DNA of 64,000 nt from NCBI RefSeq assembly GCF_947493595.1, contig NZ_CANLRL010000003.1, forward strand, positions 372,001 to 436,000, read 5' to 3'. Numbering within the stretch: position 1 is the stretch's first letter; each line of letters starts with the position of its first letter. The notes beneath the pieces are model-generated. The model did no database searches and was not told the DNA's origin. It saw only the letters and a program-made list of their open reading frames with translations. A program made the translations under genes and the position numbers. The stretch is from an uncultured Shimia sp. (GTDB lineage Bacteria; Pseudomonadota; Alphaproteobacteria; Rhodobacterales; Rhodobacteraceae). This document shows positions 1 through 64,000 of this stretch, piece after piece.

Positions 1-467
1 CCGCAAAAGCACAGGGTGAGTGGCTGTTGTTTGTGCATGCCGATACGGTTTTGCCGGAAGGTTGGAGTGCATCAATTGAGGCACATTTGGCGCAGTACGA
101 GCGCGCCGGTTACTTTGGCTTGTCGTTTGAAAAAGGCAAGCTTACCGGGAAGCTTGTAGCGGGCTGGGCAAATTTCCGAAGTCGGATATTTGGATTACCG
201 TATGGCGATCAGGCGCTTCTGATTTCGCGCCGTCTTTATGAGGAAGTAGGCGGTTTTTCGGACATTCCGTTGATGGAAGACGTGGCACTGGCGCGGGTGC
301 TTGGACGGGCGCGGTTACAGCGGCTTCCCGGGCATGTCACAACCAGTCCGCGTAAATATCAGGCCCAAGGCTGGTTGCGCCGAGGTGGGCGCAACCTTTG
401 GACGTTGGGTCGATATCTATGTGGCGTGTCACCGGAGAAATTGGCGGCGGCGTACCGGCTTCAGTGA
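1..467 (+). CDS. Glycosyltransferase family 2, C-terminal part (5' end outside window)
   Basis: Only the last 154 codons lie in the window: the frame is open from base 3 and stops at 465-467, so the start is upstream. The visible part opens with EWLLFVHADTVLP, the HAD-type metal-binding region of GT-A fold family 2 glycosyltransferases. It continues through YGDQALLISR and MEDVALARVL, which fit the later acceptor/ED region. The short C-terminus without a long membrane tail resembles the small TIGR04283-type enzymes common in Rhodobacterales. The label arsenosugar glycosyltransferase often given to that group rests on context, and no such context is visible here. Donor and acceptor are unknown. 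The gene converges on the ABC exporter with five bases between stop codons. Confidence 0.75.
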   Translation, partial: AKAQGEWLLFVHADTVLPEGWSASIEAHLAQYERAGYFGLSFEKGKLTGKLVAGWANFRSRIFGLPYGDQALLISRRLYEEVGGFSDIPLMEDVALARVLGRARLQRLPGHVTTSPRKYQAQGWLRRGGRNLWTLGRYLCGVSPEKLAAAYRLQ

Positions 468-472
468 GCGGC

Positions 473-2347
473 TTATTCGCGTCCGGCCAGACGGCCAAAG
501 AGACGTGCGACCAGTGACCGCTTTGGTTGGGGAAGAGTTGCGTTCAAGCCTTCAGCCGGTTTCAAGGCCCTGGCTTCTGCGGTCTCACCTTTGGTTTTGA
601 ATTGCAGCTCGTACAGGTCCGCATAGATACCACCTTTCGCTAGCAGCTCTTCATGGGTGCCTTCATCCACAACCTGTCCTTTGTCCATGACCAGGATTTT
701 GTCGGCATCCCGCACCGTTGAGAGCCGGTGGGCAATCACCAAGGTCGTGCGCCCGGTGGACAGTTTGTCCAGAGCAGCCTGAACAACAGTTTCTGATCGA
801 GTGTCGAGCGCTGAGGTGGCTTCGTCCAGCAGCAAGATGGGGGTGTCACGTAGCAAAGCGCGGGCAATCACCACGCGTTGACGTTGACCGCCTGACAAGT
901 TGGTGCCGCGTGGGCCCACTTGGGTGTCCAGGCCGTCCGCCAACTTGGGCAAGAAGTCGGACACGTGGGCCGCCTTGAGCACCTCCTGCAAGCGCTCTTC
1001 GCTGACATTGGCTTGATCCAACAGGATGTTTTCCCGGATCGTGTCATCAAAAAGCATGGCCTCTTGCGACACCACGGAAAACAGGCCGCGCAAATCGGGT
1101 AGGCTCATGTCGAGATTGTTCACGTCGTCGATGAGGGTGGTTCCGGTTTGAGGATCAACCAGGCGGGTGAGCACATTAAAGATTGTCGATTTGCCTGCGC
1201 CTGAGGCGCCCACAATCGCGGTTGTTTTGCCGGGCTCAGCCACAAAACTGGTGCCATCGAGCACCGTGACGTCGCCATATGACAGGTGGACCTGGTCCAT
1301 CGCGATGCCCGGGATGTCTTGCGGCGCTGCAACAGGTTTGAGCGGCGATTTGATGGTGGGTTCGGCCTCAATGAGTTCCTTGAGGCGTTCGATGGCAGCA
1401 GCGGCAACCTGCCAACGGCCAGAGAGGCCCGCAAGGCGGCGCAGCGGCTCAAACATCATGCCCAAAGAGGTAAAGAAGCTCATGAATTGACCGATGGTTT
1501 TCTCACCGGACACAATCTCGCCGCCGCCATAAATCAGCACACAGAAGAAACCGAGCCCGGCGGTGAAATCGACCATGGCGGCGATGGAGGATGTTCCGGC
1601 TGTTGCCCGTACCTCGGCGCGCACAAGTTTGTCAGTCAGGAAACCAAACTTGGTTGTTTGGTATTTTTCCAGAAGGTTGAGCTTCGTTGGGATGATGCCA
1701 TGGAAAGTTTCATCAAGTTGGGTGGCGATTTTTGCACCAAGATCGCGGGCTTCGCGGGCGCGGCGGCGGACAAACCGCTGTGCGATCAGAGACGGGAGGA
1801 TCAGGAGAGGCGTGCCAACCAAAGCCACAATCGTCCAGCGCCAGTCAACGCTGATGGCGACCCCCAACAAGGCAATAAGCGAAATGAAGTCGCGGCCTGC
1901 GCCGGTGATGAATGAGCTCCACACACCGTTGATCGCGGTCACGTCCGATTGCGTCCGTTGAATGAGATAACCGGGAGGGTGGGTTTGGTGGAAGGCGTTG
2001 TCCTGCAGCATCATGCGGCCAAGCAAGTCGATACGCAGGTCAGCAGAGGTGCGTTGGGCGGCGGTGGTCATCATGACCTTGTGGCCAATGCTGGTGACGC
2101 CGCGGGTGAAAAAGATGCCGGCAAAAACCAAGCCAACGGCCCAGAGCGCGGTTTCACTGCCCGCCGAGAAGGCGGTGTCAAACATCGGTTCCATCATCCA
2201 GGCGATGAGGCCAAGCGTAGAGCCTTCGATGGCCATAAGAACGGATGAGAAAACCAGCAGCCACTTGTGACGGTGGAGATACTTCCGCCAGAGCCAGGAC
2301 AGCAAATAGCCGTTGTCTTTGGTGGGTTGGACGTCTGTTTCAGTCAC
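473..2347 (-). CDS. ABC exporter, fused membrane and ATPase domains (MsbA-like)
   Basis: A 624-residue half-transporter that would dimerise in the inner membrane and use ATP to export a lipid, peptide or drug. The N-terminal half (about residues 28-310) carries the six-helix ABC exporter membrane domain. The ATPase domain follows, with Walker A GASGAGKS at 380-387, signature LSGGQ at 484-488, Walker B ILLLDE at 504-509 and the switch histidine in IAHRLS at 540, all intact. Length and order fit MsbA/LmrA-type exporters, and the lipid A flippase MsbA is the closest general label, but substrate cannot be read from sequence. The start is GTG, preceded by AAAGG on the minus strand. A 16-base palindrome sits 34-49 bases upstream (2381-2396). 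The gene appears monocistronic. Confidence 0.85.
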   Translation of the reverse strand: MTETDVQPTKDNGYLLSWLWRKYLHRHKWLLVFSSVLMAIEGSTLGLIAWMMEPMFDTAFSAGSETALWAVGLVFAGIFFTRGVTSIGHKVMMTTAAQRTSADLRIDLLGRMMLQDNAFHQTHPPGYLIQRTQSDVTAINGVWSSFITGAGRDFISLIALLGVAISVDWRWTIVALVGTPLLILPSLIAQRFVRRRAREARDLGAKIATQLDETFHGIIPTKLNLLEKYQTTKFGFLTDKLVRAEVRATAGTSSIAAMVDFTAGLGFFCVLIYGGGEIVSGEKTIGQFMSFFTSLGMMFEPLRRLAGLSGRWQVAAAAIERLKELIEAEPTIKSPLKPVAAPQDIPGIAMDQVHLSYGDVTVLDGTSFVAEPGKTTAIVGASGAGKSTIFNVLTRLVDPQTGTTLIDDVNNLDMSLPDLRGLFSVVSQEAMLFDDTIRENILLDQANVSEERLQEVLKAAHVSDFLPKLADGLDTQVGPRGTNLSGGQRQRVVIARALLRDTPILLLDEATSALDTRSETVVQAALDKLSTGRTTLVIAHRLSTVRDADKILVMDKGQVVDEGTHEELLAKGGIYADLYELQFKTKGETAEARALKPAEGLNATLPQPKRSLVARLFGRLAGRE

Positions 2348-2380
2348 GCTTGCAGCCTTTTCCGACCTTGTATTTGTTAT

Positions 2381-2396
2381 TGACCTTTACAGGTCA
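2381..2396. promoter_or_regulatory. Perfect inverted repeat upstream of the ABC exporter, possible operator
   Basis: TGACCT-TTAC-AGGTCA is a perfect six-base inverted repeat with a four-base spacer, 34-49 bases upstream of the exporter GTG start. Size and position suit a dimeric repressor site or a short hairpin in the 5' leader. No regulator can be assigned. Confidence 0.35.
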
Positions 2397-2449
2397 CGGG
2401 GCTGCAAAACCAGAGCCAAAACAGGGGGCTTTGGGGTGGTGGTAGGCAA

Positions 2450-2477
2450 TTGACGTTGCGCAAAAGCCAGCTAGGGT
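2450..2477 (+). promoter_or_regulatory. Candidate sigma-70 promoter of the class V aminotransferase
   Basis: TTGACG at 2450-2455 and TAGGGT at 2472-2477 are separated by 16 bases, a good -35 and a weaker -10. They lie 28 bases upstream of the 2505 start, and GGAGG follows eight bases before the ATG. No experimental support is visible. Confidence 0.5.
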
Positions 2478-2504
2478 GCCAAGAAGTTCAACGGAGGCGC
2501 AATC

Positions 2505-3701
2505 ATGAAACTCACGCAAGGGCAAACCTATCTGGCGATTCCGGGACCATCGGTGATGCCGGAAGCGGTATTGCGGGCGATGCATCGAGCGGCGCCAAAC
2601 ATCTATGAAGGTGAGTTGATTGAAATGACACATGGGCTGTTGCCGGATCTGAAAAAGATCGCGGGCACACAGCATGAGGTGGCCATTTATATCGGCAATG
2701 GACACGCCGTTTGGGAAGCGTCGCTGGCCAATGTTATTGGGGAAGGCGATCGTGTTTTGGTGCCTGCGACCGGGGCGTTTGGGCATGGCTGGCGCGAGGT
2801 TGCAGCCGGTTTGGGCGCGGAATGTGAGGTGCTTGATTTTGGGCGCCGTGCCCCTTTGGATTCAGCGAAAGTGGCGGAGGCGCTGACGGCAGACAAGACG
2901 CACAGCATCAAAGCGGTGTTGGCTGTGCATGTGGATACCTCCACCTCAGTGCGCAACGACATCGCCGCTTTGCGCGCGGCCATGGATGCAACTGGCCACC
3001 CTGCATTGTTGATGGTGGATTGCATCGCGTCTCTTGGCTGTGACCGGTTTGAAATGGATGCCTGGGGTGTCGACGTGATGATTGCGGCCAGCCAAAAAGG
3101 GCTGATGGTGCCGCCAGGCGTGGCCTTTGTGTTTTTCAACGAGAAAGCCGCTGCGCGCCGTGCGGAAATGCCCCGCGTGAGTCGCTATTGGGATTGGGTG
3201 CCTCGGGCCAACCCTGAGGCGTATTATCAGCTGTTCTGTGGCACAGCGCCGACACATCACCTGTATGGCTTACGAGTTGCACTGGACATGATCCTCAGCG
3301 AAGGCCTCGAACAAGTCTGGCAACGCCACGACATCTTGGCGAAGGCCATTTGGGCGGCTTGTGATGCTTGGAGTGCGAAGGGGCCACTAGAGTTGAATAT
3401 AGCGGATGAGGCGCATCGCAGCCGCGCGGTGACGTCTTTGCGGATTGGCAAAGAACATGGCACTCGGTTGCGGCGCTGGTGTCAGGATCAGGCTGGTATC
3501 ACATTGGGTATTGGTTTGGGTATGGCCACAGAAGACGATCCGCACAGCAACGGGTTCTTCCGTTTTGGGCATATGGGCCACGTGAATGCACAGATGATTA
3601 TGGGACTGTTGGCAACTGTGCAGACAGGCTTGATTGCTTTGGACATTCCGCACGGATCCGGCGCGATCGAGGCGGCGGCGCGGGTGATCGCAGACGTCTA
3701 A
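2505..3701 (+). CDS. Class V PLP aminotransferase, alanine/serine-glyoxylate type
   Basis: A 398-residue pyridoxal-phosphate enzyme of the alanine-glyoxylate / serine-glyoxylate aminotransferase group, expected to move an amino group between an amino acid and glyoxylate or a related 2-oxo acid in the cytosol. The N-terminal IPGPSVMPEAV segment, the YIGNGHAVWEA cofactor-phosphate region, the cofactor aspartate in LLMVDCIASLG and the Schiff-base lysine K198 in ASQKGL are all present. Length is normal. The ATG has a clear GGAGG. The stop overlaps the stop of the convergent small gene by four bases. A second, diverged member of the family lies at 57147-58265. The exact donor is not determinable, and a role in glycine/serine or photorespiration-like metabolism is inference. 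Confidence 0.78.
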   Translation: MKLTQGQTYLAIPGPSVMPEAVLRAMHRAAPNIYEGELIEMTHGLLPDLKKIAGTQHEVAIYIGNGHAVWEASLANVIGEGDRVLVPATGAFGHGWREVAAGLGAECEVLDFGRRAPLDSAKVAEALTADKTHSIKAVLAVHVDTSTSVRNDIAALRAAMDATGHPALLMVDCIASLGCDRFEMDAWGVDVMIAASQKGLMVPPGVAFVFFNEKAAARRAEMPRVSRYWDWVPRANPEAYYQLFCGTAPTHHLYGLRVALDMILSEGLEQVWQRHDILAKAIWAACDAWSAKGPLELNIADEAHRSRAVTSLRIGKEHGTRLRRWCQDQAGITLGIGLGMATEDDPHSNGFFRFGHMGHVNAQMIMGLLATVQTGLIALDIPHGSGAIEAAARVIADV

Positions 3702-3883
3702 ACCTGGCTGTCGAGATGGGATCGCAGGCGGTCGATGCCTGCGTTCATAATCACCGCCAGGACGATCACTGCCGGAAACCCCCAGAGCAGAAATACCAGA
3801 ACAAAAACCCAAAGCAGGTTCACAAATCCCATGATCATGCAGGCGGTGGTGAAATCTTCAACAGGTTGGACAGGGCGCGACAT
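3698..3883 (-). CDS. Small hypothetical membrane protein (61 aa)
   Basis: A 61-residue protein of unknown function. A polar N-terminus (MSRPVQPVEDF) is followed by two closely packed hydrophobic segments, roughly residues 14-33 and 35-47, then a basic tail, so a small two-helix inner-membrane protein is expected. A strong ribosome binding site, AAGGAGAG, stands about ten bases before the ATG, which is the main reason to believe the gene. It lies 91 bases downstream of the HisC-like gene on the same strand and may share its transcript. Its 3' end overlaps the convergent aminotransferase by four bases. I do not recognise a domain. Confidence 0.6.
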   Translation of the reverse strand: MSRPVQPVEDFTTACMIMGFVNLLWVFVLVFLLWGFPAVIVLAVIMNAGIDRLRSHLDSQV

Positions 3884-3974
3884 ACCGGGCTCTCCTTAGA
3901 CGCAGGATAGCTCTGATTCGTGTCACAAGACGGAAAAAATTTCGTGAACAGGCTGTGCGTTAGGCTTGGCGATA

Positions 3975-5078
3975 CTACAACAGCGCGTCGAGTACCTCGC
4001 CTAGGGCGGTGTCCAGAAGATCAATTTCCTGTGCTGGGGCGCAGCTGATGCGGATGCAGCGGTTTTGCGGGGCCACAAAGGGCATGCGGGCAAAGATGCC
4101 GCGTGCCACCAAGCCGTCGAGTATGGCTTTGGCGTAAGCGCCGTCTTTGCCGCAGTCGATGGCGACAAAGTTGGTGGCGGAGGGGAGTGCATCGAGACCG
4201 TGTTTGGCGGCCACCGACGCGATGTGCTGACGCGAAGCTTCGATCTTGGCACAGGTTTCTGAAAGCCAAGATGCGTCTTCCAGTGCTGCCAGTGCACCAG
4301 CTTGCGCGGCGCGGTTCATGCCGAAGTGATTGCGGATTTTTTCAAAGGCGCGGATGTTTTGGGCTTCGCCCATGGCGTAGCCCACACGGGCGCCGGCCAT
4401 GCCATAGGCCTTGGAGAAGGTGCGCATGCGGATCACGCGGGGATCATTGATGTCGATCACGGGCGCGGTGCCTTCAGGGGCCAGTTCGACGTAGGCCTCA
4501 TCCAGAAGCAACAAGCATCCGTCTGGGATATTGTCGAGTTGGGCGACGATGTCTTCGCCCGCGCACCAGCTGCCCATTGGGTTGTCGGGATTGGCAAAGT
4601 AGACCAGTTTGGCGTCAACTTCGGCCGCTCTGGCCAAGAGCGCAGCCAAGTCTTCGGCATCTTCACGGTATGGCACTTTGTGCAACGTGCCGCCAAAACC
4701 CGCGACGTGGTAATTGAAGGTGGGGTAGGCACCTTCAGACGTGACCACCGCGTCCCCTTCGCCAATCAGCAGGCGTACGAGGTAACCGAGCAAGCCGTCG
4801 ATGCCTTCGCCAACAACCAGGTTTTCTGGCGCAATACGGTGATGTGCGGCCAAGGCGTGGCGCAGTTCAAAGCTTTCTGGATCGCCGTACATCCAGATGT
4901 CGCCGGCGGCCTTTTGCATGGCTTCAATCGCCTTGGGCGAGGGACCAAAGATGTTTTCATTGGCGCCAATGCGGGCGGCAAAGGGGCGGCCCATCGCGCG
5001 TTCTTGCGCTTCGGGGCCAACAAAAGGAACGGTGGCGGGCAGGCTTTCAGCCAGTTTTGTATAGCGAGGTCCGGTCAT
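3975..5078 (-). CDS. HisC-like class I/II PLP aminotransferase
   Basis: A 367-residue fold-type I aminotransferase resembling histidinol-phosphate aminotransferase. IGANENIFGPSP (38-49) matches the N-terminal substrate region. NPDNPMG at 163-169, the cofactor aspartate in LLLDEAYVE near 193 and the Schiff-base lysine K223 in FSKAYGMAG are intact. The open frame extends 52 codons further upstream, but that stretch looks non-coding and would overlap the divergent crotonase start, so the internal ATG at 5078 is preferred. No other histidine genes are near, so it may be a paralogue acting on phenylpyruvate or a similar acid rather than the dedicated HisC. For that reason no symbol is given. Confidence 0.75.
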   Translation of the reverse strand: MTGPRYTKLAESLPATVPFVGPEAQERAMGRPFAARIGANENIFGPSPKAIEAMQKAAGDIWMYGDPESFELRHALAAHHRIAPENLVVGEGIDGLLGYLVRLLIGEGDAVVTSEGAYPTFNYHVAGFGGTLHKVPYREDAEDLAALLARAAEVDAKLVYFANPDNPMGSWCAGEDIVAQLDNIPDGCLLLLDEAYVELAPEGTAPVIDINDPRVIRMRTFSKAYGMAGARVGYAMGEAQNIRAFEKIRNHFGMNRAAQAGALAALEDASWLSETCAKIEASRQHIASVAAKHGLDALPSATNFVAIDCGKDGAYAKAILDGLVARGIFARMPFVAPQNRCIRISCAPAQEIDLLDTALGEVLDALL

Positions 5079-5199
5079 GCGCGGAAAGTGACGCAAGGAC
5101 GGGGGTGGCACAAGAGCAAATGCCCCCACGTCAGGGTGGATTTCCTCCGTCGGGCCACGGAGTGTAGGATCAAGAAAACCCATCTGTGAGGAGGCTGAT

Positions 5200-5991
5200 A
5201 TGGCCCGTGTATCCGTAGAGATCAAAGACCACATCGCTCATGTGCGGCTGACCCGCGGCGATAAGATGAACGCGCTGGACCAAGCGATGTTTGATGGCAT
5301 TATCGAAGCCGGTGAGGGCCTGATGGACAACGACGACGTGCGCGTGGTGGTGTTATCGGGGGAGGGCAAATCCTTCTGCGCCGGATTGGATGTAATGAGC
5401 TTTGCAGCTTTGGCAGGGCAGGACCCGGTGGCGAGGATTATGCCACGCACCCATGGCAATGCGAATGACGCGCAGCAGGTGGCCATGGTGTGGCGTAAGC
5501 TGAAGGTACCGGTGATTGCAGCGTTGCAGGGCGTGGCATTCGGCGGTGGCTGTCAGCTGGCGTTGGGCGCGGACATTCGCTTTGCCGCGCCGGGCACCAA
5601 GATGGCAATTATGGAAATGAAATGGGGGCTGATCCCGGATATGGGGGGCATGACCCTGTTGCCGCATTTGGTGCGCTCGGATGTGTTGCGGCGTCTGACT
5701 TATACGGCGGCGCCGGTTGAGGCGGAGCAGGCCTTGGCCTGGGGGTTGATCACGGAGATCGCCGAAGACCCCTTGGCAGCGGCGATGGCTTTGGCGGAAG
5801 AGATCGCAGGCAAAAGCCCGTCTGCGGTGCAGGCGGCCAAGGCGCTGATCAGCTATGCGGAAGAGCATATGGATGATGAGGACTCGGTGCTGCTGGAAGA
5901 GAGCCGGGCGCAGGCGGATTTGATTGGCAAGCCGCATCAGATGGAAGTGATTGCGGCGAACATTCAGAAGCGGAAACCGGTGTTTAAGTAA
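5200..5991 (+). CDS. Crotonase / enoyl-CoA hydratase family protein
   Basis: A 263-residue member of the crotonase superfamily, which uses an oxyanion hole to stabilise enolate intermediates of acyl-CoA thioesters. SGEGKSFCAGLDV (53-65) and GVAFGGGCQLALGADIRFA (111-129) supply the two oxyanion-hole strands. Acidic residues near E139 and D147 (MEMKWGLIPDMGG) are candidate catalytic residues. Length is standard. GAGGAGG lies seven bases before the ATG. The gene is divergent from the HisC-like gene, with 121 bases between. Reactions in this family range from hydration to isomerisation and hydrolysis, and the exact one cannot be told. Confidence 0.82.
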   Translation: MARVSVEIKDHIAHVRLTRGDKMNALDQAMFDGIIEAGEGLMDNDDVRVVVLSGEGKSFCAGLDVMSFAALAGQDPVARIMPRTHGNANDAQQVAMVWRKLKVPVIAALQGVAFGGGCQLALGADIRFAAPGTKMAIMEMKWGLIPDMGGMTLLPHLVRSDVLRRLTYTAAPVEAEQALAWGLITEIAEDPLAAAMALAEEIAGKSPSAVQAAKALISYAEEHMDDEDSVLLEESRAQADLIGKPHQMEVIAANIQKRKPVFK

Positions 5992-5998
5992 GATTGGC

Positions 5999-6076
5999 GT
6001 GGGGGCCAGCCCCCACACGCTCGCACAAGTGGGGGCCAGCCCCCACACCCCCGGGATATTTGTGGCCAAATGAAGC
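5999..6076 (-). repeat. Dispersed intergenic repeat, copy 1, with two tandem palindromes
   Basis: The span between the crotonase and DUF1992 stop codons holds two copies of a 20-base near-palindrome, GTGGGGGCCAGCCCCCACAC, at 5999-6018 and 6029-6048. On the minus strand these are preceded by GCTTCATTTGGCC-A-CAAATATCC (6076 to 6054). The same 23-base core, with one change, recurs at 29745-29767 followed by another G-rich hairpin. It sits at a convergent 3' end and may fold in both transcripts as a terminator or mRNA-end structure. Confidence 0.6.
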
Positions 6077-6082
6077 GCGAGG

Positions 6083-6409
6083 CTATTTGAGAAATTTGCG
6101 GTAGGCCTCGCGTTCGACGTTATAGTCGAGTTCCAGTTTGGCGATCTGTGCCATCAGGCGTTTTTTCTCACTCGGATCAGTGGCTTGTTGCCAGTCGCGC
6201 TTGGCAGCTTCAAGCTGTTCTTTGAGTTTGAATTCGCGCGGCAAAACCCCGGCGCGTGCCATGATGGAGTGGCCCACGGCGGTGGCCGGGTCTTCGACGT
6301 CGTGGCGTTTTGGGAGGGGTTTGCCTTCGCCCTCAAGACCGGTCAGCTGGCCTTCGGATTCGGCCTTTTTGATCTGACGTTCGATGAGGTTTCGAAAGGA
6401 GCGCATCAT
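6083..6409 (-). CDS. DUF1992 (DnaJ homologue C28 conserved domain) protein
   Basis: A 108-residue cytosolic protein of the DUF1992 family, named after the conserved domain of DNAJC28. Hallmarks are FRNLIERQIKKAESEGQLTGLEGEGKPL near the N-terminus and the central GHSIMARAGVLPREFKL segment, followed by a helical, charged C-terminus rich in Glu/Lys/Gln. No J domain is present, so it is not itself a DnaJ co-chaperone. Two adjacent ATGs (6409 and 6406) are possible; the first is listed, with AAGGG just upstream. It lies 40 bases after valS and is probably co-transcribed. Biochemical function is unknown. Confidence 0.8.
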   Translation of the reverse strand: MMRSFRNLIERQIKKAESEGQLTGLEGEGKPLPKRHDVEDPATAVGHSIMARAGVLPREFKLKEQLEAAKRDWQQATDPSEKKRLMAQIAKLELDYNVEREAYRKFLK

Positions 6410-6449
6410 GCCCTTACATATGGGCATGATGCTTTGGTTTGCAAGCGCG

Positions 6450-9400
6450 TCAGTCGAGCTCGGCCAATTTGGCGAGCGCTGATTTGATCTTGGCTTCTTC
6501 TTCCTCGCGGAGGGCCAGGTTTTCACGGGCCTCAGCCACCACTTCTTCAGGGGCAGATGCTGCGAATTTTGGGTTTTTCAACCGGCCACGTAGACCACCA
6601 AGCTCTTTGGCCAGCTTGCCCAGGTTCTTCTCCTGCCGTGCCTTTTCAGCTGCCACATCAATGATGTCGGCAAGGGGCAGCGCAAAGGAGGCGCCGGGTG
6701 CGCCGATGGAGATACAGCCCTTAGGTAGCTCGTCGGCCTGTGTCAGGCTTTCGATGCGGGCTTTGTTCATGATCAGCGCGCCGTTGCGATCCCAGTAGGT
6801 TTGGGCGGCGGCGTCCATTTCGGTGACCAGCATGGGCACGATGGACCCCGAAGGCACGTTGAGCTGGGCGCGGGCGGACCGGACGTTGCCGATAACCGCG
6901 ATGACCCAGTTCATTTCGGCCTCGGCTTCGGCATCCACCAGATCGGCAGCTGTGTAGCTTGGCCACTGGGCGTGGGCCAGCATCTTGCCGGCTTCGCCTG
7001 TTTTAACGCCACGACCCTCGGTGATGTTCCACAGCTCTTCGGTGACAAAAGGCATGATTGGGTGCATCAGGATCAACGCTTGGTCGATGACCCAAGCAAA
7101 TGTCGCGCGGGTTTCTTCTTTGGCGGCAGCATCGTCGCTCTGGAACACTGGTTTGGTGAACTCCAGGTAGCGGTCGCAGAAGGTGTTCCAGAAAGTGGAA
7201 TAAAGCGCATTGGCAGCATCGTTGAAGCGGAAGCTTTCAAAGCCTGCATCCACCTCTTCGCGCAATTTGGCAATCTCACCGATGATCCAACGGTTCAGCG
7301 GCAGGCTTGCCTTGGGGGGGGCAGCATCACGCTTGACGTTAAAGGCATCAATCTGGCTGTCCCCATAAGAACAGGCCTGCCAGATTTTGGTGACAAAGTT
7401 GCGGTAGCCTTCGATGCGCTTCATGTCGAGTTTCAGAACACCGCCCAGCGAGGCCATGGCGGCATTGGTGAAGCGCAGCGCGTCGGTGCCGTATTGATCA
7501 ATGATCTCAAGCGGATCCACCACATTGCCGGTGGATTTGGACATTTTCTTGCCTTTGGCGTCGCGCACGAGGCCGTGCAGGTAGACCGTGTCAAACGGGA
7601 TTTGATCCACGACGGCGAGCTGCATCATCATCATCCGCGCCACCCAGAAGAACAGAATGTCTTGTCCGGTGACCAGGGTGGAGGTCGGGAAGTACTTTTC
7701 CAGCTCCGGGGTGTTGTCGGGCCAGCCCAGCGTGCCGATGGGCCAGAGGCCGGAGGAGAACCAGGTGTCGAGCACGTCAGGGTCACGCCAGACCGGATAC
7801 ACCAGTTTCAGCGGGTCCTGATCCACAACGTATTGCGCGAGGCTTTCGGCCAACATGTGGATGGCTTCGTGTTTGTCTGCAACTTCCACCACTTTGGCGT
7901 GGTTCAATGGCGCAGGGATATTGGCGTTGTCGTCAAGGAACTGTTCCACGACGCCGTCAAAGTTCGCGGCGCAATGTGTGACGTTACCCCGGTGCAGCAT
8001 ACCGCCTTCGCCCAGCAGGCGACCCATTTCGACGAGATCCAGCGCGCCGTTGTTTTCGTCATCTTTGAAATCATCGGCAGAGAGATCGAGGCCATACCAC
8101 ACAGGGATCTGGTGACCCCACCAGAGCTGGCGGGAGATACACCAAGGCTCAATGTTTTCCAGCCAGTGGAAATAGACCTTTTCACCGGATTCCGGCAGGA
8201 TTTTCACGTCGCCATTGCGCACAGCATCCAGAGCCGGGCCAACAACTTTTTCAGCATTTACAAACCATTGGTCGGTCAGCATCGGCTCGATGACCACTTT
8301 GGAGCGGTCGCCAAACGGCTGCATGATCGGTTTGTTTTCCACGTAAGGCACGGTTTCGGTGACTTCGGAGGTGTTACCCTCGTCGTCTTTCACCGTTTTG
8401 GTCACGGTGGTCATCACCGCGAGGCCTTCGGAGGTGATTTGCTCCACCACCAGTTTGCGCGCTTCAAAGCGGTCCAGACCGCGCAGGTCGTCCGGCACGA
8501 GATTCACGCCATCTGCTTCGTTTTCGGTTAAGCTGCGCTCGCCTTTGGCCACTGCCATGGCGATTGTGGCGGCAGCGTCGTAGCTGTCGCCATCCGCACG
8601 CATGGCACCTTTGGTGTCCATCAGGCGGTACATCGGGATGCCGCCACGCTTGGCGACCTGATAGTCGTTGAAGTCGTGCGCGCCGGTGATTTTCACCGCG
8701 CCGGAACCAAAGTCTTTGTCCGGGTATTCGTCAGTGATGATCGGGATCAGGCGGCGGTGTTCTTTGGGGCCCACCGGGATTTCGCAGAGTTTGCCAACAA
8801 TCGGCGCGTAGCGTTCGTCGGTTGGGTGCACCGCCACTGCGCCGTCGCCCAGCATGGTTTCCGGACGGGTGGTGGCGATGGAGATGTAGTCGCGCTCTTC
8901 TTCAAGCGTGACGTTGCCATCTTCGTCTTTCTCGACATAGGTGTAGGTCGCGCCACCTGCGAGCGGGTATTTGAAGTGCCACATGTGGCCGGCAACTTCG
9001 ATGTTTTCCACTTCGAGGTCAGAGATGGCGGTTTCAAAATGCGGATCCCAGTTCACGAGGCGTTTGCCGCGATAGATGAGCCCCTTGTTGTACATCTCAA
9101 CAAAGACTTTCAGCACGGCGTCGTGGAAGTTGCCGCCTGCCACGTCATCTGGTGCGCCAGGAGCGCCAGACATGGTGAAGGCTTCGCGGGAAAAGTCACA
9201 GGAGGCCCCAAGGCGCTTGAGCTGGTTGATGATGGTGCCGCCGCTTTCGGCTTTCCAATCCCAAACTTTTTCAAGGAACTTCTCGCGGCCCAGTTCGGCG
9301 CGGGACGGTTGTTGGGTTTCGGCCAGCTTGCGCTCAACAACCATTTGGGTGGCGATGCCCGCGTGGTCGGTGCCTGGCTGCCAGAGGGTGTCAAACCCTT

Positions 9401-9617
9401 GCATGCGTTTCCAGCGGATCAGAATGTCCTGCAATGTGTTGTTAAACGCGTGGCCCATGTGCAGAACGCCGGTGACGTTGGGCGGTGGGATCATGATGCA
9501 GTAGGTGGAGGCCCCAGGTTTTGCGTTTGCGCCTGCGGTGAAGCAGCCCGCTTTTTCCCATGCGTCAAACAGCCGGCCTTCGGCCTCGGCTGCGTTGAAG
9601 GTTTTTTCCATCGCCAT
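6450..9617 (-). CDS. valS: Valine--tRNA ligase
   Basis: A class I aminoacyl-tRNA synthetase of 1055 residues that charges tRNA-Val and edits mischarged threonine. The HIGH-type motif HMGH is at 53-56 in [12 protein letters not shown], and KMSKS is at 691-695. Between them lies the large editing domain with an inserted charged segment (around [12 protein letters not shown]), which makes the protein about 100 residues longer than the E. coli enzyme. The C-terminal coiled coil (from about residue 985, [16 protein letters not shown] onwards) is present. ATG at 9617 with AAGGGATC upstream is preferred over a longer frame. A run of eight G at 7314-7321 (CCC codons on the coding strand) leaves the frame intact. 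Confidence 0.97.
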
Positions 9618-9775
9618 TGGTGTGATCCCTTGTGTCGGTACGCGCCCGTTATCAATCGGAGTTGTCTCTATCGAATGAGAGAACAAAGGGGAAGCGGGAA
9701 GAGATTGTTTAGCAAGGTGGAGAAAACCTGAATTTATTCACTCAAGTTGGAAAAATTCAAAAAAGATCTGGTTTG

Positions 9776-9790
9776 TTAAGGTTCTGTTAA
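9776..9790 (+). promoter_or_regulatory. CtrA-type binding site TTAA-N7-TTAA
   Basis: TTAA at 9776-9779 and TTAA at 9787-9790 are separated by exactly seven bases, the full-site spacing for the alphaproteobacterial response regulator CtrA. It lies about 160 bases upstream of valS (minus strand) and about 60 bases upstream of the candidate micro-gene at 9851 (plus strand), so the target is unclear. A chance match is possible. Confidence 0.4.
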
Positions 9791-9850
9791 GACTTGGCGC
9801 GGCATAAGCGGGGGGTGGCGCACGACGCCTCCACGCTAGAAGGCGATGAG

Positions 9851-9910
9851 ATGTACATCCTGCGTGCCAGAACGGCACGCATTCCATCTCCCCCCCCCCG
9901 AGATCCCTGA
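9851..9910 (+). CDS. Candidate 19-residue micro-gene or leader peptide
   Basis: An ATG at 9851 preceded seven bases upstream by AGAAGG opens a 19-codon frame (MYILRARTARIP, then SPPPRDP) ending TGA at 9908-9910. The codons for LRARTARI span the hairpin arms and the proline codons span the C10 tract. A CtrA-type site lies about 60 bases upstream. It could be a leader peptide, a small basic protein, or chance. No downstream gene on this strand would be controlled by it, since the next gene, Lrp, is on the other strand. Confidence 0.25.
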   Translation: MYILRARTARIPSPPPRDP

Positions 9911-9947
9911 GACTGGCAAAATTTTTGAGTGACGTCTGAGCGCGCTG

Positions 9948-10385
9948 TTAGCCGCGTGGTCGGTTCAGTTTGGTGGACAGGTGGATCAGACTTTCCGAAC
10001 TTTTCACACCTTTGGCCTCGCCAATGTTGTCCAGCGTCTCGTCCAGCTCTGAGGTGCTGTCCGCAGCGAGTTGCACAATCAGGTCAAACCGCCCGGAGCA
10101 GGTGTTTACACTTTCTACGGCTGGCAGGGACTTGAGGCGGTCCAGCACAATGGGGCCGCTGCGCAATTCGATCGAAAGCAGCGCGGTGGCGCGCAGCCTT
10201 GGGCGTGCGGCATCTCCAAGGCGCAGGGTATAGCCTGCAATGGCCCCGGAGGTTTCCAGACGGTCGATACGGGCCTGCACTGTGGTGCGGGCCAAGCCGA
10301 GCTTGCGTGCCAAAGTGGCCACGGGCGCGCGGGCGTTTTCGCTGAGCAGGGCCAGAAGTTGGGTGTCGGTTTCGTCAAGTTGCAT
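9948..10385 (-). CDS. Lrp/AsnC family transcriptional regulator
   Basis: A 145-residue regulator. Residues 1-60 form the AsnC-type winged helix-turn-helix (LDETDTQLLALLSENAR, then LGLARTTVQARIDRLE). Residues 65-140 form the RAM effector-binding and oligomerisation domain, with the central TCSGRFDLIVQLA strand. The preferred ATG is at 10385; a longer open frame upstream looks non-coding. It is divergent from the decarboxylase gene at 10493 with 107 bases between, the usual arrangement for an Lrp-type regulator and its target. Control of the decarboxylase in response to an amino acid is inference. Confidence 0.88.
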   Translation of the reverse strand: MQLDETDTQLLALLSENARAPVATLARKLGLARTTVQARIDRLETSGAIAGYTLRLGDAARPRLRATALLSIELRSGPIVLDRLKSLPAVESVNTCSGRFDLIVQLAADSTSELDETLDNIGEAKGVKSSESLIHLSTKLNRPRG

Positions 10386-10492
10386 GGTAGTGCCGTCTAT
10401 ATGCCGAGTCTTTCCTGCATTTTTACCAGAGTGCCGCGTGGAATCGACAAGGAATTCCCTCAAGCTGGTAAAAAACAGGATTGAGGTAGAAA

Positions 10493-11623
10493 ATGCGCAA
10501 TGATCCGGCCCTTTGGCCGTCCCCTTCTTGGCATCTGACGAAGTTTTCGCCGGACGCGCCGGTTTTGTATTTTGCCCCTGAGGTGCTGCAAGCTACGGCG
10601 CGGCGGTTTATTGATGGGTTTGCCGGGTTGGTGACCTATGCGGTGAAGGCCAATGACCATGAGGCGGTGCTGACCAATTTGGTGAGCGCTGGGCTAACCG
10701 CATTTGATGTGGCCTCACCGTTGGAGATGGCGCGGGTGCGGCGCGTGGCGCCGGATGCGTTGTTGCATTACCACAACCCGGTGCGGTCGGTGACGGAGAT
10801 CACTGAGGCGGTGGGGCATGGGATTGCCAGCTGGTCGGTGGATTGTCCGCGCGAGTTGCAGAAGTTGGCGGATGTGCCGCGCGCAGGCACGGAGATTGCG
10901 GTTAGGTTGCGGTTGCCGGTGGCTGGTGCGGCTTATGATTTTGGCGAGAAGTTTGGTGCGGACCCGGATCAGACGGTGGCCTTGATACAGCAGGCACGCG
11001 AGATGGGGTTTGAGACTTCTTTGACCTTCCACCCCGGTACACAATGTGCCGATCCGCAGGCCTGGGCGGTGTATATTGTTGAGGCCGCGGATGTGGCACG
11101 GCGGGCTGGTGTGGCCTTGAAGCGGCTCAATGTTGGAGGCGGCTTCGCGGCCCATCGCAGCGGCCCTGCGCCGGATCTGGAGGCGATTTTTGATCGCATC
11201 GCGGCGGAGGCTGTACGGGCGTTTGGTGATGAGGCGCCTGCGCTCGTTTGTGAGCCGGGGCGTGCGATGGTGGCGGAAGCGTTTACTTTGGCCGTGCGGG
11301 TGAAGACTGTGCGGGACACAGCCGTTTTCCTGAATGACGGGATTTATGGCGCGCTGACGGAGCTGCGCGACATTGGCGTGCCGGATCGGATTTCTGTGCT
11401 GCGACCTGATGGGGCCGCTGTGGAAGGGGACATGGCGCGTAAGGTGGTTTACGGGCCGACCTGTGACAGTCTTGATCGGCTGCCCGACCCAGTGGCGTTG
11501 CCTGCGCAGATTGCAGAAGGGGATTTTGTGATGATCAAGGCCATGGGCGCCTATTCGTCCTCGCTGTCCACTGGGTTCAACGGCTACGGTCTGCAAGAAA
11601 TGGTAACTGTCGCGACGTTGTAA
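10493..11623 (+). CDS. Fold-type III PLP decarboxylase, ornithine/lysine type
   Basis: A 376-residue decarboxylase with the alanine-racemase-like barrel and C-terminal beta domain, expected to decarboxylate ornithine or lysine to putrescine or cadaverine in the cytosol. The PLP lysine K52 is in TYAVKAN. The glycine-rich cofactor phosphate loop LNVGGGF is in the middle, EPGRAMV follows, and the catalytic cysteine region YGPTCDSLD has C324. Length is typical of the short eukaryotic-like/bacterial group IV enzymes. The ATG has a weak upstream GAGG. It is transcribed away from the Lrp-family gene, its likely regulator. The choice between ornithine, lysine and a dual substrate is not settled by sequence. 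Confidence 0.85.
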   Translation: MRNDPALWPSPSWHLTKFSPDAPVLYFAPEVLQATARRFIDGFAGLVTYAVKANDHEAVLTNLVSAGLTAFDVASPLEMARVRRVAPDALLHYHNPVRSVTEITEAVGHGIASWSVDCPRELQKLADVPRAGTEIAVRLRLPVAGAAYDFGEKFGADPDQTVALIQQAREMGFETSLTFHPGTQCADPQAWAVYIVEAADVARRAGVALKRLNVGGGFAAHRSGPAPDLEAIFDRIAAEAVRAFGDEAPALVCEPGRAMVAEAFTLAVRVKTVRDTAVFLNDGIYGALTELRDIGVPDRISVLRPDGAAVEGDMARKVVYGPTCDSLDRLPDPVALPAQIAEGDFVMIKAMGAYSSSLSTGFNGYGLQEMVTVATL

Positions 11624-11701
11624 GGCGCACCTGGCTCTGGACACCCCTGACTTGCACTATAAAGTTGCTCCTCGGAGCGACGCGCAGGGGAGCCAGTAGT
11701 C

Positions 11702-13999
11702 ATGGATAAGTTTGGGAAAAGCCAGCCGGTCAAACGGGTTGAAGACACGCGGTTCTTGACCGGCAAAGGCCAATACGTCGACGATATTGCGCCTAAGAAT
11801 GCGCTGCATGCCTATTTTTTGCGCTCTCCGGTGGCGCATGGCGTTGTGACCGAGTTGGACGTAACGGATGCGCGTGAGGCGGATGGTGTGGCTTGTGTGC
11901 TGACGCAGGCGGATCTGTTGGCGGCGGGGCTTGAGGCGAACTTGCCAGGCACGCAGGTGGACAATCGCGACGGCAGCAAAGGCGCCAAACCTGAACGTCC
12001 GTTGCTGGCTGCAGAGCGGGTGCGCTATGTCGGTGAGCCGATTGCTGTGATTGTGGCAGAGAGCATGGATCAGGCGCGGGATGCGGCTGAGATGATCATG
12101 TTCGACTATGACGATCTAGACGCGCATTTGGCCTTGGCGCGCGGCGGCGAGCAACTGCATGGCGAAGCACCGGAGAACCTCGCATTTGATTGGGGGCTTG
12201 GCGATGAGGACGCGACCGATGCGGCTTTTGAGGCGGCAGCGCATGTGGTGAGCCTGGAGGTTGGTGACAACCGCGTGATTGTAAACGCGATGGAGCCGCG
12301 TGGCGCCTATGCCGAATGGGATGGCAGCCGGTTGCATGTCGCCAGCAATGGTCAGGGTGTCTGGGGCACCAAGGGGCAAGTCGCGCGTGTCTTGAAGATG
12401 AACGAAGATGATGTGCGTGTGACCAACCCGGACACCGGCGGCGGCTTTGGCATGAAGGCGATGATCTATCAGGAGCCGCTGATTGTGGCCTATGTCGCCA
12501 AGGCGCTCGGTAAGCCGGTGCGGTGGATTGCGGATCGCACCGAGTCGATGTTGTCAGACAATGCGGGGCGCGATTTGGTGTCGCTGGCGGAGCTGGCGTT
12601 TGATGAGAACCTCAAGGCGACGGCCTATCGCGTGAAGTCTGTTGCGAATATGGGGGCGTATAACTCGCAGTTTGCCCAGGCGATCCAGACGCAGCTGTTC
12701 AGCCGCGTATTGATGGGTGTCTATGATGTGCAGACCACCTGGCTGCAGGTTGACGGGGTTTACACAAACACCACACCGGTGGATGCCTATCGCGGCGCCG
12801 GGCGGCCGGAGGCGATTTATGTGCTGGAACGGCTGATGGATCGCGCGGCGCGGGAGCTGGGCGTGAGTGGCTATGAGCTGCGGCGGCGGAACTTTATCCC
12901 AACAGAGGCGTTTCCGTACAAGTCGGCGACCGATGAAACCTATGATGTTGGCGACTTTGACCGGGTGTTGAGCCGGGTGGAAGAGTTCGGCGATGTGCAA
13001 GGGTTTGCCGCGCGCAAAGCCGAGAGCGCGAAGGCTGGCAAGCTGCGCGGCGCTGGTTTGTGTTACTACATTGAGAGTATTTTGGGTGACCCTAGCGAAA
13101 GCACACGGGTGGAGTTCAATGAGGACGGAACTGTGTCGATCTATGTGGGCACGCAATCCAATGGGCAGGGTCACGAGACGGTTTATGCGCAGTTCCTGAG
13201 CGATCAAACTGGCATTCCCACCGAGATGATCGAAGTGGTGCAAGGTGACAGTGATCGCATTAAGCAAGGGGGGGGGACCGGTGGGTCGCGCTCCGTGACG
13301 GTGCAGAACACTGCCACTTTGGCGACCGTGGAAACGATGATTAAAGCCTTTACGCCATATATTGCAGAGAAGATGGGCGTGGATGCCGCGGATGTGAGCT
13401 TTGATGATGAGCAATTCCGGGCAGAAGGCTCTAACTTACATCCTACCTTCCTTGAAGCCGCGGAGATGGCGCGCGTGGATGGGCGGGTGGATTTGATGGT
13501 GCATGAGGAGCGCACCACTTTGCCAGCGCGCAGCTTCCCGAATGGGGCGCATCTGGCAGAGGTTGAAGTGGACCCGGAGACCGGACAGGTTTCGTTGGAG
13601 AAATACACTGTGGTGGATGATTTTGGTAATCTGATCAACCCGATGCTCGCGGAAGGGCAGGTGCATGGTGGTGTGGCGCAGGGCATTGGGCAGGCGTTGA
13701 TGGAACATGTGGTGTTTGATGATGATGGTCAGCTGTTGACAGCGACTTTCATGGATTACGCCATGCCACGGGCCGGCGATGTGCCGATGATTGGGTTCAC
13801 AACTGAGGCCGTGCCGTCCACGGCAAATATCATGGGCATGAAAGGTTGTGGCGAAGCGGGCACCGTAGGGGCCATGGCAGCGGCTTCTAATGCCGTTCAA
13901 GACGCGCTTTGGGAGGCGGGGGTGCGCCAAGCGGACATGCCGTTTACGCCGCACCGCGTGTGGCAGATGTTAAATGAGGCCAAACATACGGCTGGCTAG
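11702..13999 (+). CDS. Molybdenum hydroxylase large subunit (CoxL form II / xanthine dehydrogenase family)
   Basis: A 765-residue molybdopterin-cytosine-dinucleotide-binding subunit of the xanthine oxidase superfamily. These proteins hydroxylate carbon or aldehyde substrates together with FAD and 2Fe-2S subunits. AYRGAGR at 362-368 is the form II active-site loop, not the AYxCSFR loop of true aerobic CO dehydrogenase, so CO oxidation is unlikely. The catalytic glutamate E718 lies in GCGEAG. The N-terminal RVEDTRFLTGKGQYVDD segment is standard. AGGGGAG precedes the ATG. No medium or small subunit gene and no accessory gene lies next to it, so the partners must be encoded elsewhere. A nine-G run at 13268-13276 keeps the frame. 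Its last 26 bases overlap the DUF2235 gene. Confidence 0.85.
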   Translation: MDKFGKSQPVKRVEDTRFLTGKGQYVDDIAPKNALHAYFLRSPVAHGVVTELDVTDAREADGVACVLTQADLLAAGLEANLPGTQVDNRDGSKGAKPERPLLAAERVRYVGEPIAVIVAESMDQARDAAEMIMFDYDDLDAHLALARGGEQLHGEAPENLAFDWGLGDEDATDAAFEAAAHVVSLEVGDNRVIVNAMEPRGAYAEWDGSRLHVASNGQGVWGTKGQVARVLKMNEDDVRVTNPDTGGGFGMKAMIYQEPLIVAYVAKALGKPVRWIADRTESMLSDNAGRDLVSLAELAFDENLKATAYRVKSVANMGAYNSQFAQAIQTQLFSRVLMGVYDVQTTWLQVDGVYTNTTPVDAYRGAGRPEAIYVLERLMDRAARELGVSGYELRRRNFIPTEAFPYKSATDETYDVGDFDRVLSRVEEFGDVQGFAARKAESAKAGKLRGAGLCYYIESILGDPSESTRVEFNEDGTVSIYVGTQSNGQGHETVYAQFLSDQTGIPTEMIEVVQGDSDRIKQGGGTGGSRSVTVQNTATLATVETMIKAFTPYIAEKMGVDAADVSFDDEQFRAEGSNLHPTFLEAAEMARVDGRVDLMVHEERTTLPARSFPNGAHLAEVEVDPETGQVSLEKYTVVDDFGNLINPMLAEGQVHGGVAQGIGQALMEHVVFDDDGQLLTATFMDYAMPRAGDVPMIGFTTEAVPSTANIMGMKGCGEAGTVGAMAAASNAVQDALWEAGVRQADMPFTPHRVWQMLNEAKHTAG

Positions 14000-15044
14000 A
14001 CACATATCAGAGTGGCTGACTGGAAAATTCACCAGCAGCCATACCCCGGCGGTTCCGCGCCGGGGGGCGGTCACTCATGTGATTATTTTGGATGGCACCA
14101 TGTCTTCTCTGACACCGGGGAAGGAAACCAATGCCGGGCAGACCTATCTGTTGCTGCGCGAGATCGGCGCGGAGGTGCCGGTCTACTATGAGGCAGGTGT
14201 GCAATGGCGGTCCTGGCGACAGACGTTGGACGTGATGATGGGGCGCGGGATCAATCGGCAGATCCGGCGGGCCTATGGCTATTTGGCAAGCCGATACCGG
14301 CCCGGAGACAAGATCATGCTGATGGGCTATTCGCGCGGTGCCTTTGCCGTGCGCTCGCTGGCAGGTGTGATTGACCGCGTGGGATTGTTGCGCGCGGAAT
14401 GTGCGACGGAACGTAACATTCGCACGGCTTACCGGCACTATGAGCTAACGCCGGACACTGCTGCTGCAAAAGAGTTTGCGGCGGCACATTGTTATGAGCA
14501 CACCGAGATTGAGATGATTGGTGTCTGGGACACAGTGAAAGCGCTGGGCGCACGGGTGCCGGTGTTATGGCGGATCACCGAACGGCGTCATGCGTTCCAC
14601 AACCAGCAGCTTTCCCCAGTGGTGCGGCATGGGTTTCACGCATTGGCCTTAGATGAAACACGTCAGGTGTTTGAACCGGAGCTGTGGCGCTGTCCCGATG
14701 ATTGGGACGGACGTGTGGAGCAGGTCTGGTTCCGCGGCGCGCACAGCGACGTGGGTGGACAACTGGTGGGGTTTGACGCGGCGCGGCCGTTGGCCAATGT
14801 CTCGCTTGTTTGGATGTTGGAACGATTGGCGATGTGTGGCGTTGACTTGCCAGAAGGGTGGCGAGACCGATTTGAGACCAATCCGGATGCACCGATGGTG
14901 GGAACCTGGCGTGCGCTGGGCAAATACTTCCTGTTTCGCGCACCGCGGGTTGTCTGTGCAGATCGTTCAGAAAGCATTCACCCAACTGCGCTTCCGTATG
15001 TGAGTGCTGGGGACATAAAAGGGCAGGTTTTGCAGCAGACCTGA
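13974..15044 (+). CDS. DUF2235 alpha/beta-hydrolase (Tle1-like catalytic domain)
   Basis: A 356-residue protein with the DUF2235 domain, an alpha/beta-hydrolase fold shared with Tle1-type phospholipase effectors. VIILDGTMSSL starts the domain, the nucleophile S120 sits in GYSRGAFA, an aspartate lies in MIGVWDTVKALG, and GAHSDVGG (H257, D259) is the later catalytic region. There is no signal peptide, no VgrG/PAAR neighbour and no immunity gene, so a housekeeping lipase or esterase is likelier than a secreted effector. The ATG at 13974 overlaps the end of the molybdenum hydroxylase gene by 26 bases in another frame, suggesting translational coupling, though a later non-ATG start is possible. 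It converges on the nitroreductase with six bases between stops. Confidence 0.75.
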   Translation: MRPNIRLARHISEWLTGKFTSSHTPAVPRRGAVTHVIILDGTMSSLTPGKETNAGQTYLLLREIGAEVPVYYEAGVQWRSWRQTLDVMMGRGINRQIRRAYGYLASRYRPGDKIMLMGYSRGAFAVRSLAGVIDRVGLLRAECATERNIRTAYRHYELTPDTAAAKEFAAAHCYEHTEIEMIGVWDTVKALGARVPVLWRITERRHAFHNQQLSPVVRHGFHALALDETRQVFEPELWRCPDDWDGRVEQVWFRGAHSDVGGQLVGFDAARPLANVSLVWMLERLAMCGVDLPEGWRDRFETNPDAPMVGTWRALGKYFLFRAPRVVCADRSESIHPTALPYVSAGDIKGQVLQQT

Positions 15045-15050
15045 GGTAGT

Positions 15051-15722
15051 TTAGTCGCGCCAGTCGACAAATTCGTCTAACTCCGCGCGGTCGGTGCGGA
15101 AGGTGTTGATCGCGGCGGTGTCATCTGGATAGCCAAAGGAGATGGCCGCGAGGACCTTGCGGTCTTCTGGAATGCCAAAGTGGGTGCGGATGGTGTCTGA
15201 GAAAAGCGACAGGGCGGCTTGTGGGACTGTGCCAATGCCTTGCGCCTTGGCTGAAAGGCAGAAGGCGGTGATAAAACCGCCGCAATCGAGCACGCCGTAG
15301 GGGCCAAGCTCTTTGGGACAGCTGATCACCGCGACATGTGGTGCGCCAAAGAGTGTGTAATTTTCGCGCATTTGGCGGGCGCGGCCTTCTCGGTCTCCAC
15401 GCCCGATGCCCACAGCTTCATAGAGCTGAAAGCCGCAAGTGCGACGGCGTTCAAGATGAGCGCCAGTGTAGGTGGTCGGAAAAGGGTAGTCGGGCGCGGG
15501 GCTGCCTTTGTCAAAGGCTGAGGCCATGGCTTCGCGGAACGTCTCGGTCTCCGCGCTGGAAGTGATAATCACTTTCCACGGTTGCGCGTTACACCACGAC
15601 GGCGCGCGGCCTGCGTCGCGCAGAATCTGCGCAATTACGTCGCGTGGGACAGTAGCTGATGTGAAGGCCCGGCACGAATGGCGGGCGTGCAGCAGCTCTT
15701 GCAATGCAGCGTGGTGAGACAT
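15051..15722 (-). CDS. Nitroreductase family protein
   Basis: A 223-residue FMN-dependent oxidoreductase. RHSCRAFTSATVP (14-26) carries the FMN-phosphate arginine motif, and RAPSWCNAQPWK (39-50) is the conserved core. The GTVPQAALSLF and LAAISFGYPD segments fit the C-terminal FMN site. These dimeric cytosolic enzymes reduce nitro compounds, quinones or flavins using NAD(P)H. The ATG at 15722 is chosen over a longer frame that would overlap the upstream zinc-ribbon gene. It is 17 bases after that gene on the same strand and so is the likely last member of the TelA/SPFH operon, though a functional link is not shown. Confidence 0.85.
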   Translation of the reverse strand: MSHHAALQELLHARHSCRAFTSATVPRDVIAQILRDAGRAPSWCNAQPWKVIITSSAETETFREAMASAFDKGSPAPDYPFPTTYTGAHLERRRTCGFQLYEAVGIGRGDREGRARQMRENYTLFGAPHVAVISCPKELGPYGVLDCGGFITAFCLSAKAQGIGTVPQAALSLFSDTIRTHFGIPEDRKVLAAISFGYPDDTAAINTFRTDRAELDEFVDWRD

Positions 15723-15739
15723 CGCGGATTCCCCGGCGC

Positions 15740-16846
15740 TTATTGGTTCTGGGCGATGATATATCCAATCACACCCGCTGCAATAGCTGTAAGGAGCACG
15801 GCAAAGGCGATCTTCCACTTTGAGTAGGGGCGTTCGCCTTGGACGCGGCCGGTTTGTCCATTCACAACAAAGCGATAGGACTTGCCGCGATACTTATAGG
15901 CCGCCATCCAGACCGGCAGCAGGATGTGCTTGAACGTCACGTCGCTGACGGCGGTGGAGATGTTGTGGATGCGCTGGCGGTCGCCGCCAATGTCAAAGGC
16001 CACGTCGCGGCGGATCACACGGTCCATGTGGTCGCGGGCCTCGTCGTAGCCTTCTTCTAGTTCTATGGAGTATCCCTCAGCCTGAAAACCGGCGAGGAAC
16101 TCGGGGGTGTATGGTTCAAGGGCAGAGAGGTCCCACGGCTGCAAATTGTCGGTGTATTTTTTGGGGAGGGCTTTGGAGCCGAGCACAAGGATATCGTCAA
16201 ACCACCGGGCCACGCGGCCCGACGCGGGAGACCAGCGGACTTTTTGCACCTGCCGTTGTTCTGGCTTGCCGTCCACCATGACGGTTTCGGTGACGTAGTA
16301 GATGGTGCCGCGTTCGCCCATGTAGGAGGATTTGGTGTCCGCATCATAGGTCCAATAGGGGACATAGATGCCATCCATTTTGCGGCCCTTCTTGGCGTAT
16401 TCCTGCAGACCGTTGGGGGCAAACCAGAGCTTGCCCAGCCAGTCGTTCATGGACTGATGTGCGACTTTCTCTGCGATTTGGAAAGGCAGGACAGCGCGCG
16501 GCTTGATCAGGCGGTGCGTGCCCGTGTCGACCACAACAGGGGTGGCGCAGAAGGGGCATTCGGTGGCGTGGGTGTCGCCTTCAAACACCACATGCGCGGC
16601 GCAATTGGGGCAGGAGGTGGTGCGGGCCTCGACCATTTCGGCGGCTGGCAGCTGTTCCGCAAGCGCGGCTTTGAAATCCAACTCAGCTATCGCAGCCTGA
16701 CGATCGCCTTGTTCTGTGGCTTCTTCGTGCCCGCAGTGATCGCAGATCAGTTTGCCTTCGTTGGGAGCAAAGCGGTAGTCGGCGCCGCATTGGGCGCAGG
16801 GGAAACGGGTTGTCTCTTTGGGTGCAGGAGGCGGCGTGGCTGACAT
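15740..16846 (-). CDS. Zinc-ribbon membrane-anchored protein (TFIIB-type zinc ribbon)
   Basis: A 368-residue protein with two zinc ribbons near the N-terminus: CAQC (17-20) with CDHC (35-38), and CPNC (79-82) with CPFC (97-100). A long conserved middle follows, with aromatic-rich IYVPYWTYDA and LPVWMAAYKYRGK segments. One C-terminal membrane helix is at about 343-364, so most of the protein faces the cytosol. Databases often mislabel such proteins as a PriA-like helicase, but no helicase motif is visible. The start overlaps the stop of the upstream membrane-protein gene by one base (TGATG), implying coupling. It probably works in the same envelope complex as the SPFH protein; that is inference. 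Confidence 0.78.
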   Translation of the reverse strand: MSATPPPAPKETTRFPCAQCGADYRFAPNEGKLICDHCGHEEATEQGDRQAAIAELDFKAALAEQLPAAEMVEARTTSCPNCAAHVVFEGDTHATECPFCATPVVVDTGTHRLIKPRAVLPFQIAEKVAHQSMNDWLGKLWFAPNGLQEYAKKGRKMDGIYVPYWTYDADTKSSYMGERGTIYYVTETVMVDGKPEQRQVQKVRWSPASGRVARWFDDILVLGSKALPKKYTDNLQPWDLSALEPYTPEFLAGFQAEGYSIELEEGYDEARDHMDRVIRRDVAFDIGGDRQRIHNISTAVSDVTFKHILLPVWMAAYKYRGKSYRFVVNGQTGRVQGERPYSKWKIAFAVLLTAIAAGVIGYIIAQNQ

Positions 16847-17382
16847 CAGAATGAGATTCCCTTTGGTTCCCGACCTGGACCGCCAATGCACTGGATGGTT
16901 ACGGCGGATAAAGCACCCGCAACGGCGAAAAATGGTAAAAGTTGTAAAACCAAAATCCAGCCAGAACTGGAAAGAAGCCCTTCGCCAAAACCAGTTGCCT
17001 CTCCCAAGAAAGGCTCGCTTTTAAAGAGTGCAGAAGTGGAAATTAGCCACCCTGGAGCTTGGCTGGTCACAACCGCCGTCAACGGGAGGAGACCTCCAAG
17101 CATTGCTCCCCAGCTTGCAGCTCTTTTCTTATGCATTTGTCGCTTCATCAAGCGGTACAAAGGCCAGGACAAGAACAGCCATGCCGCTAATACTCCGACA
17201 ACTACGCCTGACATCATCCACCCTAGGAAGGCTGGGAAAATATCATGCGCCGGTTGCCATAGCGTCCAAGCAGCGACCCCAATGAAACTGACGAAGATGA
17301 GTGGCCCAATAACTCCAGTCAATGTCACCGCCAAAACCCATTGGTTGAACGTGTAGGCACGCTGTGGCTGACGTGGTTGCAT
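16846..17382 (-). CDS. Hypothetical four-helix membrane protein (178 aa)
   Basis: A 178-residue protein with four predicted membrane segments (about 15-40, 50-77, 92-107 and 142-166) separated by short loops, one basic (RLMKRQMHKKRA), and a polar C-terminus. No catalytic motif is recognised. The same open frame runs a further 117 codons upstream, but there it is a low-complexity Pro/Arg shadow of the SPFH gene, so the ATG at 17382, one base after the SPFH stop, is the start. Its end overlaps the zinc-ribbon gene start by one base. This tight packing shows it belongs to the TelA/SPFH operon. Base composition here is slightly more AT-rich than its neighbours. Confidence 0.65.
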   Translation of the reverse strand: MQPRQPQRAYTFNQWVLAVTLTGVIGPLIFVSFIGVAAWTLWQPAHDIFPAFLGWMMSGVVVGVLAAWLFLSWPLYRLMKRQMHKKRAASWGAMLGGLLPLTAVVTSQAPGWLISTSALFKSEPFLGEATGFGEGLLSSSGWILVLQLLPFFAVAGALSAVTIQCIGGPGREPKGISF

Positions 17383-17383
17383 G

Positions 17384-18523
17384 TCATGCACCAGGTGGCG
17401 GGGGCGGGAGTATGGTGAAGAGCTGGGCCAGTTCGGCCACGTCTTCGGCGTGTTTCCAGCCGTCTTGCCCAGCGGTCCAGACGTGGGTTTCGCGGGTGAT
17501 TTCGCCAGCGGCGGCCATGCGGCCAAGTGCAGCTTTGGAGAACGGGCCTTTGGTTTGGCCGTTTTCGGCGATGTGCCAGACATGTTCGACCGGTGGAGGG
17601 GGAGGCGGCGCAGCGGCAGCTTGAGGGGCAGGGGCGGCTTGTGGCGCTTGCGCGGCAGGTTGCGCGCCCCATGGGCCGGTTTGCGCCATCTGTTGGGCCA
17701 TTGCCATGCCCATACCCATCCCCATGCCGGCACCCATGCCGGAGTTTGGCGATTGTGCGGCGGCGGTCATGGCTTCGGCGGCGGAGAACTGTGTGTATTT
17801 GCCTAGATCGCCAACGATGCCCATCGAGGTGCGCTTGTCCATGGCGGCCTCAACCGCAGGTGGCAGGGAGATGTTTTCGATGTAGAGCTCCGGGATCGCG
17901 AGGCCGTATTCGGCAATGGTGCCGGAGATTTCGGCGGCGACCAGCTTGCCCAGATCGGCGGTGTTGGCGGCCATGTCCAGAACAGGGATGCCGGAGCCTG
18001 CGACCACGCGGGAGAACTCCTGCACGATGATGTTGCGGATCTGGAATGAGATCTCATCCATGGTGAATTCGCCGTCCGTCCCAACGATCTCCGTCAGGAA
18101 GCGAGCAGGGTCCACAACGCGGATTGCGTAGGTGCCATAAGCGCGCAGACGCACGGGGCCGAATTCTGGATCGCGCACCATGATCGGGTTTTTTGTGCCC
18201 CACTTCAGGTCTGCAAAGCGCGTGGTGTTGACGTAGTAGATTTCCGATTTGAACGGGCTTTTGAAGCCGTGGTCCCAGTGCTGCAGCGTGGTCATCACCG
18301 GCATATTGTTGGTTTCCAACATGTAGAGACCGGGGGTGAAGACGTCGGCTAGCTGGCCCTCGTGCACAAACACCGCCGCTTGACCTTCGCGGACGGTCAG
18401 TTTGGCGCCGTATTTGATCTCGTGGCCTTCGCGCTCAAAGCGGAACACCAGCGTGTCGCGGGTGTCATCAACCCAATGGATGACGTCGATAAATTCGCCA
18501 GTGAGGAAATCAAAAATACCCAT
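17384..18523 (-). CDS. SPFH-domain protein with C-terminal GYF_2 (DUF4339) domain
   Basis: A 379-residue protein. Residues about 40-235 form an SPFH/band-7-type domain of the virion-core-protein subgroup (KLTVREGQAAVFVHEGQLAD and GLYMLET near the start, LRAYGTYAIRV in the middle). A Gly-Met repeat (GMGMGMGMAMAQ, about 263-278) and an Ala/Pro-rich linker (285-312) follow. A GYF_2/DUF4339 domain is at about 315-370 (VWHIAENGQTKGPFSK, then GWKHAEDV). SPFH proteins build membrane-associated oligomeric scaffolds, and GYF_2 domains bind partners. There is no N-terminal membrane helix, so recruitment to the membrane probably depends on partners. It lies 36 bases after the DUF2927 gene and one base before the four-helix membrane gene. 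Confidence 0.82.
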   Translation of the reverse strand: MGIFDFLTGEFIDVIHWVDDTRDTLVFRFEREGHEIKYGAKLTVREGQAAVFVHEGQLADVFTPGLYMLETNNMPVMTTLQHWDHGFKSPFKSEIYYVNTTRFADLKWGTKNPIMVRDPEFGPVRLRAYGTYAIRVVDPARFLTEIVGTDGEFTMDEISFQIRNIIVQEFSRVVAGSGIPVLDMAANTADLGKLVAAEISGTIAEYGLAIPELYIENISLPPAVEAAMDKRTSMGIVGDLGKYTQFSAAEAMTAAAQSPNSGMGAGMGMGMGMAMAQQMAQTGPWGAQPAAQAPQAAPAPQAAAAPPPPPPVEHVWHIAENGQTKGPFSKAALGRMAAAGEITRETHVWTAGQDGWKHAEDVAELAQLFTILPPPPPGA

Positions 18524-18559
18524 GAAGTGGTCCTTTCAAAAGGCTGGTCGCGGCGGCGC

Positions 18560-19480
18560 TCAGAAGTTCTGTGCGGTTTGCTCGCGGGCCAGAATGTAAA
18601 CAATGGGGCGGGCCTCGTCCACGCTCATACCGATGCCAAGCCGGTCATCATAGAGCATGGAGAGTAGTTTTTCGTCATGCGTGGTGAGCAGCGCAAACTC
18701 CTCGTCATCGTTGAAGATCGACGGGCGAGCTTCGGGGCTGTCATTGGCCAAACCGAGGCCCTGAGCGATCTCTTCGTGGAAGCAAGATTTGCGTAGCAGA
18801 TCAGGGTGTTCTGCACGCACAAAAGCGACGGCAGAGGTATATGCGTTTGGATTACTGTCTGACGCCAAAGCCACCACGAAACAGTAAATATTGCGCGGCG
18901 GGTTGGCGAAAAGCGCGCGGGTTTTGGGCGAGGCGTTGGGAAGCAGGCTGTCGAGGCGAGCGTTCACTGTGTCGCGGTCGTCTGCTCCCATAACCAGTAC
19001 GTGGAAGTTGGGTTTGTTTGTGGTTTGGCGGATCGCGTGGCCTGTGCTGTTGGCCAAACGCGGCACATAGGCGGCAACCGTGGCGCGGTCTGTGGCGCGC
19101 TGGCTTTCCGGCACGGAGGGGCCGAACTCGACGTTCACTTTGATAGGTCCGCTCCAGCGCCGCAGTTGACCTGCTTGGCCGGAGGAGCGCTCCAACCCGC
19201 CACCGCTGTTGTATTCATCATAAAAAGCGATGCGCTCAAAGTTGCGCGCCAGGATATCCGGTGTAAACGGCGTGTCAGGTCCACCGCCATCGGTGCGCAA
19301 CAGGCCACGTGTCAGAAGATCAGCTTGGACTTTGCTATAATAGGACCGCAAAGCCGCGCTAGCTTCGGATGGAGGTGCGGGCACAGGGGAGACAACCGGC
19401 GGCGAGGTGGTGCCACTGGTGTCCATGCAGGCCGCCAATGTGGTCAGCAGCCCGAGCCCTATGCCCGCAAATCGCTTCAC
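18560..19480 (-). CDS. DUF2927 lipoprotein
   Basis: A 306-residue predicted lipoprotein: a short hydrophobic leader ends in the lipobox TLAAC (C18), with a Ser/Thr/Pro-rich linker to about 38. The DUF2927 domain fills the rest, including WSGPIKVNVEFG, NIYCFVVALAS, CFHEEIAQGLGLANDSPE (232-249) and a later FNDDEEFALLT. HEEIAQ resembles a zincin HExxH with Gln in place of the second His, so a degenerate or unusual metallopeptidase is possible but unproven. The start is GTG, overlapping the telA stop as GTGA, a coupled pair. It is the only exported component of the operon apart from the membrane proteins, and probably faces the periplasm. Confidence 0.8.
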   Translation of the reverse strand: MKRFAGIGLGLLTTLAACMDTSGTTSPPVVSPVPAPPSEASAALRSYYSKVQADLLTRGLLRTDGGGPDTPFTPDILARNFERIAFYDEYNSGGGLERSSGQAGQLRRWSGPIKVNVEFGPSVPESQRATDRATVAAYVPRLANSTGHAIRQTTNKPNFHVLVMGADDRDTVNARLDSLLPNASPKTRALFANPPRNIYCFVVALASDSNPNAYTSAVAFVRAEHPDLLRKSCFHEEIAQGLGLANDSPEARPSIFNDDEEFALLTTHDEKLLSMLYDDRLGIGMSVDEARPIVYILAREQTAQNF

Positions 19481-20673
19481 GTGGCGGGGACTGCGGTGGC
19501 GGTAGTGTCGCCCAGGCCGTCCTTGCGCGCTTTGGCAGAAGCCAGCGTGTCACGCAATTCGGCTTCCATTTTCTTCATGTCATCTTCCGCCGCAGCACGT
19601 TTGGCTTTGCCTTCGTCTGCAATTTGCAGCGACTCGTTGATGGTGGCGATCAGCTCTGCGTTGGCGGTTTTCACGGCCTCGATGTCAAACACGCCGCGTT
19701 CCATCTCTGTGCGCACCGCGCGGTTGGTTTCGCGCAGGTTCTTGGCGTTGGCGGTCAGCAGCTCGTTGGTCAGGTCGTTGGCGTCACGCACGGCCGCGGC
19801 GGCTTCTGCGGAGCGTTGGATGGTGACGGCCTGCGCCAGCTGGGTTTCCCAGAGCGGTACGGTGTTGACCAAAGTGGAGTTGATCTTGGTGACCAGAGAT
19901 TTGTCGTTTTCCTGCACAAGGCGGATAGACGGCAGCGACTGCATGGTGACCTGGCGGGTCAGTTTCAGGTCATGCACGCGGCGTTCCAGATCGTCTCGGG
20001 CAGCGCGCAGGTCGCGCAGTTCCTGGGCCTTCATCACCTGAGCGTTTTCGTCTGCGGCAGAAACTTCAGCTTCTTTGGCGGGGATGTCGTTGGCATCCAG
20101 ATCGGCAATCTTGGCCTCGCCTGCGGCGATGTAGAGCGCCAACTCGTCATAGAATGCGAGGGTTTTTTCGTAGAGCACGTCCAGCGATTTGATGTCTTTG
20201 AGCAGTTTGTGTTCGTGACTAAGCAGATCGTCGGTGACGCGATCAATCTGATCCTGCACTTCTTCAAAGCGGGCGGTGAACTTGGCAAATGGCGCAGCTT
20301 TGCCAAACAGTTTTTCCCAGAAACTGCGTTCGCGGCGCACGTCCAACTCAGACACAGAGAAACCGCGAATGGTGGTGACGATATCGCGCAGACTGTCGCC
20401 TGCCGGGCCAACGTCTTTGTTGCGCACATCTTGCAGCATGGCTTGGGAAATGGTTTGCAGCTCGGCCTGAGCGCCGGAGCCAAATGACACGATCGAGTTG
20501 GTGTTGCTCATGTCCAGCTCAGCCATGCGCTTGGTGATTTCCGCAGAAACCGGTGCGTCGGCCTCGGCCAATGGCACAATGGCGCTGGCCTCAATTGGTT
20601 CCGGCAGGGCAACGGTGGCTTCGGTGATTTCCGCCAAAGCGGCTTCGGCTTTTTGTTTTACGATCTCAGACAT
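19477..20673 (-). CDS. Toxic anion resistance protein, TelA family
   Basis: A 398-residue soluble, mostly helical protein of the TelA/KlaA family, named for tellurite resistance but found widely in chromosomes, where the native role seems to be envelope stress. The GDSLRDIVTTIRGFSVSELD segment followed by SFWEKLFGKAAPFAKF is the family core. LDVLYEKTLAFYDELALYI and a long Gln/Asn/Ala-rich coiled coil follow to the C-terminus. No transmembrane segment is present. The ATG has GGAAGGGTGG upstream. It lies 35 bases after the xpaC-like gene and overlaps DUF2927 by four bases. TelA and XpaC families commonly occur as neighbours, which supports both calls. Confidence 0.88.
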   Translation of the reverse strand: MSEIVKQKAEAALAEITEATVALPEPIEASAIVPLAEADAPVSAEITKRMAELDMSNTNSIVSFGSGAQAELQTISQAMLQDVRNKDVGPAGDSLRDIVTTIRGFSVSELDVRRERSFWEKLFGKAAPFAKFTARFEEVQDQIDRVTDDLLSHEHKLLKDIKSLDVLYEKTLAFYDELALYIAAGEAKIADLDANDIPAKEAEVSAADENAQVMKAQELRDLRAARDDLERRVHDLKLTRQVTMQSLPSIRLVQENDKSLVTKINSTLVNTVPLWETQLAQAVTIQRSAEAAAAVRDANDLTNELLTANAKNLRETNRAVRTEMERGVFDIEAVKTANAELIATINESLQIADEGKAKRAAAEDDMKKMEAELRDTLASAKARKDGLGDTTATAVPAT

Positions 20674-20708
20674 TTAAATCCACCCTTCCCGGTAGGTCAC
20701 ATGTGTTA

Positions 20709-21587
20709 TCAGCTGTCGCGGCGCAGGCCTTCGCGCTCCAAGCGCTCGCGCAGTACGTCAATTTCGATGGTCAGATCGCCGCGATCCTCGAGCAGGAATT
20801 TCTGCGTACGGGCGGCGAAGTTTTCTTCCAGATCATCCAGCAGCGCGAGGTAGTCGGTGCGGGCCTGGGCATCCTGCGTGCGGCTGTAGATGTCGGTAAA
20901 TTTCACCGTCGCGTCTTTCGCTCCCAGCAAATAGACGCTGAGGTAGCGGCGGGCTGCGGTGAGGTCGCGCGGATCTTCTTCCACCGTGCGGAACAGGTCG
21001 CGGGCGGTGGATTGGAAGGCAGAGACACGACGTTCGACGCTGCGATCCCCAGCGCGGGCAACGGCATCGCTCATGGCGCGCAGATGCTCTTCGGCTTCTT
21101 CGACGGCGCGGGCGACCCGGTCGGTTTGATGGCGGTTGGTGCCTTCCATGCCTTTGTCAGACATCGGATCGAGGCCAAAGGCAAAGCTGTGCAACATGCC
21201 GCCAACAACAGCAAAAATGCCCGCCTCGATGGGGCCATGACCTGCGAAACCTGCGACTGCGAGGCCGAGACCAGTTAAAAGAGAGCCGAGCAGTTTGCGC
21301 GGCAGCGCAGGGCGGCGGGCGACCTTGCGAGCGTTATAAGCTTCTTGGGCAAACATGCCTTCTCGCGTCATCCAAGCCGCTAGAAGCAGGACGCCAAGCG
21401 CAGTCAGATACTGCACCATGACGATGGGCTCGGACGTGAAGGCTTTCCAGATCAGGGGCAGCGGCGCGATGAACAGCAGGTTGACGCGCCCACCTGCGCG
21501 GCTGCGCTTGGCGTTGCGAAAACCGTCGTCACTGCTGGCACCTGGGGCGCCGCCAGGGCTGTATTTGCCACCAAATTTCTGAGCCAT
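20709..21587 (-). CDS. XpaC-like (5-bromo-4-chloroindolyl phosphate hydrolysis) membrane protein
   Basis: A 292-residue protein. The first 140 residues contain a basic N-terminus and about four membrane segments (roughly 35-50, 55-73, 99-115 and 119-136). The remainder is a cytosolic helical domain of the XpaC family (TDRVARAVEEAEEHLRAMSD and TDIYSRTQDAQARTDY). The family name comes from an indicator-dye phenotype in Bacillus and does not establish phosphatase activity; no phosphatase motif is seen. The ATG at 21587 (a GTG lies one codon earlier) overlaps the stop of the 27-residue peptide gene as TGATG, with GGAGG inside that gene. It is co-transcribed with telA. Confidence 0.78.
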   Translation of the reverse strand: MAQKFGGKYSPGGAPGASSDDGFRNAKRSRAGGRVNLLFIAPLPLIWKAFTSEPIVMVQYLTALGVLLLAAWMTREGMFAQEAYNARKVARRPALPRKLLGSLLTGLGLAVAGFAGHGPIEAGIFAVVGGMLHSFAFGLDPMSDKGMEGTNRHQTDRVARAVEEAEEHLRAMSDAVARAGDRSVERRVSAFQSTARDLFRTVEEDPRDLTAARRYLSVYLLGAKDATVKFTDIYSRTQDAQARTDYLALLDDLEENFAARTQKFLLEDRGDLTIEIDVLRERLEREGLRRDS

Positions 21588-21670
21588 CACGCGCCTCCTG
21601 TGAAAGAGACGTAGAAGATCAACAGAACCAACAGGCCAAAGGCCAGTTTCTGTAAACCGGTTGATGACAT
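21587..21670 (-). CDS. 27-residue single-helix membrane peptide at the head of the TelA operon
   Basis: An ATG at 21670, preceded by GGTGGAG, opens a 27-codon frame: MSSTGLQKLAFG, then LLVLLIFYVSFTGGA, ending TGA at 21589-21587. The product is one uncut hydrophobic helix with a short polar N-terminus, a typical small membrane peptide. Its stop overlaps the xpaC-like ATG (TGATG), and the GGAGG for xpaC lies within its last codons, so translation of the two would be coupled. It is too short for standard gene callers. It could be a real regulatory or assembly peptide or merely a translational leader; the good ribosome site and clean hydrophobic run favour a real peptide. Confidence 0.5.
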   Translation of the reverse strand: MSSTGLQKLAFGLLVLLIFYVSFTGGA

Positions 21671-21785
21671 ACCCACTCCACCCTGTGCTAAGTTATGGAG
21701 AAATCTAAGAACTCTGCCGCAATATGGCTAGGGGGAAGTTTTGGTAAAGCGGCGCATTGCCGAGGAGGTTGCACCGCTTGCCGAA

Positions 21786-22664
21786 CTATTTGCGGCGTCG
21801 GATGGGTTTGCGGCGTTTTTCTTCAAGCACAGCGCCTTCCAGCCCCAATTGATCCCGCACAACACGACGGCGCAGCTCTTCGACTTCGCCGGGCTTGAGC
21901 TGGCCAAGCTGGAACGGGCCATAAGACACGCGGATCAAGCGGTTTACGGTGAGGTTGATGGCTTCCATGGCGCGGCGAATTTCTCGGTTTTTGCCTTCAC
22001 GCAGGCCAATGGTCACCCAGGCGTTGGCGCCTTGTTGGCGGTCGAGCGTGATGTCCATGGGTTGGAAACGTTCACCGTCAACCTCAATGCCTTTGCGCAA
22101 AGGGGCAAAGGTGTCTTCCGTTGGTCGGCCATTGATTCGCACTCGGTATTTGCGCAGCCAGCCAGTGCTGGGCAGTTCCAGTTTGCGTTTTAGACCACCG
22201 TCGTTGGTAAGCAACAGCAGCCCTTCCGAGTTCAGGTCGAGCCGGCCAACGGTCATCACGCGGGGCAGGTTTTCCGGCAGGTGATCAAAGATGGTGTCGC
22301 GGCCTTTTTCGTCGCGGTTGGTGGTCACCAGCCCGGTTGGCTTGTGGTAGAGCCAAATGCGTTCTGGATCAGGTTCGCCCACAGGTTTTCCGTCAACTGT
22401 GATGCGGTCTTTGGACGTCACATTGAGGGCTGGGCTGTCGAGTTTTTGACCGTTCACAGACACGCGCCCAGCCTCGATCATGCGTTCTGCATCGCGACGC
22501 GATGCCACCCCTGCACGGGCCAGCACTTTGGCGATGCGATCGCCCTCGCGTTTGGGCGCGTTAGAGGCAGGTTGCGCGGGCGCCTTGCGCGGCTTGGACG
22601 GGCGTGCCTTGGCGGCGTTTGGTTTCGCATTGGGGCGACGGGAGGAGGGGGGCTTTTGAGACAT
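21786..22664 (-). CDS. rluB: 23S rRNA pseudouridine synthase, RsuA/RluB family
   Basis: A 292-residue enzyme that isomerises uridine to pseudouridine in ribosomal RNA. Residues 1-40 form a basic Pro/Ala/Lys-rich extension. An S4 RNA-binding domain follows at about 42-90 (RIAKVLARAGVASRRDAE), then the RsuA/RluB catalytic domain with D143 in VGRLDLNSEGLLLLTNDG, and a basic tail RRKPIRRRK. S4 plus this motif puts it in the RsuA/RluB/RluE/RluF group, and overall shape best fits RluB; the exact target base is inference. The ATG at 22664 with GGAG close upstream is preferred over a longer frame crossing tadA. It is divergent from tadA by 61 bases. Confidence 0.82.
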   Translation of the reverse strand: MSQKPPSSRRPNAKPNAAKARPSKPRKAPAQPASNAPKREGDRIAKVLARAGVASRRDAERMIEAGRVSVNGQKLDSPALNVTSKDRITVDGKPVGEPDPERIWLYHKPTGLVTTNRDEKGRDTIFDHLPENLPRVMTVGRLDLNSEGLLLLTNDGGLKRKLELPSTGWLRKYRVRINGRPTEDTFAPLRKGIEVDGERFQPMDITLDRQQGANAWVTIGLREGKNREIRRAMEAINLTVNRLIRVSYGPFQLGQLKPGEVEELRRRVVRDQLGLEGAVLEEKRRKPIRRRK

Positions 22665-22725
22665 GTCTCCGTTTACCTGCGAAACGGGGATTGCGAAAGG
22701 GGGCTTGGCAGGGCAAGTCTTCGAC

Positions 22726-23175
22726 ATGACGTTCACCTCTTATATGGATCTTGCGCTTGAACAAGCGCGTGCGGCAGCCGAGCGAGGTGAGGTCCCCGTG
22801 GGGGCTGTGATTGTAGGGCAGGATGGCACTGTTCTGGCAGTGGCGGGAAATCGTACAAGGGAAGACTGTGATCCAACTGGGCATGCCGAGGTGCTGGCAA
22901 TGCGCGCGGCCTGTGCCAAGATTGGCAGCGAACGCTTGGTCGGGTGTGATTTGTATGTGACGTTGGAGCCGTGCCCGATGTGTGCCAGTGCCATCAGTCA
23001 GGCGCGGATTGCGCGCGTGTACTATGGCGCGGCTGACCCCAAATCTGGCGGCGTGGCGCAGGGGCCGCGTGTGTTTGCTCATCCGCAAAGCCACCATGTT
23101 CCCGAAGTCTATGATGGCCTTGCGGCAGAAGAGTGTGAGGCGTTGTTGAAGGCGTTTTTTGCCAAGCGCCGGTGA
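22726..23175 (+). CDS. tadA: tRNA adenosine(34) deaminase
   Basis: A 149-residue zinc enzyme that converts adenosine 34 to inosine in the wobble position of tRNA-Arg, letting it read three codons. The cytidine-deaminase-fold motifs are complete: HAEVLAMR with H53 and catalytic E55, and EPCPMCASAI with zinc ligands C83 and C86. The C-terminal ECEALLKAFFAKRR helix is typical of TadA. The ATG at 22726 is chosen because MTFTSYMDLALEQAR matches the family start; ATG 22744 is an alternative. The stop is four bases from the stop of the convergent UPF0173 gene. Confidence 0.93.
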   Translation: MTFTSYMDLALEQARAAAERGEVPVGAVIVGQDGTVLAVAGNRTREDCDPTGHAEVLAMRAACAKIGSERLVGCDLYVTLEPCPMCASAISQARIARVYYGAADPKSGGVAQGPRVFAHPQSHHVPEVYDGLAAEECEALLKAFFAKRR

Positions 23176-23179
23176 GGCC

Positions 23180-23872
23180 TTAAAGGTCGATTGCTGTCAT
23201 CACCTCAGGTTCAATCACGTCTACATTGGGAAGGGCTTCAATGAGAGTGTCGGCGGATTGCTCCAGCATTGGAAACGTCTTGTAGTGACAGGGAACCACG
23301 GTTTTGAAGTTGAAGAATTTGTTGGCTGCGTAGGCGGCGCGGCGCATGTCCATGGTGAAGTATCCGCCACAAGACAGCAGGCCGATGTCGGGGTTGTGAA
23401 GGTCGTTGAAGATTTCCATGTCGGCCATCACATCCGTGTCACCGCTGACATAGATGGTTTTGCCTTCACCTGAGATCATAAAGCCCGCTTCGGTCCCGAT
23501 GTATTGCCGCGTTTCATTGTGGACCAGAGAGGATGAATGGGTCGCATTCACAAGCGTAACCGCAACATTGCCCAGGTGAATGGTGCCACCTTTGCCAAAC
23601 CCAATCCCGGTGAGATCATGGGATTTTTCCATCCACTCGGCCAGCTCATAAACACCCGCCACCGGTGCCCCGGTTTCCGAAGCAATGGCGGGAATGTCTT
23701 CGATGTGGTCCGAGTGGCCGTGCGTCATGAGGATTGCGGTGGTTTTTTGGATGGCACGCTCCCGTTCTGCGTCCGGAAACGAGGGGTTGTTTGTGAGCCA
23801 AGGATCGATCAGCAACACTTGGTCTTCGATTTCGATGCGAAATCCCGAGTGGCCGAGCCAGATAATCTTCAT
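23180..23872 (-). CDS. UPF0173 metal-dependent hydrolase (metallo-beta-lactamase fold)
   Basis: A 230-residue cytosolic protein of the UPF0173 group. IIWLGHSGFRIE opens the beta-lactamase-like fold, the dinuclear metal motif HGHSDH is at 51-56, and IYVSGDTDVM and VPCHYKTFP supply later ligands. Substrate is unknown for most members. A much longer open frame continues upstream, but the ATG at 23872 has a proper GGAG six bases before it and matches the family N-terminus, so the extension is rejected. The gene is divergent from gatC, with a 189-base gap. Confidence 0.88.
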   Translation of the reverse strand: MKIIWLGHSGFRIEIEDQVLLIDPWLTNNPSFPDAERERAIQKTTAILMTHGHSDHIEDIPAIASETGAPVAGVYELAEWMEKSHDLTGIGFGKGGTIHLGNVAVTLVNATHSSSLVHNETRQYIGTEAGFMISGEGKTIYVSGDTDVMADMEIFNDLHNPDIGLLSCGGYFTMDMRRAAYAANKFFNFKTVVPCHYKTFPMLEQSADTLIEALPNVDVIEPEVMTAIDL

Positions 23873-23997
23873 ATTCAATCTCCATATATCATGAGGTAAG
23901 CCTAGCGGCGCAGCCAAAATTGGCAAATGCACGCGCTGCGTTGCCTTTTCTGGCGGCAAGATAGTCGGGGGTAGGGGGCGAAACCACGTTGCGTGGC

Positions 23998-24026
23998 TTG
24001 CACCATATTCCCGTGCAGGATAAAGG
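23998..24026 (+). promoter_or_regulatory. Candidate promoter of gatC-gatA
   Basis: TTGCAC at 23998-24003 and TAAAGG at 24021-24026 are 17 bases apart and lie 36 bases before the gatC ATG. The -10 is a poor match, so this is only a candidate. Confidence 0.3.
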
Positions 24027-24061
24027 CTGAGGGCACGTCCGCAACGAGAGAGTCTTGCCCC

Positions 24062-24349
24062 ATGTCGATTGACGAAAGCACCGCCGCCAAAGTGGCCAAA
24101 CTGGCCCGTATCAAGGTTGAAGAAGATGCCCTGCCTGCGCTGGCGCAAGAATTCAACGCTGTGCTGGGTTTCATTGAGCAACTGAATGAAGTTGACGTGG
24201 ACGGCGTGGAACCAATGGTGTCCGTTACCCCGATGCGTTTGAAGCGTCGTGTGGACGTGGTGACCGATGGTGACCAGCAGGAGAAAATCCTGAGCAACGC
24301 GCCAGATGCGCGCGAAGGCTTCTTTGCTGTTCCCAAAGTGGTGGAGTGA
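24062..24349 (+). CDS. gatC: Asp-tRNA(Asn)/Glu-tRNA(Gln) amidotransferase subunit C
   Basis: A 95-residue GatC subunit, which wraps around GatA and GatB and stabilises the GatCAB amidotransferase that makes Gln-tRNA-Gln and/or Asn-tRNA-Asn from misacylated precursors. The family pattern is clear: MSIDESTAAKVAKLARIKV, then a helical middle, IEQLNEVDVDGVEP, MRLKRRVDVVTDG and the terminal REGFFAVPKVVE. The ATG at 24062 is the standard start; the frame extends upstream without family similarity. It is 62 bases before gatA and surely co-transcribed. gatB is not in the window. Confidence 0.95.
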   Translation: MSIDESTAAKVAKLARIKVEEDALPALAQEFNAVLGFIEQLNEVDVDGVEPMVSVTPMRLKRRVDVVTDGDQQEKILSNAPDAREGFFAVPKVVE

Positions 24350-24411
24350 TCCGGCCCGTTTGCCGTTGATCCCCTGACAATAGATTTTGCCCCACATAGA
24401 GAGGCGCCGAT

Positions 24412-25899
24412 ATGACCGATCTGACCAAACTCACCCTGGCCGAAGCCCGCGACAAGCTGCGCGCCGGTGATGTGACATCCGTTGAGCTGACTGAGACCTT
24501 TTTGAAGGCGATTGATGAGGCGGACGCGCTCAACGCTTTTGTGCACAAGACGCCTGAGATTGCGCTGGAACGCGCCAAGGCGGCGGATGCGCGGATTGCC
24601 CAAGGTGACGCGCCGGACATGTGCGGCCTGCCGATTGGCATCAAGGACCTGTTTTGCACCAAAGGTGTGGCGTCTCAAGCGGCCAGCGGCATTCTGGAAG
24701 GCTTTACGCCGGAATATGAATCCACCGTGTCCCAGAAGCTGGAAGATTCCGGTGCGGTGATGCTTGGCAAGCTCAACATGGATGAGTTTGCGATGGGCTC
24801 CTCCAACGAGACCTCGGTTTATGGCAACGCAATCAACCCGTGGCGCCGTGGTAATGACGATGCGGCGTTGACACCTGGCGGTTCGTCTGGTGGGTCTGCT
24901 GCGGCTGTGGCGGCGGATCTGTGTCTGGCGGCAACCGGCACCGACACTGGCGGCTCGATCCGCCAGCCTGCGGCGTTTACTGGCATCACTGGCATCAAGC
25001 CGACTTATGGCCGGTGCTCGCGTTGGGGCGTTGTGGCTTTTGCCTCTTCGCTGGATCAAGCGGGCCCGATGACCAAAGACGTGCGCGACGCGGCAATCAT
25101 GCTTGAGGCGATATGTGGTCACGATGAAAAAGACAGCACCAGTGTCGACTTGCCGGTGCCAAACTTTGAAGCCATGCTGACCGGCGACATTCGTGGCAAG
25201 AAAATCGGTATTCCAAAAGAGTATCGTATGGACGGTATGCCCGCGGAGATCGAAAAGCTCTGGTCCGAAGGTACTGAGATGCTGAAAGCGGCGGGGGCGG
25301 AGATCGTTGATATCTCCCTGCCGCACACCAAATACGCGCTGCCAGCTTACTATGTGATTGCGCCTGCGGAAGCGTCTTCGAACCTCGCGCGCTACGACGG
25401 TGTACGCTACGGCCACCGCGCCACTCTGGCGGCGGGTGATGGCATCACCGAGATGTATGAAAAGACCCGCGCCGAAGGCTTTGGTCATGAGGTGCAGCGC
25501 CGTGTGATGGTGGGCACCTATGTGTTGTCCGCCGGTTTCTATGACGCCTACTACAACCGTGCACGTCGCGTTCGGACGCTGATCAAGCAGGACTTCGAGA
25601 ACGTCTTTGCACAAGGTATCGACGCGATTTTGACGCCGGCGACGCCGTCGGCGGCCTTTGGTCTGGGTGAAATGACCGATGCCGATCCGATCCAAATGTA
25701 TCTGAACGACGTGTTTACCGTGACAGTGAACCTTGCTGGTTTGCCTGGTATTTCCGTTCCGACAGGCGTTGACAGCCAGGGTCTGCCGCTCGGTCTGCAG
25801 CTGATTGGCCGTCCTTGGGAAGAGGGCGATCTGCTGAACACCGCCTACGCGCTGGAGCAGGCGGCAGGTTTTGTGGCCAAACCGGGCAAATGGTGGTAA
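24412..25899 (+). CDS. gatA: Asp-tRNA(Asn)/Glu-tRNA(Gln) amidotransferase subunit A
   Basis: A 495-residue amidase-signature enzyme that hydrolyses glutamine to supply ammonia to GatB for tRNA-bound Glu/Asp amidation. The Ser-cisSer-Lys triad is complete: K78 in [11 protein letters not shown]158 in [12 protein letters not shown] and nucleophile S182 in [13 protein letters not shown]. The GatA-type segment [19 protein letters not shown] follows, distinguishing it from general amidases. Length is normal. GAGG stands before the ATG. It follows gatC on the same strand. Confidence 0.96.
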
Positions 25900-25934
25900 A
25901 GCTGCTGCAAAACTAAGAGCAGTTAAGGCAGATC

Positions 25935-26777
25935 ATGAAACGTAGCATTGGGGCCATTTGTGCGCTGGTCGCGCTGAGCGCGTGCCAGCCAGCCGTGCCA
26001 GACAGCGCCGCGGGCGTATTTTACGACGAAAAAACCGGTGAACATCGGCGGACGGCATTGCCACCCGCCAATGCGGTATCCCAAGAGACTATTCCGGACG
26101 CACCGCAGATCGCGACGATTGAGCCGGCGCCTGTGGTTGCCACCGTGCCGCCCGCGCAATCTGTTGCTGCGACGCCCTTGATCACCACCACAACTGCACA
26201 GCCGCAAACTGCGGCAGCGGCGGCGGCCACTGTTCCTTCCACAAGCTCTACTGCGTCAGCAGCCAACGATGCGGCCAGCATTGCCAGCGAAACCACGGCC
26301 GCATTGGCGGCGGCATCGGCCAACTCTGGGGAGCAGCCGCTACACGCCAGTCCCAGTAATCCTGCGCCTCAAGTGTTCTCTAATCCCGGGATTTCGGACG
26401 AGAATGATTTTTCGGCGGTAGATGGACGGCGCTCAATTGAAGCGGACGCGGCACGGCGGGCGCAGAACAAAGCCAACTATACGGTGATTCAGCCAACTGC
26501 GGTGCCAGTGCGTACCGGCGACGGTGGGCCAAATATAGTGGCTTATGCACTTGAGACCAAGCACCCGCGTGGGACCAAGATGTACAGCCGTTTGAAAATT
26601 GGCGGCGCGTCACGTTATGAGAAAGCTTGTGCGAAGTTTAGCAGTGACGAGGCTGCGCAGCGGGCGTTTCTTGAGAAAGGTGGTCCTAAAAAAGACCGCC
26701 TTGGCGTCGACCCGGATGGCGATGGCTATGCCTGTAAGTGGGATCCCAGCCCGTTCCGCGTGGCCGCTGGCAACTAA
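25935..26777 (+). CDS. Lipoprotein with C-terminal excalibur calcium-binding domain
   Basis: A 280-residue exported protein. The leader ends in a lipobox-like ALSAC (C17), so lipid anchoring is expected. Residues about 40-150 are a low-complexity Ala/Thr/Pro/Ser linker. The C-terminal 55 residues form an excalibur domain with the EF-hand-like loop DPDGDGYAC (259-267) and the upstream paired cysteine in YEKACAKFSSDEAAQ. Excalibur domains bind calcium and occur on cell-surface proteins, often nucleases or wall proteins, but no enzymatic domain is present here. It follows gatA by 35 bases and precedes the amidase by two bases, so it may be an envelope partner of the latter. Confidence 0.75.
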   Translation: MKRSIGAICALVALSACQPAVPDSAAGVFYDEKTGEHRRTALPPANAVSQETIPDAPQIATIEPAPVVATVPPAQSVAATPLITTTTAQPQTAAAAAATVPSTSSTASAANDAASIASETTAALAAASANSGEQPLHASPSNPAPQVFSNPGISDENDFSAVDGRRSIEADAARRAQNKANYTVIQPTAVPVRTGDGGPNIVAYALETKHPRGTKMYSRLKIGGASRYEKACAKFSSDEAAQRAFLEKGGPKKDRLGVDPDGDGYACKWDPSPFRVAAGN

Positions 26778-26779
26778 GC

Positions 26780-27445
26780 GTGCTGTCCTCTTTCGAGATT
26801 CATCAGCGTCCCTCTCCGAATTTCGGGGAGCGGCGGGATGGACAGCGGCCTGAGCTGATTGTGATCCACTACACTGCGATGGACAGTGCACAGGCGGCGA
26901 TTGACTGGCTGTGCACTCCTGAAGCCGAAGTGTCTGCGCACTACGTGATTGCTCCGGACGGACAGGTCACGCAGCTGGTGGACGAAGAGATGCGTGCCTG
27001 GCATGCGGGCGTTGGCAGTTGGCAGGGCCAAAGCGATGTGAATTCTCGCAGCATTGGTATTGAGTTGTCCAATAAGGGCGACCATCCGTTTGCTGCTCAG
27101 CAGATAGACGCGCTTGAGGTGCTGTTGGCTGGCATCATGAAGCGGTGGAGCATTGGCCCTGACGGCGTGATTGGGCATTCCGACATGTCGCCGGGGCGTA
27201 AGATTGATCCTGGTCCGAAGTTTGATTGGTTGCGGCTGGCGCGTCAGGGGCTGGCGGTTTGGCCGGATCAAGCGCCTGCCGAGGCGAATTGGGAAGGATG
27301 CGCCGCGCAATTTGGCTACGATCTGGAGAATCCGAATTGTTTCGCAGCTTTTCGCGCGCGGTTCCGGCCTTGGGCTGAAGGGGGCTGTGACGCTGAGGAT
27401 GCGCGCATTGCGGCGCGGTTGGTACAGACCGCACAGAGAGATTGA
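26780..27445 (+). CDS. N-acetylmuramoyl-L-alanine amidase, AmpD/AmiD type
   Basis: A 221-residue zinc amidase of the Amidase_2 family that cuts the bond between muramic acid and the stem peptide, in recycling (AmpD) or outer-membrane cleanup (AmiD). IVIHYTAMDSAQ carries zinc ligand H30. SAHYVIAPDGQVTQLV, RSIGIELSNKG and GHSDMSPGRKIDPG (H133, D143) complete the site. The last about 65 residues extend past the core and may bind substrate. The likely start is GTG at 26780, just after the excalibur stop; no strong ribosome site is visible, so coupling is probable. Without a clear signal peptide it is likely cytosolic, favouring an AmpD-like recycling role. Its stop codon lies within the -35 box of rnpB. 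Confidence 0.82.
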   Translation: MLSSFEIHQRPSPNFGERRDGQRPELIVIHYTAMDSAQAAIDWLCTPEAEVSAHYVIAPDGQVTQLVDEEMRAWHAGVGSWQGQSDVNSRSIGIELSNKGDHPFAAQQIDALEVLLAGIMKRWSIGPDGVIGHSDMSPGRKIDPGPKFDWLRLARQGLAVWPDQAPAEANWEGCAAQFGYDLENPNCFAAFRARFRPWAEGGCDAEDARIAARLVQTAQRD

Positions 27446-27470
27446 CGCTGTTGCGCCTAAGCCCTATTGC
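27442..27470 (+). promoter_or_regulatory. Promoter of rnpB
   Basis: TTGACG (27442-27447), a 17-base spacer and TATTGC (27465-27470) form a near-consensus sigma-70 promoter ending four bases before the RNase P RNA. The -35 overlaps the TGA stop of the amidase gene (27443-27445). Confidence 0.75.
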
Positions 27471-27473
27471 GGG

Positions 27474-27855
27474 GACGCGCAGAGAGTTGGATGGCCGCGG
27501 GGGCGTATGCCCGCGAGGAAAGTCCGGACTCCACAAAGCAACGGTGCCGGGTAACGCCCGGCCGGGGAAACCCGAGGGAAAGCGCCACAGAGAACAGACC
27601 GCTCTCGCTTGCGGGAGTAAGGGTGAAACGGTGGGGTAAGAGCCCACCGCGCGGCTGGCAACAGCGGCGGCACGGCAAGCCCCACCGGGAGCAATGCCAA
27701 ATAGGGACCGCGTGTGCGCAAGCACAGGAGCGCTTTGCTCCGAGCAGGTCCGGGTTGGCAGCTTGAGGTGTCTGGTAACAGGCACCCTAGATGAATGGTC
27801 ATTGAACCGGTTTCGGCCGGGGAACAGAATCCGGCTTATAGGCTCTCTGCGCGTC
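27474..27855 (+). ncRNA. rnpB: RNase P RNA, bacterial class A
   Basis: About 382 bases of catalytic RNA that trims 5' leaders from precursor tRNAs together with the RnpA protein. The 5' GACGCGCAGAGAG pairs with the 3' CTCTCTGCGCGTC to form helix P1. Conserved core segments are present in order: GAGGAAAGTCCGGACTCC, then AGGGTGAAACGGTGGGGTAAGAGCCCACCG in pieces (GGGTGAAACGGTG and GTAAGAGCCCACCG), then AGATGAATGGTC and the terminal ACAGAATCCGGCTTATAG. The ends are set by the P1 pairing and so are approximate. An excellent promoter lies directly upstream. No clear intrinsic terminator is seen in the 70 bases before the next gene. Confidence 0.96.
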
Positions 27856-27926
27856 ACTTACCCATTTTGAACAAGACAAACAGAGGTTTGGCACAATAGT
27901 GTGTGGGCAAAACATACGAGGCCTCC

Positions 27927-28601
27927 ATGAGTATTGTCGAAGAAATTGCCCTGCGCCAAAGCATTCGGTTGGGATTGCTTGTGGTGGGACTGTTGGCGGC
28001 GTTGATTTATGCCGTCTCGTTTTGTCATCGCCCGCCAAGCGTCTGGAAAACATTGGTGAAGACCATTCCAATGCCGGCCTTTGCGGCGGCAGTGGCGGTG
28101 AGTTTCGGCTCTTGGGCGGTAGTTGTAGCGCTCCTGCTGTCGGCGCTAGGAGATCTGGCGTTGTCACGGGATGGCGAGAAGGCCTTTTTGGTCGGCTTGA
28201 TCTCTTTTGCAGCGGCGCATGTGGCGTATGTGGTGTATTTCTGGGACATCGGAGCCGGGCCGCTGGCGGTGCCGGTCTTGTTGGCTGCTTTGGTGCTGTT
28301 TGCTCTATCGACTGAACGTTGGTTAAGCCCTTTTGCCGGCGATCTGCGTTGGCCGGTTAGGGCCTATGTGGTGATCATCTGTGCCATGGGGGCAACGGCC
28401 TTTGGGCTGGTGGATCGTTCGTTGGCGGTGGCTGGTGCAGTGGCCTTCATGGCGTCTGACACACTGTTGGCGATCCAGCTCTTCCGCATGAAACCGGATG
28501 CGTCCCTGCAACGTATGGTGTCTGTTGCGCTGTGGGTGCTTTATGCGGGCGGACAGTTTCTGATTGTGGCGGGCGTGGGCTGGGCGACCCCGCTCTTTTA
28601 A
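27927..28601 (+). CDS. YhhN family (lysoplasmalogenase-like) membrane protein
   Basis: A 224-residue integral membrane protein with about seven or eight hydrophobic helices. The family signature is visible in LLSALGDLALSRDGEKAFLVGLISF, where the Asp of GDL is conserved; it recurs as VAFMASDTLLAIQLF near the end. The animal member TMEM86 and some bacterial members hydrolyse the vinyl-ether bond of lysoplasmalogens, but activity here is inferred only from family. The ATG at 27927 with GAGG upstream is chosen over an earlier one. It stands alone between rnpB and ftsY. Confidence 0.75.
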   Translation: MSIVEEIALRQSIRLGLLVVGLLAALIYAVSFCHRPPSVWKTLVKTIPMPAFAAAVAVSFGSWAVVVALLLSALGDLALSRDGEKAFLVGLISFAAAHVAYVVYFWDIGAGPLAVPVLLAALVLFALSTERWLSPFAGDLRWPVRAYVVIICAMGATAFGLVDRSLAVAGAVAFMASDTLLAIQLFRMKPDASLQRMVSVALWVLYAGGQFLIVAGVGWATPLF

Positions 28602-28649
28602 ATCCCGCAAAATCAGACTAACTGGAGGCAAGCAGTTCCGGAGACCACC

Positions 28650-29744
28650 ATGGCGTTTTTCTCAAAACTCAAAGACAAGCTGTTCAAATCGTCGTCCAAA
28701 TTGGACGAGGGGCTTGAGGCGATTGTCGAAGATGGTGGCGAAGAGACTGAGGCGGTTGCGGTTGAGAGCCCTCCTGTAGAGCAGCCTGCGCCTGCGGCTG
28801 ATGAGGTGGACGCGGTGCCTGTCGTGGAAGACAAAGCACCTGTTGAGGCGGCCAAGACCGGCATCTTGGCGCGCTTGACCGGGCAGAACCAAAGCGGTCC
28901 GGTTGTGAAACGCGTGCTCGACGACGATATGCTTGAGCAGCTCGAAGAGCTGCTGATTGCTTCGGATATGGGGGTAGACACCGCGCTGCGTGTGACAGCG
29001 AACATCGCAGAAGGTCGATTGGGGCGACGTGTCTCCACTCAAGAGATCAAGGATATTCTGGCCACCGAAGTGGCCCGCATCATGGAGACGGTGGCGCGTC
29101 CAATGCCGCTTTACCCGTCCAAGCCACAGGTTGTTCTGGTTGTGGGCGTAAACGGCTCCGGCAAGACCACCACCATCGGCAAGCTGGCTAGCCAGTTCCG
29201 GTCGGCAGGTAAGTCCGTGGTGATTGCGGCGGGGGATACGTTTCGGGCTGCAGCGGTGGAGCAGCTGCAGGTGTGGGGCGAACGCGCAGGCGTGCCGGTT
29301 TTGACAGCGCCAGAGGGCTCCGATCCCGCGAGCCTGGCCTTTGATGCGATGACCAAGGCGGAAGCCGAAGGGGCGGACCTGTTGATGATCGACACCGCCG
29401 GGCGTTTGCAGAACCGTCAGGACCTGATGGAAGAACTTGCCAAGATTGTGCGCGTGATCCGCAAGAAAGACCCGGATGCGCCGCACAACACTTTGCTGGT
29501 GTTGGATGCGACAACTGGGCAGAATGCGATCAGCCAAGTTGAAACTTTCCAGAAGCTGGCTGATGTGTCTGGCTTGGTGATGACCAAACTCGATGGCACG
29601 GCGAAGGGTGGTATTCTCGTGAGCTTGGCGGATAAGTTTGGCCTTCCGATCCATGCAATTGGTGTGGGCGAGCAAATTGATGATTTGCAGCCGTTTGACC
29701 CGGAAGAGTTTGCTGCGGCCTTAACAGGCTTGGAGCAACGGTGA
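28650..29744 (+). CDS. ftsY: Signal recognition particle receptor FtsY
   Basis: A 364-residue SRP GTPase that docks ribosome-nascent-chain complexes at the membrane and passes them to SecYEG. An acidic, Ala/Glu/Pro-rich A domain occupies about residues 15-75 and is short compared with E. coli. The N helical bundle (85-150) and G domain follow, with GVNGSGKTTTIGKLA (166-180), GDTFRAAAVEQL, DTAGR (248-252), TKLDGTAKGG and the closing GVGEQIDDLQPF. GGAG lies six bases before the ATG. The dispersed repeat begins right after its stop and may end the transcript or process it before the downstream DMT gene. Confidence 0.97.
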   Translation: MAFFSKLKDKLFKSSSKLDEGLEAIVEDGGEETEAVAVESPPVEQPAPAADEVDAVPVVEDKAPVEAAKTGILARLTGQNQSGPVVKRVLDDDMLEQLEELLIASDMGVDTALRVTANIAEGRLGRRVSTQEIKDILATEVARIMETVARPMPLYPSKPQVVLVVGVNGSGKTTTIGKLASQFRSAGKSVVIAAGDTFRAAAVEQLQVWGERAGVPVLTAPEGSDPASLAFDAMTKAEAEGADLLMIDTAGRLQNRQDLMEELAKIVRVIRKKDPDAPHNTLLVLDATTGQNAISQVETFQKLADVSGLVMTKLDGTAKGGILVSLADKFGLPIHAIGVGEQIDDLQPFDPEEFAAALTGLEQR

Positions 29745-29799
29745 GCTTCATTTGGCCCCAAATATCCTCCAGGGGGGCGGGGGTGGAAACCCCCCGGAG
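29745..29799 (+). repeat. Dispersed intergenic repeat, copy 2, with G/C hairpin
   Basis: Directly after the ftsY stop, GCTTCATTTGGCC-C-CAAATATCC (29745-29767) matches copy 1 (6076-6054, opposite strand) at 22 of 23 positions. It runs into a hairpin: CTCC-A-GGGGGG (29767-29777) pairs with CCCCCCGGAG (29790-29799). Such an element at a gene end may stabilise or terminate the transcript. The shared core across two unrelated loci marks it as a repeat family. Confidence 0.6.
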
Positions 29800-29823
29800 C
29801 TACCTAACCAATAAGGGTGACAA

Positions 29824-30729
29824 ATGAGTGCGTGGCTGGTGTCCTTGGAGGGCACGGCCTCTGGTCAGCAACTGGCTTTAGTCTTGGCCTTGCTTGCCGC
29901 TTTTTTGCATGCCGTGTTCGGCGCGCTGCAAAAAGGCCGGCATGATCCCTGGCTGACGCGCGGGGCGATCGATTTCAGCTATGCGGCTATGGCGGCACCG
30001 TTTGCGTTATTTGTGGTGCCTTGGCCTGAGCCTCATATGTGGCTGATATTCTTGGGTGCCTTTGTCATTCATACCGGTTACAAGCTCTTGCAAAGCTGGG
30101 CCTACACCAAAGGCGCGTTCACGGTTGTCTATCCTGTGGTGCGCGGGGTGGGGCCATTTTTCACGGTCATTGGCGCCTATCTGATTTTTGGCGAGACCTT
30201 CAGCGGGTTGCAGTGGTTTGGCGTGGCGGTGTTGATGGCGGGTATTCTTGGACTGGCCGTCTACAACATGGTGTTCATGACCGACGGGCGCGAGACCTTG
30301 GTGGCGGCGATGGTAATTGCCGTGTTCACCGGTTTTTTTGTCGCGCTATACACCACCTATGACGCTTACGGCATTCGCGCGACCGCGGATCCGTTCACGT
30401 TCCTTGCGTGGTTCTTCTTGATTGACGGGCTGGTGTTTCCGGTGTTGGCGACGATGAAGTATCGCGCCATGGTCACCCCGCCCACACTTGGCCCATTGAT
30501 GACACGTGGATTTATAGGTGGGCTGGTGGCCTTTGCCAGTTTTGGCTCCGTGATGTTGGCCACACGATTGGACAACGTGGGGGAGGCAGCGGTGCTGCGG
30601 GAAACCTCACCGGTGTTTGCCGCGTTGATTGGCTGGCTGGTGTTGAAAGAGACTGTTGGTCCGCGCCGGATTGCCTTGATGGCATTGATTGCGCTGGGCG
30701 CTGTGATAGTGGAAGTGGGCAGGCAATAG
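29824..30729 (+). CDS. EamA/DMT family transporter
   Basis: A 301-residue inner-membrane protein with ten predicted helices in two EamA repeats, the drug/metabolite transporter fold. The repeats end in LIFGETFSGLQWFGVAVLMAG and LVLKETVGPRRIALMALIALG, the usual E(T)-containing helix 4-5 region. Substrate is unknown. AAGGGTGAC precedes the ATG. It lies 79 bases after ftsY, with the repeat between, and nine bases before yciB, with which it probably shares a transcript. A second DMT gene at 53585-54505 is only distantly similar. Confidence 0.85.
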   Translation: MSAWLVSLEGTASGQQLALVLALLAAFLHAVFGALQKGRHDPWLTRGAIDFSYAAMAAPFALFVVPWPEPHMWLIFLGAFVIHTGYKLLQSWAYTKGAFTVVYPVVRGVGPFFTVIGAYLIFGETFSGLQWFGVAVLMAGILGLAVYNMVFMTDGRETLVAAMVIAVFTGFFVALYTTYDAYGIRATADPFTFLAWFFLIDGLVFPVLATMKYRAMVTPPTLGPLMTRGFIGGLVAFASFGSVMLATRLDNVGEAAVLRETSPVFAALIGWLVLKETVGPRRIALMALIALGAVIVEVGRQ

Positions 30730-30738
30730 GGGCGCGAC

Positions 30739-31359
30739 ATGGCTGAGAGTACTTCTGAGAAAAAGATCAATCCGATGCTGAAGATGGGGTTGGAGTTGGG
30801 ACCCATTGTGGTGTTCTTTGTCGCCTATCTGCGGTTGCGGGACCAAACCATTGAGATAGGCGGCACCGCCTATGATGGGTTCATTGTTGCCACCGCCGGG
30901 TTTATTCCGCTGCTGATTCTGACCACGGGAATTTTGTGGAAGCTGACCGGCAAGCTCTCGAAGATGCAGGTGGCCACCTTGGTGTTGGTGATCCTGTTTG
31001 GCGGGCTGTCGGTCTGGCTCAATGACGAGCGGTTCTTCAAGATGAAGCCAACCATGATCTACCTTCTGTTTGGTGGTGCATTGGGAGTCGGCTTGCTGCG
31101 CGGGCAGAGCTATTTGAAGTTTGTGATGGAAGAGATGATGCCCTTGAAAGAAGAGGGCTGGCTGCTTTTGACCAAGCGACTGACCGCGTTTTTCATCGGA
31201 TTGGCGGTGCTCAATGAGGTGATCTGGCGCACCCAGAGCACGGACACTTGGGTGTATTTTAAGACCTTTGGCCTGACGGCTGCGGTGTTTGTCTTCTTCA
31301 TGACGCAAGGCAAAATCTTCCAAGACTACGCCTTGGAAGAAGAGACTGACGAAGGGTAG
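30739..31359 (+). CDS. yciB: Inner-membrane septation protein YciB / IspA (IspZ) family
   Basis: A 206-residue protein with five or six membrane helices belonging to the YciB family, required for normal septation in Shigella and interacting with envelope-elongation proteins in E. coli. The family pattern includes LELGPIVVFFVAYLR, KPTMIYLLFGGALGVG, LTKRLTAFFIGLAVLNEVIW and WVYFKTFGLTAAVFVF. AGGGG precedes the ATG. It closes the ftsY-DMT-yciB run. A weak TTCTCCCGA/TCGGAAGAGAA hairpin near 31386-31410 lies between it and the convergent GST gene. Confidence 0.92.
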   Translation: MAESTSEKKINPMLKMGLELGPIVVFFVAYLRLRDQTIEIGGTAYDGFIVATAGFIPLLILTTGILWKLTGKLSKMQVATLVLVILFGGLSVWLNDERFFKMKPTMIYLLFGGALGVGLLRGQSYLKFVMEEMMPLKEEGWLLLTKRLTAFFIGLAVLNEVIWRTQSTDTWVYFKTFGLTAAVFVFFMTQGKIFQDYALEEETDEG

Positions 31360-31418
31360 GCTGCCTCCCCTTTCTGGTATCGACGCTTCTCCCGAGATTT
31401 CGGAAGAGAATTGCCCGT

Positions 31419-32108
31419 CTAGGTGTGTGATCCAAACAGATCGTTTTGCACCCAGGTGTCGGACCGGTCGGCACGCAGGTCTGCGTGTAAGGCGCGGCCG
31501 CGCCGCAACGCTGGGCGCGCCCATAGTGTTTTGAGCCAGCGGGCCATATGAGGTGTGTCGTCCAATGTTTGCTCCTGCCCTTCCCACAGTGAGGCCCAGC
31601 CCCAGGCGGCCATGTCCGCGATGGAGTAAAAATCGCCAGCCAGATATTCGGTTTGTGCCAATCGGCGATCTAGCACACCATAAAGCCGCGCGGTTTCGTC
31701 CCGATAGCGGGCCTTGGCGTAGGCGATGTCCTCAGGCGCATATTTGAGGAAGTGATGGGTTTGGCCCGCCATGGGACCAAGTCCGCCCATTTGCCACATC
31801 AGCCACTCCTCTACCGCCACCTGGTCTCGCTCTGAGGCGCCCATAAATAGGCCGGTTTTGCGGGCGAGGTAGAGCAGGATCGCCCCGCTTTCAAAAATCG
31901 AGATTGGCTGATCGTCAGGACCATTCGGGTCAACAATCGCGGGCATCCGGTTGTTTGGCGCGATCTTTAGGAAATCTTTGTCAAACTGATCACCAGCGCC
32001 GATGTTGATCAAGTGGGTGCCGTAAGGCAGCGCCATTTCTTCCAACGCGATGGAGATTTTCCAGCCGTTTGGGGTGGGCCAGTAGTAGAGGTCGATGGGC
32101 TTTTGCAT
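31419..32108 (-). CDS. Glutathione S-transferase family protein (YfcG/YghU-like)
   Basis: A 229-residue two-domain GST. The thioredoxin-like N-domain has YYWPTPNGWKISIALEE, a cis-proline loop in RMPAIVDPNG and the glutathione-gamma-glutamyl site FESGAILLYLA. The C-domain is helical (YLAGDFYSIADMAAWGWA). The PTPNGWK start points to the nu-class YfcG/YghU group, which have disulfide-bond reductase activity; the precise substrate is unknown. GAGGAG stands before the ATG. It lies downstream of the alpha/beta hydrolase on the same strand, 37 bases after it. Confidence 0.88.
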   Translation of the reverse strand: MQKPIDLYYWPTPNGWKISIALEEMALPYGTHLINIGAGDQFDKDFLKIAPNNRMPAIVDPNGPDDQPISIFESGAILLYLARKTGLFMGASERDQVAVEEWLMWQMGGLGPMAGQTHHFLKYAPEDIAYAKARYRDETARLYGVLDRRLAQTEYLAGDFYSIADMAAWGWASLWEGQEQTLDDTPHMARWLKTLWARPALRRGRALHADLRADRSDTWVQNDLFGSHT

Positions 32109-32145
32109 GGATGCTCCTCACAGGTGGAGCGCAATGATGCCGGTT

Positions 32146-33057
32146 TCAGGCTGTGCTGCAAGAGGGCACGTTTGGGCTTGGGCGTACCGAAGCCAGGTAT
32201 GAGCGAGGTGTGAGTTGTGCTTGTAACGTCTGCAATGGCAAAGACGCCGGATTGCGCAACAGATCTGCGTAAAAAGCCATAGCGCCGCGCCGCAGGTAAG
32301 GGGACCAGTGGCAGAGCCAATGGGCAGGTGGGTCGATAGTGTGCCCAAGGGCTGCAAGCCGTTTGAGGCCCGGTTTGTCGTCCAATCGAATGGTCAGAGC
32401 GTTTGGCGCGTCAAAGCCGCGGCCGATAGAGCGGTCGTGTGCGCGGCTCCGGCCCAAAAGCTGCTCAAAAAGGATGTCATAAAAGGCGTTTTCACCGCTG
32501 ACCACGTTGAAGAGTTCTGCGCCCTGTCCGGCGTCCGTACGCAGAGCCATGGCGGCAGATGGACGAAAAACCGCGCCGTTCAAAAGAATGATACGTCCTA
32601 TATCACCAATTGAGAGGCGGTGCAGGGCTTGAAGCGCAACATAGGCGCCCATTGAATGAGCCACCAGGTTCACCGGACGGTTCGGGTCTTGTCTGCGGAG
32701 CTGTTGCACCAGTGTAGCCAGAGCATGTGAGGCGCGGATCGCGGAGCGCAGAGCTTGTTTCAAGGAGCCGCGCGCATTCCAACCAAACGCAACTCCAACG
32801 CCGCTGTTTGGGATCGGTGAAAGGTAGCCAAGATGTTTGGGCCAACTCACGACCTTCGCGCTAGCGGCATCCAATGGGGCAAATATATGGGCGTGTGGGC
32901 ATCGACCGGGGACATAGGGGCGAAACTTGTATCCATGCAACATGACGGTGATCGGGCCATCGGTCTCCAGCGTTCGATTTAGCACTGGCAACAGTGGGGC
33001 GTCTGTACCGTGCAACACCGGTTTGCGACCTTCTGCGTTGATCCGAATGAGTGCCAT
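32146..33057 (-). CDS. Alpha/beta-hydrolase fold protein
   Basis: A 303-residue putative serine hydrolase. ITVMLHGYKFRPYVPG supplies the oxyanion HG motif, and NLVAHSMGAYVALQAL the nucleophile elbow (A-H-S-M-G, with Ala where Gly is usual). A histidine in the LAALGHTIDPPAHWLCH region may complete the triad. Residues between suggest a carboxylesterase or thioesterase; the substrate is unknown. There is no signal peptide. The ATG at 33057 has AAGGGATT upstream and is preferred to one six codons earlier. It is divergent from metZ, whose promoter lies within the shared 261-base region. Confidence 0.75.
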   Translation of the reverse strand: MALIRINAEGRKPVLHGTDAPLLPVLNRTLETDGPITVMLHGYKFRPYVPGRCPHAHIFAPLDAASAKVVSWPKHLGYLSPIPNSGVGVAFGWNARGSLKQALRSAIRASHALATLVQQLRRQDPNRPVNLVAHSMGAYVALQALHRLSIGDIGRIILLNGAVFRPSAAMALRTDAGQGAELFNVVSGENAFYDILFEQLLGRSRAHDRSIGRGFDAPNALTIRLDDKPGLKRLAALGHTIDPPAHWLCHWSPYLRRGAMAFYADLLRNPASLPLQTLQAQLTPRSYLASVRPSPNVPSCSTA

Positions 33058-33151
33058 CTGTGCAATCCCTTTCACCTAATCTTAGTGTTGCGCAAAAATG
33101 TGCAGATTGCGTAAAGCAGGCGTTACAGGAAGGTGAACGGGCCCGTGTGGC

Positions 33152-33180
33152 TTGACGTTTGCGGCGTTGCGGCGTAATTC
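33152..33180 (+). promoter_or_regulatory. Promoter of metZ
   Basis: TTGACG (33152-33157), 17 bases, TAATTC (33175-33180): a near-consensus sigma-70 promoter. It would start transcription about five to eight bases before or at the first base-paired strand of the SAM-II aptamer, exactly as needed for a leader riboswitch. Confidence 0.75.
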
Positions 33181-33184
33181 GCCT

Positions 33185-33240
33185 GTGTGGCGATTTGTTA
33201 CCGGATTGCGGGCCACGTTAAAGATGCCGCTAAAGAGGTC
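33185..33240 (+). promoter_or_regulatory. SAM-II riboswitch aptamer in the metZ leader
   Basis: GTGGC (33187-33191) pairs with GCCAC (33212-33216) to form P1. The diagnostic CGATTTG follows P1, CCGGATTGC fills the loop, CACGTTAAAG follows the second P1 strand, and GCTAAAG (33229-33235) is the pseudoknot partner. Order and wording match the SAM-II class found upstream of methionine genes in Alphaproteobacteria, including metZ/metA. S-adenosylmethionine binding should reduce metZ expression. The aptamer is followed by a terminator hairpin, suggesting transcriptional control. Confidence 0.88.
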
Positions 33241-33250
33241 AGGACGAAGG

Positions 33251-33287
33251 AGCCCCTTCCGCTTGGCCGGAACGGGGCTTTTTATTT
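33251..33287 (+). terminator. Intrinsic terminator in the metZ leader (riboswitch expression platform)
   Basis: AGCCCCTTCCG (33251-33261) pairs with CGGAACGGGGCT (33268-33279), 11 pairs with one bulged C, followed by TTTTTATTT. It lies between the SAM-II aptamer and metZ, so it should end transcription when SAM is abundant. Confidence 0.82.
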
Positions 33288-33318
33288 GGGTCGGTCTGAG
33301 GGACCCGGGAGAGATGAC

Positions 33319-34506
33319 ATGAGCGATTGGAACAAACGCACAAAGCTGGTGCATGGCGGGACACGGCGCAGCCAATACAACGAGGTGAGCGAGGCGATCT
33401 TTCTCACGCAGGGCTTTGTGTATGAGAGCGCAGAGCAGGCCGAGGCCCGTTTTGTCGAGATTGGCGAAGACGAGTTCATCTACGCGCGCTACGGCAACCC
33501 AACGGTGGCAATGTTCGAGGAGCGGATTGCAGCGCTGGAAGGGGCAGAAGATGCCTTTGCCACAGCCAGCGGTATGGCGGCGGTCAGCGGTGCGTTGACC
33601 TCGATGCTAAAAGCTGGCGACCACGTGGTGTCTGCAAAAGCGCTGTTTGGTTCCTGTATCTATGTGTTGCAGGACATTTTGGGCCGCTATGGCGTCGAAG
33701 TGACCTTTGTGGATGGTACGGATCTGGCAGCTTGGAAGGCAGCGATGCGCCCGGACACCAAAGCGGTGTTTTTTGAAAGCATGTCCAATCCGACATTGGA
33801 AGTGATCAACATCACCGCTGTGGCTCAAATTGCCCATGAGGTTGGCGCGACGGTTCTGGTGGACAATGTGTTCTCAACACCTGTGTTCAGCAATGCGATT
33901 GCGCAAGGCGCGGATGTGGTGATTTACTCGGCCACCAAACACATTGACGGGCAGGGCCGTGCGCTGGGCGGGGTTGTTCTGGGTCGCAAAGACTTCATTC
34001 GCGGCACGCTTGAGCCGTATATGAAGCATACCGGTGGCAGCATGAGCCCGTTTAATGCCTGGGTGATGCTGAAAGGTCTGGAGACCATTGATCTGCGTGT
34101 GCGGGCGCAAGCAGAGAGTGCCTTGGCCATTGCTGCTGTTCTGGAAGGCCATTCGGCCTTGGAGCGCACGATCTACCCGGGGTTGGAAAGCCATGCGCAG
34201 GCCGCTTTGGTGAAAAAACAGCTGGGTGGTAAAGGCGGTACGGTTCTGTCTCTGGACATCAAAGGCGGGCGTGAAGCGGCGTTTAAGTTTCTGAATGCGC
34301 TGGAGATTGCGGTGATTTCCAACAATCTCGGTGACGCAAAATCAATTGCGACCCATCCGGCGACCACCACCCATCAGCGTCTTGAAGATGCGGTAAAGGC
34401 GGATCTGGGTATCACGCCGGGTTTGGTGCGCTTTTCTGTTGGGTTGGAAGACACGGACGATTTGATTGCCGATATCAAACGGGCGGTTGAGGCGTCACAA
34501 GCCTAA
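33319..34506 (+). CDS. metZ: O-succinylhomoserine sulfhydrylase
   Basis: A 395-residue PLP enzyme of the Cys/Met metabolism family that makes homocysteine from O-succinylhomoserine and sulfide, the direct sulfhydrylation route to methionine. The PLP lysine K207 is in SATKHIDGQGR. The N-terminal TKLVHGGTRRSQYNEVSEAIFLTQGFVYES and YARYGNPTVAMFE segments and the SMSPFNAWVMLKGLET region favour MetZ over cystathionine lyases. The ATG at 33319, with GGGAGAG upstream, is preferred to an in-frame GTG at 33187 because that region is the SAM-II riboswitch. Regulation by SAM is strongly implied. A hairpin after the stop may terminate it. Confidence 0.93.
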   Translation: MSDWNKRTKLVHGGTRRSQYNEVSEAIFLTQGFVYESAEQAEARFVEIGEDEFIYARYGNPTVAMFEERIAALEGAEDAFATASGMAAVSGALTSMLKAGDHVVSAKALFGSCIYVLQDILGRYGVEVTFVDGTDLAAWKAAMRPDTKAVFFESMSNPTLEVINITAVAQIAHEVGATVLVDNVFSTPVFSNAIAQGADVVIYSATKHIDGQGRALGGVVLGRKDFIRGTLEPYMKHTGGSMSPFNAWVMLKGLETIDLRVRAQAESALAIAAVLEGHSALERTIYPGLESHAQAALVKKQLGGKGGTVLSLDIKGGREAAFKFLNALEIAVISNNLGDAKSIATHPATTTHQRLEDAVKADLGITPGLVRFSVGLEDTDDLIADIKRAVEASQA

Positions 34507-34536
34507 GCCTTTGGTGTGGTCGATAAAATTTCAAAC

Positions 34537-34567
34537 GGCGCGCGGCGGAATAGTCGGGCGCCTTTTG
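34537..34567 (+). terminator. Candidate terminator after metZ
   Basis: GGCGC (34537-34541) can pair with GCGCC (34558-34562), followed by TTTTGTGT. The stem is short with a 16-base loop, so it is only a modest candidate. Confidence 0.4.
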
Positions 34568-34687
34568 TGTCTTACGTTAGAGATGTGAACCAAGGTGTCG
34601 TTTTTCACGTATAGGGTAGCGAAATTGGCATTTTACCGAGGTACGCATTAAGTTAATCAGGCGACAGCAGGGAAAAGGCGCTTGGCC

Positions 34688-35788
34688 ATGAATGTTCAAA
34701 ACTCCAAGACCCAAACTCAATTGACACGGGAAGACGCGGAAGAGGCGCTCGCGCGGTTACGGACTTGGGCTCAAGACGCGTCAGTGACGGAGATAGCAGA
34801 GTTGGACCCGGCGGTGGCGCGTTTGTTGCCGGATCAGCCGCTTGCCAACTACCCCGAGCTGTCGCGCCAGTACCCTGAGAGTTTTGAAGTGACGCCCGAA
34901 TATCGGGCGACTCTGCCTGATCTGCAAAACGGTCCTGAAAGCCTGATCAAAGGTGAGAAACAGCAAATCCAGCATGTCGGGATTTCCAATTTCCGCCTGC
35001 CAATCCGGTTTCATACCCGTGACAATGGCGACATTAGCCTTGAGACTAGTGTCACCGGCACGGTTAGTCTTGAGGCGGATAAAAAGGGCATCAACATGTC
35101 CCGGATCATGCGGTCGTTTTATAAGCACGCCGAAAAGACATTTAGCTTCAGCGTGATGGAAGCGGCGCTTGCGGATTACATCACCGATCTTGAGAGTTTT
35201 GATGCGCGGCTTCAAATGCGGTTTTCATATCCGATGAAAATCAAATCACTGCGCTCCGGCCTTGAGGGCTATCAGTACTACGACATGGCGCTCGAGCGTG
35301 TGCAGCACGGTGGGCAGACACATAAGATCATGCATTTGGACTACGTCTATTCCTCGACCTGCCCCTGTTCGTTGGAGCTGAGCGAACACGCGCGTATATC
35401 GCGTGGGCAACTGGCAACACCGCATTCGCAGCGCTCAGTGGCGCGGATTTCGGTGGAGATTGTGGACCGCCCGCGGGTTTGGTTTGAAGACCTGATCGAT
35501 CTGGCGCGGGCTGCGGTGCCAACTGAAACACAAGTGATGGTGAAGCGCGAAGATGAGCAGGCGTTTGCAGAATTGAACGCAGCCAATCCAATTTTTGTGG
35601 AGGATGCGGCGCGCTTGTTTTGTGAGAAGCTCAAGGCCGACCCGCGCATTGGAGATTTCCGGGTGATTGCCAGCCATCAGGAAAGCCTACACAGTCACGA
35701 TGCCGTGTCAGTTCTGACAGATGGGCCGCTGTTTGCGTCCGAGAGCATTGATCCAAAACTATTCACCACGTTGTTTCACGTCGGGTAA
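34688..35788 (+). CDS. folE2: GTP cyclohydrolase FolE2 (type IB)
   Basis: A 366-residue GTP cyclohydrolase IB, which opens GTP to dihydroneopterin triphosphate, the first step of folate synthesis. Unlike FolE it does not strictly need zinc. The QHVGISNFRLPIRF start of the domain, the STCPCSLELSEHARISRG motif with metal/catalytic C225, and the ASHQESLHSHDAVS C-terminus are all conserved. The N-terminal about 95 residues form an extension common in this order. ATG 34688 is preferred to a TTG two codons earlier. It follows metZ by 181 bases. Zinc-responsive control is known for some folE2 genes, but I see no clear Zur site here. Confidence 0.93.
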   Translation: MNVQNSKTQTQLTREDAEEALARLRTWAQDASVTEIAELDPAVARLLPDQPLANYPELSRQYPESFEVTPEYRATLPDLQNGPESLIKGEKQQIQHVGISNFRLPIRFHTRDNGDISLETSVTGTVSLEADKKGINMSRIMRSFYKHAEKTFSFSVMEAALADYITDLESFDARLQMRFSYPMKIKSLRSGLEGYQYYDMALERVQHGGQTHKIMHLDYVYSSTCPCSLELSEHARISRGQLATPHSQRSVARISVEIVDRPRVWFEDLIDLARAAVPTETQVMVKREDEQAFAELNAANPIFVEDAARLFCEKLKADPRIGDFRVIASHQESLHSHDAVSVLTDGPLFASESIDPKLFTTLFHVG

Positions 35789-35915
35789 CGTGGCGATGTG
35801 GTTGAGCTGCGGTGTGCCGTTTACGCACTAAAACAGCACGTTAGCTGATGAAGGCCGTCTTTTGCATGAGGGAACGCGCTTGACAGCGGCTGGCGCAACC
35901 GCCAACCCTGCGGCC

Positions 35916-37364
35916 ATGCTGGACTTACGACCCGTTGGATATGTGATCGGCCTTTTGGTGGCGATGTTGGGCGTGGCGATGCTGCTGCCCATGCTTGTTG
36001 ATATGTTGGATGGCACAGCGCATTGGGAAGCTTTCTTTGTCAGTGCTGTTGTAACGTGTCTGTCTGGCGGGATGGTGGCGTTGTCGTGTCACAACGGGCG
36101 TGGTGATGGTCTCTCGTTGCAGCAAACCTTTTTGCTCACCACGGGGGTATGGCTGGCTCTGCCGATGTTTGGGGCGCTGCCCTTCATGCTTGGCGCCACA
36201 GAAGCCCGTGTTGTGGATGCATTTTTTGAAGCGATGAGCGGTCTGACCACCACCGGATCCACAGTGTTCTCCGGTTTGGCAGAGCTACCACGCGGCATGC
36301 TTTTATGGCGAGGTTTGCTCCAGTGGTTGGGCGGTATCGGTATCATTGTCGTGGCCATGGTGTTTCTGCCGGAACTACGCGTCGGGGGGATGCAAATCTT
36401 CCGCAGCGAGGGCTTTGACACCTTTGGGAAAATCTTGCCGCGGGCCACGGAGATCAGTAGCCGAATCTCAGTGATCTACATCACGCTGACTGTGGCCTGT
36501 GCGCTGGCCTATGTGATCACGGGAATGAGCGCCTTTGATGCTGTGGTGCATGCCATGACCACCATCGCGACCGGTGGATTTGCCAACTACGACTCCTCAT
36601 TTGGCGCCTTTTCTATTGGCACAGAATATGTTGCGGTGATCTTTATGTTGCTCGCCGCGCTGCCCTTTGTGCGGTTTGTGCAAATGACCGCAGGCAGCGC
36701 CAAACCTCTTTTGCACGATTCGCAGATCCGAGTGTTTTTTACGACCGTGGCGGTGATTGTGATCATGTTGACCAGCTGGCAGGTGCTGAGCAACGGGATT
36801 GGCAGTGAGGCGGGGTTTCGGAAGGTTTTGTTCAACACCACTTCAATTGTGACTGGCACAGGTTACGCTAGTGCGGATTATATGCAGTGGGGCGGGTTTC
36901 CCGTTTCTGTGCTGTTCTTTGCGGGGTTGATCGGTGGTTGCGCAGGGTCGACGGCCTGTTCGATCAAAGTATTCCGTTATCAATTGCTGTTTGCCACGAT
37001 CAAAACCCAAATTCTCAAAATTCAGCATCCCAGTGGTGTGTTCACGCCAAGCTTCCAGGGGCGTAAGATTGACGATGATGTGCTGAGCTCTGTCATGAGC
37101 TTCTTTGTGTTCTTCACCGTAACATTGGGTGGGCTCGCTGTTTTGCTTGGGATGACCGGGCTTGATTTCACGACTGCCCTTTCTGGCTCAGCAGCAGCGC
37201 TTGCCAATATCGGACCGGGGCTGGGCGACATCATTGGCCCTGCAGGCAACTTTGCGACACTCAACGATGCAGCCAAATGGCTATTGGCAGCGGGCATGTT
37301 GATTGGCCGGCTGGAGCTTCTGGCGGTCTACGTACTCTTTACGGTTCAATTCTGGAGGGCCTGA
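35916..37364 (+). CDS. trkH: Potassium uptake protein, TrkH family
   Basis: A 482-residue Trk/Ktr membrane subunit that carries K+ inward as a dimer together with cytosolic TrkA. Four pore repeats are visible through their filter glycines: LTTTGSTVFSG, TTIATGGFANYDSS, SIVTGTGYASADY and ALANIGPGLGD. Eight or more flanking hydrophobic helices are present. Length fits TrkH. The ATG at 35916 (MLDLRPVGYVIG) matches family starts, although an earlier TTG at 35862 is possible and no strong ribosome site is seen. trkA is not in the window. The stop overlaps the next gene start as TGATG. Confidence 0.9.
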   Translation: MLDLRPVGYVIGLLVAMLGVAMLLPMLVDMLDGTAHWEAFFVSAVVTCLSGGMVALSCHNGRGDGLSLQQTFLLTTGVWLALPMFGALPFMLGATEARVVDAFFEAMSGLTTTGSTVFSGLAELPRGMLLWRGLLQWLGGIGIIVVAMVFLPELRVGGMQIFRSEGFDTFGKILPRATEISSRISVIYITLTVACALAYVITGMSAFDAVVHAMTTIATGGFANYDSSFGAFSIGTEYVAVIFMLLAALPFVRFVQMTAGSAKPLLHDSQIRVFFTTVAVIVIMLTSWQVLSNGIGSEAGFRKVLFNTTSIVTGTGYASADYMQWGGFPVSVLFFAGLIGGCAGSTACSIKVFRYQLLFATIKTQILKIQHPSGVFTPSFQGRKIDDDVLSSVMSFFVFFTVTLGGLAVLLGMTGLDFTTALSGSAAALANIGPGLGDIIGPAGNFATLNDAAKWLLAAGMLIGRLELLAVYVLFTVQFWRA

Positions 37365-39016
37365 TGGCGGCAATGGATCAGGAGATGCGTCCTTTGGGGG
37401 CGCAGATTTCGCACATGCTGAAAGCACGTGGTGTGGATGTCATTTTTGGCATTCCCGGTGTGCACAATGTGGAGATGTACCGCGGCATTGAAGAAGCCGG
37501 GATCACGCATGTTTTGGCGCGTCACGAGCAAGGCGCGGGGTTTATGGCGGATGGCTATGCCCGAGCCAGCGGCAAGCCCGGCGTGGCCTATGTCATTACG
37601 GGACCGGGAGTGTGCAACATCCTGACGCCGTTGGGGCAGGCCTATTCCGACAGTGTTTCGGTACTGACCCTGTCGAGTTGTCTCGATGAGCATGTTGGGC
37701 ACCGTGGTCAATTGCACCAGATGCGCGATCAGCGGGGTGCGGCGGCGACAGTGTGTGATTGGTCGGAAGAGGCGCGCACGGCGCGCGCGGCCTATGATTT
37801 GATTGACCGTGCGTTGGTGGAGTTTGAGACACAACGCCCGCGCCCCAAACACATCCAAGTGCCAATTGCTCTGTTGGGCGCAATGGCCCCTGAGGCGCCA
37901 GTTGCGCAACCGGGCGCGATGGAGAGCCATGCGGGCTTTGCGGCTGGAGATATGCGGGGTGTGGCGCAGGACTTGCTCAATGCCAAAAAACCGTTGTTCA
38001 TTTTGGGGGGCGGATTGGCGGCCTCCGGCGAAGCTGCGGCCTTGCATATGCGCCTGCTGCTCAAGGAGACCGGCGCGGCGGCCTTTATGACCTATGCGGG
38101 GGCTGGCCTTTTGGCGCCGGATGAAGCGATGAGCTTTGGCACCTATCTTGGTCGCGCGGAGAGCAAACGCATCATTGGCGACAGTGATCTTGTGATCTCA
38201 ATTGGCACCGAGTTGAGTGAATGCGATTTGTGGCGTGATGAACTTGGCCATTCCGGGCGGCTTGTGCGCGTGGATATTGATCCGGAAGTGTTAGCTGATC
38301 GGCACCGGGCCGATACCACGGTGCAGGCGGACGCCTTTTCGTTTGTGATGAAGCTGCGGGCAGATTTTTCCTTTTTGCTGTCGATGAATGATGCGCTGCC
38401 GGATGAGGCGGTGCCGCCAAAATGGAACGCAGCAGAGATTGCTGCCGCAAAGATGCGCTTCCGCGCCGAAACTGATGCGGAACGCCCTGGCATTGCCGAG
38501 ATCTGTGACGTGTTGTCAGATGTCATGCCGGAGGACGCGATGATCTATTCGGACATGACGCAGTTTGCCTATGTCGCAAAAGAGGTCTGGGATATGGCGC
38601 GACCGGGGTATTGGCACCATCCCAGCGGGTTTGGCACGTTGGGCTATGCTTTGCCAGCCTCGATTGGCGGCGCGATGGCGCGGCGTGGAAAGCCGACGGT
38701 CTGCATCGCGGGGGACTACGGGTTCCAGTATACTGTGCAGGAACTCGGTGCGGCGGTGGAAATGAAGCTGCCGATCCCGATTTTGCTGTGGGACAACCAC
38801 AAGCTCAAGGAGATCGAAGACAGCATGGTGGCCAGCCAGATCGCGCCCAATGCGGTGGTGGCGGTGAACCCAGATTTCTGCAAGCTGGCGGAAAGCTATG
38901 GTTGTTTGGCGGTTGAACCAAAGACAGCTGCCGAGTTGCAAACCGCATTGACGCAGGCTTTTGACGCAGATCGGCCGACGTTGATCCGGATGACAGCGGC
39001 GCTGTCGACCTCCTGA
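37364..39016 (+). CDS. TPP-dependent decarboxylase, 5-guanidino-2-oxopentanoate decarboxylase-like
   Basis: A 550-residue thiamine-pyrophosphate enzyme of the acetolactate synthase / AruI group. The N-terminal VIFGIPGVHNVEMYRGIE and LARHEQGAGFMADGYARASG (activating E55) match AruI, which decarboxylates 5-guanidino-2-oxopentanoate in the arginine transaminase route. A central FAD/ADP-fold domain follows, then the TPP-binding GDYG at 450-453 with N478 in WDNHK. Acetolactate synthase is less likely because no small subunit gene is present and the start differs. The ATG overlaps the trkH stop by one base, so expression is coupled, though no metabolic link is evident. A strong bidirectional terminator follows. 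Confidence 0.75.
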   Translation: MAAMDQEMRPLGAQISHMLKARGVDVIFGIPGVHNVEMYRGIEEAGITHVLARHEQGAGFMADGYARASGKPGVAYVITGPGVCNILTPLGQAYSDSVSVLTLSSCLDEHVGHRGQLHQMRDQRGAAATVCDWSEEARTARAAYDLIDRALVEFETQRPRPKHIQVPIALLGAMAPEAPVAQPGAMESHAGFAAGDMRGVAQDLLNAKKPLFILGGGLAASGEAAALHMRLLLKETGAAAFMTYAGAGLLAPDEAMSFGTYLGRAESKRIIGDSDLVISIGTELSECDLWRDELGHSGRLVRVDIDPEVLADRHRADTTVQADAFSFVMKLRADFSFLLSMNDALPDEAVPPKWNAAEIAAAKMRFRAETDAERPGIAEICDVLSDVMPEDAMIYSDMTQFAYVAKEVWDMARPGYWHHPSGFGTLGYALPASIGGAMARRGKPTVCIAGDYGFQYTVQELGAAVEMKLPIPILLWDNHKLKEIEDSMVASQIAPNAVVAVNPDFCKLAESYGCLAVEPKTAAELQTALTQAFDADRPTLIRMTAALSTS

Positions 39017-39038
39017 AAAACGTGATCTTCAAAAAAAA

Positions 39039-39076
39039 CAAAGGGCGGCTTCCAAAAGAGCCGCCCTTTGTTTTTT
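39039..39076. terminator. Strong bidirectional intrinsic terminator
   Basis: CAAAGGGCGGCT (39039-39050) pairs perfectly with AGCCGCCCTTTG (39059-39070), 12 pairs with an eight-base loop. TTTTTT follows at 39071-39076 on the plus strand, and an A8 run at 39031-39038 gives the U-tract on the minus strand. It therefore serves both the decarboxylase and the convergent trypsin-fold gene. Confidence 0.93.
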
Positions 39077-39093
39077 GAGGTGGTGGGAGCTGC

Positions 39094-40878
39094 TTACCAG
39101 CAGCTCACCAGAACCGTCATGTCGCTGGCCTGTTTGGTCAGGTCCTCCGGAGCCATGGACGCGCCATTGGAGGACAGGTCGGCTTGGATGCCTTCCTGCG
39201 CTAGTAGGGTGCGGATGGCGTCGCTGTTGACGGCGAAGTTCACTTCTTCCGGCAGTTGCTGCGCGGATTGCGCGTCGCGCGGCAGCAGCATGCCAAAGAC
39301 GGAGCCGCCTGCGTCAAACACAGGGCCGCCCCAGTCGCCAGGCTGCACGTTCAGCGCCAGACGGGTGAGCTCTTGCTCGCCGCGCAGGCCTTTTACGTCG
39401 GCCAACTGGCCAAAGGTCAGAGTTGGCGCACCAAGGGCCCCTTCGTAGGAGTAGCCGGCAACAGCCACTTCGGACTGAATGCGCGGCGCGCCTTCCCGCA
39501 GGGTGGCGACGTCGATTGGCGCCAGCGAGGAGGTTGGGCTCAGGATTGCGATGCCGAGCGCTTCGTCGATCACAGACACTTGCGCGTCGTAGTCTTCCTC
39601 GATGGTGACCTTGGTGCAGTTCTGTACCGCTTCAGCAGTGGTTACAACGTGGCCTTTGCGGTCGATGAAGAAGCCGGAGCGGGACTGTTTTGGTTTGCGC
39701 ACCTGCAGGCCGGAGATCAGGTCGATGTCCTGTGCCGTGTCGTCTCCGGCCGCTGGGTCCAACACGCCGCCGATGCGGGTGAAGCTGGCCTGCATCTCCC
39801 CGAGAATACGGGTGCGGCGCTCTTCATCGTTGGCAGGCCACACCAGTGTGAAGCCCTTGATTTGGCCTTCTTTCAAGGAGACCTCGGTGTGGCTGACGAT
39901 GTTGGCGTTTTCACCCGTCAGAACAAAGCTGGACTTATTGCGCTCACGTGGACCGTCTAGCGGGACAATCTCAAGCGTCTGCATGATGTCATAGAGACCA
40001 AACAAGGTGTTCTGATCGCCTTCTTGGCTGATCAGCAGAACTTGTGCTGGAATGTTGCCGGAGGCTTGGTATTGCACAAAGGGATACTCGGAAGCGGCTT
40101 TTTTAACGGCACCCATGGGCACAATCATTTCGATGCCAGCGTCCAGATCACTAACCAATTGCAGGTTCATGCCTGCAAGAACGGCAAAGAATTGCTGGCG
40201 TAGCGTGTCTCGTTGCAGCGTGGTCATCACACCAGTCACGTCAAATCCGTTGTCAGCCTGCCAGTTGGACATGGAAGCACGTGTGCCACGACCAAAAGAA
40301 CCGTCGATAGCGGAGTTGTAGTAGCCTGCCCACTTCAGCCATTCTTGTAGGGTTTTCTTTTCATCACGGGACAGAGCTGCTTCACTCGCGCGGGCCTCGC
40401 GCACAGTTTCGTCAGGCTGCTCGGGAATAACTGGCGCGACCTCTGCTTCCGTTGGTGTTTCTACAATCACCACCTGAGTTTCTTGTTGATCGCTTTGAGC
40501 CGGCTGCTGTCCGGAAAGAGCAGCTTGTGGGTTGGCCAATTGGTTGGCACCAACTGGCCAGAACTGGCTGCGATATTCGCGTGCGGTTGCCAGATAGGCG
40601 TCCACGGGAATCACGCCTTCAGAGCGGTAAACGCGCAACACGTTTTCCGCGTCTTCGCGGCGGTACGGCCCAACGGCGATGGCGTACCAGCCGCCCCCAA
40701 GGGTGAAACCGTTTACATCGTCCATACGCTGGGCGTAGGCGCGGATGTTTTCACTGGCTTGGGTTAAGCTGGGTTTGGCTTCGAGCTGAACCCAAACGAT
40801 GTCATCGGAGGATTGGGCAGTGGCGGAGGTGACACTGAAAAGCAGTGCCACAAAAAGCGACAGAATAGTGCGCAGCAT
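39094..40878 (-). CDS. Secreted trypsin-fold protein with peptidoglycan-binding domain; catalytic triad lost
   Basis: A 594-residue exported protein. A signal peptide (about 1-22, ending SATAQ) is followed by a SPOR-like repeat region (27-105), a Gln/Glu/Pro linker, a peptidoglycan-binding domain (about 172-226, WLKWAGYYNSAIDGSFGRGTR), a long middle, and a trypsin/DegP-like domain from about 400. Aligned by eye to DegP, the catalytic His of TNxHVV is E416 (VTTAEAV), the Asp is G442 (DEALGIAIL) and the Ser of GNSGG is W516 (PGDWGGPV). All three catalytic residues are therefore replaced while the fold strands remain, implying a pseudoprotease, probably a periplasmic binding or scaffold protein. 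ATG 40878 gives the best signal peptide. Confidence 0.78.
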   Translation of the reverse strand: MLRTILSLFVALLFSVTSATAQSSDDIVWVQLEAKPSLTQASENIRAYAQRMDDVNGFTLGGGWYAIAVGPYRREDAENVLRVYRSEGVIPVDAYLATAREYRSQFWPVGANQLANPQAALSGQQPAQSDQQETQVVIVETPTEAEVAPVIPEQPDETVREARASEAALSRDEKKTLQEWLKWAGYYNSAIDGSFGRGTRASMSNWQADNGFDVTGVMTTLQRDTLRQQFFAVLAGMNLQLVSDLDAGIEMIVPMGAVKKAASEYPFVQYQASGNIPAQVLLISQEGDQNTLFGLYDIMQTLEIVPLDGPRERNKSSFVLTGENANIVSHTEVSLKEGQIKGFTLVWPANDEERRTRILGEMQASFTRIGGVLDPAAGDDTAQDIDLISGLQVRKPKQSRSGFFIDRKGHVVTTAEAVQNCTKVTIEEDYDAQVSVIDEALGIAILSPTSSLAPIDVATLREGAPRIQSEVAVAGYSYEGALGAPTLTFGQLADVKGLRGEQELTRLALNVQPGDWGGPVFDAGGSVFGMLLPRDAQSAQQLPEEVNFAVNSDAIRTLLAQEGIQADLSSNGASMAPEDLTKQASDMTVLVSCW

Positions 40879-40985
40879 GTTGGTGGTAGTCCCTGAAACG
40901 CGTGACAATTGTTAATTAGAGGCCTTTTATCAGGTTCGGCGCAGCTTGCACTCATAATTTGGTGCGCTTCGTCAATGCCGCCATG

Positions 40986-41014
40986 TTGACCCCGTGCTAG
41001 CTTGCGCATAAGCA
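40986..41014 (+). promoter_or_regulatory. Candidate promoter of glyQ
   Basis: TTGACC (40986-40991), 17 bases, then TAAGCA (41009-41014). It ends 28 bases before the glyQ ATG. The -35 is good and the -10 fair. Confidence 0.5.
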
Positions 41015-41042
41015 AGACCCGCGTTTGGAAAGGGCTTTCACC

Positions 41043-41972
41043 ATGGCACATAGCGACAGCAAACCGCAGAGTTTCCAGGAGATCATCTTGCGGCTTCAGA
41101 ATTACTGGGCCGAAAAAGGCTGCGCTGTTTTGCAGCCCTATGACATGGAAGTCGGCGCCGGTACGTTCCACCCGGCGACAACCTTGCGCTCCTTGGGCAG
41201 CAAGGCCTGGGCCGCGGCCTATGTGCAGCCATCGCGTCGTCCGACTGATGGGCGGTATGGTGAGAACCCGAACCGCTTGCAGCACTACTACCAGTATCAG
41301 GTGTTGATTAAGCCAAGCCCACCCAATCTACAGGAGCTGTACCTCGGCTCGCTGTCGGCGATTGGTATCGACATGGACATGCACGACATCCGCTTTGTTG
41401 AGGATGACTGGGAAAGCCCGACGCTCGGCGCGTGGGGACTTGGCTGGGAAGTGTGGTGTGACGGTATGGAAGTCAGCCAGTTTACCTACTTCCAGCAGGT
41501 TGGCGGCCATGACTGTCACCCGGTCTCCGGGGAGCTGACCTATGGTTTGGAGCGTCTGGCGATGTATGTGCTGGGTGTCGATCACGTGATGGACATGCCT
41601 TATAACGATCCACAATCAGAGATCGCTTTGACCTACGGCGATGTGTTCAAGCAAACTGAGCAGGAATACAGCCGCTGGAACTTTGACGTGGCCAACACCG
41701 ATGTGCTGCTCAAACAGTTCGAAGAGGCAGAAGCGGAGTGCGGGAAAATCCTCGCGCAGGAGCACGTCGATCCGAAGACAGGTAAGCGCATTATCATGGC
41801 GCATCCGGCGTATGACCAGTGCATCAAGGCTTCTCACCTGTTTAACTTGTTGGACGCGCGCGGTGTGATTTCCGTGACCGAACGTCAAGCTTACATTGGC
41901 CGCGTGCGGGCACTGGCCAAGCAATGTGCAGATGCGTTTGTTCAGACAGAGGCCGGTGGCTACGCGGCGTGA
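41043..41972 (+). CDS. glyQ: Glycine--tRNA ligase alpha subunit
   Basis: A 309-residue class II catalytic subunit of the bacterial alpha2-beta2 glycyl-tRNA synthetase. [18 protein letters not shown] opens the family. [12 protein letters not shown], the motif 2 region [25 protein letters not shown] (split here as [13 protein letters not shown] and [11 protein letters not shown]) and [11 protein letters not shown]-like [12 protein letters not shown] are intact. The ATG at 41043 is preferred to an earlier TTG. The partner glyS is 2.5 kb downstream with three genes between, one of them (marC) on the opposite strand, so the two subunits are not in a simple operon. Confidence 0.96.
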
Positions 41973-41977
41973 GCCGT

Positions 41978-42616
41978 TTAAGCCAGACCGGGCAACAAGA
42001 CTTTTGCGCCGTCGGCCACCATGCCGACGGCGATTGCAATCAGCACCATGCCCATCAGGCGGGTCATGATGGTGCGGGCGGTGTTGCTCAGGTAGCGGCC
42101 GATGTTGCCAGCGAAGTAGAACACCGCGGCGATCATCAACAAGACCAGAGCAACGCAGCCGGCGTAGATGCCCCAATCGGAGGGCTGTTGCACCTGTTGG
42201 GCATAGAGGATCAGGGTTGTGATCGTGCCTGGGCCAACCAACATCGGGAACGTCATGGGGTAAAACGCAATGTTGTCCGCGTCCGAATCGTGCATGACCT
42301 CGCGCTCCCGTTCGGTGCCATGGTGGGCCGTACTGCGCCGACCGTTGAGCATGACAAAGCCAATTTGCACCAACACCATGCCTCCCGCGACGCGGAAGGC
42401 GTCGACCGAGACACCAAAGAACTCAAGGATTGCGGTACCCGAGATCGCGATGATCACGCAGGACACAGCGGTGTAGGTGAGGATCTTGGTGGCGGCGCGG
42501 CGTTGTTCGGCTTGATGCAGGTCTTCCGTCAGGCCCAGGAACACGGGCAGGTTGATAAAAGGGTTCATAACGGCGAACAAAGCGCCAAACATGGCGATGG
42601 CGAAGCTTTCGGACAT
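41978..42616 (-). CDS. MarC family integral membrane protein
   Basis: A 212-residue inner-membrane protein with six predicted helices of the MarC/UPF0056 family. FGALFAVMNPFINLPVFLGLT and FPMLVGPGTITTLILYA are the duplicated family motifs with their conserved Asn/Pro and Gly/Pro-Gly elements. The family was once linked to multiple antibiotic resistance, but that was not upheld, and transport substrate is unknown. ATG 42616 is chosen over a GTG two codons earlier; AAGGGGTGG is upstream. It lies on the minus strand between glyQ and DUF6446, its stop five bases from the glyQ stop. Confidence 0.88.
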   Translation of the reverse strand: MSESFAIAMFGALFAVMNPFINLPVFLGLTEDLHQAEQRRAATKILTYTAVSCVIIAISGTAILEFFGVSVDAFRVAGGMVLVQIGFVMLNGRRSTAHHGTEREREVMHDSDADNIAFYPMTFPMLVGPGTITTLILYAQQVQQPSDWGIYAGCVALVLLMIAAVFYFAGNIGRYLSNTARTIMTRLMGMVLIAIAVGMVADGAKVLLPGLA

Positions 42617-42723
42617 TTCCACCCCTTTGAAGGCCTGAAGAAATCACTTAAATCAGCGCCAACTGTGCCGTGGTCTCGTACAACGCGCAATAGAAACAAT
42701 ACCCGTTGGGGGAAGGTAAGAGC

Positions 42724-43251
42724 ATGACTGGAAAATTGCTTGGAGGGCTAATTGTGCTGACAGCGTTGGTTGGCGGTGTCGCCATGTATTGGTTGCAGAT
42801 CTATGGCTACTACGACGCGGTGCCAGCGTCGGACATGCAAGACGATGTGCAATTGACCCTTTTGGTGAACGGTCAGGCGGAGCCGATCCTCTATGAGAAC
42901 TTTGAAGCGATCGACAGCGAGAGCTCACCAATCCGGTTTCGCGCGTGTTTCACCACTACAATGAGTGCTGGGATGCTGACGGAAACCTACGAGATGCTGG
43001 AGAAGGCCGAGCCGCGCAATGCGCCGGGCTGGTTTGAGTGCTTTGATGCCAAAGAAATTGGACAGTCGCTGGAGAATGGCGAGGCACTGGCGTTCCTAGG
43101 GCAGAAAGACGTGTTGTATGGCATTGACCGCATTGTGGCGATCCTTCCGGACGGGCGTGGGTTTGCCTGGAACGAAATCAACGCCTGTGGCGAGATTGCT
43201 TTTGACGGCAAGCGTTTGCCCGCGCATTGTCCTCCTCGACCAACGGAGTGA
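42724..43251 (+). CDS. DUF6446 family membrane-anchored protein
   Basis: A 175-residue protein with one N-terminal helix (about 5-24, LLGGLIVLTALVGGVAMYWL) acting as an uncleaved anchor or signal, then a soluble domain presumably in the periplasm. YYDAVPASD, IDSESSPIRFRACFTT, GWFECFDA and NACGEIAFDGKRLPAHCPP are the conserved stretches, with four cysteines that could form disulfides. It matches the DUF6446 group that sits near glyQ/glyS in Rhodobacterales. Function is unknown. GGAAGG precedes the ATG. It is five bases before gltS and likely co-transcribed with gltS and glyS. Confidence 0.75.
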   Translation: MTGKLLGGLIVLTALVGGVAMYWLQIYGYYDAVPASDMQDDVQLTLLVNGQAEPILYENFEAIDSESSPIRFRACFTTTMSAGMLTETYEMLEKAEPRNAPGWFECFDAKEIGQSLENGEALAFLGQKDVLYGIDRIVAILPDGRGFAWNEINACGEIAFDGKRLPAHCPPRPTE

Positions 43252-43256
43252 GCTTT

Positions 43257-44468
43257 ATGGATCAGGTGTTTGTAGTCCCGGAAATGATCACGGCGACTTT
43301 GGGTTTTGCGGTGTTTCTGTTGGGCGCGCGCCTGACCCGCAAAGTGGCCTTTTTGCGAGAGTTTAATATTCCAGAACCTGTGACCGGTGGCTTGATAGCG
43401 GCAGCGATTTTTGCGCTGTTCACGGCGGTGTCGGGCATTGGTCTGAGCTTTGAGACAGCGGCGCGGGATTACTTTCTTGTGGTGTTTTTCGCCGGTATTG
43501 GCCTGAATGCTCGGTTGTCTGACCTGCTATCTGGTGGGAAAATTCTCGCGTTTTTGTTGATGTTAACACTGGGCACGATCATAGTCCAAAACGTCGTGGG
43601 CGTTGTTGGCGCAACCATGTTTGGTCTGCCTGCCCAATCCGGTGTGTTGTTTGGTTCCGCGGCGTTGATTGGCGGGCATGGCACAGCCATCGCCTGGGCG
43701 CCCAATGTGGCAACAGCCACGGGTTTGACCAGTTCTGCCGAACTTGGTGTTGCAATGGCCACACTAGGATTGATTGCAGCCTCTTTGGTGGGCGGGCCAG
43801 TCGCGAAGTTTCTTGTTGGGCGGTACCATCTGAAATCAACCCATGAAGGTGAAGGCGATGTTGTTGGGGTGTCGTTTGCAGAAGAAAACGATGCCACCGA
43901 GATTAGTCATGTAACCTTGATGCGGGTGATGCTCTCAATTCACGTGGCGATCATTCTCGGGTACATTTTGCACGAAGTGTTGGAAGAGATTGGGCTGATG
44001 TTGCCATTGTTCGTGCCGTGCCTGATTGTTGGCATTGTCTTGGGCAACTTGAGATTGTTGCTTGCCCCAAAGGCCCCCCCGGTTGCGCGAACGCCAACTT
44101 TGGCTGTGATCTCAGAGTTTGCGCTTGGAGTTTTTCTGGCAATTTCGCTGATGACCCTGGATTTTTCCACATTGAGCGGTGCTGGGCTCGCGATTATGGC
44201 GACCATTGGCGCGCAGACTTTGATAACTGTGGTTTTGGTTATTCTGGTGCTGTTCCCAATCCTTGGGCGCAACTATGATGCTGCCGTGCTGGCGTCTGGC
44301 TTTGCAGGGTTTTCGCTTGGTGCGACACCCACAGCCATTGCCAATATGACCGCTGTGACCAAGCGATACGGCCCTGCGCCCATCGCTTTTGTCGTTTTGC
44401 CCTTGGTTTCAGCCTTTTTTGTCGATATCGCGAACGCGATTGTCATCCAATCCATCGTGAACTTCTAA
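43257..44468 (+). CDS. gltS: Sodium/glutamate symporter
   Basis: A 403-residue inner-membrane carrier of the GltS family, importing glutamate with Na+. About ten helices in two inverted repeats are seen, with the family loops FGSAALIGGHGTAIAWAP and ASGFAGFSLGATPTAIANM (the GGHGT and GATPTA re-entrant motifs). Start and end fit the family length. GGAG lies eight bases before the ATG, and the DUF6446 stop is five bases upstream. Placement in the middle of the glyQ-glyS region is unusual for a glutamate carrier and may simply reflect read-through transcription. Confidence 0.9.
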   Translation: MDQVFVVPEMITATLGFAVFLLGARLTRKVAFLREFNIPEPVTGGLIAAAIFALFTAVSGIGLSFETAARDYFLVVFFAGIGLNARLSDLLSGGKILAFLLMLTLGTIIVQNVVGVVGATMFGLPAQSGVLFGSAALIGGHGTAIAWAPNVATATGLTSSAELGVAMATLGLIAASLVGGPVAKFLVGRYHLKSTHEGEGDVVGVSFAEENDATEISHVTLMRVMLSIHVAIILGYILHEVLEEIGLMLPLFVPCLIVGIVLGNLRLLLAPKAPPVARTPTLAVISEFALGVFLAISLMTLDFSTLSGAGLAIMATIGAQTLITVVLVILVLFPILGRNYDAAVLASGFAGFSLGATPTAIANMTAVTKRYGPAPIAFVVLPLVSAFFVDIANAIVIQSIVNF

Positions 44469-44477
44469 GGACCCGTC

Positions 44478-46703
44478 ATGCCAGATCTGCTGATCGAACT
44501 TTTCTCCGAAGAAATTCCCGCGCGTATGCAGGCGCGGGCCGCTGATGATCTCAAGAAAAAGGTCACGGATGGTTTGGTTGAGGCCGGTTTGACCTACGCC
44601 CATGCGCGTGCGTTTTCGACGCCGCGCCGTTTGACCCTGGCGATTGAGGACCTTTTGGCGGAAAGCCCGACGGTCAAGGAAGAGCGCAAGGGGCCCAAAG
44701 TGGGCGCGCCAGACAAAGCCATCGAAGGCTTCCTGCGTGGTGCAGGTGTGTCGCGCGAGGACCTGGAAGAGCGCGAGACGCCCAAAGGAGCGGTGTTCTT
44801 CGCCTCCATCACCAAACCGGGCCGTGCGGCTTCCGACATCGTGGCCGAGGTTCTGGAAGACACCGTTCGCAACTTCCCATGGCCCAAATCCATGCGCTGG
44901 GGTGCAGGATCTCTGCGGTGGGTGCGCCCACTACATTCGATCCTGTGCATTTTGAGCGCTGAGGATGGTCACACGGTTGTGCCGCTCGATATTGACGGGA
45001 TCAAATCTGGGGACACCACCGAGGGTCATCGCTTTATGGGCAGTGGTCGTTTCACCGTACACGGGTTTGAGGACTATGAGGTCAAGCTGAAGCGCGACCG
45101 CGTGATCCTGAACGCCGAGGAGCGGGCCGAAACCATCTGGAACGACGCCACCAACATGGCGTTTGCCCAAGGCCTGGAACTGGTTGAAGATAAAGGTCTG
45201 CTGGCCGAGGTTGCAGGTCTTGTGGAATGGCCGGTTGTCTTGATGGGGGACATTGCCGAGGATTTCCTTGGGCTGCCGCCCGAGGTGCTGCAGACCTCGA
45301 TGAAAGAACATCAGAAGTTTTTCTCGGTAAAGAACCCAAAGACGGGTCGGATCGAAAAATTTATCACCGTCGCCAACCGCGAGACCAAAGACAACGGCGA
45401 GACCATTCTGGCGGGGAACCAGAAAGTGCTGTTTGCGCGGTTGTCTGACGCGAAGTTTTTCTGGGAAAATGACATTCGCGTGGCCTCAGCTGGGGCGGAT
45501 GCGTGGCTTGAGAGCCTGAACAATGTGACCTTCCACAACAAGCTGGGCAGCCAGGGCGACCGGATCGCGCGCATTGCGGCGTTGGCGAGCGAAGTCGCTC
45601 CAGTAACCGGAGCGTCCTTTGGTGAGGCGGACAAAGCTGCGCGTTGGGCCAAAGCGGACCTGAGCTCCGAGATGGTTTATGAATTCCCTGAGCTGCAGGG
45701 CTTGATGGGCCGGTATTACGGCGAAGCGGCAGGGCATTCTGCAGCGGTTGCCGCAGCGGCAGAAGAGCATTATTCGCCGCTTGGCCCGTCTGATGACGTG
45801 CCAACCGCGCCAGTGTCGGTGGCGGTGGCCATGGCGGATAAGCTCGACACGCTGACAGGTTTCTGGGCGATTGACGAGAAGCCAACCGGCTCCAAAGACC
45901 CGTTTGCGCTGCGTCGTGCGGCGCTGGGCGTGATCCGTTTGGTTTTGGAGAACAACTTACGTTTGTCTCTTGATGCGCATGTGGATCGCCAATTGTTGCG
46001 CCACAAAGCGCATGAGACACAGGACGACAAGCTGGCGGCGGTTCTTGCCAAGGATTTGGAGCAAGAGATTGCGGAGCACGGTGTGCTGGGTGCTGTTGTG
46101 CACACGGTCAAAGCGGCCATTGATGGCGAGCTGCCGAAGCACATCGAGGCGCTACGCGATATCTTGCCAGATACTTCGACAGACCTTCTCTCCTTCTTCC
46201 ACGATCGTCTCAAAGTCTATTTGCGTGAACAGGGCGTGCGACATGACGTGATCGACGCCTGCATTGCGATGCCAGGCAACGATGATCTCGCGCTGCTGGT
46301 TGCGCGGGCAAAAGCACTGCAGGATTTTGTCGGCACCGAGGATGGTGAAAACCTGCTGCAAGGCTTCAAACGTGCCAACAACATTCTGAGCCAGGCCGAA
46401 GAGAAAGACGGTGTGGAGTACTCTTATGGCGCAGATGTGAAATTTGCCGAGGACGATAGCGAGAAAGCGCTGTTTGCGGCGCTGGATGCTGCGGAAGGGG
46501 CGATTGCGTCGGCGATTAAGGCCGAAGACTTCGCTTCTGCGATGGGTACCATGGCCACGTTGCGCGCGCCGATTGATGCGTTCTTTGAGGCAGTGCAAGT
46601 GAACAGCGACAACGACATCGTGCGCCGCAACCGCTTGAACCTGCTGTCGCGCATTCGCGTGATCTGTCTTCAAGCTGCAGATTTGACTCGCGTCGAAGGC
46701 TAA
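44478..46703 (+). CDS. glyS: Glycine--tRNA ligase beta subunit
   Basis: A 741-residue tRNA-binding subunit that works with GlyQ to charge tRNA-Gly. LLIELFSEEIPARMQ at the start, FSTPRRLTL, GPKVGAPDKAIEGFLRG and MRWGAGSLRWVRPLHSI are family hallmarks. A DALR-like anticodon-binding end region with FFEAVQVNSDN closes the protein. It is somewhat longer than the 690-residue E. coli subunit. AAGGA precedes the ATG nine bases after the gltS stop. Confidence 0.96.
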   Translation: MPDLLIELFSEEIPARMQARAADDLKKKVTDGLVEAGLTYAHARAFSTPRRLTLAIEDLLAESPTVKEERKGPKVGAPDKAIEGFLRGAGVSREDLEERETPKGAVFFASITKPGRAASDIVAEVLEDTVRNFPWPKSMRWGAGSLRWVRPLHSILCILSAEDGHTVVPLDIDGIKSGDTTEGHRFMGSGRFTVHGFEDYEVKLKRDRVILNAEERAETIWNDATNMAFAQGLELVEDKGLLAEVAGLVEWPVVLMGDIAEDFLGLPPEVLQTSMKEHQKFFSVKNPKTGRIEKFITVANRETKDNGETILAGNQKVLFARLSDAKFFWENDIRVASAGADAWLESLNNVTFHNKLGSQGDRIARIAALASEVAPVTGASFGEADKAARWAKADLSSEMVYEFPELQGLMGRYYGEAAGHSAAVAAAAEEHYSPLGPSDDVPTAPVSVAVAMADKLDTLTGFWAIDEKPTGSKDPFALRRAALGVIRLVLENNLRLSLDAHVDRQLLRHKAHETQDDKLAAVLAKDLEQEIAEHGVLGAVVHTVKAAIDGELPKHIEALRDILPDTSTDLLSFFHDRLKVYLREQGVRHDVIDACIAMPGNDDLALLVARAKALQDFVGTEDGENLLQGFKRANNILSQAEEKDGVEYSYGADVKFAEDDSEKALFAALDAAEGAIASAIKAEDFASAMGTMATLRAPIDAFFEAVQVNSDNDIVRRNRLNLLSRIRVICLQAADLTRVEG

Positions 46704-46792
46704 CTGCCTCAAAATTGTCGTGGCGGAACAGCAAAGGCTTGTTTCGTCGCGACGGCTGTCTATGCTGCATTGCACAACAAATAGGTGCCGCA

Positions 46793-49333
46793 GTGCAGCA
46801 AAGCGATCCGCATATCACCCTGATCACCCCTGATGCGCCGATGAGTCCCGCGACCCATGGCGGACGTGCTAAGTGTTTGCAGCGATTGGTGCGATTGGAC
46901 CTACCGGTGCCAGAAACCGTGGCGCTGTCATTTGATGCGGTGCATGGGCTTGCGGCCGGTGAGCTACCGGATGTGGCACGTATGCTGGCGCCCTTTTCTG
47001 ATGATCAGCTGTTGTGCGTGCGGCCCAGCTCCGAAGATCCGGATTGGGGTGGTCCCGGGGCGATTTTGAACATCGGTATAAATGATGTGTTGTTTGGAAA
47101 GCTGAGCGACAGCATCGGCGCGGAGGCAGCAACCAAGCTTTACCTGAAATTTATTCAGTCCTATTCGACCCATGTTGCGCGGCTGGATCCTGATATATTT
47201 GACGACCTGGATAGTGGTTCGGCAGATGCTGTGTCCGATTATCTGGCGGCTTATGAGGATGAGGCGGAAGAACCGTTTCCGCAATCTCTCGAAACCCAAT
47301 TGATTGGTGTGTTGCGCTCCATGGCGAGGGCTTGGGAAGGCACAACCGCACGGTTATTGCGCCAGGCCAAAGGGGCGCCGGCGGATGCCGGACTTGGGTT
47401 GGTCATTCAAGCGATGGCGCTGGGCGTTGGCAAAGGCGAGAGTGGCAGTGGCGTGCTGCAGTTGGTGAACAGCGACACTGGATTGCCGCAAATCACCGGG
47501 CGTTACATGAGCCAATCTCAGGGACGTGACGCCATGCAGACCGGTGCCGCCGCGTTGTTTCTCAAAAAGGATGAGCGTGGGGCTTCCCTGGAAGAACAGG
47601 CACCGCAGGCCTTTGATCAGTTGATCGAGTTTTCCATTTTGATGCGCAAACGCTTGCGTGAAGAAATGCAAATCGAGTTCACGCTTGAAAACGGGAAACT
47701 CCGTATCTTGGACGGTGTACGCGTACAACGCAGCGCACGGGCTGCGGTGCGGATTGCGGTGTCTTTGGCAGAGGATAAGATCATACCGCGCGAAGAGGCA
47801 GTCATGCGGGTGGAGCCGCGTGCGCTGAACGAGCTGTTGCATCGTCAGGTCGATCCGGAGGCAGAACGGGATGTGTTGGGGACCGGTATTGCGGCCAGTC
47901 CCGGAGCGGCCACAGGTAAGATTGTTTTCACGGCGGCCGAAGCGCAGGCAAGCGCGGCCCGTGGCGAAGCCTGTGTGTTGGTGCGGCGGGAAACCAATCC
48001 CGAAGACATTCGCGGAATGCATGCTGCGAGTGCTGCTTTGACAGAACGCGGCGGTATGACCAGCCATGCGGCGGTAATCGGCCGTGGCCTTGGTTTGCCT
48101 TGTGTTGTTGGCGCGACGTCTATGCGCTTTCAAACGCGAAAGAAGCGCATCGTTGCTGCAGATGGACGGATTTTTCAGGAAGGTGACGTCATCACCGTGG
48201 ATGGCACCAACGGGCAGATTTTGGCCGGTGCGCCCAAGATGCTGGAAGCGGCTTTGGACGACTCGTTTCAGACTTTGATGGAATGGGCGGATGAGAGCCG
48301 CGACATTGGGGTGCGCGCCAACGCGGATACGCCCGCCGATGCCAAAACCGCGCTGACCTTTCAGGCAGAAGGCATTGGCTTGTGCCGGACTGAACACATG
48401 TTCTTTGAAGCAGATCAGCTGATTGCGATGCGTGAAGTCATTTTTGCCAATGGGCCGGAAGATCGCAGCGTGGCATTGCAGGCGCTGTTGCCGATGCAGC
48501 GCGACATGTTTGTTGAGTTGTTTGAGTTGATGGACGGGCGGCCGTTGTGCATTCGTCTGTTTGACCCGCCGCTTCACGAATTTCTGCCGACGGATCGCGC
48601 GGGATTGCGCGATTTGGCGGAGGCATTGAACTTGCCGTTGTCGGATGTCACTCGACGTGTTGAAGCCTTGGTGGAATACAACCCAATGCTGGGCATGCGC
48701 GGTGTTCGGCTTGGAATTACGGTTCCTGAAATTCTTGACATGCAAGCTCGGGCGATCTTTGAGGCGACCTTGGATGCCTGTGGCGATGAGGATCCCGTGG
48801 TGCCGGAGATCATGATCCCGCTGGTATCGGCCAAGCGGGAGGTTGAGCTGGTCAAAACCCGCATTGATGCGATTGCGGCAGCGGTGAAAACCGAGCGTGG
48901 GCGAGATTTTGACTATCGGCTTGGCGTCATGGTGGAAACGCCGCGGGCTGCGCTGCGCGCAGAGGATATCGCACCTCATTGTGAGTTCTTCAGTTTTGGC
49001 ACCAACGACCTGACCCAAATGACCTATGGTCTGTCACGAGATGATGCCGGGCGGTTTATGAGCCCCTATGTGCAGCAAGGTGTCTTTCCTGAGGACCCGT
49101 TCCACACACTGGATCAGGAAGGTGTGGGCGAGTTGTTGCGGCTTGGGGCTGAGCGGGGACGTCGCGCACAGCCCGGTTTGACGCTATCAGTCTGTGGTGA
49201 ACATGGCGGTAGCCCCGAATCGATTGCCTTCTGTCGTGAGATTGGTTTGGACTATGTGTCCTGCTCTCCATTCCGGGTGCCCGTCGCCCGCTTGGCGGCG
49301 GCCCAATTGGCGATTGCGGATAAGCTACAATAA
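46793..49333 (+). CDS. Pyruvate, phosphate dikinase-like PEP-utilising enzyme
   Basis: An 846-residue paralogue of pyruvate, phosphate dikinase, which interconverts pyruvate and phosphoenolpyruvate. A compact ATP-grasp region covers about 1-370 (VRPSSEDPDWGGPGA, ILNIG). A phosphohistidine swivel domain carries H425 in GGMTSHAAVIGRG. A complete PEP/pyruvate barrel has GIGLCRTEHMFF, PMLGMRGVRLG, FFSFGTNDLTQ and C801 in SVCGEHGGSPES. The N-terminus is shorter and more diverged than canonical PPDK, so a changed nucleotide or phosphate partner is possible. The start is probably GTG at 46793, giving MQQSDPHITL; a longer frame back to 46715 is less likely. It follows glyS by 89 bases. Confidence 0.8.
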   Translation: MQQSDPHITLITPDAPMSPATHGGRAKCLQRLVRLDLPVPETVALSFDAVHGLAAGELPDVARMLAPFSDDQLLCVRPSSEDPDWGGPGAILNIGINDVLFGKLSDSIGAEAATKLYLKFIQSYSTHVARLDPDIFDDLDSGSADAVSDYLAAYEDEAEEPFPQSLETQLIGVLRSMARAWEGTTARLLRQAKGAPADAGLGLVIQAMALGVGKGESGSGVLQLVNSDTGLPQITGRYMSQSQGRDAMQTGAAALFLKKDERGASLEEQAPQAFDQLIEFSILMRKRLREEMQIEFTLENGKLRILDGVRVQRSARAAVRIAVSLAEDKIIPREEAVMRVEPRALNELLHRQVDPEAERDVLGTGIAASPGAATGKIVFTAAEAQASAARGEACVLVRRETNPEDIRGMHAASAALTERGGMTSHAAVIGRGLGLPCVVGATSMRFQTRKKRIVAADGRIFQEGDVITVDGTNGQILAGAPKMLEAALDDSFQTLMEWADESRDIGVRANADTPADAKTALTFQAEGIGLCRTEHMFFEADQLIAMREVIFANGPEDRSVALQALLPMQRDMFVELFELMDGRPLCIRLFDPPLHEFLPTDRAGLRDLAEALNLPLSDVTRRVEALVEYNPMLGMRGVRLGITVPEILDMQARAIFEATLDACGDEDPVVPEIMIPLVSAKREVELVKTRIDAIAAAVKTERGRDFDYRLGVMVETPRAALRAEDIAPHCEFFSFGTNDLTQMTYGLSRDDAGRFMSPYVQQGVFPEDPFHTLDQEGVGELLRLGAERGRRAQPGLTLSVCGEHGGSPESIAFCREIGLDYVSCSPFRVPVARLAAAQLAIADKLQ

Positions 49334-49480
49334 ACTAAGGAAAAAATCGCTCTAAATTTGCTGAGTTTCTGCCACACCTTTGGTGCGGCATTGTGCATTA
49401 GTGGACCATTTACGCTTTTTCCTTTAAGAGACGCCTCGTTAACAGCTGCCAGGGGCGCCTTGCCCCGCCATGAGGTTCCG

Positions 49481-50125
49481 ATGCGCCAACTGATTGTTAG
49501 TGTTATTGCATTTGCTTTGACTGCCGGTCTGGCTTCCGCAGAAGCGACTCCGTCCAACGTCAAAAACAAAGAGAAACCTCGCCAGCTGGTGCTGTTTGAC
49601 GGCAAGTCCCTGCGCGACATTTTTGGCGCCAAGAAGAAACAAGCGCCAACCGAAATCAGCTACAGCCGGGCGTTTATTGATAGTCAGCCAAAGGTGGCGG
49701 AGGCGAATCGTACGGCGGAATGGCAGTGTCTTTCCGAAGCGTTGTATTTTGAAGCTCGTGGCGAAAGCGTGAAGGGGCAGTTTGCGGTGGCAGAGGTCAT
49801 CATGAACCGGTCCAAACACGCCTCCTTCCCTGACAGTGTCTGTGGCGTTATCAATCAGGGCACTGCGAGTGGTCGCAAATATCAGTGTCAGTTCACCTAT
49901 AACTGTGACGGAATTAGCAACAAAATCCGCGAGCACGGTGCGTATGAACGCGTCGGCAAAGTGGCGCAGCTGCTTTTGGACGGCGCGCCAAAACAGCTGA
50001 CGGATGGCGCGACGCACTATCACACCAAAGCGGTGAACCCACGTTGGGCGCGCACTTTCCCGCGCACCACGACAATTGGGGTGCATCATTTCTACCGGAT
50101 GCCGACGCGTCTTTCCCAAAACTAA
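49481..50125 (+). CDS. Cell-wall hydrolase, SleB family (secreted)
   Basis: A 214-residue exported protein with a signal peptide (about 1-20, ending GLASA) and a SleB/Hydrolase_2 domain from about 80. The catalytic glutamates are in CLSEALYFEARGE (E86, E91). VAEVIMNRSKH, FPDSVCGVINQG, CQFTYNCDG and GATHYHTKAVNPRWA complete the domain. SleB-type enzymes are lytic transglycosylase-like peptidoglycan hydrolases; in non-spore formers they probably act in cell-wall remodelling. The ATG 49481 has GAGG upstream and gives the signal peptide. A hairpin follows the stop (50151-50169). Confidence 0.88.
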   Translation: MRQLIVSVIAFALTAGLASAEATPSNVKNKEKPRQLVLFDGKSLRDIFGAKKKQAPTEISYSRAFIDSQPKVAEANRTAEWQCLSEALYFEARGESVKGQFAVAEVIMNRSKHASFPDSVCGVINQGTASGRKYQCQFTYNCDGISNKIREHGAYERVGKVAQLLLDGAPKQLTDGATHYHTKAVNPRWARTFPRTTTIGVHHFYRMPTRLSQN

Positions 50126-50150
50126 GTCATTGCGCGAAATCGGGCGTTTC

Positions 50151-50172
50151 AGCGGCGTATTGCGCCGCTTTC
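50151..50172 (+). terminator. Candidate terminator after the SleB-type gene
   Basis: AGCGGCG (50151-50157) pairs with CGCCGCT (50163-50169), a seven-pair stem with a five-base loop. The following T-run is weak (TTTCC), so it may be only a partial terminator. Confidence 0.4.
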
Positions 50173-50253
50173 CGCTATGGTTTGCACAGGGCGGGCCTGA
50201 TAAAGCCTGCGCATACCCTTAAAAGGGGACAGACAACTGCGCGGACCTGACCT

Positions 50254-51186
50254 ATGAGCAACGAAATTCGACTGGCCTTTGCCCACCCTTCGGAACGCGC
50301 GGAGGCGACGTCCGGATCTGATCCGCTGGATCGGATCTCTTTGCGGGATCATATTGTCGAAGTTGAGATTGGGGCGTTTCAGGCGGAGCGGGGTGCCACG
50401 CAGCGCGTGTGTTTTAATGTCGTCGTTGAAGTGCTACCGACAAACGCTGCGGTGGCTGATGATGATGTGGACCGCATCTTGTCCTATGACAAAGTTACGG
50501 AAGCGATCGCTTTTGAGTTGGCGGCAGAACGCCTAAATCTCCTGGAAACCTTGGCGGCACGGGTGGCTGACCGGGTGTTGCTTGAACCTCAGGCGCAGCG
50601 GGTTTTTGTTCGGATTGAGAAACTGGATCGTGGTCCGGGCGCACTTGGTGTGGAAATTGTGCGCTCTCGAAAAGCACATTTGTTGCCAGTCGAGACTTTG
50701 GTTGACGAAGAGCCAATAAAGCCGCGCGTAGTCTATGTCTCCAATGAAGCGCGGAACTCTGAAAATCTGCCTGGTTGGATCGACCAGCTTGAAGAGTCGG
50801 GTGTTCCGTTGATTTTATGTGTGGGCGCACCGGATGTGACGGCGCCGCAGACTAGTCAAGATCTGACACAGAGGCGTGTGGACCTGCTGGCGATAGAGCA
50901 AAATGCCTGGATGCTGGCGGCGCGAGACAAGCGGTGCGTGGTTGTGGATACGCGCACTGAGCTGGATTGGGCGATGAAGAATGGCCAAATTTGCGTGTGG
51001 GCGCCTTCTAAGATTGTGCTGGATGCAGTGGAAGGGCCGGATGCTCTGCCCAGCGATCCTCTGGGGCTTGCGTCGTGGTTCGCCGCTGAGATGCAGTCGG
51101 AAGCGTTTTGGGTCATTGGGGATGCCGACGTTACCGCAGGGGACACCGCAAGCCGGTACGTTGCGATCTCCCAGAAATCCCTTTGA
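50254..51186 (+). CDS. folB: Dihydroneopterin aldolase with C-terminal extension
   Basis: A 310-residue protein. Residues about 25-140 are a FolB domain: ISLRDHIVEVEIGAFQAER, QRVCFNVVVEV, ILSYDKVTEAI, LNLLETLAARVADRVL and VFVRIEKLDRG. It cleaves dihydroneopterin to 6-hydroxymethyl-dihydropterin plus glycolaldehyde. Standard FolB is about 120 residues, so the remaining 165 (VYVSNEARNSENLPGW onward) form an extra domain of unknown role, rich in short alternating beta/alpha stretches. It may be regulatory or stabilise the oligomer. folP follows by 38 bases and then glmM, so folate and cell-wall precursors are co-expressed. Confidence 0.85.
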   Translation: MSNEIRLAFAHPSERAEATSGSDPLDRISLRDHIVEVEIGAFQAERGATQRVCFNVVVEVLPTNAAVADDDVDRILSYDKVTEAIAFELAAERLNLLETLAARVADRVLLEPQAQRVFVRIEKLDRGPGALGVEIVRSRKAHLLPVETLVDEEPIKPRVVYVSNEARNSENLPGWIDQLEESGVPLILCVGAPDVTAPQTSQDLTQRRVDLLAIEQNAWMLAARDKRCVVVDTRTELDWAMKNGQICVWAPSKIVLDAVEGPDALPSDPLGLASWFAAEMQSEAFWVIGDADVTAGDTASRYVAISQKSL

Positions 51187-51224
51187 CTCTTGATTTTTGA
51201 GCCGGGTTTGCGCAAGCAGCCGAT

Positions 51225-52244
51225 ATGAAACTCTATTTTCGTCCCATCGCTCAAACCGATGCCGCGCGCCCCCAAAGTGCCAGAACATTGGCCGGTGGCT
51301 GGTGTTGGTTTACCCATGTTGAAGTGTTGCAACGTGGTCGTGCTGCGTATGTAACCCCGGTGACAGATGTTCCAGCTGACGTCCTGACACGGCTTTGCGC
51401 CGCGCGTGCCCCGATTTGTGGTTTGGATATGGGCATCGCTCATCTTATGGGGATTTTGAACGTGACGCCGGACAGCTTCTCGGACGGCGGGCAGTTCGAC
51501 GGCGTTGCACCGGCTTTGCGACAAGCAGAGGCTATGGCTGCGGCGGGGGCGTGCCTGATCGACGTTGGGGGTGAAAGCACGCGTCCAGGTGCCGATTTTG
51601 TGCCGATAAAGGATGAGATCGCACGGACCGCGCCTGCTATTCGCGAGATTTCTGGCAGGCTAGATGTACCGATCAGTATCGACACACGTAAGTCTGAGGT
51701 GGCGCTTCAGGCTTTGTCAGCAGGAGCGTCACTGGTGAATGATGTGTCCGGGTTCACTTATGATCTGCAATTGGCAGAGTTCGCCAGAGCCGCAAGCGTT
51801 CCAGTTTGTGTGATGCATGCGCAAGGTGACCCGGCGACGATGCAGCAAAACCCAACCTATGATGATGTTTTGCTTGATGTTTATGACTTCCTTGAAACAC
51901 AAGTTGAGCATCTGACATCTCGGGGAATTGCGCGCGACCAGATCGTCGTAGACCCCGGCATTGGCTTTGGCAAAACCCTTGCGCATAACCTTGCTTTACT
52001 GGCGCGACTGAGCCTGTTTCACGGTTTGGGCTGTCCCATTCTGTTGGGCGCGTCACGGAAGAAGTTTGTCGGCACCATCGGCAAGGCTTCGCTTGCACAG
52101 GAGCGGATGCCGGGCTCTGTGGCGGTTGCGCTTGAAGGTGTGGCGCAAGGCGCGCAAATTGTGCGCGTACATGACGTGGCGGAGACCCGTCAGGCTTTGA
52201 ATCTGTGGCAGGCAGTGACGACAGGAGACTACAATGACGCGTAA
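51225..52244 (+). CDS. folP: Dihydropteroate synthase
   Basis: A 339-residue enzyme that joins 6-hydroxymethyl-dihydropterin pyrophosphate to p-aminobenzoate, the sulfonamide target. [15 protein letters not shown] (75-89) and VGGESTRPG (113-121) form the conserved pterin-site loops. [25 protein letters not shown] and GASRKKFVG complete the TIM barrel. About 65 residues precede the first barrel strand, longer than E. coli FolP. The last 11 bases overlap glmM in another frame. It follows folB, in pathway order. Confidence 0.95.
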
Positions 52245-53580
52245 ATTCTTTGGAACCGACGGGGTTCGGGGCACTGCCAATATTTATCCAATGACTGCCG
52301 AAATGGCGCTGCGGATTGGGGCAGCCGTTGGCCGGTATTTCCGCAATGACGGCACCAACCAGCACCGGGTGGTGATTGGCAAAGACACCCGCCTCTCCGG
52401 TTATATGTTTGAGAACGCGCTGACCGCGGGTTTGACCTCCACCGGCATGAATGTGTTTTTGCTTGGCCCGGTGCCAACGCCGGCGGTCGGCTTGCTCACA
52501 ACTTCCATGCGGGCCGATCTTGGCGTGATGATTTCCGCCAGCCACAATCCGGCCGATGATAACGGGATCAAATTCTTTGGGCCGGACGGTTTTAAGCTGT
52601 CCGACGAAGTTGAACTTGAGCTGGAGAAGTTGATTGAAAGTGGTGTGGAGCCTGCGCAAGCGCAGAATATTGGTCGGGCGCAACGGATTGATGATGGGCG
52701 GTTCCGCTACATTGAGCGGGTAAAAAGCTCCTTGCCACGTGATTTGCCTCTGCGTGGTGTGAAGGTTGTGATCGACTGTGCCAACGGTGCGGCCTACCGC
52801 GCCGCGCCGGAAGCTCTTTGGGAACTTGGGGCGGAAGTGATCACCGTTGGCGTCACGCCTAACGGCTACAACATCAACGAGAACTGTGGGTCTACCAGCC
52901 CGCGCACCGCGCAGGAAACTGTTGTTGCGCATGGCGCTGATGTCGGGATCTGTCTGGACGGCGATGCGGATCGCGTGATGATCATCGATGAGAAGGGCAA
53001 AGTGGCTGACGGTGATCAGATCATGGGGCTTCTGGCCAGCCAATGGGCAGAGCAAGGCCGCTTGAAAGGTGGTGCGCTTGTAGCCACCGTGATGTCCAAT
53101 CTCGGCTTGGAGCGTTTCTTGGAAGGCAAGGGCCTACGGTTGGAACGCACGGCGGTTGGTGACCGGTATGTCGTGGAAGCGATGCGCAAAGGCGGCTTCA
53201 ATCTGGGTGGCGAGCAATCCGGGCATATCGTGATGACGGATTATGCCACCACTGGAGATGGTCTGATGGCTGGTCTGCAGTTTCTCGCTGCGATGGTGGA
53301 AAGCGGAAAAAAAGCGTCTGAGCTGGCGCAGGTGTTTGAAACCGTGCCTCAGATGCTCAAGAATGTGCGCTATGGCGCAGGGCAGACACCGTTGGATGCT
53401 GATACTGTAAAGGCTGCGATTGCGGATGCGGAAGCAGCCTTGGTTGGGCAAGGGCGTCTGTTGATCCGTAAATCCGGTACGGAGCCGCTTGTACGGGTCA
53501 TGGCCGAATGTGAGGATGCGCAGCTTTTGGAGCGCACTGTTGACAGTGTCGTGGATGCGGTTCAGGCAGCTGTGGCCTGA
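52234..53580 (+). CDS. glmM: Phosphoglucosamine mutase
   Basis: A 448-residue alpha-D-phosphohexomutase that turns glucosamine-6-phosphate into glucosamine-1-phosphate, on the way to UDP-GlcNAc for peptidoglycan and lipid [14 protein letters not shown] is the start motif. The phosphoserine S103 lies in [12 protein letters not shown], the Mg-binding DGDADR follows, then the sugar-binding GGEQSGHIV and the C-terminal phosphate loop [12 protein letters not shown]. Overlap of 11 bases with folP, a pairing common in many bacteria, implies co-expression. Its stop is four bases from the stop of the convergent DMT gene. Confidence 0.97.
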
Positions 53581-53584
53581 TCCA

Positions 53585-54505
53585 TCACACGGTTTTTGAG
53601 CCAAACAGGCGCTGCAAAGCGCCCAGTTGGCTTAATGCAACACCCGACAAAATTAGAAGTGTTGCCCACACCATGGAGCCTGGTAGCGCTTCTCCCATCA
53701 ATGTGACACCAAACACCACCGACCAGAGCGGCACCTGATAATTGGTGAGGCTCATGAACACCGGACCAGCAGTGCGGATCACCATGATGCGCAACAATGT
53801 GGCACCAGCCGTGGGCACGAGGCCAAGCAAGGCAACCAATGCGAGGCCCTCAAGCGGCGGCATCGGAGGCGGGCCGTGCTGAATGAATGCCAACGGGATG
53901 ACCATACAGCTGCCAAAAATCAGGGTTGCAGCGGCTAGGCCAACCGGATCGAGCGGTGGGAGCTTGCGCAGCACAATTGAGGAAACGCCGTAGCAACTCG
54001 CGGCCGCGAGGCAGGCAACTTGTCCCGCGGTTTCCAGTGGACTGTCGCTGGAAGCAAAGGCTGCAGGTCCAATCAGGACAAGCACGCCCGCAAAGCCGAT
54101 GAGAAAGCCGAAGGTGCGGCGCAGGGTCATGCGTTCGCCTGGGACAAAGAAATGTGCAAGCGGCAGGACGATCAAAGCGACGGCGGCCATCGACACACCG
54201 GTGAAGGCCGAGGTGACGTATTGTTGCGCCCAAGCCAGCAGCATGAACGGCACAGCGGCACTAAACACCGAGACAAAACCCAATCTTGTCCAGTCCGTTT
54301 CTTGAGTGGTGAACATACGCCCCCCACGCAGCTGCCAAATCGCGATGGTGATCACCGCCGCAAAACCGATCCGGCCAGCGGCGACCCAAAAAGGTGGCAT
54401 GTGGCCAAGCGCGAGTTTCTGCACCATGAACGTGCCACCCCAGATCAAGCCGAGCAGGGCGACCATAATCCAGCTCTTGATCGTGATCTCAGGAGTAGAG
54501 GTCAT
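53585..54505 (-). CDS. EamA/DMT family transporter
   Basis: A 306-residue inner-membrane protein with ten helices in two EamA repeats. LGLIWGGTFMVQKLALGHMPPFWVAAGR is the usual first loop, seen as GLIWGGTFMVQKLAL. The second repeat ends in VTLMGEALPGSMVWATLLILSG. Substrate is unknown; family members export amino acids, nucleosides or other metabolites. Its start overlaps the stop of the upstream 117-residue gene (ATGA), so the two are translated together. It differs from the DMT gene at 29824. Confidence 0.85.
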   Translation of the reverse strand: MTSTPEITIKSWIMVALLGLIWGGTFMVQKLALGHMPPFWVAAGRIGFAAVITIAIWQLRGGRMFTTQETDWTRLGFVSVFSAAVPFMLLAWAQQYVTSAFTGVSMAAVALIVLPLAHFFVPGERMTLRRTFGFLIGFAGVLVLIGPAAFASSDSPLETAGQVACLAAASCYGVSSIVLRKLPPLDPVGLAAATLIFGSCMVIPLAFIQHGPPPMPPLEGLALVALLGLVPTAGATLLRIMVIRTAGPVFMSLTNYQVPLWSVVFGVTLMGEALPGSMVWATLLILSGVALSQLGALQRLFGSKTV

Positions 54506-54855
54506 GTGTTACCTGCAAAAAGTGACAGAGCAAGAAATGTAAAAAGAGCAGCGTGCCCAAGGGTGACGAGGACGCCTGCGATCTTCCAGCCCAAAGGAGT
54601 AGGAACGCCGGGGCGAGATCGGGCGACAGCAACTGTCAGGGCAAGTTCGTACAGAGCCAACAATGCAGCCAATACCCCAGGAATGGCCTCATTGATTGGC
54701 AACACTAACAGGAGCGCCATGAGAGGTTGATGGAATAGGGCAGTCCCGTAGTTTCCGACCCAAAAAGTTTCTCCAGAGGGGCGTTCTCCACGCAACACTG
54801 CCTGCAACCATTTGGGGGTAAACAGGGTCACTTTTTTGTTTGTGTCGTTGGTCAT
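54502..54855 (-). CDS. Small hypothetical membrane protein (117 aa)
   Basis: A 117-residue protein with a polar N-terminus (MTNDTNKKVTLFTPKWLQ) and about three hydrophobic segments (roughly 40-55, 58-77 and 92-113). The conserved-looking WLQAVLRGERPSGETFWVGNYG precedes the first helix. I recognise no named family. The stop overlaps the DMT start by four bases, so it probably acts with that transporter or is simply co-expressed. It follows the ilvC terminator on the same strand. Confidence 0.7.
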   Translation of the reverse strand: MTNDTNKKVTLFTPKWLQAVLRGERPSGETFWVGNYGTALFHQPLMALLLVLPINEAIPGVLAALLALYELALTVAVARSRPGVPTPLGWKIAGVLVTLGHAALFTFLALSLFAGNT

Positions 54856-54940
54856 GCAGGGGTCCCTTAATCAACGGATGGACCATGCTTCGTGGCGACG
54901 AAAAGGTCAAATAGGTGATTGGAAAGTGATAGCTTTAACC

Positions 54941-54968
54941 AAAAAAGGGGAGCCGAAGCTCCCCTTTT
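54941..54968 (-). terminator. Intrinsic terminator of ilvC
   Basis: AAAAGGGGAGC (54943-54953) pairs with GCTCCCCTTTT (54958-54968) around a CGAA loop. On the minus strand this is an 11-pair hairpin followed by a run of T (from AAAAAA at 54941-54946). It lies 18 bases past the ilvC stop and separates ilvC from the 117-residue gene. Confidence 0.9.
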
Positions 54969-54985
54969 CCCAAGCGGAGAGCCGC

Positions 54986-56137
<1,152 letters not shown>

Positions 56138-56139
56138 TC

Positions 56140-56595
56140 ATGCTCGATGATCTTGATCGCCGCATTTTGCGCTACATGCAAGCAGACCCGACTCAATCTG
56201 TACCTGATTTGGCAGATCAGTTGTCGCTGACCACGTCACGCCTGACGCGACGGGTGGAGAAGCTCAAGGAGGCGGGCGTGCTGCGCGGGCAGCGGGCGGT
56301 GATTGATTGGCAAGCGTTGGGGTATGCAGTAGAAGTTTCGCTGCGGGTGACGTTGGACAAGACACAGGCGCGGGCGTTTGATGAGTTTATAGGAGCTGCG
56401 CGCGGCATTCCTGAAGTCACGGAGATTCAAACCTTTTTGGGCCGAGTGGATGTGCGGCTTTCGGTGATTGCCAAAGATATGGGGCATTATCAGGAGGTGT
56501 ATCGAAGCCGTATCCTGACCCTGCCGCATATCGCGGATATTGAATCACTCATGCATGTGGCGCGGATCAAATCAGATGAAAGCCTGCCGATATGA
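56140..56595 (+). CDS. Lrp/AsnC family transcriptional regulator (first of tandem pair)
   Basis: A 151-residue regulator with an N-terminal helix-turn-helix (MLDDLDRRILRYMQ, then LADQLSLTTSRLTRRVEKL) and a C-terminal RAM domain (ALGYAVEVSLRVTLD, EVTEIQTFLGRVDVRLSV). The start is 131 bases from the divergent ilvC start, an arrangement in which the regulator usually controls its neighbour, likely sensing branched-chain amino acids. The stop overlaps the next Lrp gene by four bases (ATGA), so two related regulators are translated together and could form mixed oligomers. Confidence 0.92.
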   Translation: MLDDLDRRILRYMQADPTQSVPDLADQLSLTTSRLTRRVEKLKEAGVLRGQRAVIDWQALGYAVEVSLRVTLDKTQARAFDEFIGAARGIPEVTEIQTFLGRVDVRLSVIAKDMGHYQEVYRSRILTLPHIADIESLMHVARIKSDESLPI

Positions 56596-57047
56596 TTGAG
56601 TTGGATGAGGTAGATCGTCGTCTTCTCAAAGCGTTAGCGGAAGATGCCACGCAGAACGCGGGCGCGTTGGGGCGGCGGTTTGGTCTGTCGCAGCCGGCGA
56701 CGTGGCGGCGGATTAAGCGGTTGCAGGACAGTGGGGTGATTGCGGGGCGGAAGCTGGATCTGGATTATGAGAAGCTTGGCTTTGGCGTGACGGTGTTCCT
56801 TGGGGTGAAGCTGGCCACCAAAGGGCGGGTGAGTTTGGACGACTTTGAGCGGGCGGTTTCGGCCATTCCAGAGGTGCAGACGGTGGAACATGTGTTGGGT
56901 CTTTATGACTACCGGCTGCGGGTCACAGCGCGCGATATCTCTGATTTTGAACGGGTTTTGCGGCGTCGGGTGATGACTTTGCCGGGGGTGGGCAATGTGG
57001 AAGCCAATGTGTTGTTGAGCGAGGAACGACGGCCGGGACCGCTGTAA
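56592..57047 (+). CDS. Lrp/AsnC family transcriptional regulator (second of tandem pair)
   Basis: A 151-residue paralogue with the same architecture: LDEVDRRLLKALAEDA and LGRRFGLSQPATWRRIKRLQ for the helix-turn-helix, LGFGVTVFLGVKLAT and EVQTVEHVLGLYDYRLRV for the RAM domain. Identity to the first copy is moderate, so this is not a recent duplication. The ATG overlaps the stop of the first gene. A class V aminotransferase begins 100 bases downstream and could be a further target. Confidence 0.92.
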   Translation: MIELDEVDRRLLKALAEDATQNAGALGRRFGLSQPATWRRIKRLQDSGVIAGRKLDLDYEKLGFGVTVFLGVKLATKGRVSLDDFERAVSAIPEVQTVEHVLGLYDYRLRVTARDISDFERVLRRRVMTLPGVGNVEANVLLSEERRPGPL

Positions 57048-57146
57048 GCGCTTGATGGAAATGACGAAGGGTCTTGAAGGCTTTGGGTGATTGGTACGCG
57101 CGCTGCTTTGCGTTAGACCTTAGGTAACATGATAAGGAGTTTCCCG

Positions 57147-58265
57147 ATGGCGCATGATGTCGATCCCGGTGGGTTGAGCGAGTTTTCCGTGGTGTTCACG
57201 GATCGGTCTTTGAACCATATGTCCAAGGCTTTTCAGCAGGTTATGCGGGATATCTCCGGCCTGTTGAAAGAGGTGTATAACGCAGACGCTGTGGCCTTGG
57301 TACCCGGTGGAGGTACCTACGGTATGGAAGCCGTGGCGCGGCAGTTTGCGGCGGGGCAGAAAACACTGGTGGTACGCAACGGGTGGTTCTCTTACCGCTG
57401 GAGCCAGATTTTTGAGGCTGGCGGGTTTGCCGCGGAGAGCACTGTGATGAAGGCGCGGCAGACTGGGAACGGGGCCACTGCGCCGTTTGCGCCAGCGCCG
57501 ATTGCGGACGTTGTGGCGGAAATTCATAAGCAAAAACCGCAGGTTGTCTTTGCGCCACACGTGGAAACCAGCGCAGGTGTGATCTTGCCGGATGACTACA
57601 TCAAAGCCATAGCTGAGGCCGCGCATGAGGTTGGAGCCTTGATGGTTCTGGACTGCATTGCTTCGGGCTGTGTCTGGATCGACATGAAAGCGCTGGGTGT
57701 GGATGTGTTGTGCTCTGCACCACAGAAAGGTTGGAGCGCGTCGCCGTCGGCTGGTCTGGTGATGATGTCGGATAAGGCGCTGGCAAGGTTGGAAAATACC
57801 CAGTCTGATAGCTTTGCGCTCGACCTGAAAAAGTGGCGGGACATCATGGTGGCCTATGAGAATGGCGGCCATGCCTATCACGCGACCATGCCAACGGATG
57901 CGCTGCGGGCGTTCCGCGATACGATGCTGGAAACCAAAGAATACGGCTTTGACAAGCTGCGTTTGGCGCAGTGGGCGCTGGGTGATGGTGTGCGTAACAT
58001 GCTGAAAGGCAAAGGTATTCAGTCAGTTGCGGCAGATGGTTTTGGCGCGCCAGGCGTGGTGGTGAGCTACACCAGTGATCCGGGGGTTCAGAACGGCAGT
58101 AAGTTTGCGGCAGAGGGTATGCAAATTGCCGCCGGTGTGCCGCTGGCCTGTGATGAGCCTGAAGGCTTCATGACCTTCCGGCTTGGACTGTTTGGATTGG
58201 ACAAACTGTACGACGTGGACGCGACAATAAATCGTTTACGAAATGTGCTTGATACCGTGATTTAG
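57147..58265 (+). CDS. Class V PLP aminotransferase, alanine/serine-glyoxylate type
   Basis: A 372-residue fold-type I enzyme of the same superfamily as the protein at 2505-3701 but clearly diverged. VALVPGGGTYGMEAVARQF and LVVRNGWFSYRW form the cofactor-phosphate region. The pyridine-binding aspartate is in ALMVLDCIASGC, and the Schiff-base lysine K194 lies in SAPQKGWSASPSAG. It should transfer an amino group between an amino acid and glyoxylate or pyruvate. The ATG 57147 has AAGGAG upstream. It follows the tandem Lrp genes and is closed by a good terminator. Confidence 0.78.
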   Translation: MAHDVDPGGLSEFSVVFTDRSLNHMSKAFQQVMRDISGLLKEVYNADAVALVPGGGTYGMEAVARQFAAGQKTLVVRNGWFSYRWSQIFEAGGFAAESTVMKARQTGNGATAPFAPAPIADVVAEIHKQKPQVVFAPHVETSAGVILPDDYIKAIAEAAHEVGALMVLDCIASGCVWIDMKALGVDVLCSAPQKGWSASPSAGLVMMSDKALARLENTQSDSFALDLKKWRDIMVAYENGGHAYHATMPTDALRAFRDTMLETKEYGFDKLRLAQWALGDGVRNMLKGKGIQSVAADGFGAPGVVVSYTSDPGVQNGSKFAAEGMQIAAGVPLACDEPEGFMTFRLGLFGLDKLYDVDATINRLRNVLDTVI

Positions 58266-58300
58266 AACGTCGGTATCGCGTCTGTATTACGACTGTTTTG

Positions 58301-58338
58301 CGGAGGTGGCGTTTTTGGCGCTGCCTCCGTTTCATTTT
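58301..58338 (+). terminator. Intrinsic terminator of the class V aminotransferase
   Basis: CGGAGG (58301-58306) pairs with CCTCCG (58324-58329), with further weaker pairs inside (GGCG with CGCT), followed by TTTCATTTT. It lies 36 bases past the stop. Confidence 0.65.
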
Positions 58339-58371
58339 GGTGTTTGTTTTGCAGAAATAGCCGAATGGGGG

Positions 58372-59070
58372 CTAAATCGTCTTTGTGCGGCGCAGCGCGA
58401 TGTTGCTGTTTTGAGGCAATCCGTAGCGTAAGGTCAGGGCAATCACTGCGAGGCTGATCGCTAACCAAAGGCCGCCCCAAAGAAGTGTGGATCCGCCAAC
58501 TTGTTCCGCCAGGATGCGGGCGTCAGAGCGCAAATGGGCGCGGCGGATAGTGTCGTCGAATATGTCGAGCGGCGCGTAGATCATGCTGCTGATGCCAATG
58601 GTGCGCAGGATCATGTCGTTGAATTCGAGGCTCATGTATCGGCTTGCCGCCAGCATGGCTGCGCCTGTCGCCAGTGTGAAGCCCAAGGCAAAGAGGTCGC
58701 GGACGTAGAAGGCGGCCACGGCGAGGGTGATTATGCCAAATCCTGCAAGGATTACGCGGTCCCAATGGGTGCGCAGCGCCAGGAGAAAAAGTGCCGCACC
58801 AATCAGCAGAGACCCGAGGTATCCGGCGGAGGTGATCCAGAACGGGCTGCCACCCAGCGCAGTGACATGGCCGCCTTCGTTGGCGTTTATGGTGAGGCTG
58901 AGAACCTCGCCGCCGGTGACTATTGCGGCGACTGCATGGGACAGCTCGTGCAGGAACACCGTGAGGATGCGCAGGGGCAATAACACATCGGTGTTCCAGA
59001 GGAGCGTGATCAGCACCGTCAGGATCAGAAGCTGCCAATGGTTGGTTACAAACGTGTGGAGGGCGCGCAT
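58372..59070 (-). CDS. M50 family metallopeptidase (membrane)
   Basis: A 232-residue membrane protein of the M50B-like group. The zinc motif HELSH (H41, E42, H45) sits in a hydrophobic helix, LTVFLHELSHAVAAIVTG. Several further helices (about 85-104, 108-124, 128-145, 205-222) follow. Site-2 proteases of this kind cut substrates inside the membrane, though this short group lacks PDZ domains and its targets are unknown. It is three bases after the UbiH-type gene on the same strand, so they share a transcript. Confidence 0.8.
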   Translation of the reverse strand: MRALHTFVTNHWQLLILTVLITLLWNTDVLLPLRILTVFLHELSHAVAAIVTGGEVLSLTINANEGGHVTALGGSPFWITSAGYLGSLLIGAALFLLALRTHWDRVILAGFGIITLAVAAFYVRDLFALGFTLATGAAMLAASRYMSLEFNDMILRTIGISSMIYAPLDIFDDTIRRAHLRSDARILAEQVGGSTLLWGGLWLAISLAVIALTLRYGLPQNSNIALRRTKTI

Positions 59071-59073
59071 CGG

Positions 59074-60276
59074 TTAGCGCACGCCCAGCCCCATTTGCAT
59101 CAGCGTTTTGCGGACAGGTCCAAGCGAATAAAGCGCGTTCAAGCCAAGGGCGCGGGCGTTGCGCAGAGGTTGGGCTTCGGCCATGGAGGCACGGTTTAGC
59201 AGGTCGATGCCTTTTACGCGCAGTTTGACCTCGGTGAAGCGTTTGCGGTGATAACGCTCCAGCATGCGGTCACTGCCCAGATCGGACGGGTCAGCTTTGA
59301 CCAGTTCCAAAAGAACCCGCATATCGCCAAGGCTCATGTTCAGACCCTGCGCACCGATGGGGGGCACGACGTGGGCGGCTTCGGCGACCAGCGCGAGGCG
59401 TTGGCTGTAGAGCCGGTCAGCGGATTGCGAAATGATGGGCCAGATGGTGCGGTTGGACGCCAGCGTGAGCGGGCCAAAGAGAGCGCAGCTGCGCTCCGTC
59501 ATTTCCGCTTCAAAGTCCGCCTTCTCCATCGCAAAGAGCTCTTGCGCCCGCGGGCCGCGTTCCATCCAGACCAAAGCTGAAGAGGGCATGCCGTTGTGGT
59601 CCGGCAGGGGGACAAGCGTGAAAGGCCCGCCGGAGCGGTGGATTTCGGTAGAGACATTGGCATGCGGGATTGGGTGTGTCACGGCCAGCGCGAGCGCTTT
59701 TTGCCCGTAACGCGTGGTTTTGGTGCCGATGCCTGCGGCTTCGCGCATCGGGGAGTTGCGGCCATCAGCGGCAATCACCAGACGGGCGCGGGTTTGGCTG
59801 CCATCCGACAGGCCAACGCGGGCCTCATGTGTGCGGGTGAACAGTGTGGTTGTGCCACAGCCCATGCGCAGATCGACGTTGGGCAACTCTTCCAGGCGGG
59901 CGATCATTTCGCGGCGCAGGAGCCAGTTTGGCAGGTTCCAGCCAAAAGGCTGTTCAGAGATGTCGGAGGCGTCGAAGTCTTTTACGATGCGCGGCTCAGC
60001 CACTTCGCCGCCTGCATCGACAATGCGCATGATTTGAAGCGGGGCGGCGTGGGCATCGAGACGTTGCCAAAGACCAGCCTCTTCCAACAGCGTGCGGGCC
60101 GGTTGCAGGAAGGCTGTTGTGCGCATGTCGGCGCCAGCCGCGTCCCGCTCGGTCACTGGCGGGGCCGGGTCGACGCATTGCACGGAAAATCCAGCTGCGC
60201 CAAAGGCAGCGGCGGCAGTCAATCCGGCGATGCCGCCGCCGGAAATCAGGATGTCCACTTGGGTTGTCTCAGTCAT
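59074..60276 (-). CDS. UbiH/UbiF/VisC/COQ6 family FAD monooxygenase
   Basis: A 400-residue flavoprotein hydroxylase, expected to hydroxylate the aromatic ring in ubiquinone synthesis at the membrane. LISGGGIAGLTAAAAFG is the N-terminal Rossmann GxGxxG (13-18). LVIAADGRNSPMREAAGI is the internal DG motif, and LVAEAAHVVPPIGAQGLNMSL the FAD/ribityl motif, where GDAAH reads AEAAH, a change often seen in this subgroup. Which ring position it hydroxylates (UbiH, UbiF or UbiI type) cannot be told, so no symbol is given. It is followed by the M50 peptidase. Confidence 0.87.
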   Translation of the reverse strand: MTETTQVDILISGGGIAGLTAAAAFGAAGFSVQCVDPAPPVTERDAAGADMRTTAFLQPARTLLEEAGLWQRLDAHAAPLQIMRIVDAGGEVAEPRIVKDFDASDISEQPFGWNLPNWLLRREMIARLEELPNVDLRMGCGTTTLFTRTHEARVGLSDGSQTRARLVIAADGRNSPMREAAGIGTKTTRYGQKALALAVTHPIPHANVSTEIHRSGGPFTLVPLPDHNGMPSSALVWMERGPRAQELFAMEKADFEAEMTERSCALFGPLTLASNRTIWPIISQSADRLYSQRLALVAEAAHVVPPIGAQGLNMSLGDMRVLLELVKADPSDLGSDRMLERYHRKRFTEVKLRVKGIDLLNRASMAEAQPLRNARALGLNALYSLGPVRKTLMQMGLGVR

Positions 60277-60338
60277 GGCAAAGGCCTCCTGCGCGGCACC
60301 TTACGCCTGGCTCAAACCAGTTCCAAGGGGATGAAATG

Positions 60339-60545
60339 TCACCCGCGTGAAATCAGGATCAGGGCGAGGTAAACCACGGGAACCAAAGCCACAGCCGGGA
60401 GGTAGAGGCCCGGTACGCCAAACATGGCAACCGAGGTGCCCCAGAGGGCGACAAGCAGGGCGATGCCAGTCCAAACCCAGGTGGCCGGGTCCAGTTTGGT
60501 TTTGGTTTTTGGAGCGGAAATGTCTGACGCAGAGGCGAGGCTCAT
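60339..60545 (-). CDS. Small hypothetical membrane protein (68 aa)
   Basis: A 68-residue protein with a polar N-terminus (MSLASASDISAPKTKTKLDP) and two adjacent hydrophobic helices (about 22-42 and 47-65). AAAGGA stands nine bases before the ATG. It is 62 bases upstream of the UbiH-type gene on the same strand, so co-transcription is plausible. No known family is recognised. A run of nine G at 60574-60582 lies in its upstream region. Confidence 0.6.
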   Translation of the reverse strand: MSLASASDISAPKTKTKLDPATWVWTGIALLVALWGTSVAMFGVPGLYLPAVALVPVVYLALILISRG

Positions 60546-60759
60546 GATGGCAGTCCTTTACAGGGCCCGCGCCGGGGGGGGGCGGGGAACAGGGAGGATA
60601 ACGCTAAAAGATAGCACTGTGGGACACGACACTGCCGCGCTCCCCCGATCCATCAGACCTGTCAGAAAGGCTCTCCTGCCGCATGCGTTAGATATTCATC
60701 TGGGTTGCATGTTTAAACTGGCACCTTGTCGCACTGCGACCACATGCCCGACCCGACTT

Positions 60760-61404
60760 TTAGCGTAGTTTTGACAGAAAAGCCGTGAGATCGTCAGTGT
60801 GGAAGTGGATGTGATCGTGATCCAGCGGATCCGGAGCGACATGTACGGTGCGCATGCCCATGTCGTGCGGCGCTTGCAGGTTACGCGGATCGTCTTCGAA
60901 CATGGCGGCGGTTTTGGTGTCCACGCCGTCTTTTGCAAAAATGGTTTCAAAGGCAGCGCGTTCCGGCTTGGGCAGGAAGTTGGCGTGTTCAACGCCGTAG
61001 ATGGCGTCAAACAAGTCATCCAACCCACGGGACGCCAAAACGCGCTCCGCGTAAGGCGCCGTGCCGTTGGTGTAGACAATGCGGCGGCCGGGCAGCTCTT
61101 TGATGTATTGTGCCAGCAGGTGATCGGCCTGCATGTGATCCAGCGAGATGTCGTGCACATCAATCAGGTAGGGTGCGGGGTCAACATCATGCTCGCGCAT
61201 CAGTCCGGTGAGCGTGGTGCCGTAGCGCGCCCAATAATCTTGACGCAACTGGTTCGCCTTGGGGCGGTCCACGCCCAAAGCGTTCATCACGTAGTTGGTC
61301 ATCCGCACCTCGATCTGATCAAACAGGCGGGCTTCGGGCGGATACAGGGTGTTGTCGAGATCAAACACCCAAGTTGTGACATGTGAGAAAGACTGCTTTG
61401 GCAT
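60760..61404 (-). CDS. Pyrimidine 5'-nucleotidase-like HAD hydrolase
   Basis: A 214-residue HAD-superfamily phosphatase. WVFDLDNTLYPPEARL carries the nucleophile DLD motif, IVYTNGTAPYAERVL is motif II, and the lysine and acidic motifs follow in PKPERAAF and AAMFEDDPRNL. The NTLYPP and later segments place it in the SDT1-like pyrimidine 5'-nucleotidase group, which dephosphorylates UMP/CMP. Many such enzymes act on other phosphates, so substrate is tentative. The gene is divergent from the GntR regulator with 126 bases between. Confidence 0.85.
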   Translation of the reverse strand: MPKQSFSHVTTWVFDLDNTLYPPEARLFDQIEVRMTNYVMNALGVDRPKANQLRQDYWARYGTTLTGLMREHDVDPAPYLIDVHDISLDHMQADHLLAQYIKELPGRRIVYTNGTAPYAERVLASRGLDDLFDAIYGVEHANFLPKPERAAFETIFAKDGVDTKTAAMFEDDPRNLQAPHDMGMRTVHVAPDPLDHDHIHFHTDDLTAFLSKLR

Positions 61405-61530
61405 AGGTGGGTGATACGCGGCGCGGAAGTCTGGTGCAACGGGGAAACAGATTCTTCAATGCGCCGTTGGGGTTGCATCAAATGGTGCAGCGCGTAGTCT
61501 GGCCTGCAAGACAATAAAGGACCGCGCCAG

Positions 61531-62169
61531 ATGTCGCAGACGACCCGCCCGAACAAAGACGCCTATACGCTGATTCTCGAAGCGATCGATGTGGGTGTGT
61601 ACAAACCCGGTGACCGGTTGGTGGAGAGCGATCTGGCGGAGAAATTTGGCATGTCGCGCACCCCGATCCGCGAAGCGTTGCAGCGGCTGGAGACACAGTC
61701 TTTGTTGGCGCGGGATGGGCGCAGCTTGATTGTGAACTCACTGGATCACAACCAGATGGCCGAGTTGTATGTGGTGCGAGGCGAGCTTGAGGGCTTGGCG
61801 GCGCGACTGGCGGCACATCATGCAACGGCGGAAGAGGTTCAGGTATTGCAGGACATGGTGACCGCCGACAAAGAGCGGGTGGATGATCCATCAGCATTGG
61901 CGCGCTCCAACCGCCGGTTTCACAAGCAGATCCATTTGGCGAGTCACAACCGGTATCTGGTGCAGCAATTGGATCTGGTACACCGCTCAATGGCATTGAT
62001 GGCGACCACGTCGATTGCTGTGGAAGGGCGCGGCGAGGACACTCTGGTGGAGCATCAGGCGATTGTGGATGCGATCACCGCACGCGATGGCGACGCGGCA
62101 GATGCGGCCCTGCGGGCGCATATTTCGACTGCCTTTGTGACGCGTTTGAAGCAGGAAAACTCCGAGTAA
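61531..62169 (+). CDS. GntR family regulator, FadR subfamily
   Basis: A 212-residue transcription factor. The N-terminal winged helix (DAYTLILEAIDVGVYKPGDRLVES, DLAEKFGMSRTPIREALQRLE) is typical GntR. The C-terminal all-helical FCD domain has AELYVVRGELEGLAARLA, NRRFHKQIHLAS with metal-type His, and EHQAIVDAI. AAGGA lies nine bases before the ATG. FCD members bind small carboxylic acids. It is divergent from the nucleotidase and convergent on the large glycosyltransferase, so its targets are not obvious from context. Confidence 0.92.
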   Translation: MSQTTRPNKDAYTLILEAIDVGVYKPGDRLVESDLAEKFGMSRTPIREALQRLETQSLLARDGRSLIVNSLDHNQMAELYVVRGELEGLAARLAAHHATAEEVQVLQDMVTADKERVDDPSALARSNRRFHKQIHLASHNRYLVQQLDLVHRSMALMATTSIAVEGRGEDTLVEHQAIVDAITARDGDAADAALRAHISTAFVTRLKQENSE

Positions 62170-64000
62170 TCAGTCACCGTTGCTCGCATGGCAGGGGCTG
62201 TGGTCTATGGCCTCGGCGGTTTTGCCGTGGCTGGTTTTGTCCCAGTAGAATGGGGCGAGGACCATTTCGATCAAGCCTTTGTAGGCCGCCAGCGTGGCCA
62301 GCGGGAAATAAAGCAGCATAGATAGGATCCATAGGTAGAGACGGGGGCGTTTGCTTTTGTGGACGGCGGTGATCCAGAGCGCGCCGTTGGTGGTGCCGGA
62401 TAGCAGCAGTGTGGCGACGAGGATCAGCAGGGTTTCCCGTGGCATCGTCTCGGTCAATGGATGAGGCAGGCCAAAGGCAGCGCCCCAGAGCAGCCACAGG
62501 AAAGGGGCCAACAGAAACTGGCTGATTGTGCAGAGGAAGAGCGTCTGGAAGCCGAGAAATTGCCATGGGCCGAGGTCGCGCCATATCTGGCGTGGGTTGC
62601 GCATGTGTACGATGTAGGTGGCCATGTAGCCTTTGAGCCAGCGCGAACGCTGCCGGATCCACGGGATCACATGGCAGTTGGCCTCTTCTTTGGTGATGGT
62701 GGGGATGAGCTCCGTGCGATAACCGCGTCGGGCGAGGCGCATGCCAAGATCCGCGTCTTCGGTGACGTTGTGACTGTCCCAGCCGCCCACCTCTTCGATG
62801 ACGTGTCGGCGCAAAAACAGTGTGGTGCCGCCCAGCGGGATTGGAAGTCGCAGGCGCTTTAAAGCGGGCAGCACCAATCGAAACCAAGCGGCATACTCAA
62901 TGGAAAAGCAGCGGGAGAGCCAGTTGGTATAGGGGTTGTAATAGTCCAGAACGCCTTGCAGGCAGGCCACCTCCGGGGCGGAATGGGCAAAATGATACGC
63001 CACATGTTCCAACTGATCCGGGGCGGGGGCGTCTTCAGCGTCCCAAATGCCAATGATCTCGCCGCGGCAAAACGGTAGGGCATAGTTGAGCGCGCGGGGT
63101 TTGGTGGTGATGCCGGCGCCAGTGGGCACCTCGACCACGCGCATCCAGCGCGGCAGACGGGTTTGGGCGATGGTGGCTTGGGTGAGTTGATCTTTTTCTT
63201 CGAGCACCAGAACCACATCCAAAAGGGCGCGGGGATAGGTCAGGCGTGTAAGCCGGCGGATGAGGGCGGTGGCGATTTCGGTTTCCCGATACAGTGGCAC
63301 CATTACCGAGATACGGGGCAGACGTGCGCGGCGGCCGTTGCGGGTGAGGTGGGCAGGTAGGGTAAACGGCGCGGCGGCGGACCAGCGCAGCGGAGGGATC
63401 GGCGGTGTTCCCTCTTTGGACCAGAGGTGAAAGCAGAGAGCCGCGACGCGCAGGCTGGTGGCGGCTATCAGGGTGACAATGGTCCACCAAGTGAGCAGGT
63501 GCAGTGCCAGGTTGGGAATGGGCACGGCGGCAAATACCAGGAGGAGCAACAGGCTGACAAACAGGCAGTGACGCAGAGCTTTGCCATGGGCAAAGCGGCG
63601 GCAACTCTCGACTTCCGGCACACATGACTCGGCGGCTTCGGTCAGGGCGCGGCGGTGATGTAGGGCAACATGTGCTTGCAGCTGCTTGGCATCGGTAAGC
63701 GCAAAAAGCGACTCGCGCAGATGGGGAGGCAGGACGGCGCGCAGGTCATCGAGATGATCTGCGCGGCCGGTAACCAAAATAACGGTGCCGCCAATCTTGG
63801 CCCAAGGCAGCACGTTGTGCTCGAGGCAGAAGGCGGGCGGCAACAGGTCCGCCGCCGACTCTGAGGGGGGCGTGCGGGTCAGGTCGACTTGGCGCAGATC
63901 TTCGGATTGGGCTTTGAAGCTCCGGAAGGCCGCATTTGTGACCCAGCCTTGGGCGGTCAGGATTTCAGTAAGGGTGGCATTCCAGGACGATTGGCAGCGC
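62170..64000 (-). CDS. Membrane glycosyltransferase family 2 with MshEN/T2SSE_N-like N-terminus (5' end outside window)
   Basis: The last 609 codons of a larger protein; the frame is open to the window edge, so the start lies beyond 64000. The visible N-terminus (LTEILTAQGWVTNAAFRSF and LPPAFCLEHNVLPWAKIGG) resembles the N-terminal domain of type II secretion ATPases (MshEN/T2SSE_N), which in other proteins can bind cyclic-di-GMP. Two membrane helices follow, then a processive GT2 domain with DAEDAP, TEDADLG and QRSRWLKG, and several C-terminal helices. This is the BcsA-like layout of enzymes that make and export a polysaccharide. The product is unknown. Its stop abuts the GntR stop with no base between. 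Confidence 0.82.
   Translation of the reverse strand, partial: RCQSSWNATLTEILTAQGWVTNAAFRSFKAQSEDLRQVDLTRTPPSESAADLLPPAFCLEHNVLPWAKIGGTVILVTGRADHLDDLRAVLPPHLRESLFALTDAKQLQAHVALHHRRALTEAAESCVPEVESCRRFAHGKALRHCLFVSLLLLLVFAAVPIPNLALHLLTWWTIVTLIAATSLRVAALCFHLWSKEGTPPIPPLRWSAAAPFTLPAHLTRNGRRARLPRISVMVPLYRETEIATALIRRLTRLTYPRALLDVVLVLEEKDQLTQATIAQTRLPRWMRVVEVPTGAGITTKPRALNYALPFCRGEIIGIWDAEDAPAPDQLEHVAYHFAHSAPEVACLQGVLDYYNPYTNWLSRCFSIEYAAWFRLVLPALKRLRLPIPLGGTTLFLRRHVIEEVGGWDSHNVTEDADLGMRLARRGYRTELIPTITKEEANCHVIPWIRQRSRWLKGYMATYIVHMRNPRQIWRDLGPWQFLGFQTLFLCTISQFLLAPFLWLLWGAAFGLPHPLTETMPRETLLILVATLLLSGTTNGALWITAVHKSKRPRLYLWILSMLLYFPLATLAAYKGLIEMVLAPFYWDKTSHGKTAEAIDHSPCHASNGD

Follow-up and report, generated by a model that had tools for sequence, protein, structure and literature searches.

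Eight genes lie close together on the minus strand of a contig from an uncultured Shimia sp., and the question is which of them belong to one system and what this system might do. "The window" below means the whole stretch of 64,000 nucleotides that was analysed. All eight open reading frames proposed in a sequence-only reading are present (Table 1), and each family name given there (XpaC, TelA, DUF2927, SPFH-GYF2, zinc ribbon and nitroreductase) scores above its Pfam cut-off. The microprotein and the four-helix protein match no Pfam or NCBIfam family above cut-off. PF10112 and PF05816 adjoin on the same strand, forming an XpaC-TelA pair.

Table 1. Genes and promoter-like element of the locus (positions in the window)
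Feature	Positions	Strand	Remarks
Promoter-like bipartite element	21701-21737	minus	upstream of microprotein start
Microprotein ORF, 27 aa	21587-21670	minus	predicted TM helix 9-27; candidate XpaC partner
XpaC / PF10112 membrane protein	20709-21587	minus	Pfam E 1.2e-27; hydrophobic segment 55-73
TelA / PF05816	19477-20673	minus	Pfam E 2.9e-106; without hydrophobic segment
DUF2927 / PF11150 lipoprotein	18560-19480	minus	Pfam E 6.3e-61; predicted matrixin-like fold
SPFH (PF13421 Band_7_1) + GYF_2 (PF14237)	17384-18523	minus	E 7.5e-101 and 5.9e-22; without hydrophobic segment
Four-helix membrane protein	16846-17382	minus	lineage-specific insert, outside conserved system
ZnR, double zinc-ribbon protein	15740-16846	minus	PF11781 E 4.8e-10; C-terminal TM anchor 346-364
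Nitroreductase-family protein	15051-15722	minus	PF00881 E 3.6e-28; frequent, inconstant downstream neighbour

The conserved core of the operon

Two junctions, microprotein/XpaC and four-helix/ZnR, are 1-base overlaps (TGATG), the TelA/DUF2927 junction is a 4-base overlap (GTGA), and the remaining gaps in the block are 1, 17, 35 and 36 bases. Three of the four coupled junctions reported earlier are thus true overlaps, the fourth being the 1-base gap. The element upstream consists of a TTCCCCCTAG box and a -10-like CTTAGATTT box that starts exactly 28 bases from the first base of TTCCCCCTAG. TTCCCCCT is found in 23 of 57 sequences (56 loci and the window) within the 260 bases that precede the microprotein gene, and 15 of these 23 also have, with exactly this spacing, a YYTAVVTT box (V = A, C or G); over both strands of 1,173,098 bases of 60 loci TTCCCCCT occurs 52 times, upstream sites included. 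From its sequence, this element may function as a promoter. The exact TTCCCCCTAGC has three copies in the Shimia genome. A wider regulon marked by the TTCCCCCTAG box was rejected, as the other two exact copies lack the second box (judged by eye) and one lies in a coding frame.

Among 60 Rhodobacteraceae loci, one per genus, XpaC is present in 57, TelA in 58, DUF2927 in 57, SPFH-GYF in 60 and ZnR in 56, and the genes present lie on a single strand in the order XpaC>TelA>DUF2927>SPFH>ZnR, an arrangement far beyond chance. SPFH is over cut-off in 144 and XpaC present in 145 of the 148 genomes of an order-wide sample. The operon is near-universal in Rhodobacteraceae.

The microprotein belongs to this core. 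Its profile has a match immediately ahead of XpaC in 56 of the 57 genus representatives that bear XpaC, it accompanies XpaC in five of the six genomes in which XpaC has moved out of the operon on its own, and its dN/dS is roughly 0.34 (53 of the 57 sequences). Such conservation supports a gene that had been proposed from the letters alone, and marks the 27-residue product as a small membrane protein, conserved and tied to XpaC, making it a candidate XpaC subunit. Having no family model, the gene may be missed by routine annotation.

Two further genes had been included in a single eight-part system with a redox enzyme at its end, which the comparison does not bear out. The four-helix gene is absent from all 60 family loci, is found only in the Shimia genome among 100 genomes of 100 genera, and occurs in one of four same-genus neighbours examined. 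The G+C content dips there to 0.53, as against 0.57-0.66 in most surrounding intervals, and the gene looks like a recent insert. Nitroreductase adjoins the operon in all four same-genus species examined and lies near it in only 14 of the 60 family loci. A complex including both proteins was rejected on the poor conservation of their genes.

The latter count also bears on a role in tellurite or toxic-anion detoxification, in which the other genes would aid export or reduction and nitroreductase would be the reductase. PF05816 and phrog_5890 bear a tellurite/toxic-anion name, the link to tellurite at this locus being the family name only. A Listeria TelA (lmo1967) mutant is cited in PMC12791056 as twofold more sensitive to tellurite, and cremoris material in PMC13109727 was counted for the same role. 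The Listeria mutant, however, is affected more strongly by nisin (fourfold), Pfam finds no transporter among the eight proteins, and an acquired resistance island would not be expected to be near-universal in one family, as this operon is. Detoxification is therefore an improbable function.

Two modules, joined and apart

The linkage is also found outside the family. The order XpaC>TelA>SPFH>ZnR, for the genes present, is kept in all 29 TelA-bearing loci of named genomes outside the family that lack DUF2927 (L179, a family member, was set aside from this count) and in five of eight alphaproteobacterial loci with strong SPFH (E below 1e-70) outside the family; in a set of 80 named loci TelA shares its strand with SPFH wherever it occurs (44 genes). 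Since the order is fixed outside the family, the linkage is not mere family synteny. Such synteny is an unlikely cause also because the family-type rluB/tadA flank was not found in any of the 29 outside loci, of which 19 extend over 4 kb beyond XpaC on its upstream side and the rest less far. Rather than being scattered without shared neighbourhoods, the homologues are linked across classes, though both halves also occur apart, and the linkage of XpaC, TelA, DUF2927, SPFH-GYF and ZnR suggested earlier is upheld.

The separate occurrence of the halves is seen in several samples. Of 240 class genomes (counts uncorrected for kinship), 11 have strong SPFH, 20 have TelA over cut-off and 10 have both, so that half of the TelA-positive genomes are without strong SPFH; in two of the ten with both, the genes lie apart. 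SPFH and ZnR occur without TelA or XpaC in 23 of the 80 named loci within the sequence stretch available, which ends within 1 kb upstream in L130, L176 and L181. DUF2927 is limited to Rhodobacteraceae and close kin in the genomes sampled. The locus is thus composed of two joined modules, separable elsewhere: module A, microprotein-XpaC-TelA (with DUF2927 in the family and close kin), and module B, SPFH-GYF and ZnR. The modules lie on two contigs in one genome, and module A is without an SPFH match in another.

The two might be independent stress modules that are co-transcribed and never in physical contact. Their separation in some genomes is in line with this, as is B. subtilis, where xpaC-yaaN and pspA-ydjGHI are separate operons, both of the SigW regulon (PMC3498285). 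The tight same-strand linkage in fixed order across several classes argues for contact instead, as do the need of a YdjI-like SPFH for a membrane recruiter and the presence of membrane proteins in both modules. Independence is on balance the less probable reading.

A lipoprotein with a predicted matrixin fold

DUF2927 has a lipobox cysteine, C18, after a signal helix in 55 of 58 sequences, the remaining three being gapped, which bears out the lipoprotein arm of the original proposal. When its model is compared with solved structures by VIA, matrixins top the list (Z 11.2 over 150 residues, rmsd 2.9-3.0), with a Z of 8 or more in 208 of 999 chains. Matrixins also top the Foldseek list (prob 0.97-0.99 for the top 12), with weak statistics (best E 4e-3, none at 0.001; query TM-scores 0.24-0.37). 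A matrixin fold is accordingly predicted for residues about 80-280, as in MMPs, karilysin and snapalysin, although identity is 9-14% in the VIA matches listed and DUF2927 is a bacterial lipoprotein. Searches of solved structures by sequence with the TelA, XpaC and DUF2927 profiles give only weak, probably chance matches.

The zinc motif of matrixin metzincins is HExxHxxGxxH. DUF2927 has E236 E237 xx Q240 xx G243 xx N246 followed by D247, in a register set by eye from the motif rather than by residue-level superposition. In this register His is missing at all three canonical positions (E236, Q240 and N246) in 58/58 sequences, and F256 stands for the Met of the Met-turn. DUF2927 is therefore predicted to be a lipid-anchored pseudoprotease, with invariant E, Q and N where the zinc His residues would stand. 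Alternatively it might bind metal through uncommon ligands and be active as a metallopeptidase, making the operon a regulated-proteolysis system. Besides the matrixin-like model, an invariant Glu in the catalytic-Glu register and the invariance of H235, E236, Q240, N246 and D247 (58/58) would allow another metal site; the loss of every canonical zinc His renders activity very unlikely. No mention of DUF2927 was found in the open-licence papers searched.

A proposed counterpart of the Bacillus Ydj complex

The SPFH-GYF protein has a conserved proline-rich C-terminal tail, and among solved structures its profile picks out AglX (7z3c), at the GYF domain, and gives a weak match to stomatin. In ZnR eight Cys are invariant across 47 sequences; by sequence it matches only small zinc ribbons, weakly, among solved structures. 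Its model (pLDDT 90.3, pTM 0.83) contains a long beta-strand domain, and comparison of the full-length model with solved folds yields no convincing relative (best Z 3.6; best Foldseek E 0.049, prob 0.13). By hydropathy, membrane segments are predicted in ZnR, XpaC and the microprotein and none in SPFH. The Band_7_1 profile matches in the B. subtilis genome a protein which we take to be YdjI.

In B. subtilis, soluble YdjI needs YdjG/YdjH (PMC8581546), with which a soluble SPFH beside membrane-bound ZnR, XpaC and microprotein agrees. The pspA-ydjGHI operon, which encodes an SPFH-anchored phage-shock complex, likewise has a soluble SPFH protein beside a double-zinc-ribbon protein with a TM segment, in a membrane-stress setting (PMC8581546, PMC11237479, PMC9239133). 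In contrast, none of the eight proteins here is PspA/IM30 or matches the TPM domain of YdjH; TelA and XpaC are present instead, SPFH ends in GYF_2 where YdjI ends in a zinc finger, and DUF2927 and the microprotein are extra. SPFH and ZnR thus resemble YdjI and YdjG, the kinship of ZnR with YdjG being suggested by architecture, not by sequence comparison. An anti-phage or conflict system with an SPFH scaffold, suggested by a Vibrio plasmid with a same-family SPFH gene near a TIR-domain gene, is scarcely credible given the near-core presence in Rhodobacteraceae and the lack of a PADLOC match for the six of eight proteins scanned.

Module A has its own relatives. B. subtilis xpaC-yaaN and Listeria lmo1966-1967 likewise place XpaC before TelA in one envelope-stress-linked operon, whereas joining to SPFH-ZnR is not described and a microprotein not mentioned in the available text of PMC3498285 and PMC12791056. 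Bacteriocin stress brings a modest increase in lmo1966-1967 expression (log2 0.6; PMC12791056), a liaR mutant of E. faecium shows sevenfold higher xpaC (PMC10269926), and Paracoccus expresses TelA in a biofilm metaproteome (PMC11962581). The envelope-stress theme of the sequence-only reading is backed by this literature on the separate halves (PMC3498285, PMC12791056). In the open-licence papers searched, none was found joining three of TelA, XpaC, SPFH and zinc ribbon, none pairing 'toxic anion resistance' with SPFH and no title on the combined operon; XpaC with 'small protein' gave only matches unrelated by title.

With an hhalign probability of 1.8, homology of TelA to PspA is not supported, and placing TelA in PspA's role is an analogy only. 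The operon is not a plain replacement of PspA either, because PspA is over cut-off in 47 of 148 genomes including that of Shimia, where it lies on contig 8 and the operon on contig 3. No PspA was found in the 80 named SPFH loci with a profile from four alphaproteobacterial PspA sequences, which is perhaps too narrow.

The operon joins two membrane-stress gene sets known separately in Bacillus, and probably serves membrane protection under stress. That it encodes a PspA-free, TelA/XpaC-based membrane-protection (envelope-stress) complex of two joined modules is a proposal to which about even weight is given. XpaC with the microprotein and tail-anchored ZnR would form an integral inner-membrane base, on which soluble SPFH would assemble like YdjI on YdjG/YdjH, with proline-rich tails as possible ligands of its GYF domain. 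Helical TelA would fill the place of PspA in the Bacillus complex and be recruited to damaged or over-fluid membrane, and periplasmic DUF2927, a non-catalytic protease-fold lipoprotein, may sense or bind an envelope-side ligand. More speculatively, the complex may be a widespread PspA-free phage-shock counterpart, in which an SPFH-GYF ring loads TelA, as a membrane-remodelling effector, onto the ZnR/XpaC base, with a 25-35 residue microprotein as a standing XpaC subunit and the Rhodobacteraceae pseudo-matrixin lipoprotein coupling the complex to the outer envelope.

The two-module structure, the YdjI/YdjG counterpart, the predicted pseudo-matrixin fold and the microprotein-XpaC tie go beyond what had been read from the locus before. 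For DUF2927, the analysis supplies a predicted fold and an interpretation as a pseudoprotease. TelA and XpaC, both widespread, are poorly understood in function; their constant grouping in one operon with an SPFH protein and a zinc-ribbon protein ties them to a membrane-stress complex studied in Bacillus and opens their function to tests in genetically tractable Rhodobacteraceae. If the wider proposal is true, these two proteins, so far named by phenotype, would gain a shared mechanism.

The operon in Rhodobacteraceae and its variable parts

In Rhodobacteraceae the locus is a genuine operon that is almost universal, and its core is conserved in other classes and in Campylobacterota. The eight tightly spaced minus-strand frames of the sequence-only reading are confirmed in the window sequence. 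Six of the eight proteins are named by seven Pfam families over cut-off, and family searches gave no match over cut-off for the microprotein and the four-helix protein. Among the 148 genomes of the order sample, all labelled as the window's own family, the SPFH family is over cut-off in 144 and XpaC is present in 145. The expected linkage of XpaC, TelA, DUF2927 and SPFH held in a neighbourhood survey of 60 loci, taken one per genus from the 70 genera with a match, where tblastn matched SPFH in 60, TelA in 58, XpaC in 57, DUF2927 in 57 and the double zinc-ribbon protein (ZnR) in 56. The core genes, where present, keep identical order and strand across all 60, and two of the four loci missing ZnR (L045 and L071; L numbers denote loci, G numbers genomes) are truncated where the region or contig stops. 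Neighbouring genes were matched less uniformly (rluB-like 47, tadA 46, nitroreductase 14 of 60). Aliiroseovarius, a Rhodobacteraceae MAG and Roseovarius (80-81% identity) are among the best-matching named loci for SPFH in the matches listed, which points to Rhodobacteraceae as the family.

The SPFH-ZnR junction, site of the window's four-helix gene, is insertion-tolerant. Inserted genes vary by genus, the commonest being a recurrent cytochrome-b561-like membrane gene, named by eye, in 10 of the 60 loci (L033, L044, L050, L056, L061, L066, L068, L072, L078, L082). The four-helix gene is one of these genus-variable inserts: tblastn found it in none of the 60 genus-representative loci, it occurs in its own genome only among 100 genomes of 100 genera, and one of four same-genus species examined carries it, at 98% identity. 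The nitroreductase adjoins the operon in 4/4 same-genus species examined.

Coordinates of the upstream element and of side observations at related loci
Feature	Location	Coordinates	Strand	Remark
Bipartite promoter-like element TTCCCCCTAG ... YYTAVVTT	window	21701-21737	minus	box starts separated by 28 bases
xdh-like dehydrogenase gene overlapping DUF2235-like gene	window	11702-15044	opposite to operon	names by eye; pair beside operon in 4/4 same-genus species examined
PspA gene, separate	L104 (own genome, contig 8)	9617-10321		beside short ORF (94 aa)
Tandem pair of DUF2927 genes	L108	4485-6392		TelA-SPFH interval
Tandem pair of DUF2927 genes	L118	4961-6978		TelA-SPFH interval
Tandem pair of DUF2927 genes	L182	5214-6982		TelA-SPFH interval
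Longer microprotein-like ORF	L168	2616-2819		both ends hydrophobic; off main XpaC, directly adjoins second XpaC copy
Longer microprotein-like ORF	L057	4563-4763		both ends hydrophobic; off main XpaC
Longer microprotein-like ORF	L048	4455-4652		both ends hydrophobic; off main XpaC
Longer microprotein-like ORF	L201	2872-3228		both ends hydrophobic; off main XpaC, directly adjoins second XpaC copy
SPFH gene and next hypothetical gene, divergent to TIR-domain gene and two hypothetical genes	L192 (Vibrio coralliilyticus plasmid NZ_CP048695.1)	2093-8154		

Distribution outside the family and separability

A class sample of 240 genomes holds 11 with strong SPFH (E below 1e-70), 20 with TelA over cut-off and 10 with both, the two genes lying apart in two of these 10 (G243, G378); 10 TelA-positive genomes are without strong SPFH. 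Strong SPFH occurs in eight genomes of this sample outside Rhodobacteraceae, and their fetched stretches carry XpaC-TelA-SPFH-ZnR in five, SPFH-ZnR in two and SPFH alone in one, with no DUF2927 in any. A scan of named genomes confirmed at least 582 relatives, of which the best 80 loci were kept; ZnR is present in 64 of these 80, TelA in 44, XpaC in 40, DUF2927 in 14 and the nitroreductase in six, all lower bounds as some loci are short. Within the same best 80 of at least 582, TelA lies on the strand of SPFH in 44/44 TelA-bearing loci. Setting aside the 14 with DUF2927 and one titled Rhodobacteraceae (L179) leaves 29, with titles that include Sedimenticola, Granulosicoccus, Thiothrix, Sulfurovum and Geminicoccaceae; the order XpaC, TelA, SPFH, ZnR is kept among the genes present, and the rluB/tadA flank of Rhodobacteraceae is found in none of the 29; in 19 of them the available sequence extends over 4 kb upstream of XpaC.

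The two halves also occur apart. At 23 of the best 80 of at least 582 named loci, SPFH and ZnR occur with neither TelA nor XpaC in the examined stretch. Bacteroidota, Planctomycetota and a Micromonospora are represented in these 23, three of which end within 1 kb upstream of SPFH. One genome has XpaC-TelA-DUF2927 (L199) and SPFH-ZnR (L086) on separate contigs, and that of L204 has XpaC-TelA-DUF2927 and no SPFH match.

The microprotein, DUF2927, SPFH and ZnR proteins

A microprotein profile, built from nine seed sequences and iterated on matches adjoining XpaC, places the microprotein directly upstream of XpaC in 56/57 genus representatives and in 71/102 of all XpaC loci. Among 25,918 small ORFs of 149 loci, 67 matches (E 1e-3 or better) lie beside XpaC versus one elsewhere (L180), which actually overlaps the XpaC frame. 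The profile necessarily matches its own seeds and iterated members, so the independent test is the 12 loci kept out of its training, in seven of which the microprotein was found. In one genus, six genomes have only XpaC displaced from the operon, and the profile finds the microprotein at XpaC in five of them (E 6e-6 or better) and not in the sixth; where XpaC has moved together with TelA (L199, L200), it was found in neither; it accompanies one of three second XpaC copies (L201, E 1.3e-3), and it is present in the SPFH-less genome of L204 (E 4e-9). Outside the family the profile mostly did not find it, including at five class loci (L098-L102), and three Granulosicoccus loci gave weak look-alikes (E 1.1-1.7). 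The codon-position entropies are 1.33, 0.85 and 1.51, and dN/dS, estimated roughly from 53 of 57 sequences after removal of four that had no clean core, is 0.34; both agree with purifying selection acting on a protein. Certain copies, of about 67 aa, have an additional N-terminal hydrophobic segment. Of 57 regions upstream of the microprotein, 15 carry the bipartite element at its 28-base spacing.

The DUF2927 protein has its lipobox cysteine at C18 (55/58 sequences), and its model, built from 58 sequences, has a mean pLDDT of 91.3. Foldseek matches listed are mostly matrix metalloproteinases, plus snapalysin and karilysin, with a best E of 4e-3, none at 0.001, and query TM-scores of 0.24-0.37; VIA-align gave Z up to 11.2 over 150 residues (rmsd 2.9-3.0), and 208 of 999 chains reached Z 8 or more. 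The metzincin motif is HExxHxxGLxH. Read onto DUF2927, in a register taken from the motif, it becomes E236 E237 xx Q240 xx G243 L x N246 D247, with E236, E237, Q240, N246 and D247 invariant in 58/58, as is H235 one position before the motif; F256 takes the expected position of the Met-turn methionine. The simplest reading is that DUF2927 would be a pseudoprotease lipoprotein.

SPFH is without a membrane segment, and ZnR has one at its end. Eight ZnR cysteines are invariant across 47 sequences; its model (pLDDT 90.3, pTM 0.83) has very long strands, and the searches done found no relative among solved structures. The C-terminal part of SPFH comprises a GYF domain followed by a proline-rich tail that 10/11 aligned sequences retain, and since GYF domains bind proline-rich peptides, self-association of SPFH through the two is possible.

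Relation to SPFH-anchored stress systems

According to the papers cited here, YdjI, a soluble SPFH protein of B. subtilis, depends on YdjG and YdjH to form membrane foci, has to be present for PspA to reach the membrane, and increases membrane fluidity (PMC8581546); YdjG is a zinc-ribbon transmembrane protein (PMC11237479, PMC9239133), and the SigW regulon includes both xpaC-yaaN and pspA-ydjGHI (PMC3498285). It is likewise reported that TelA in Listeria influences tolerance to nisin and to tellurite (as cited in PMC12791056), that bacteriocin stress modestly raises XpaC-TelA in Listeria (PMC12791056) and that a liaR mutant of E. faecium shows increased xpaC (PMC10269926). Whereas the two halves in Bacillus are separate operons of one regulon, here they are physically joined, and this favours a single membrane-protection complex in which TelA/XpaC would stand where the Bacillus complex has PspA. 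A relationship between TelA and PspA is not detectable, and PspA, patchy in the order sample, also passes the cut-off in 47 of its 148 genomes, so the role of TelA/XpaC in place of PspA would be an analogy. No description of the combined operon was found in the open-licence literature searched. The locus belongs with SPFH-anchored membrane-stress systems, as a variant, and its most novel pieces are the small-protein family without a model and the DUF2927 fold assignment.
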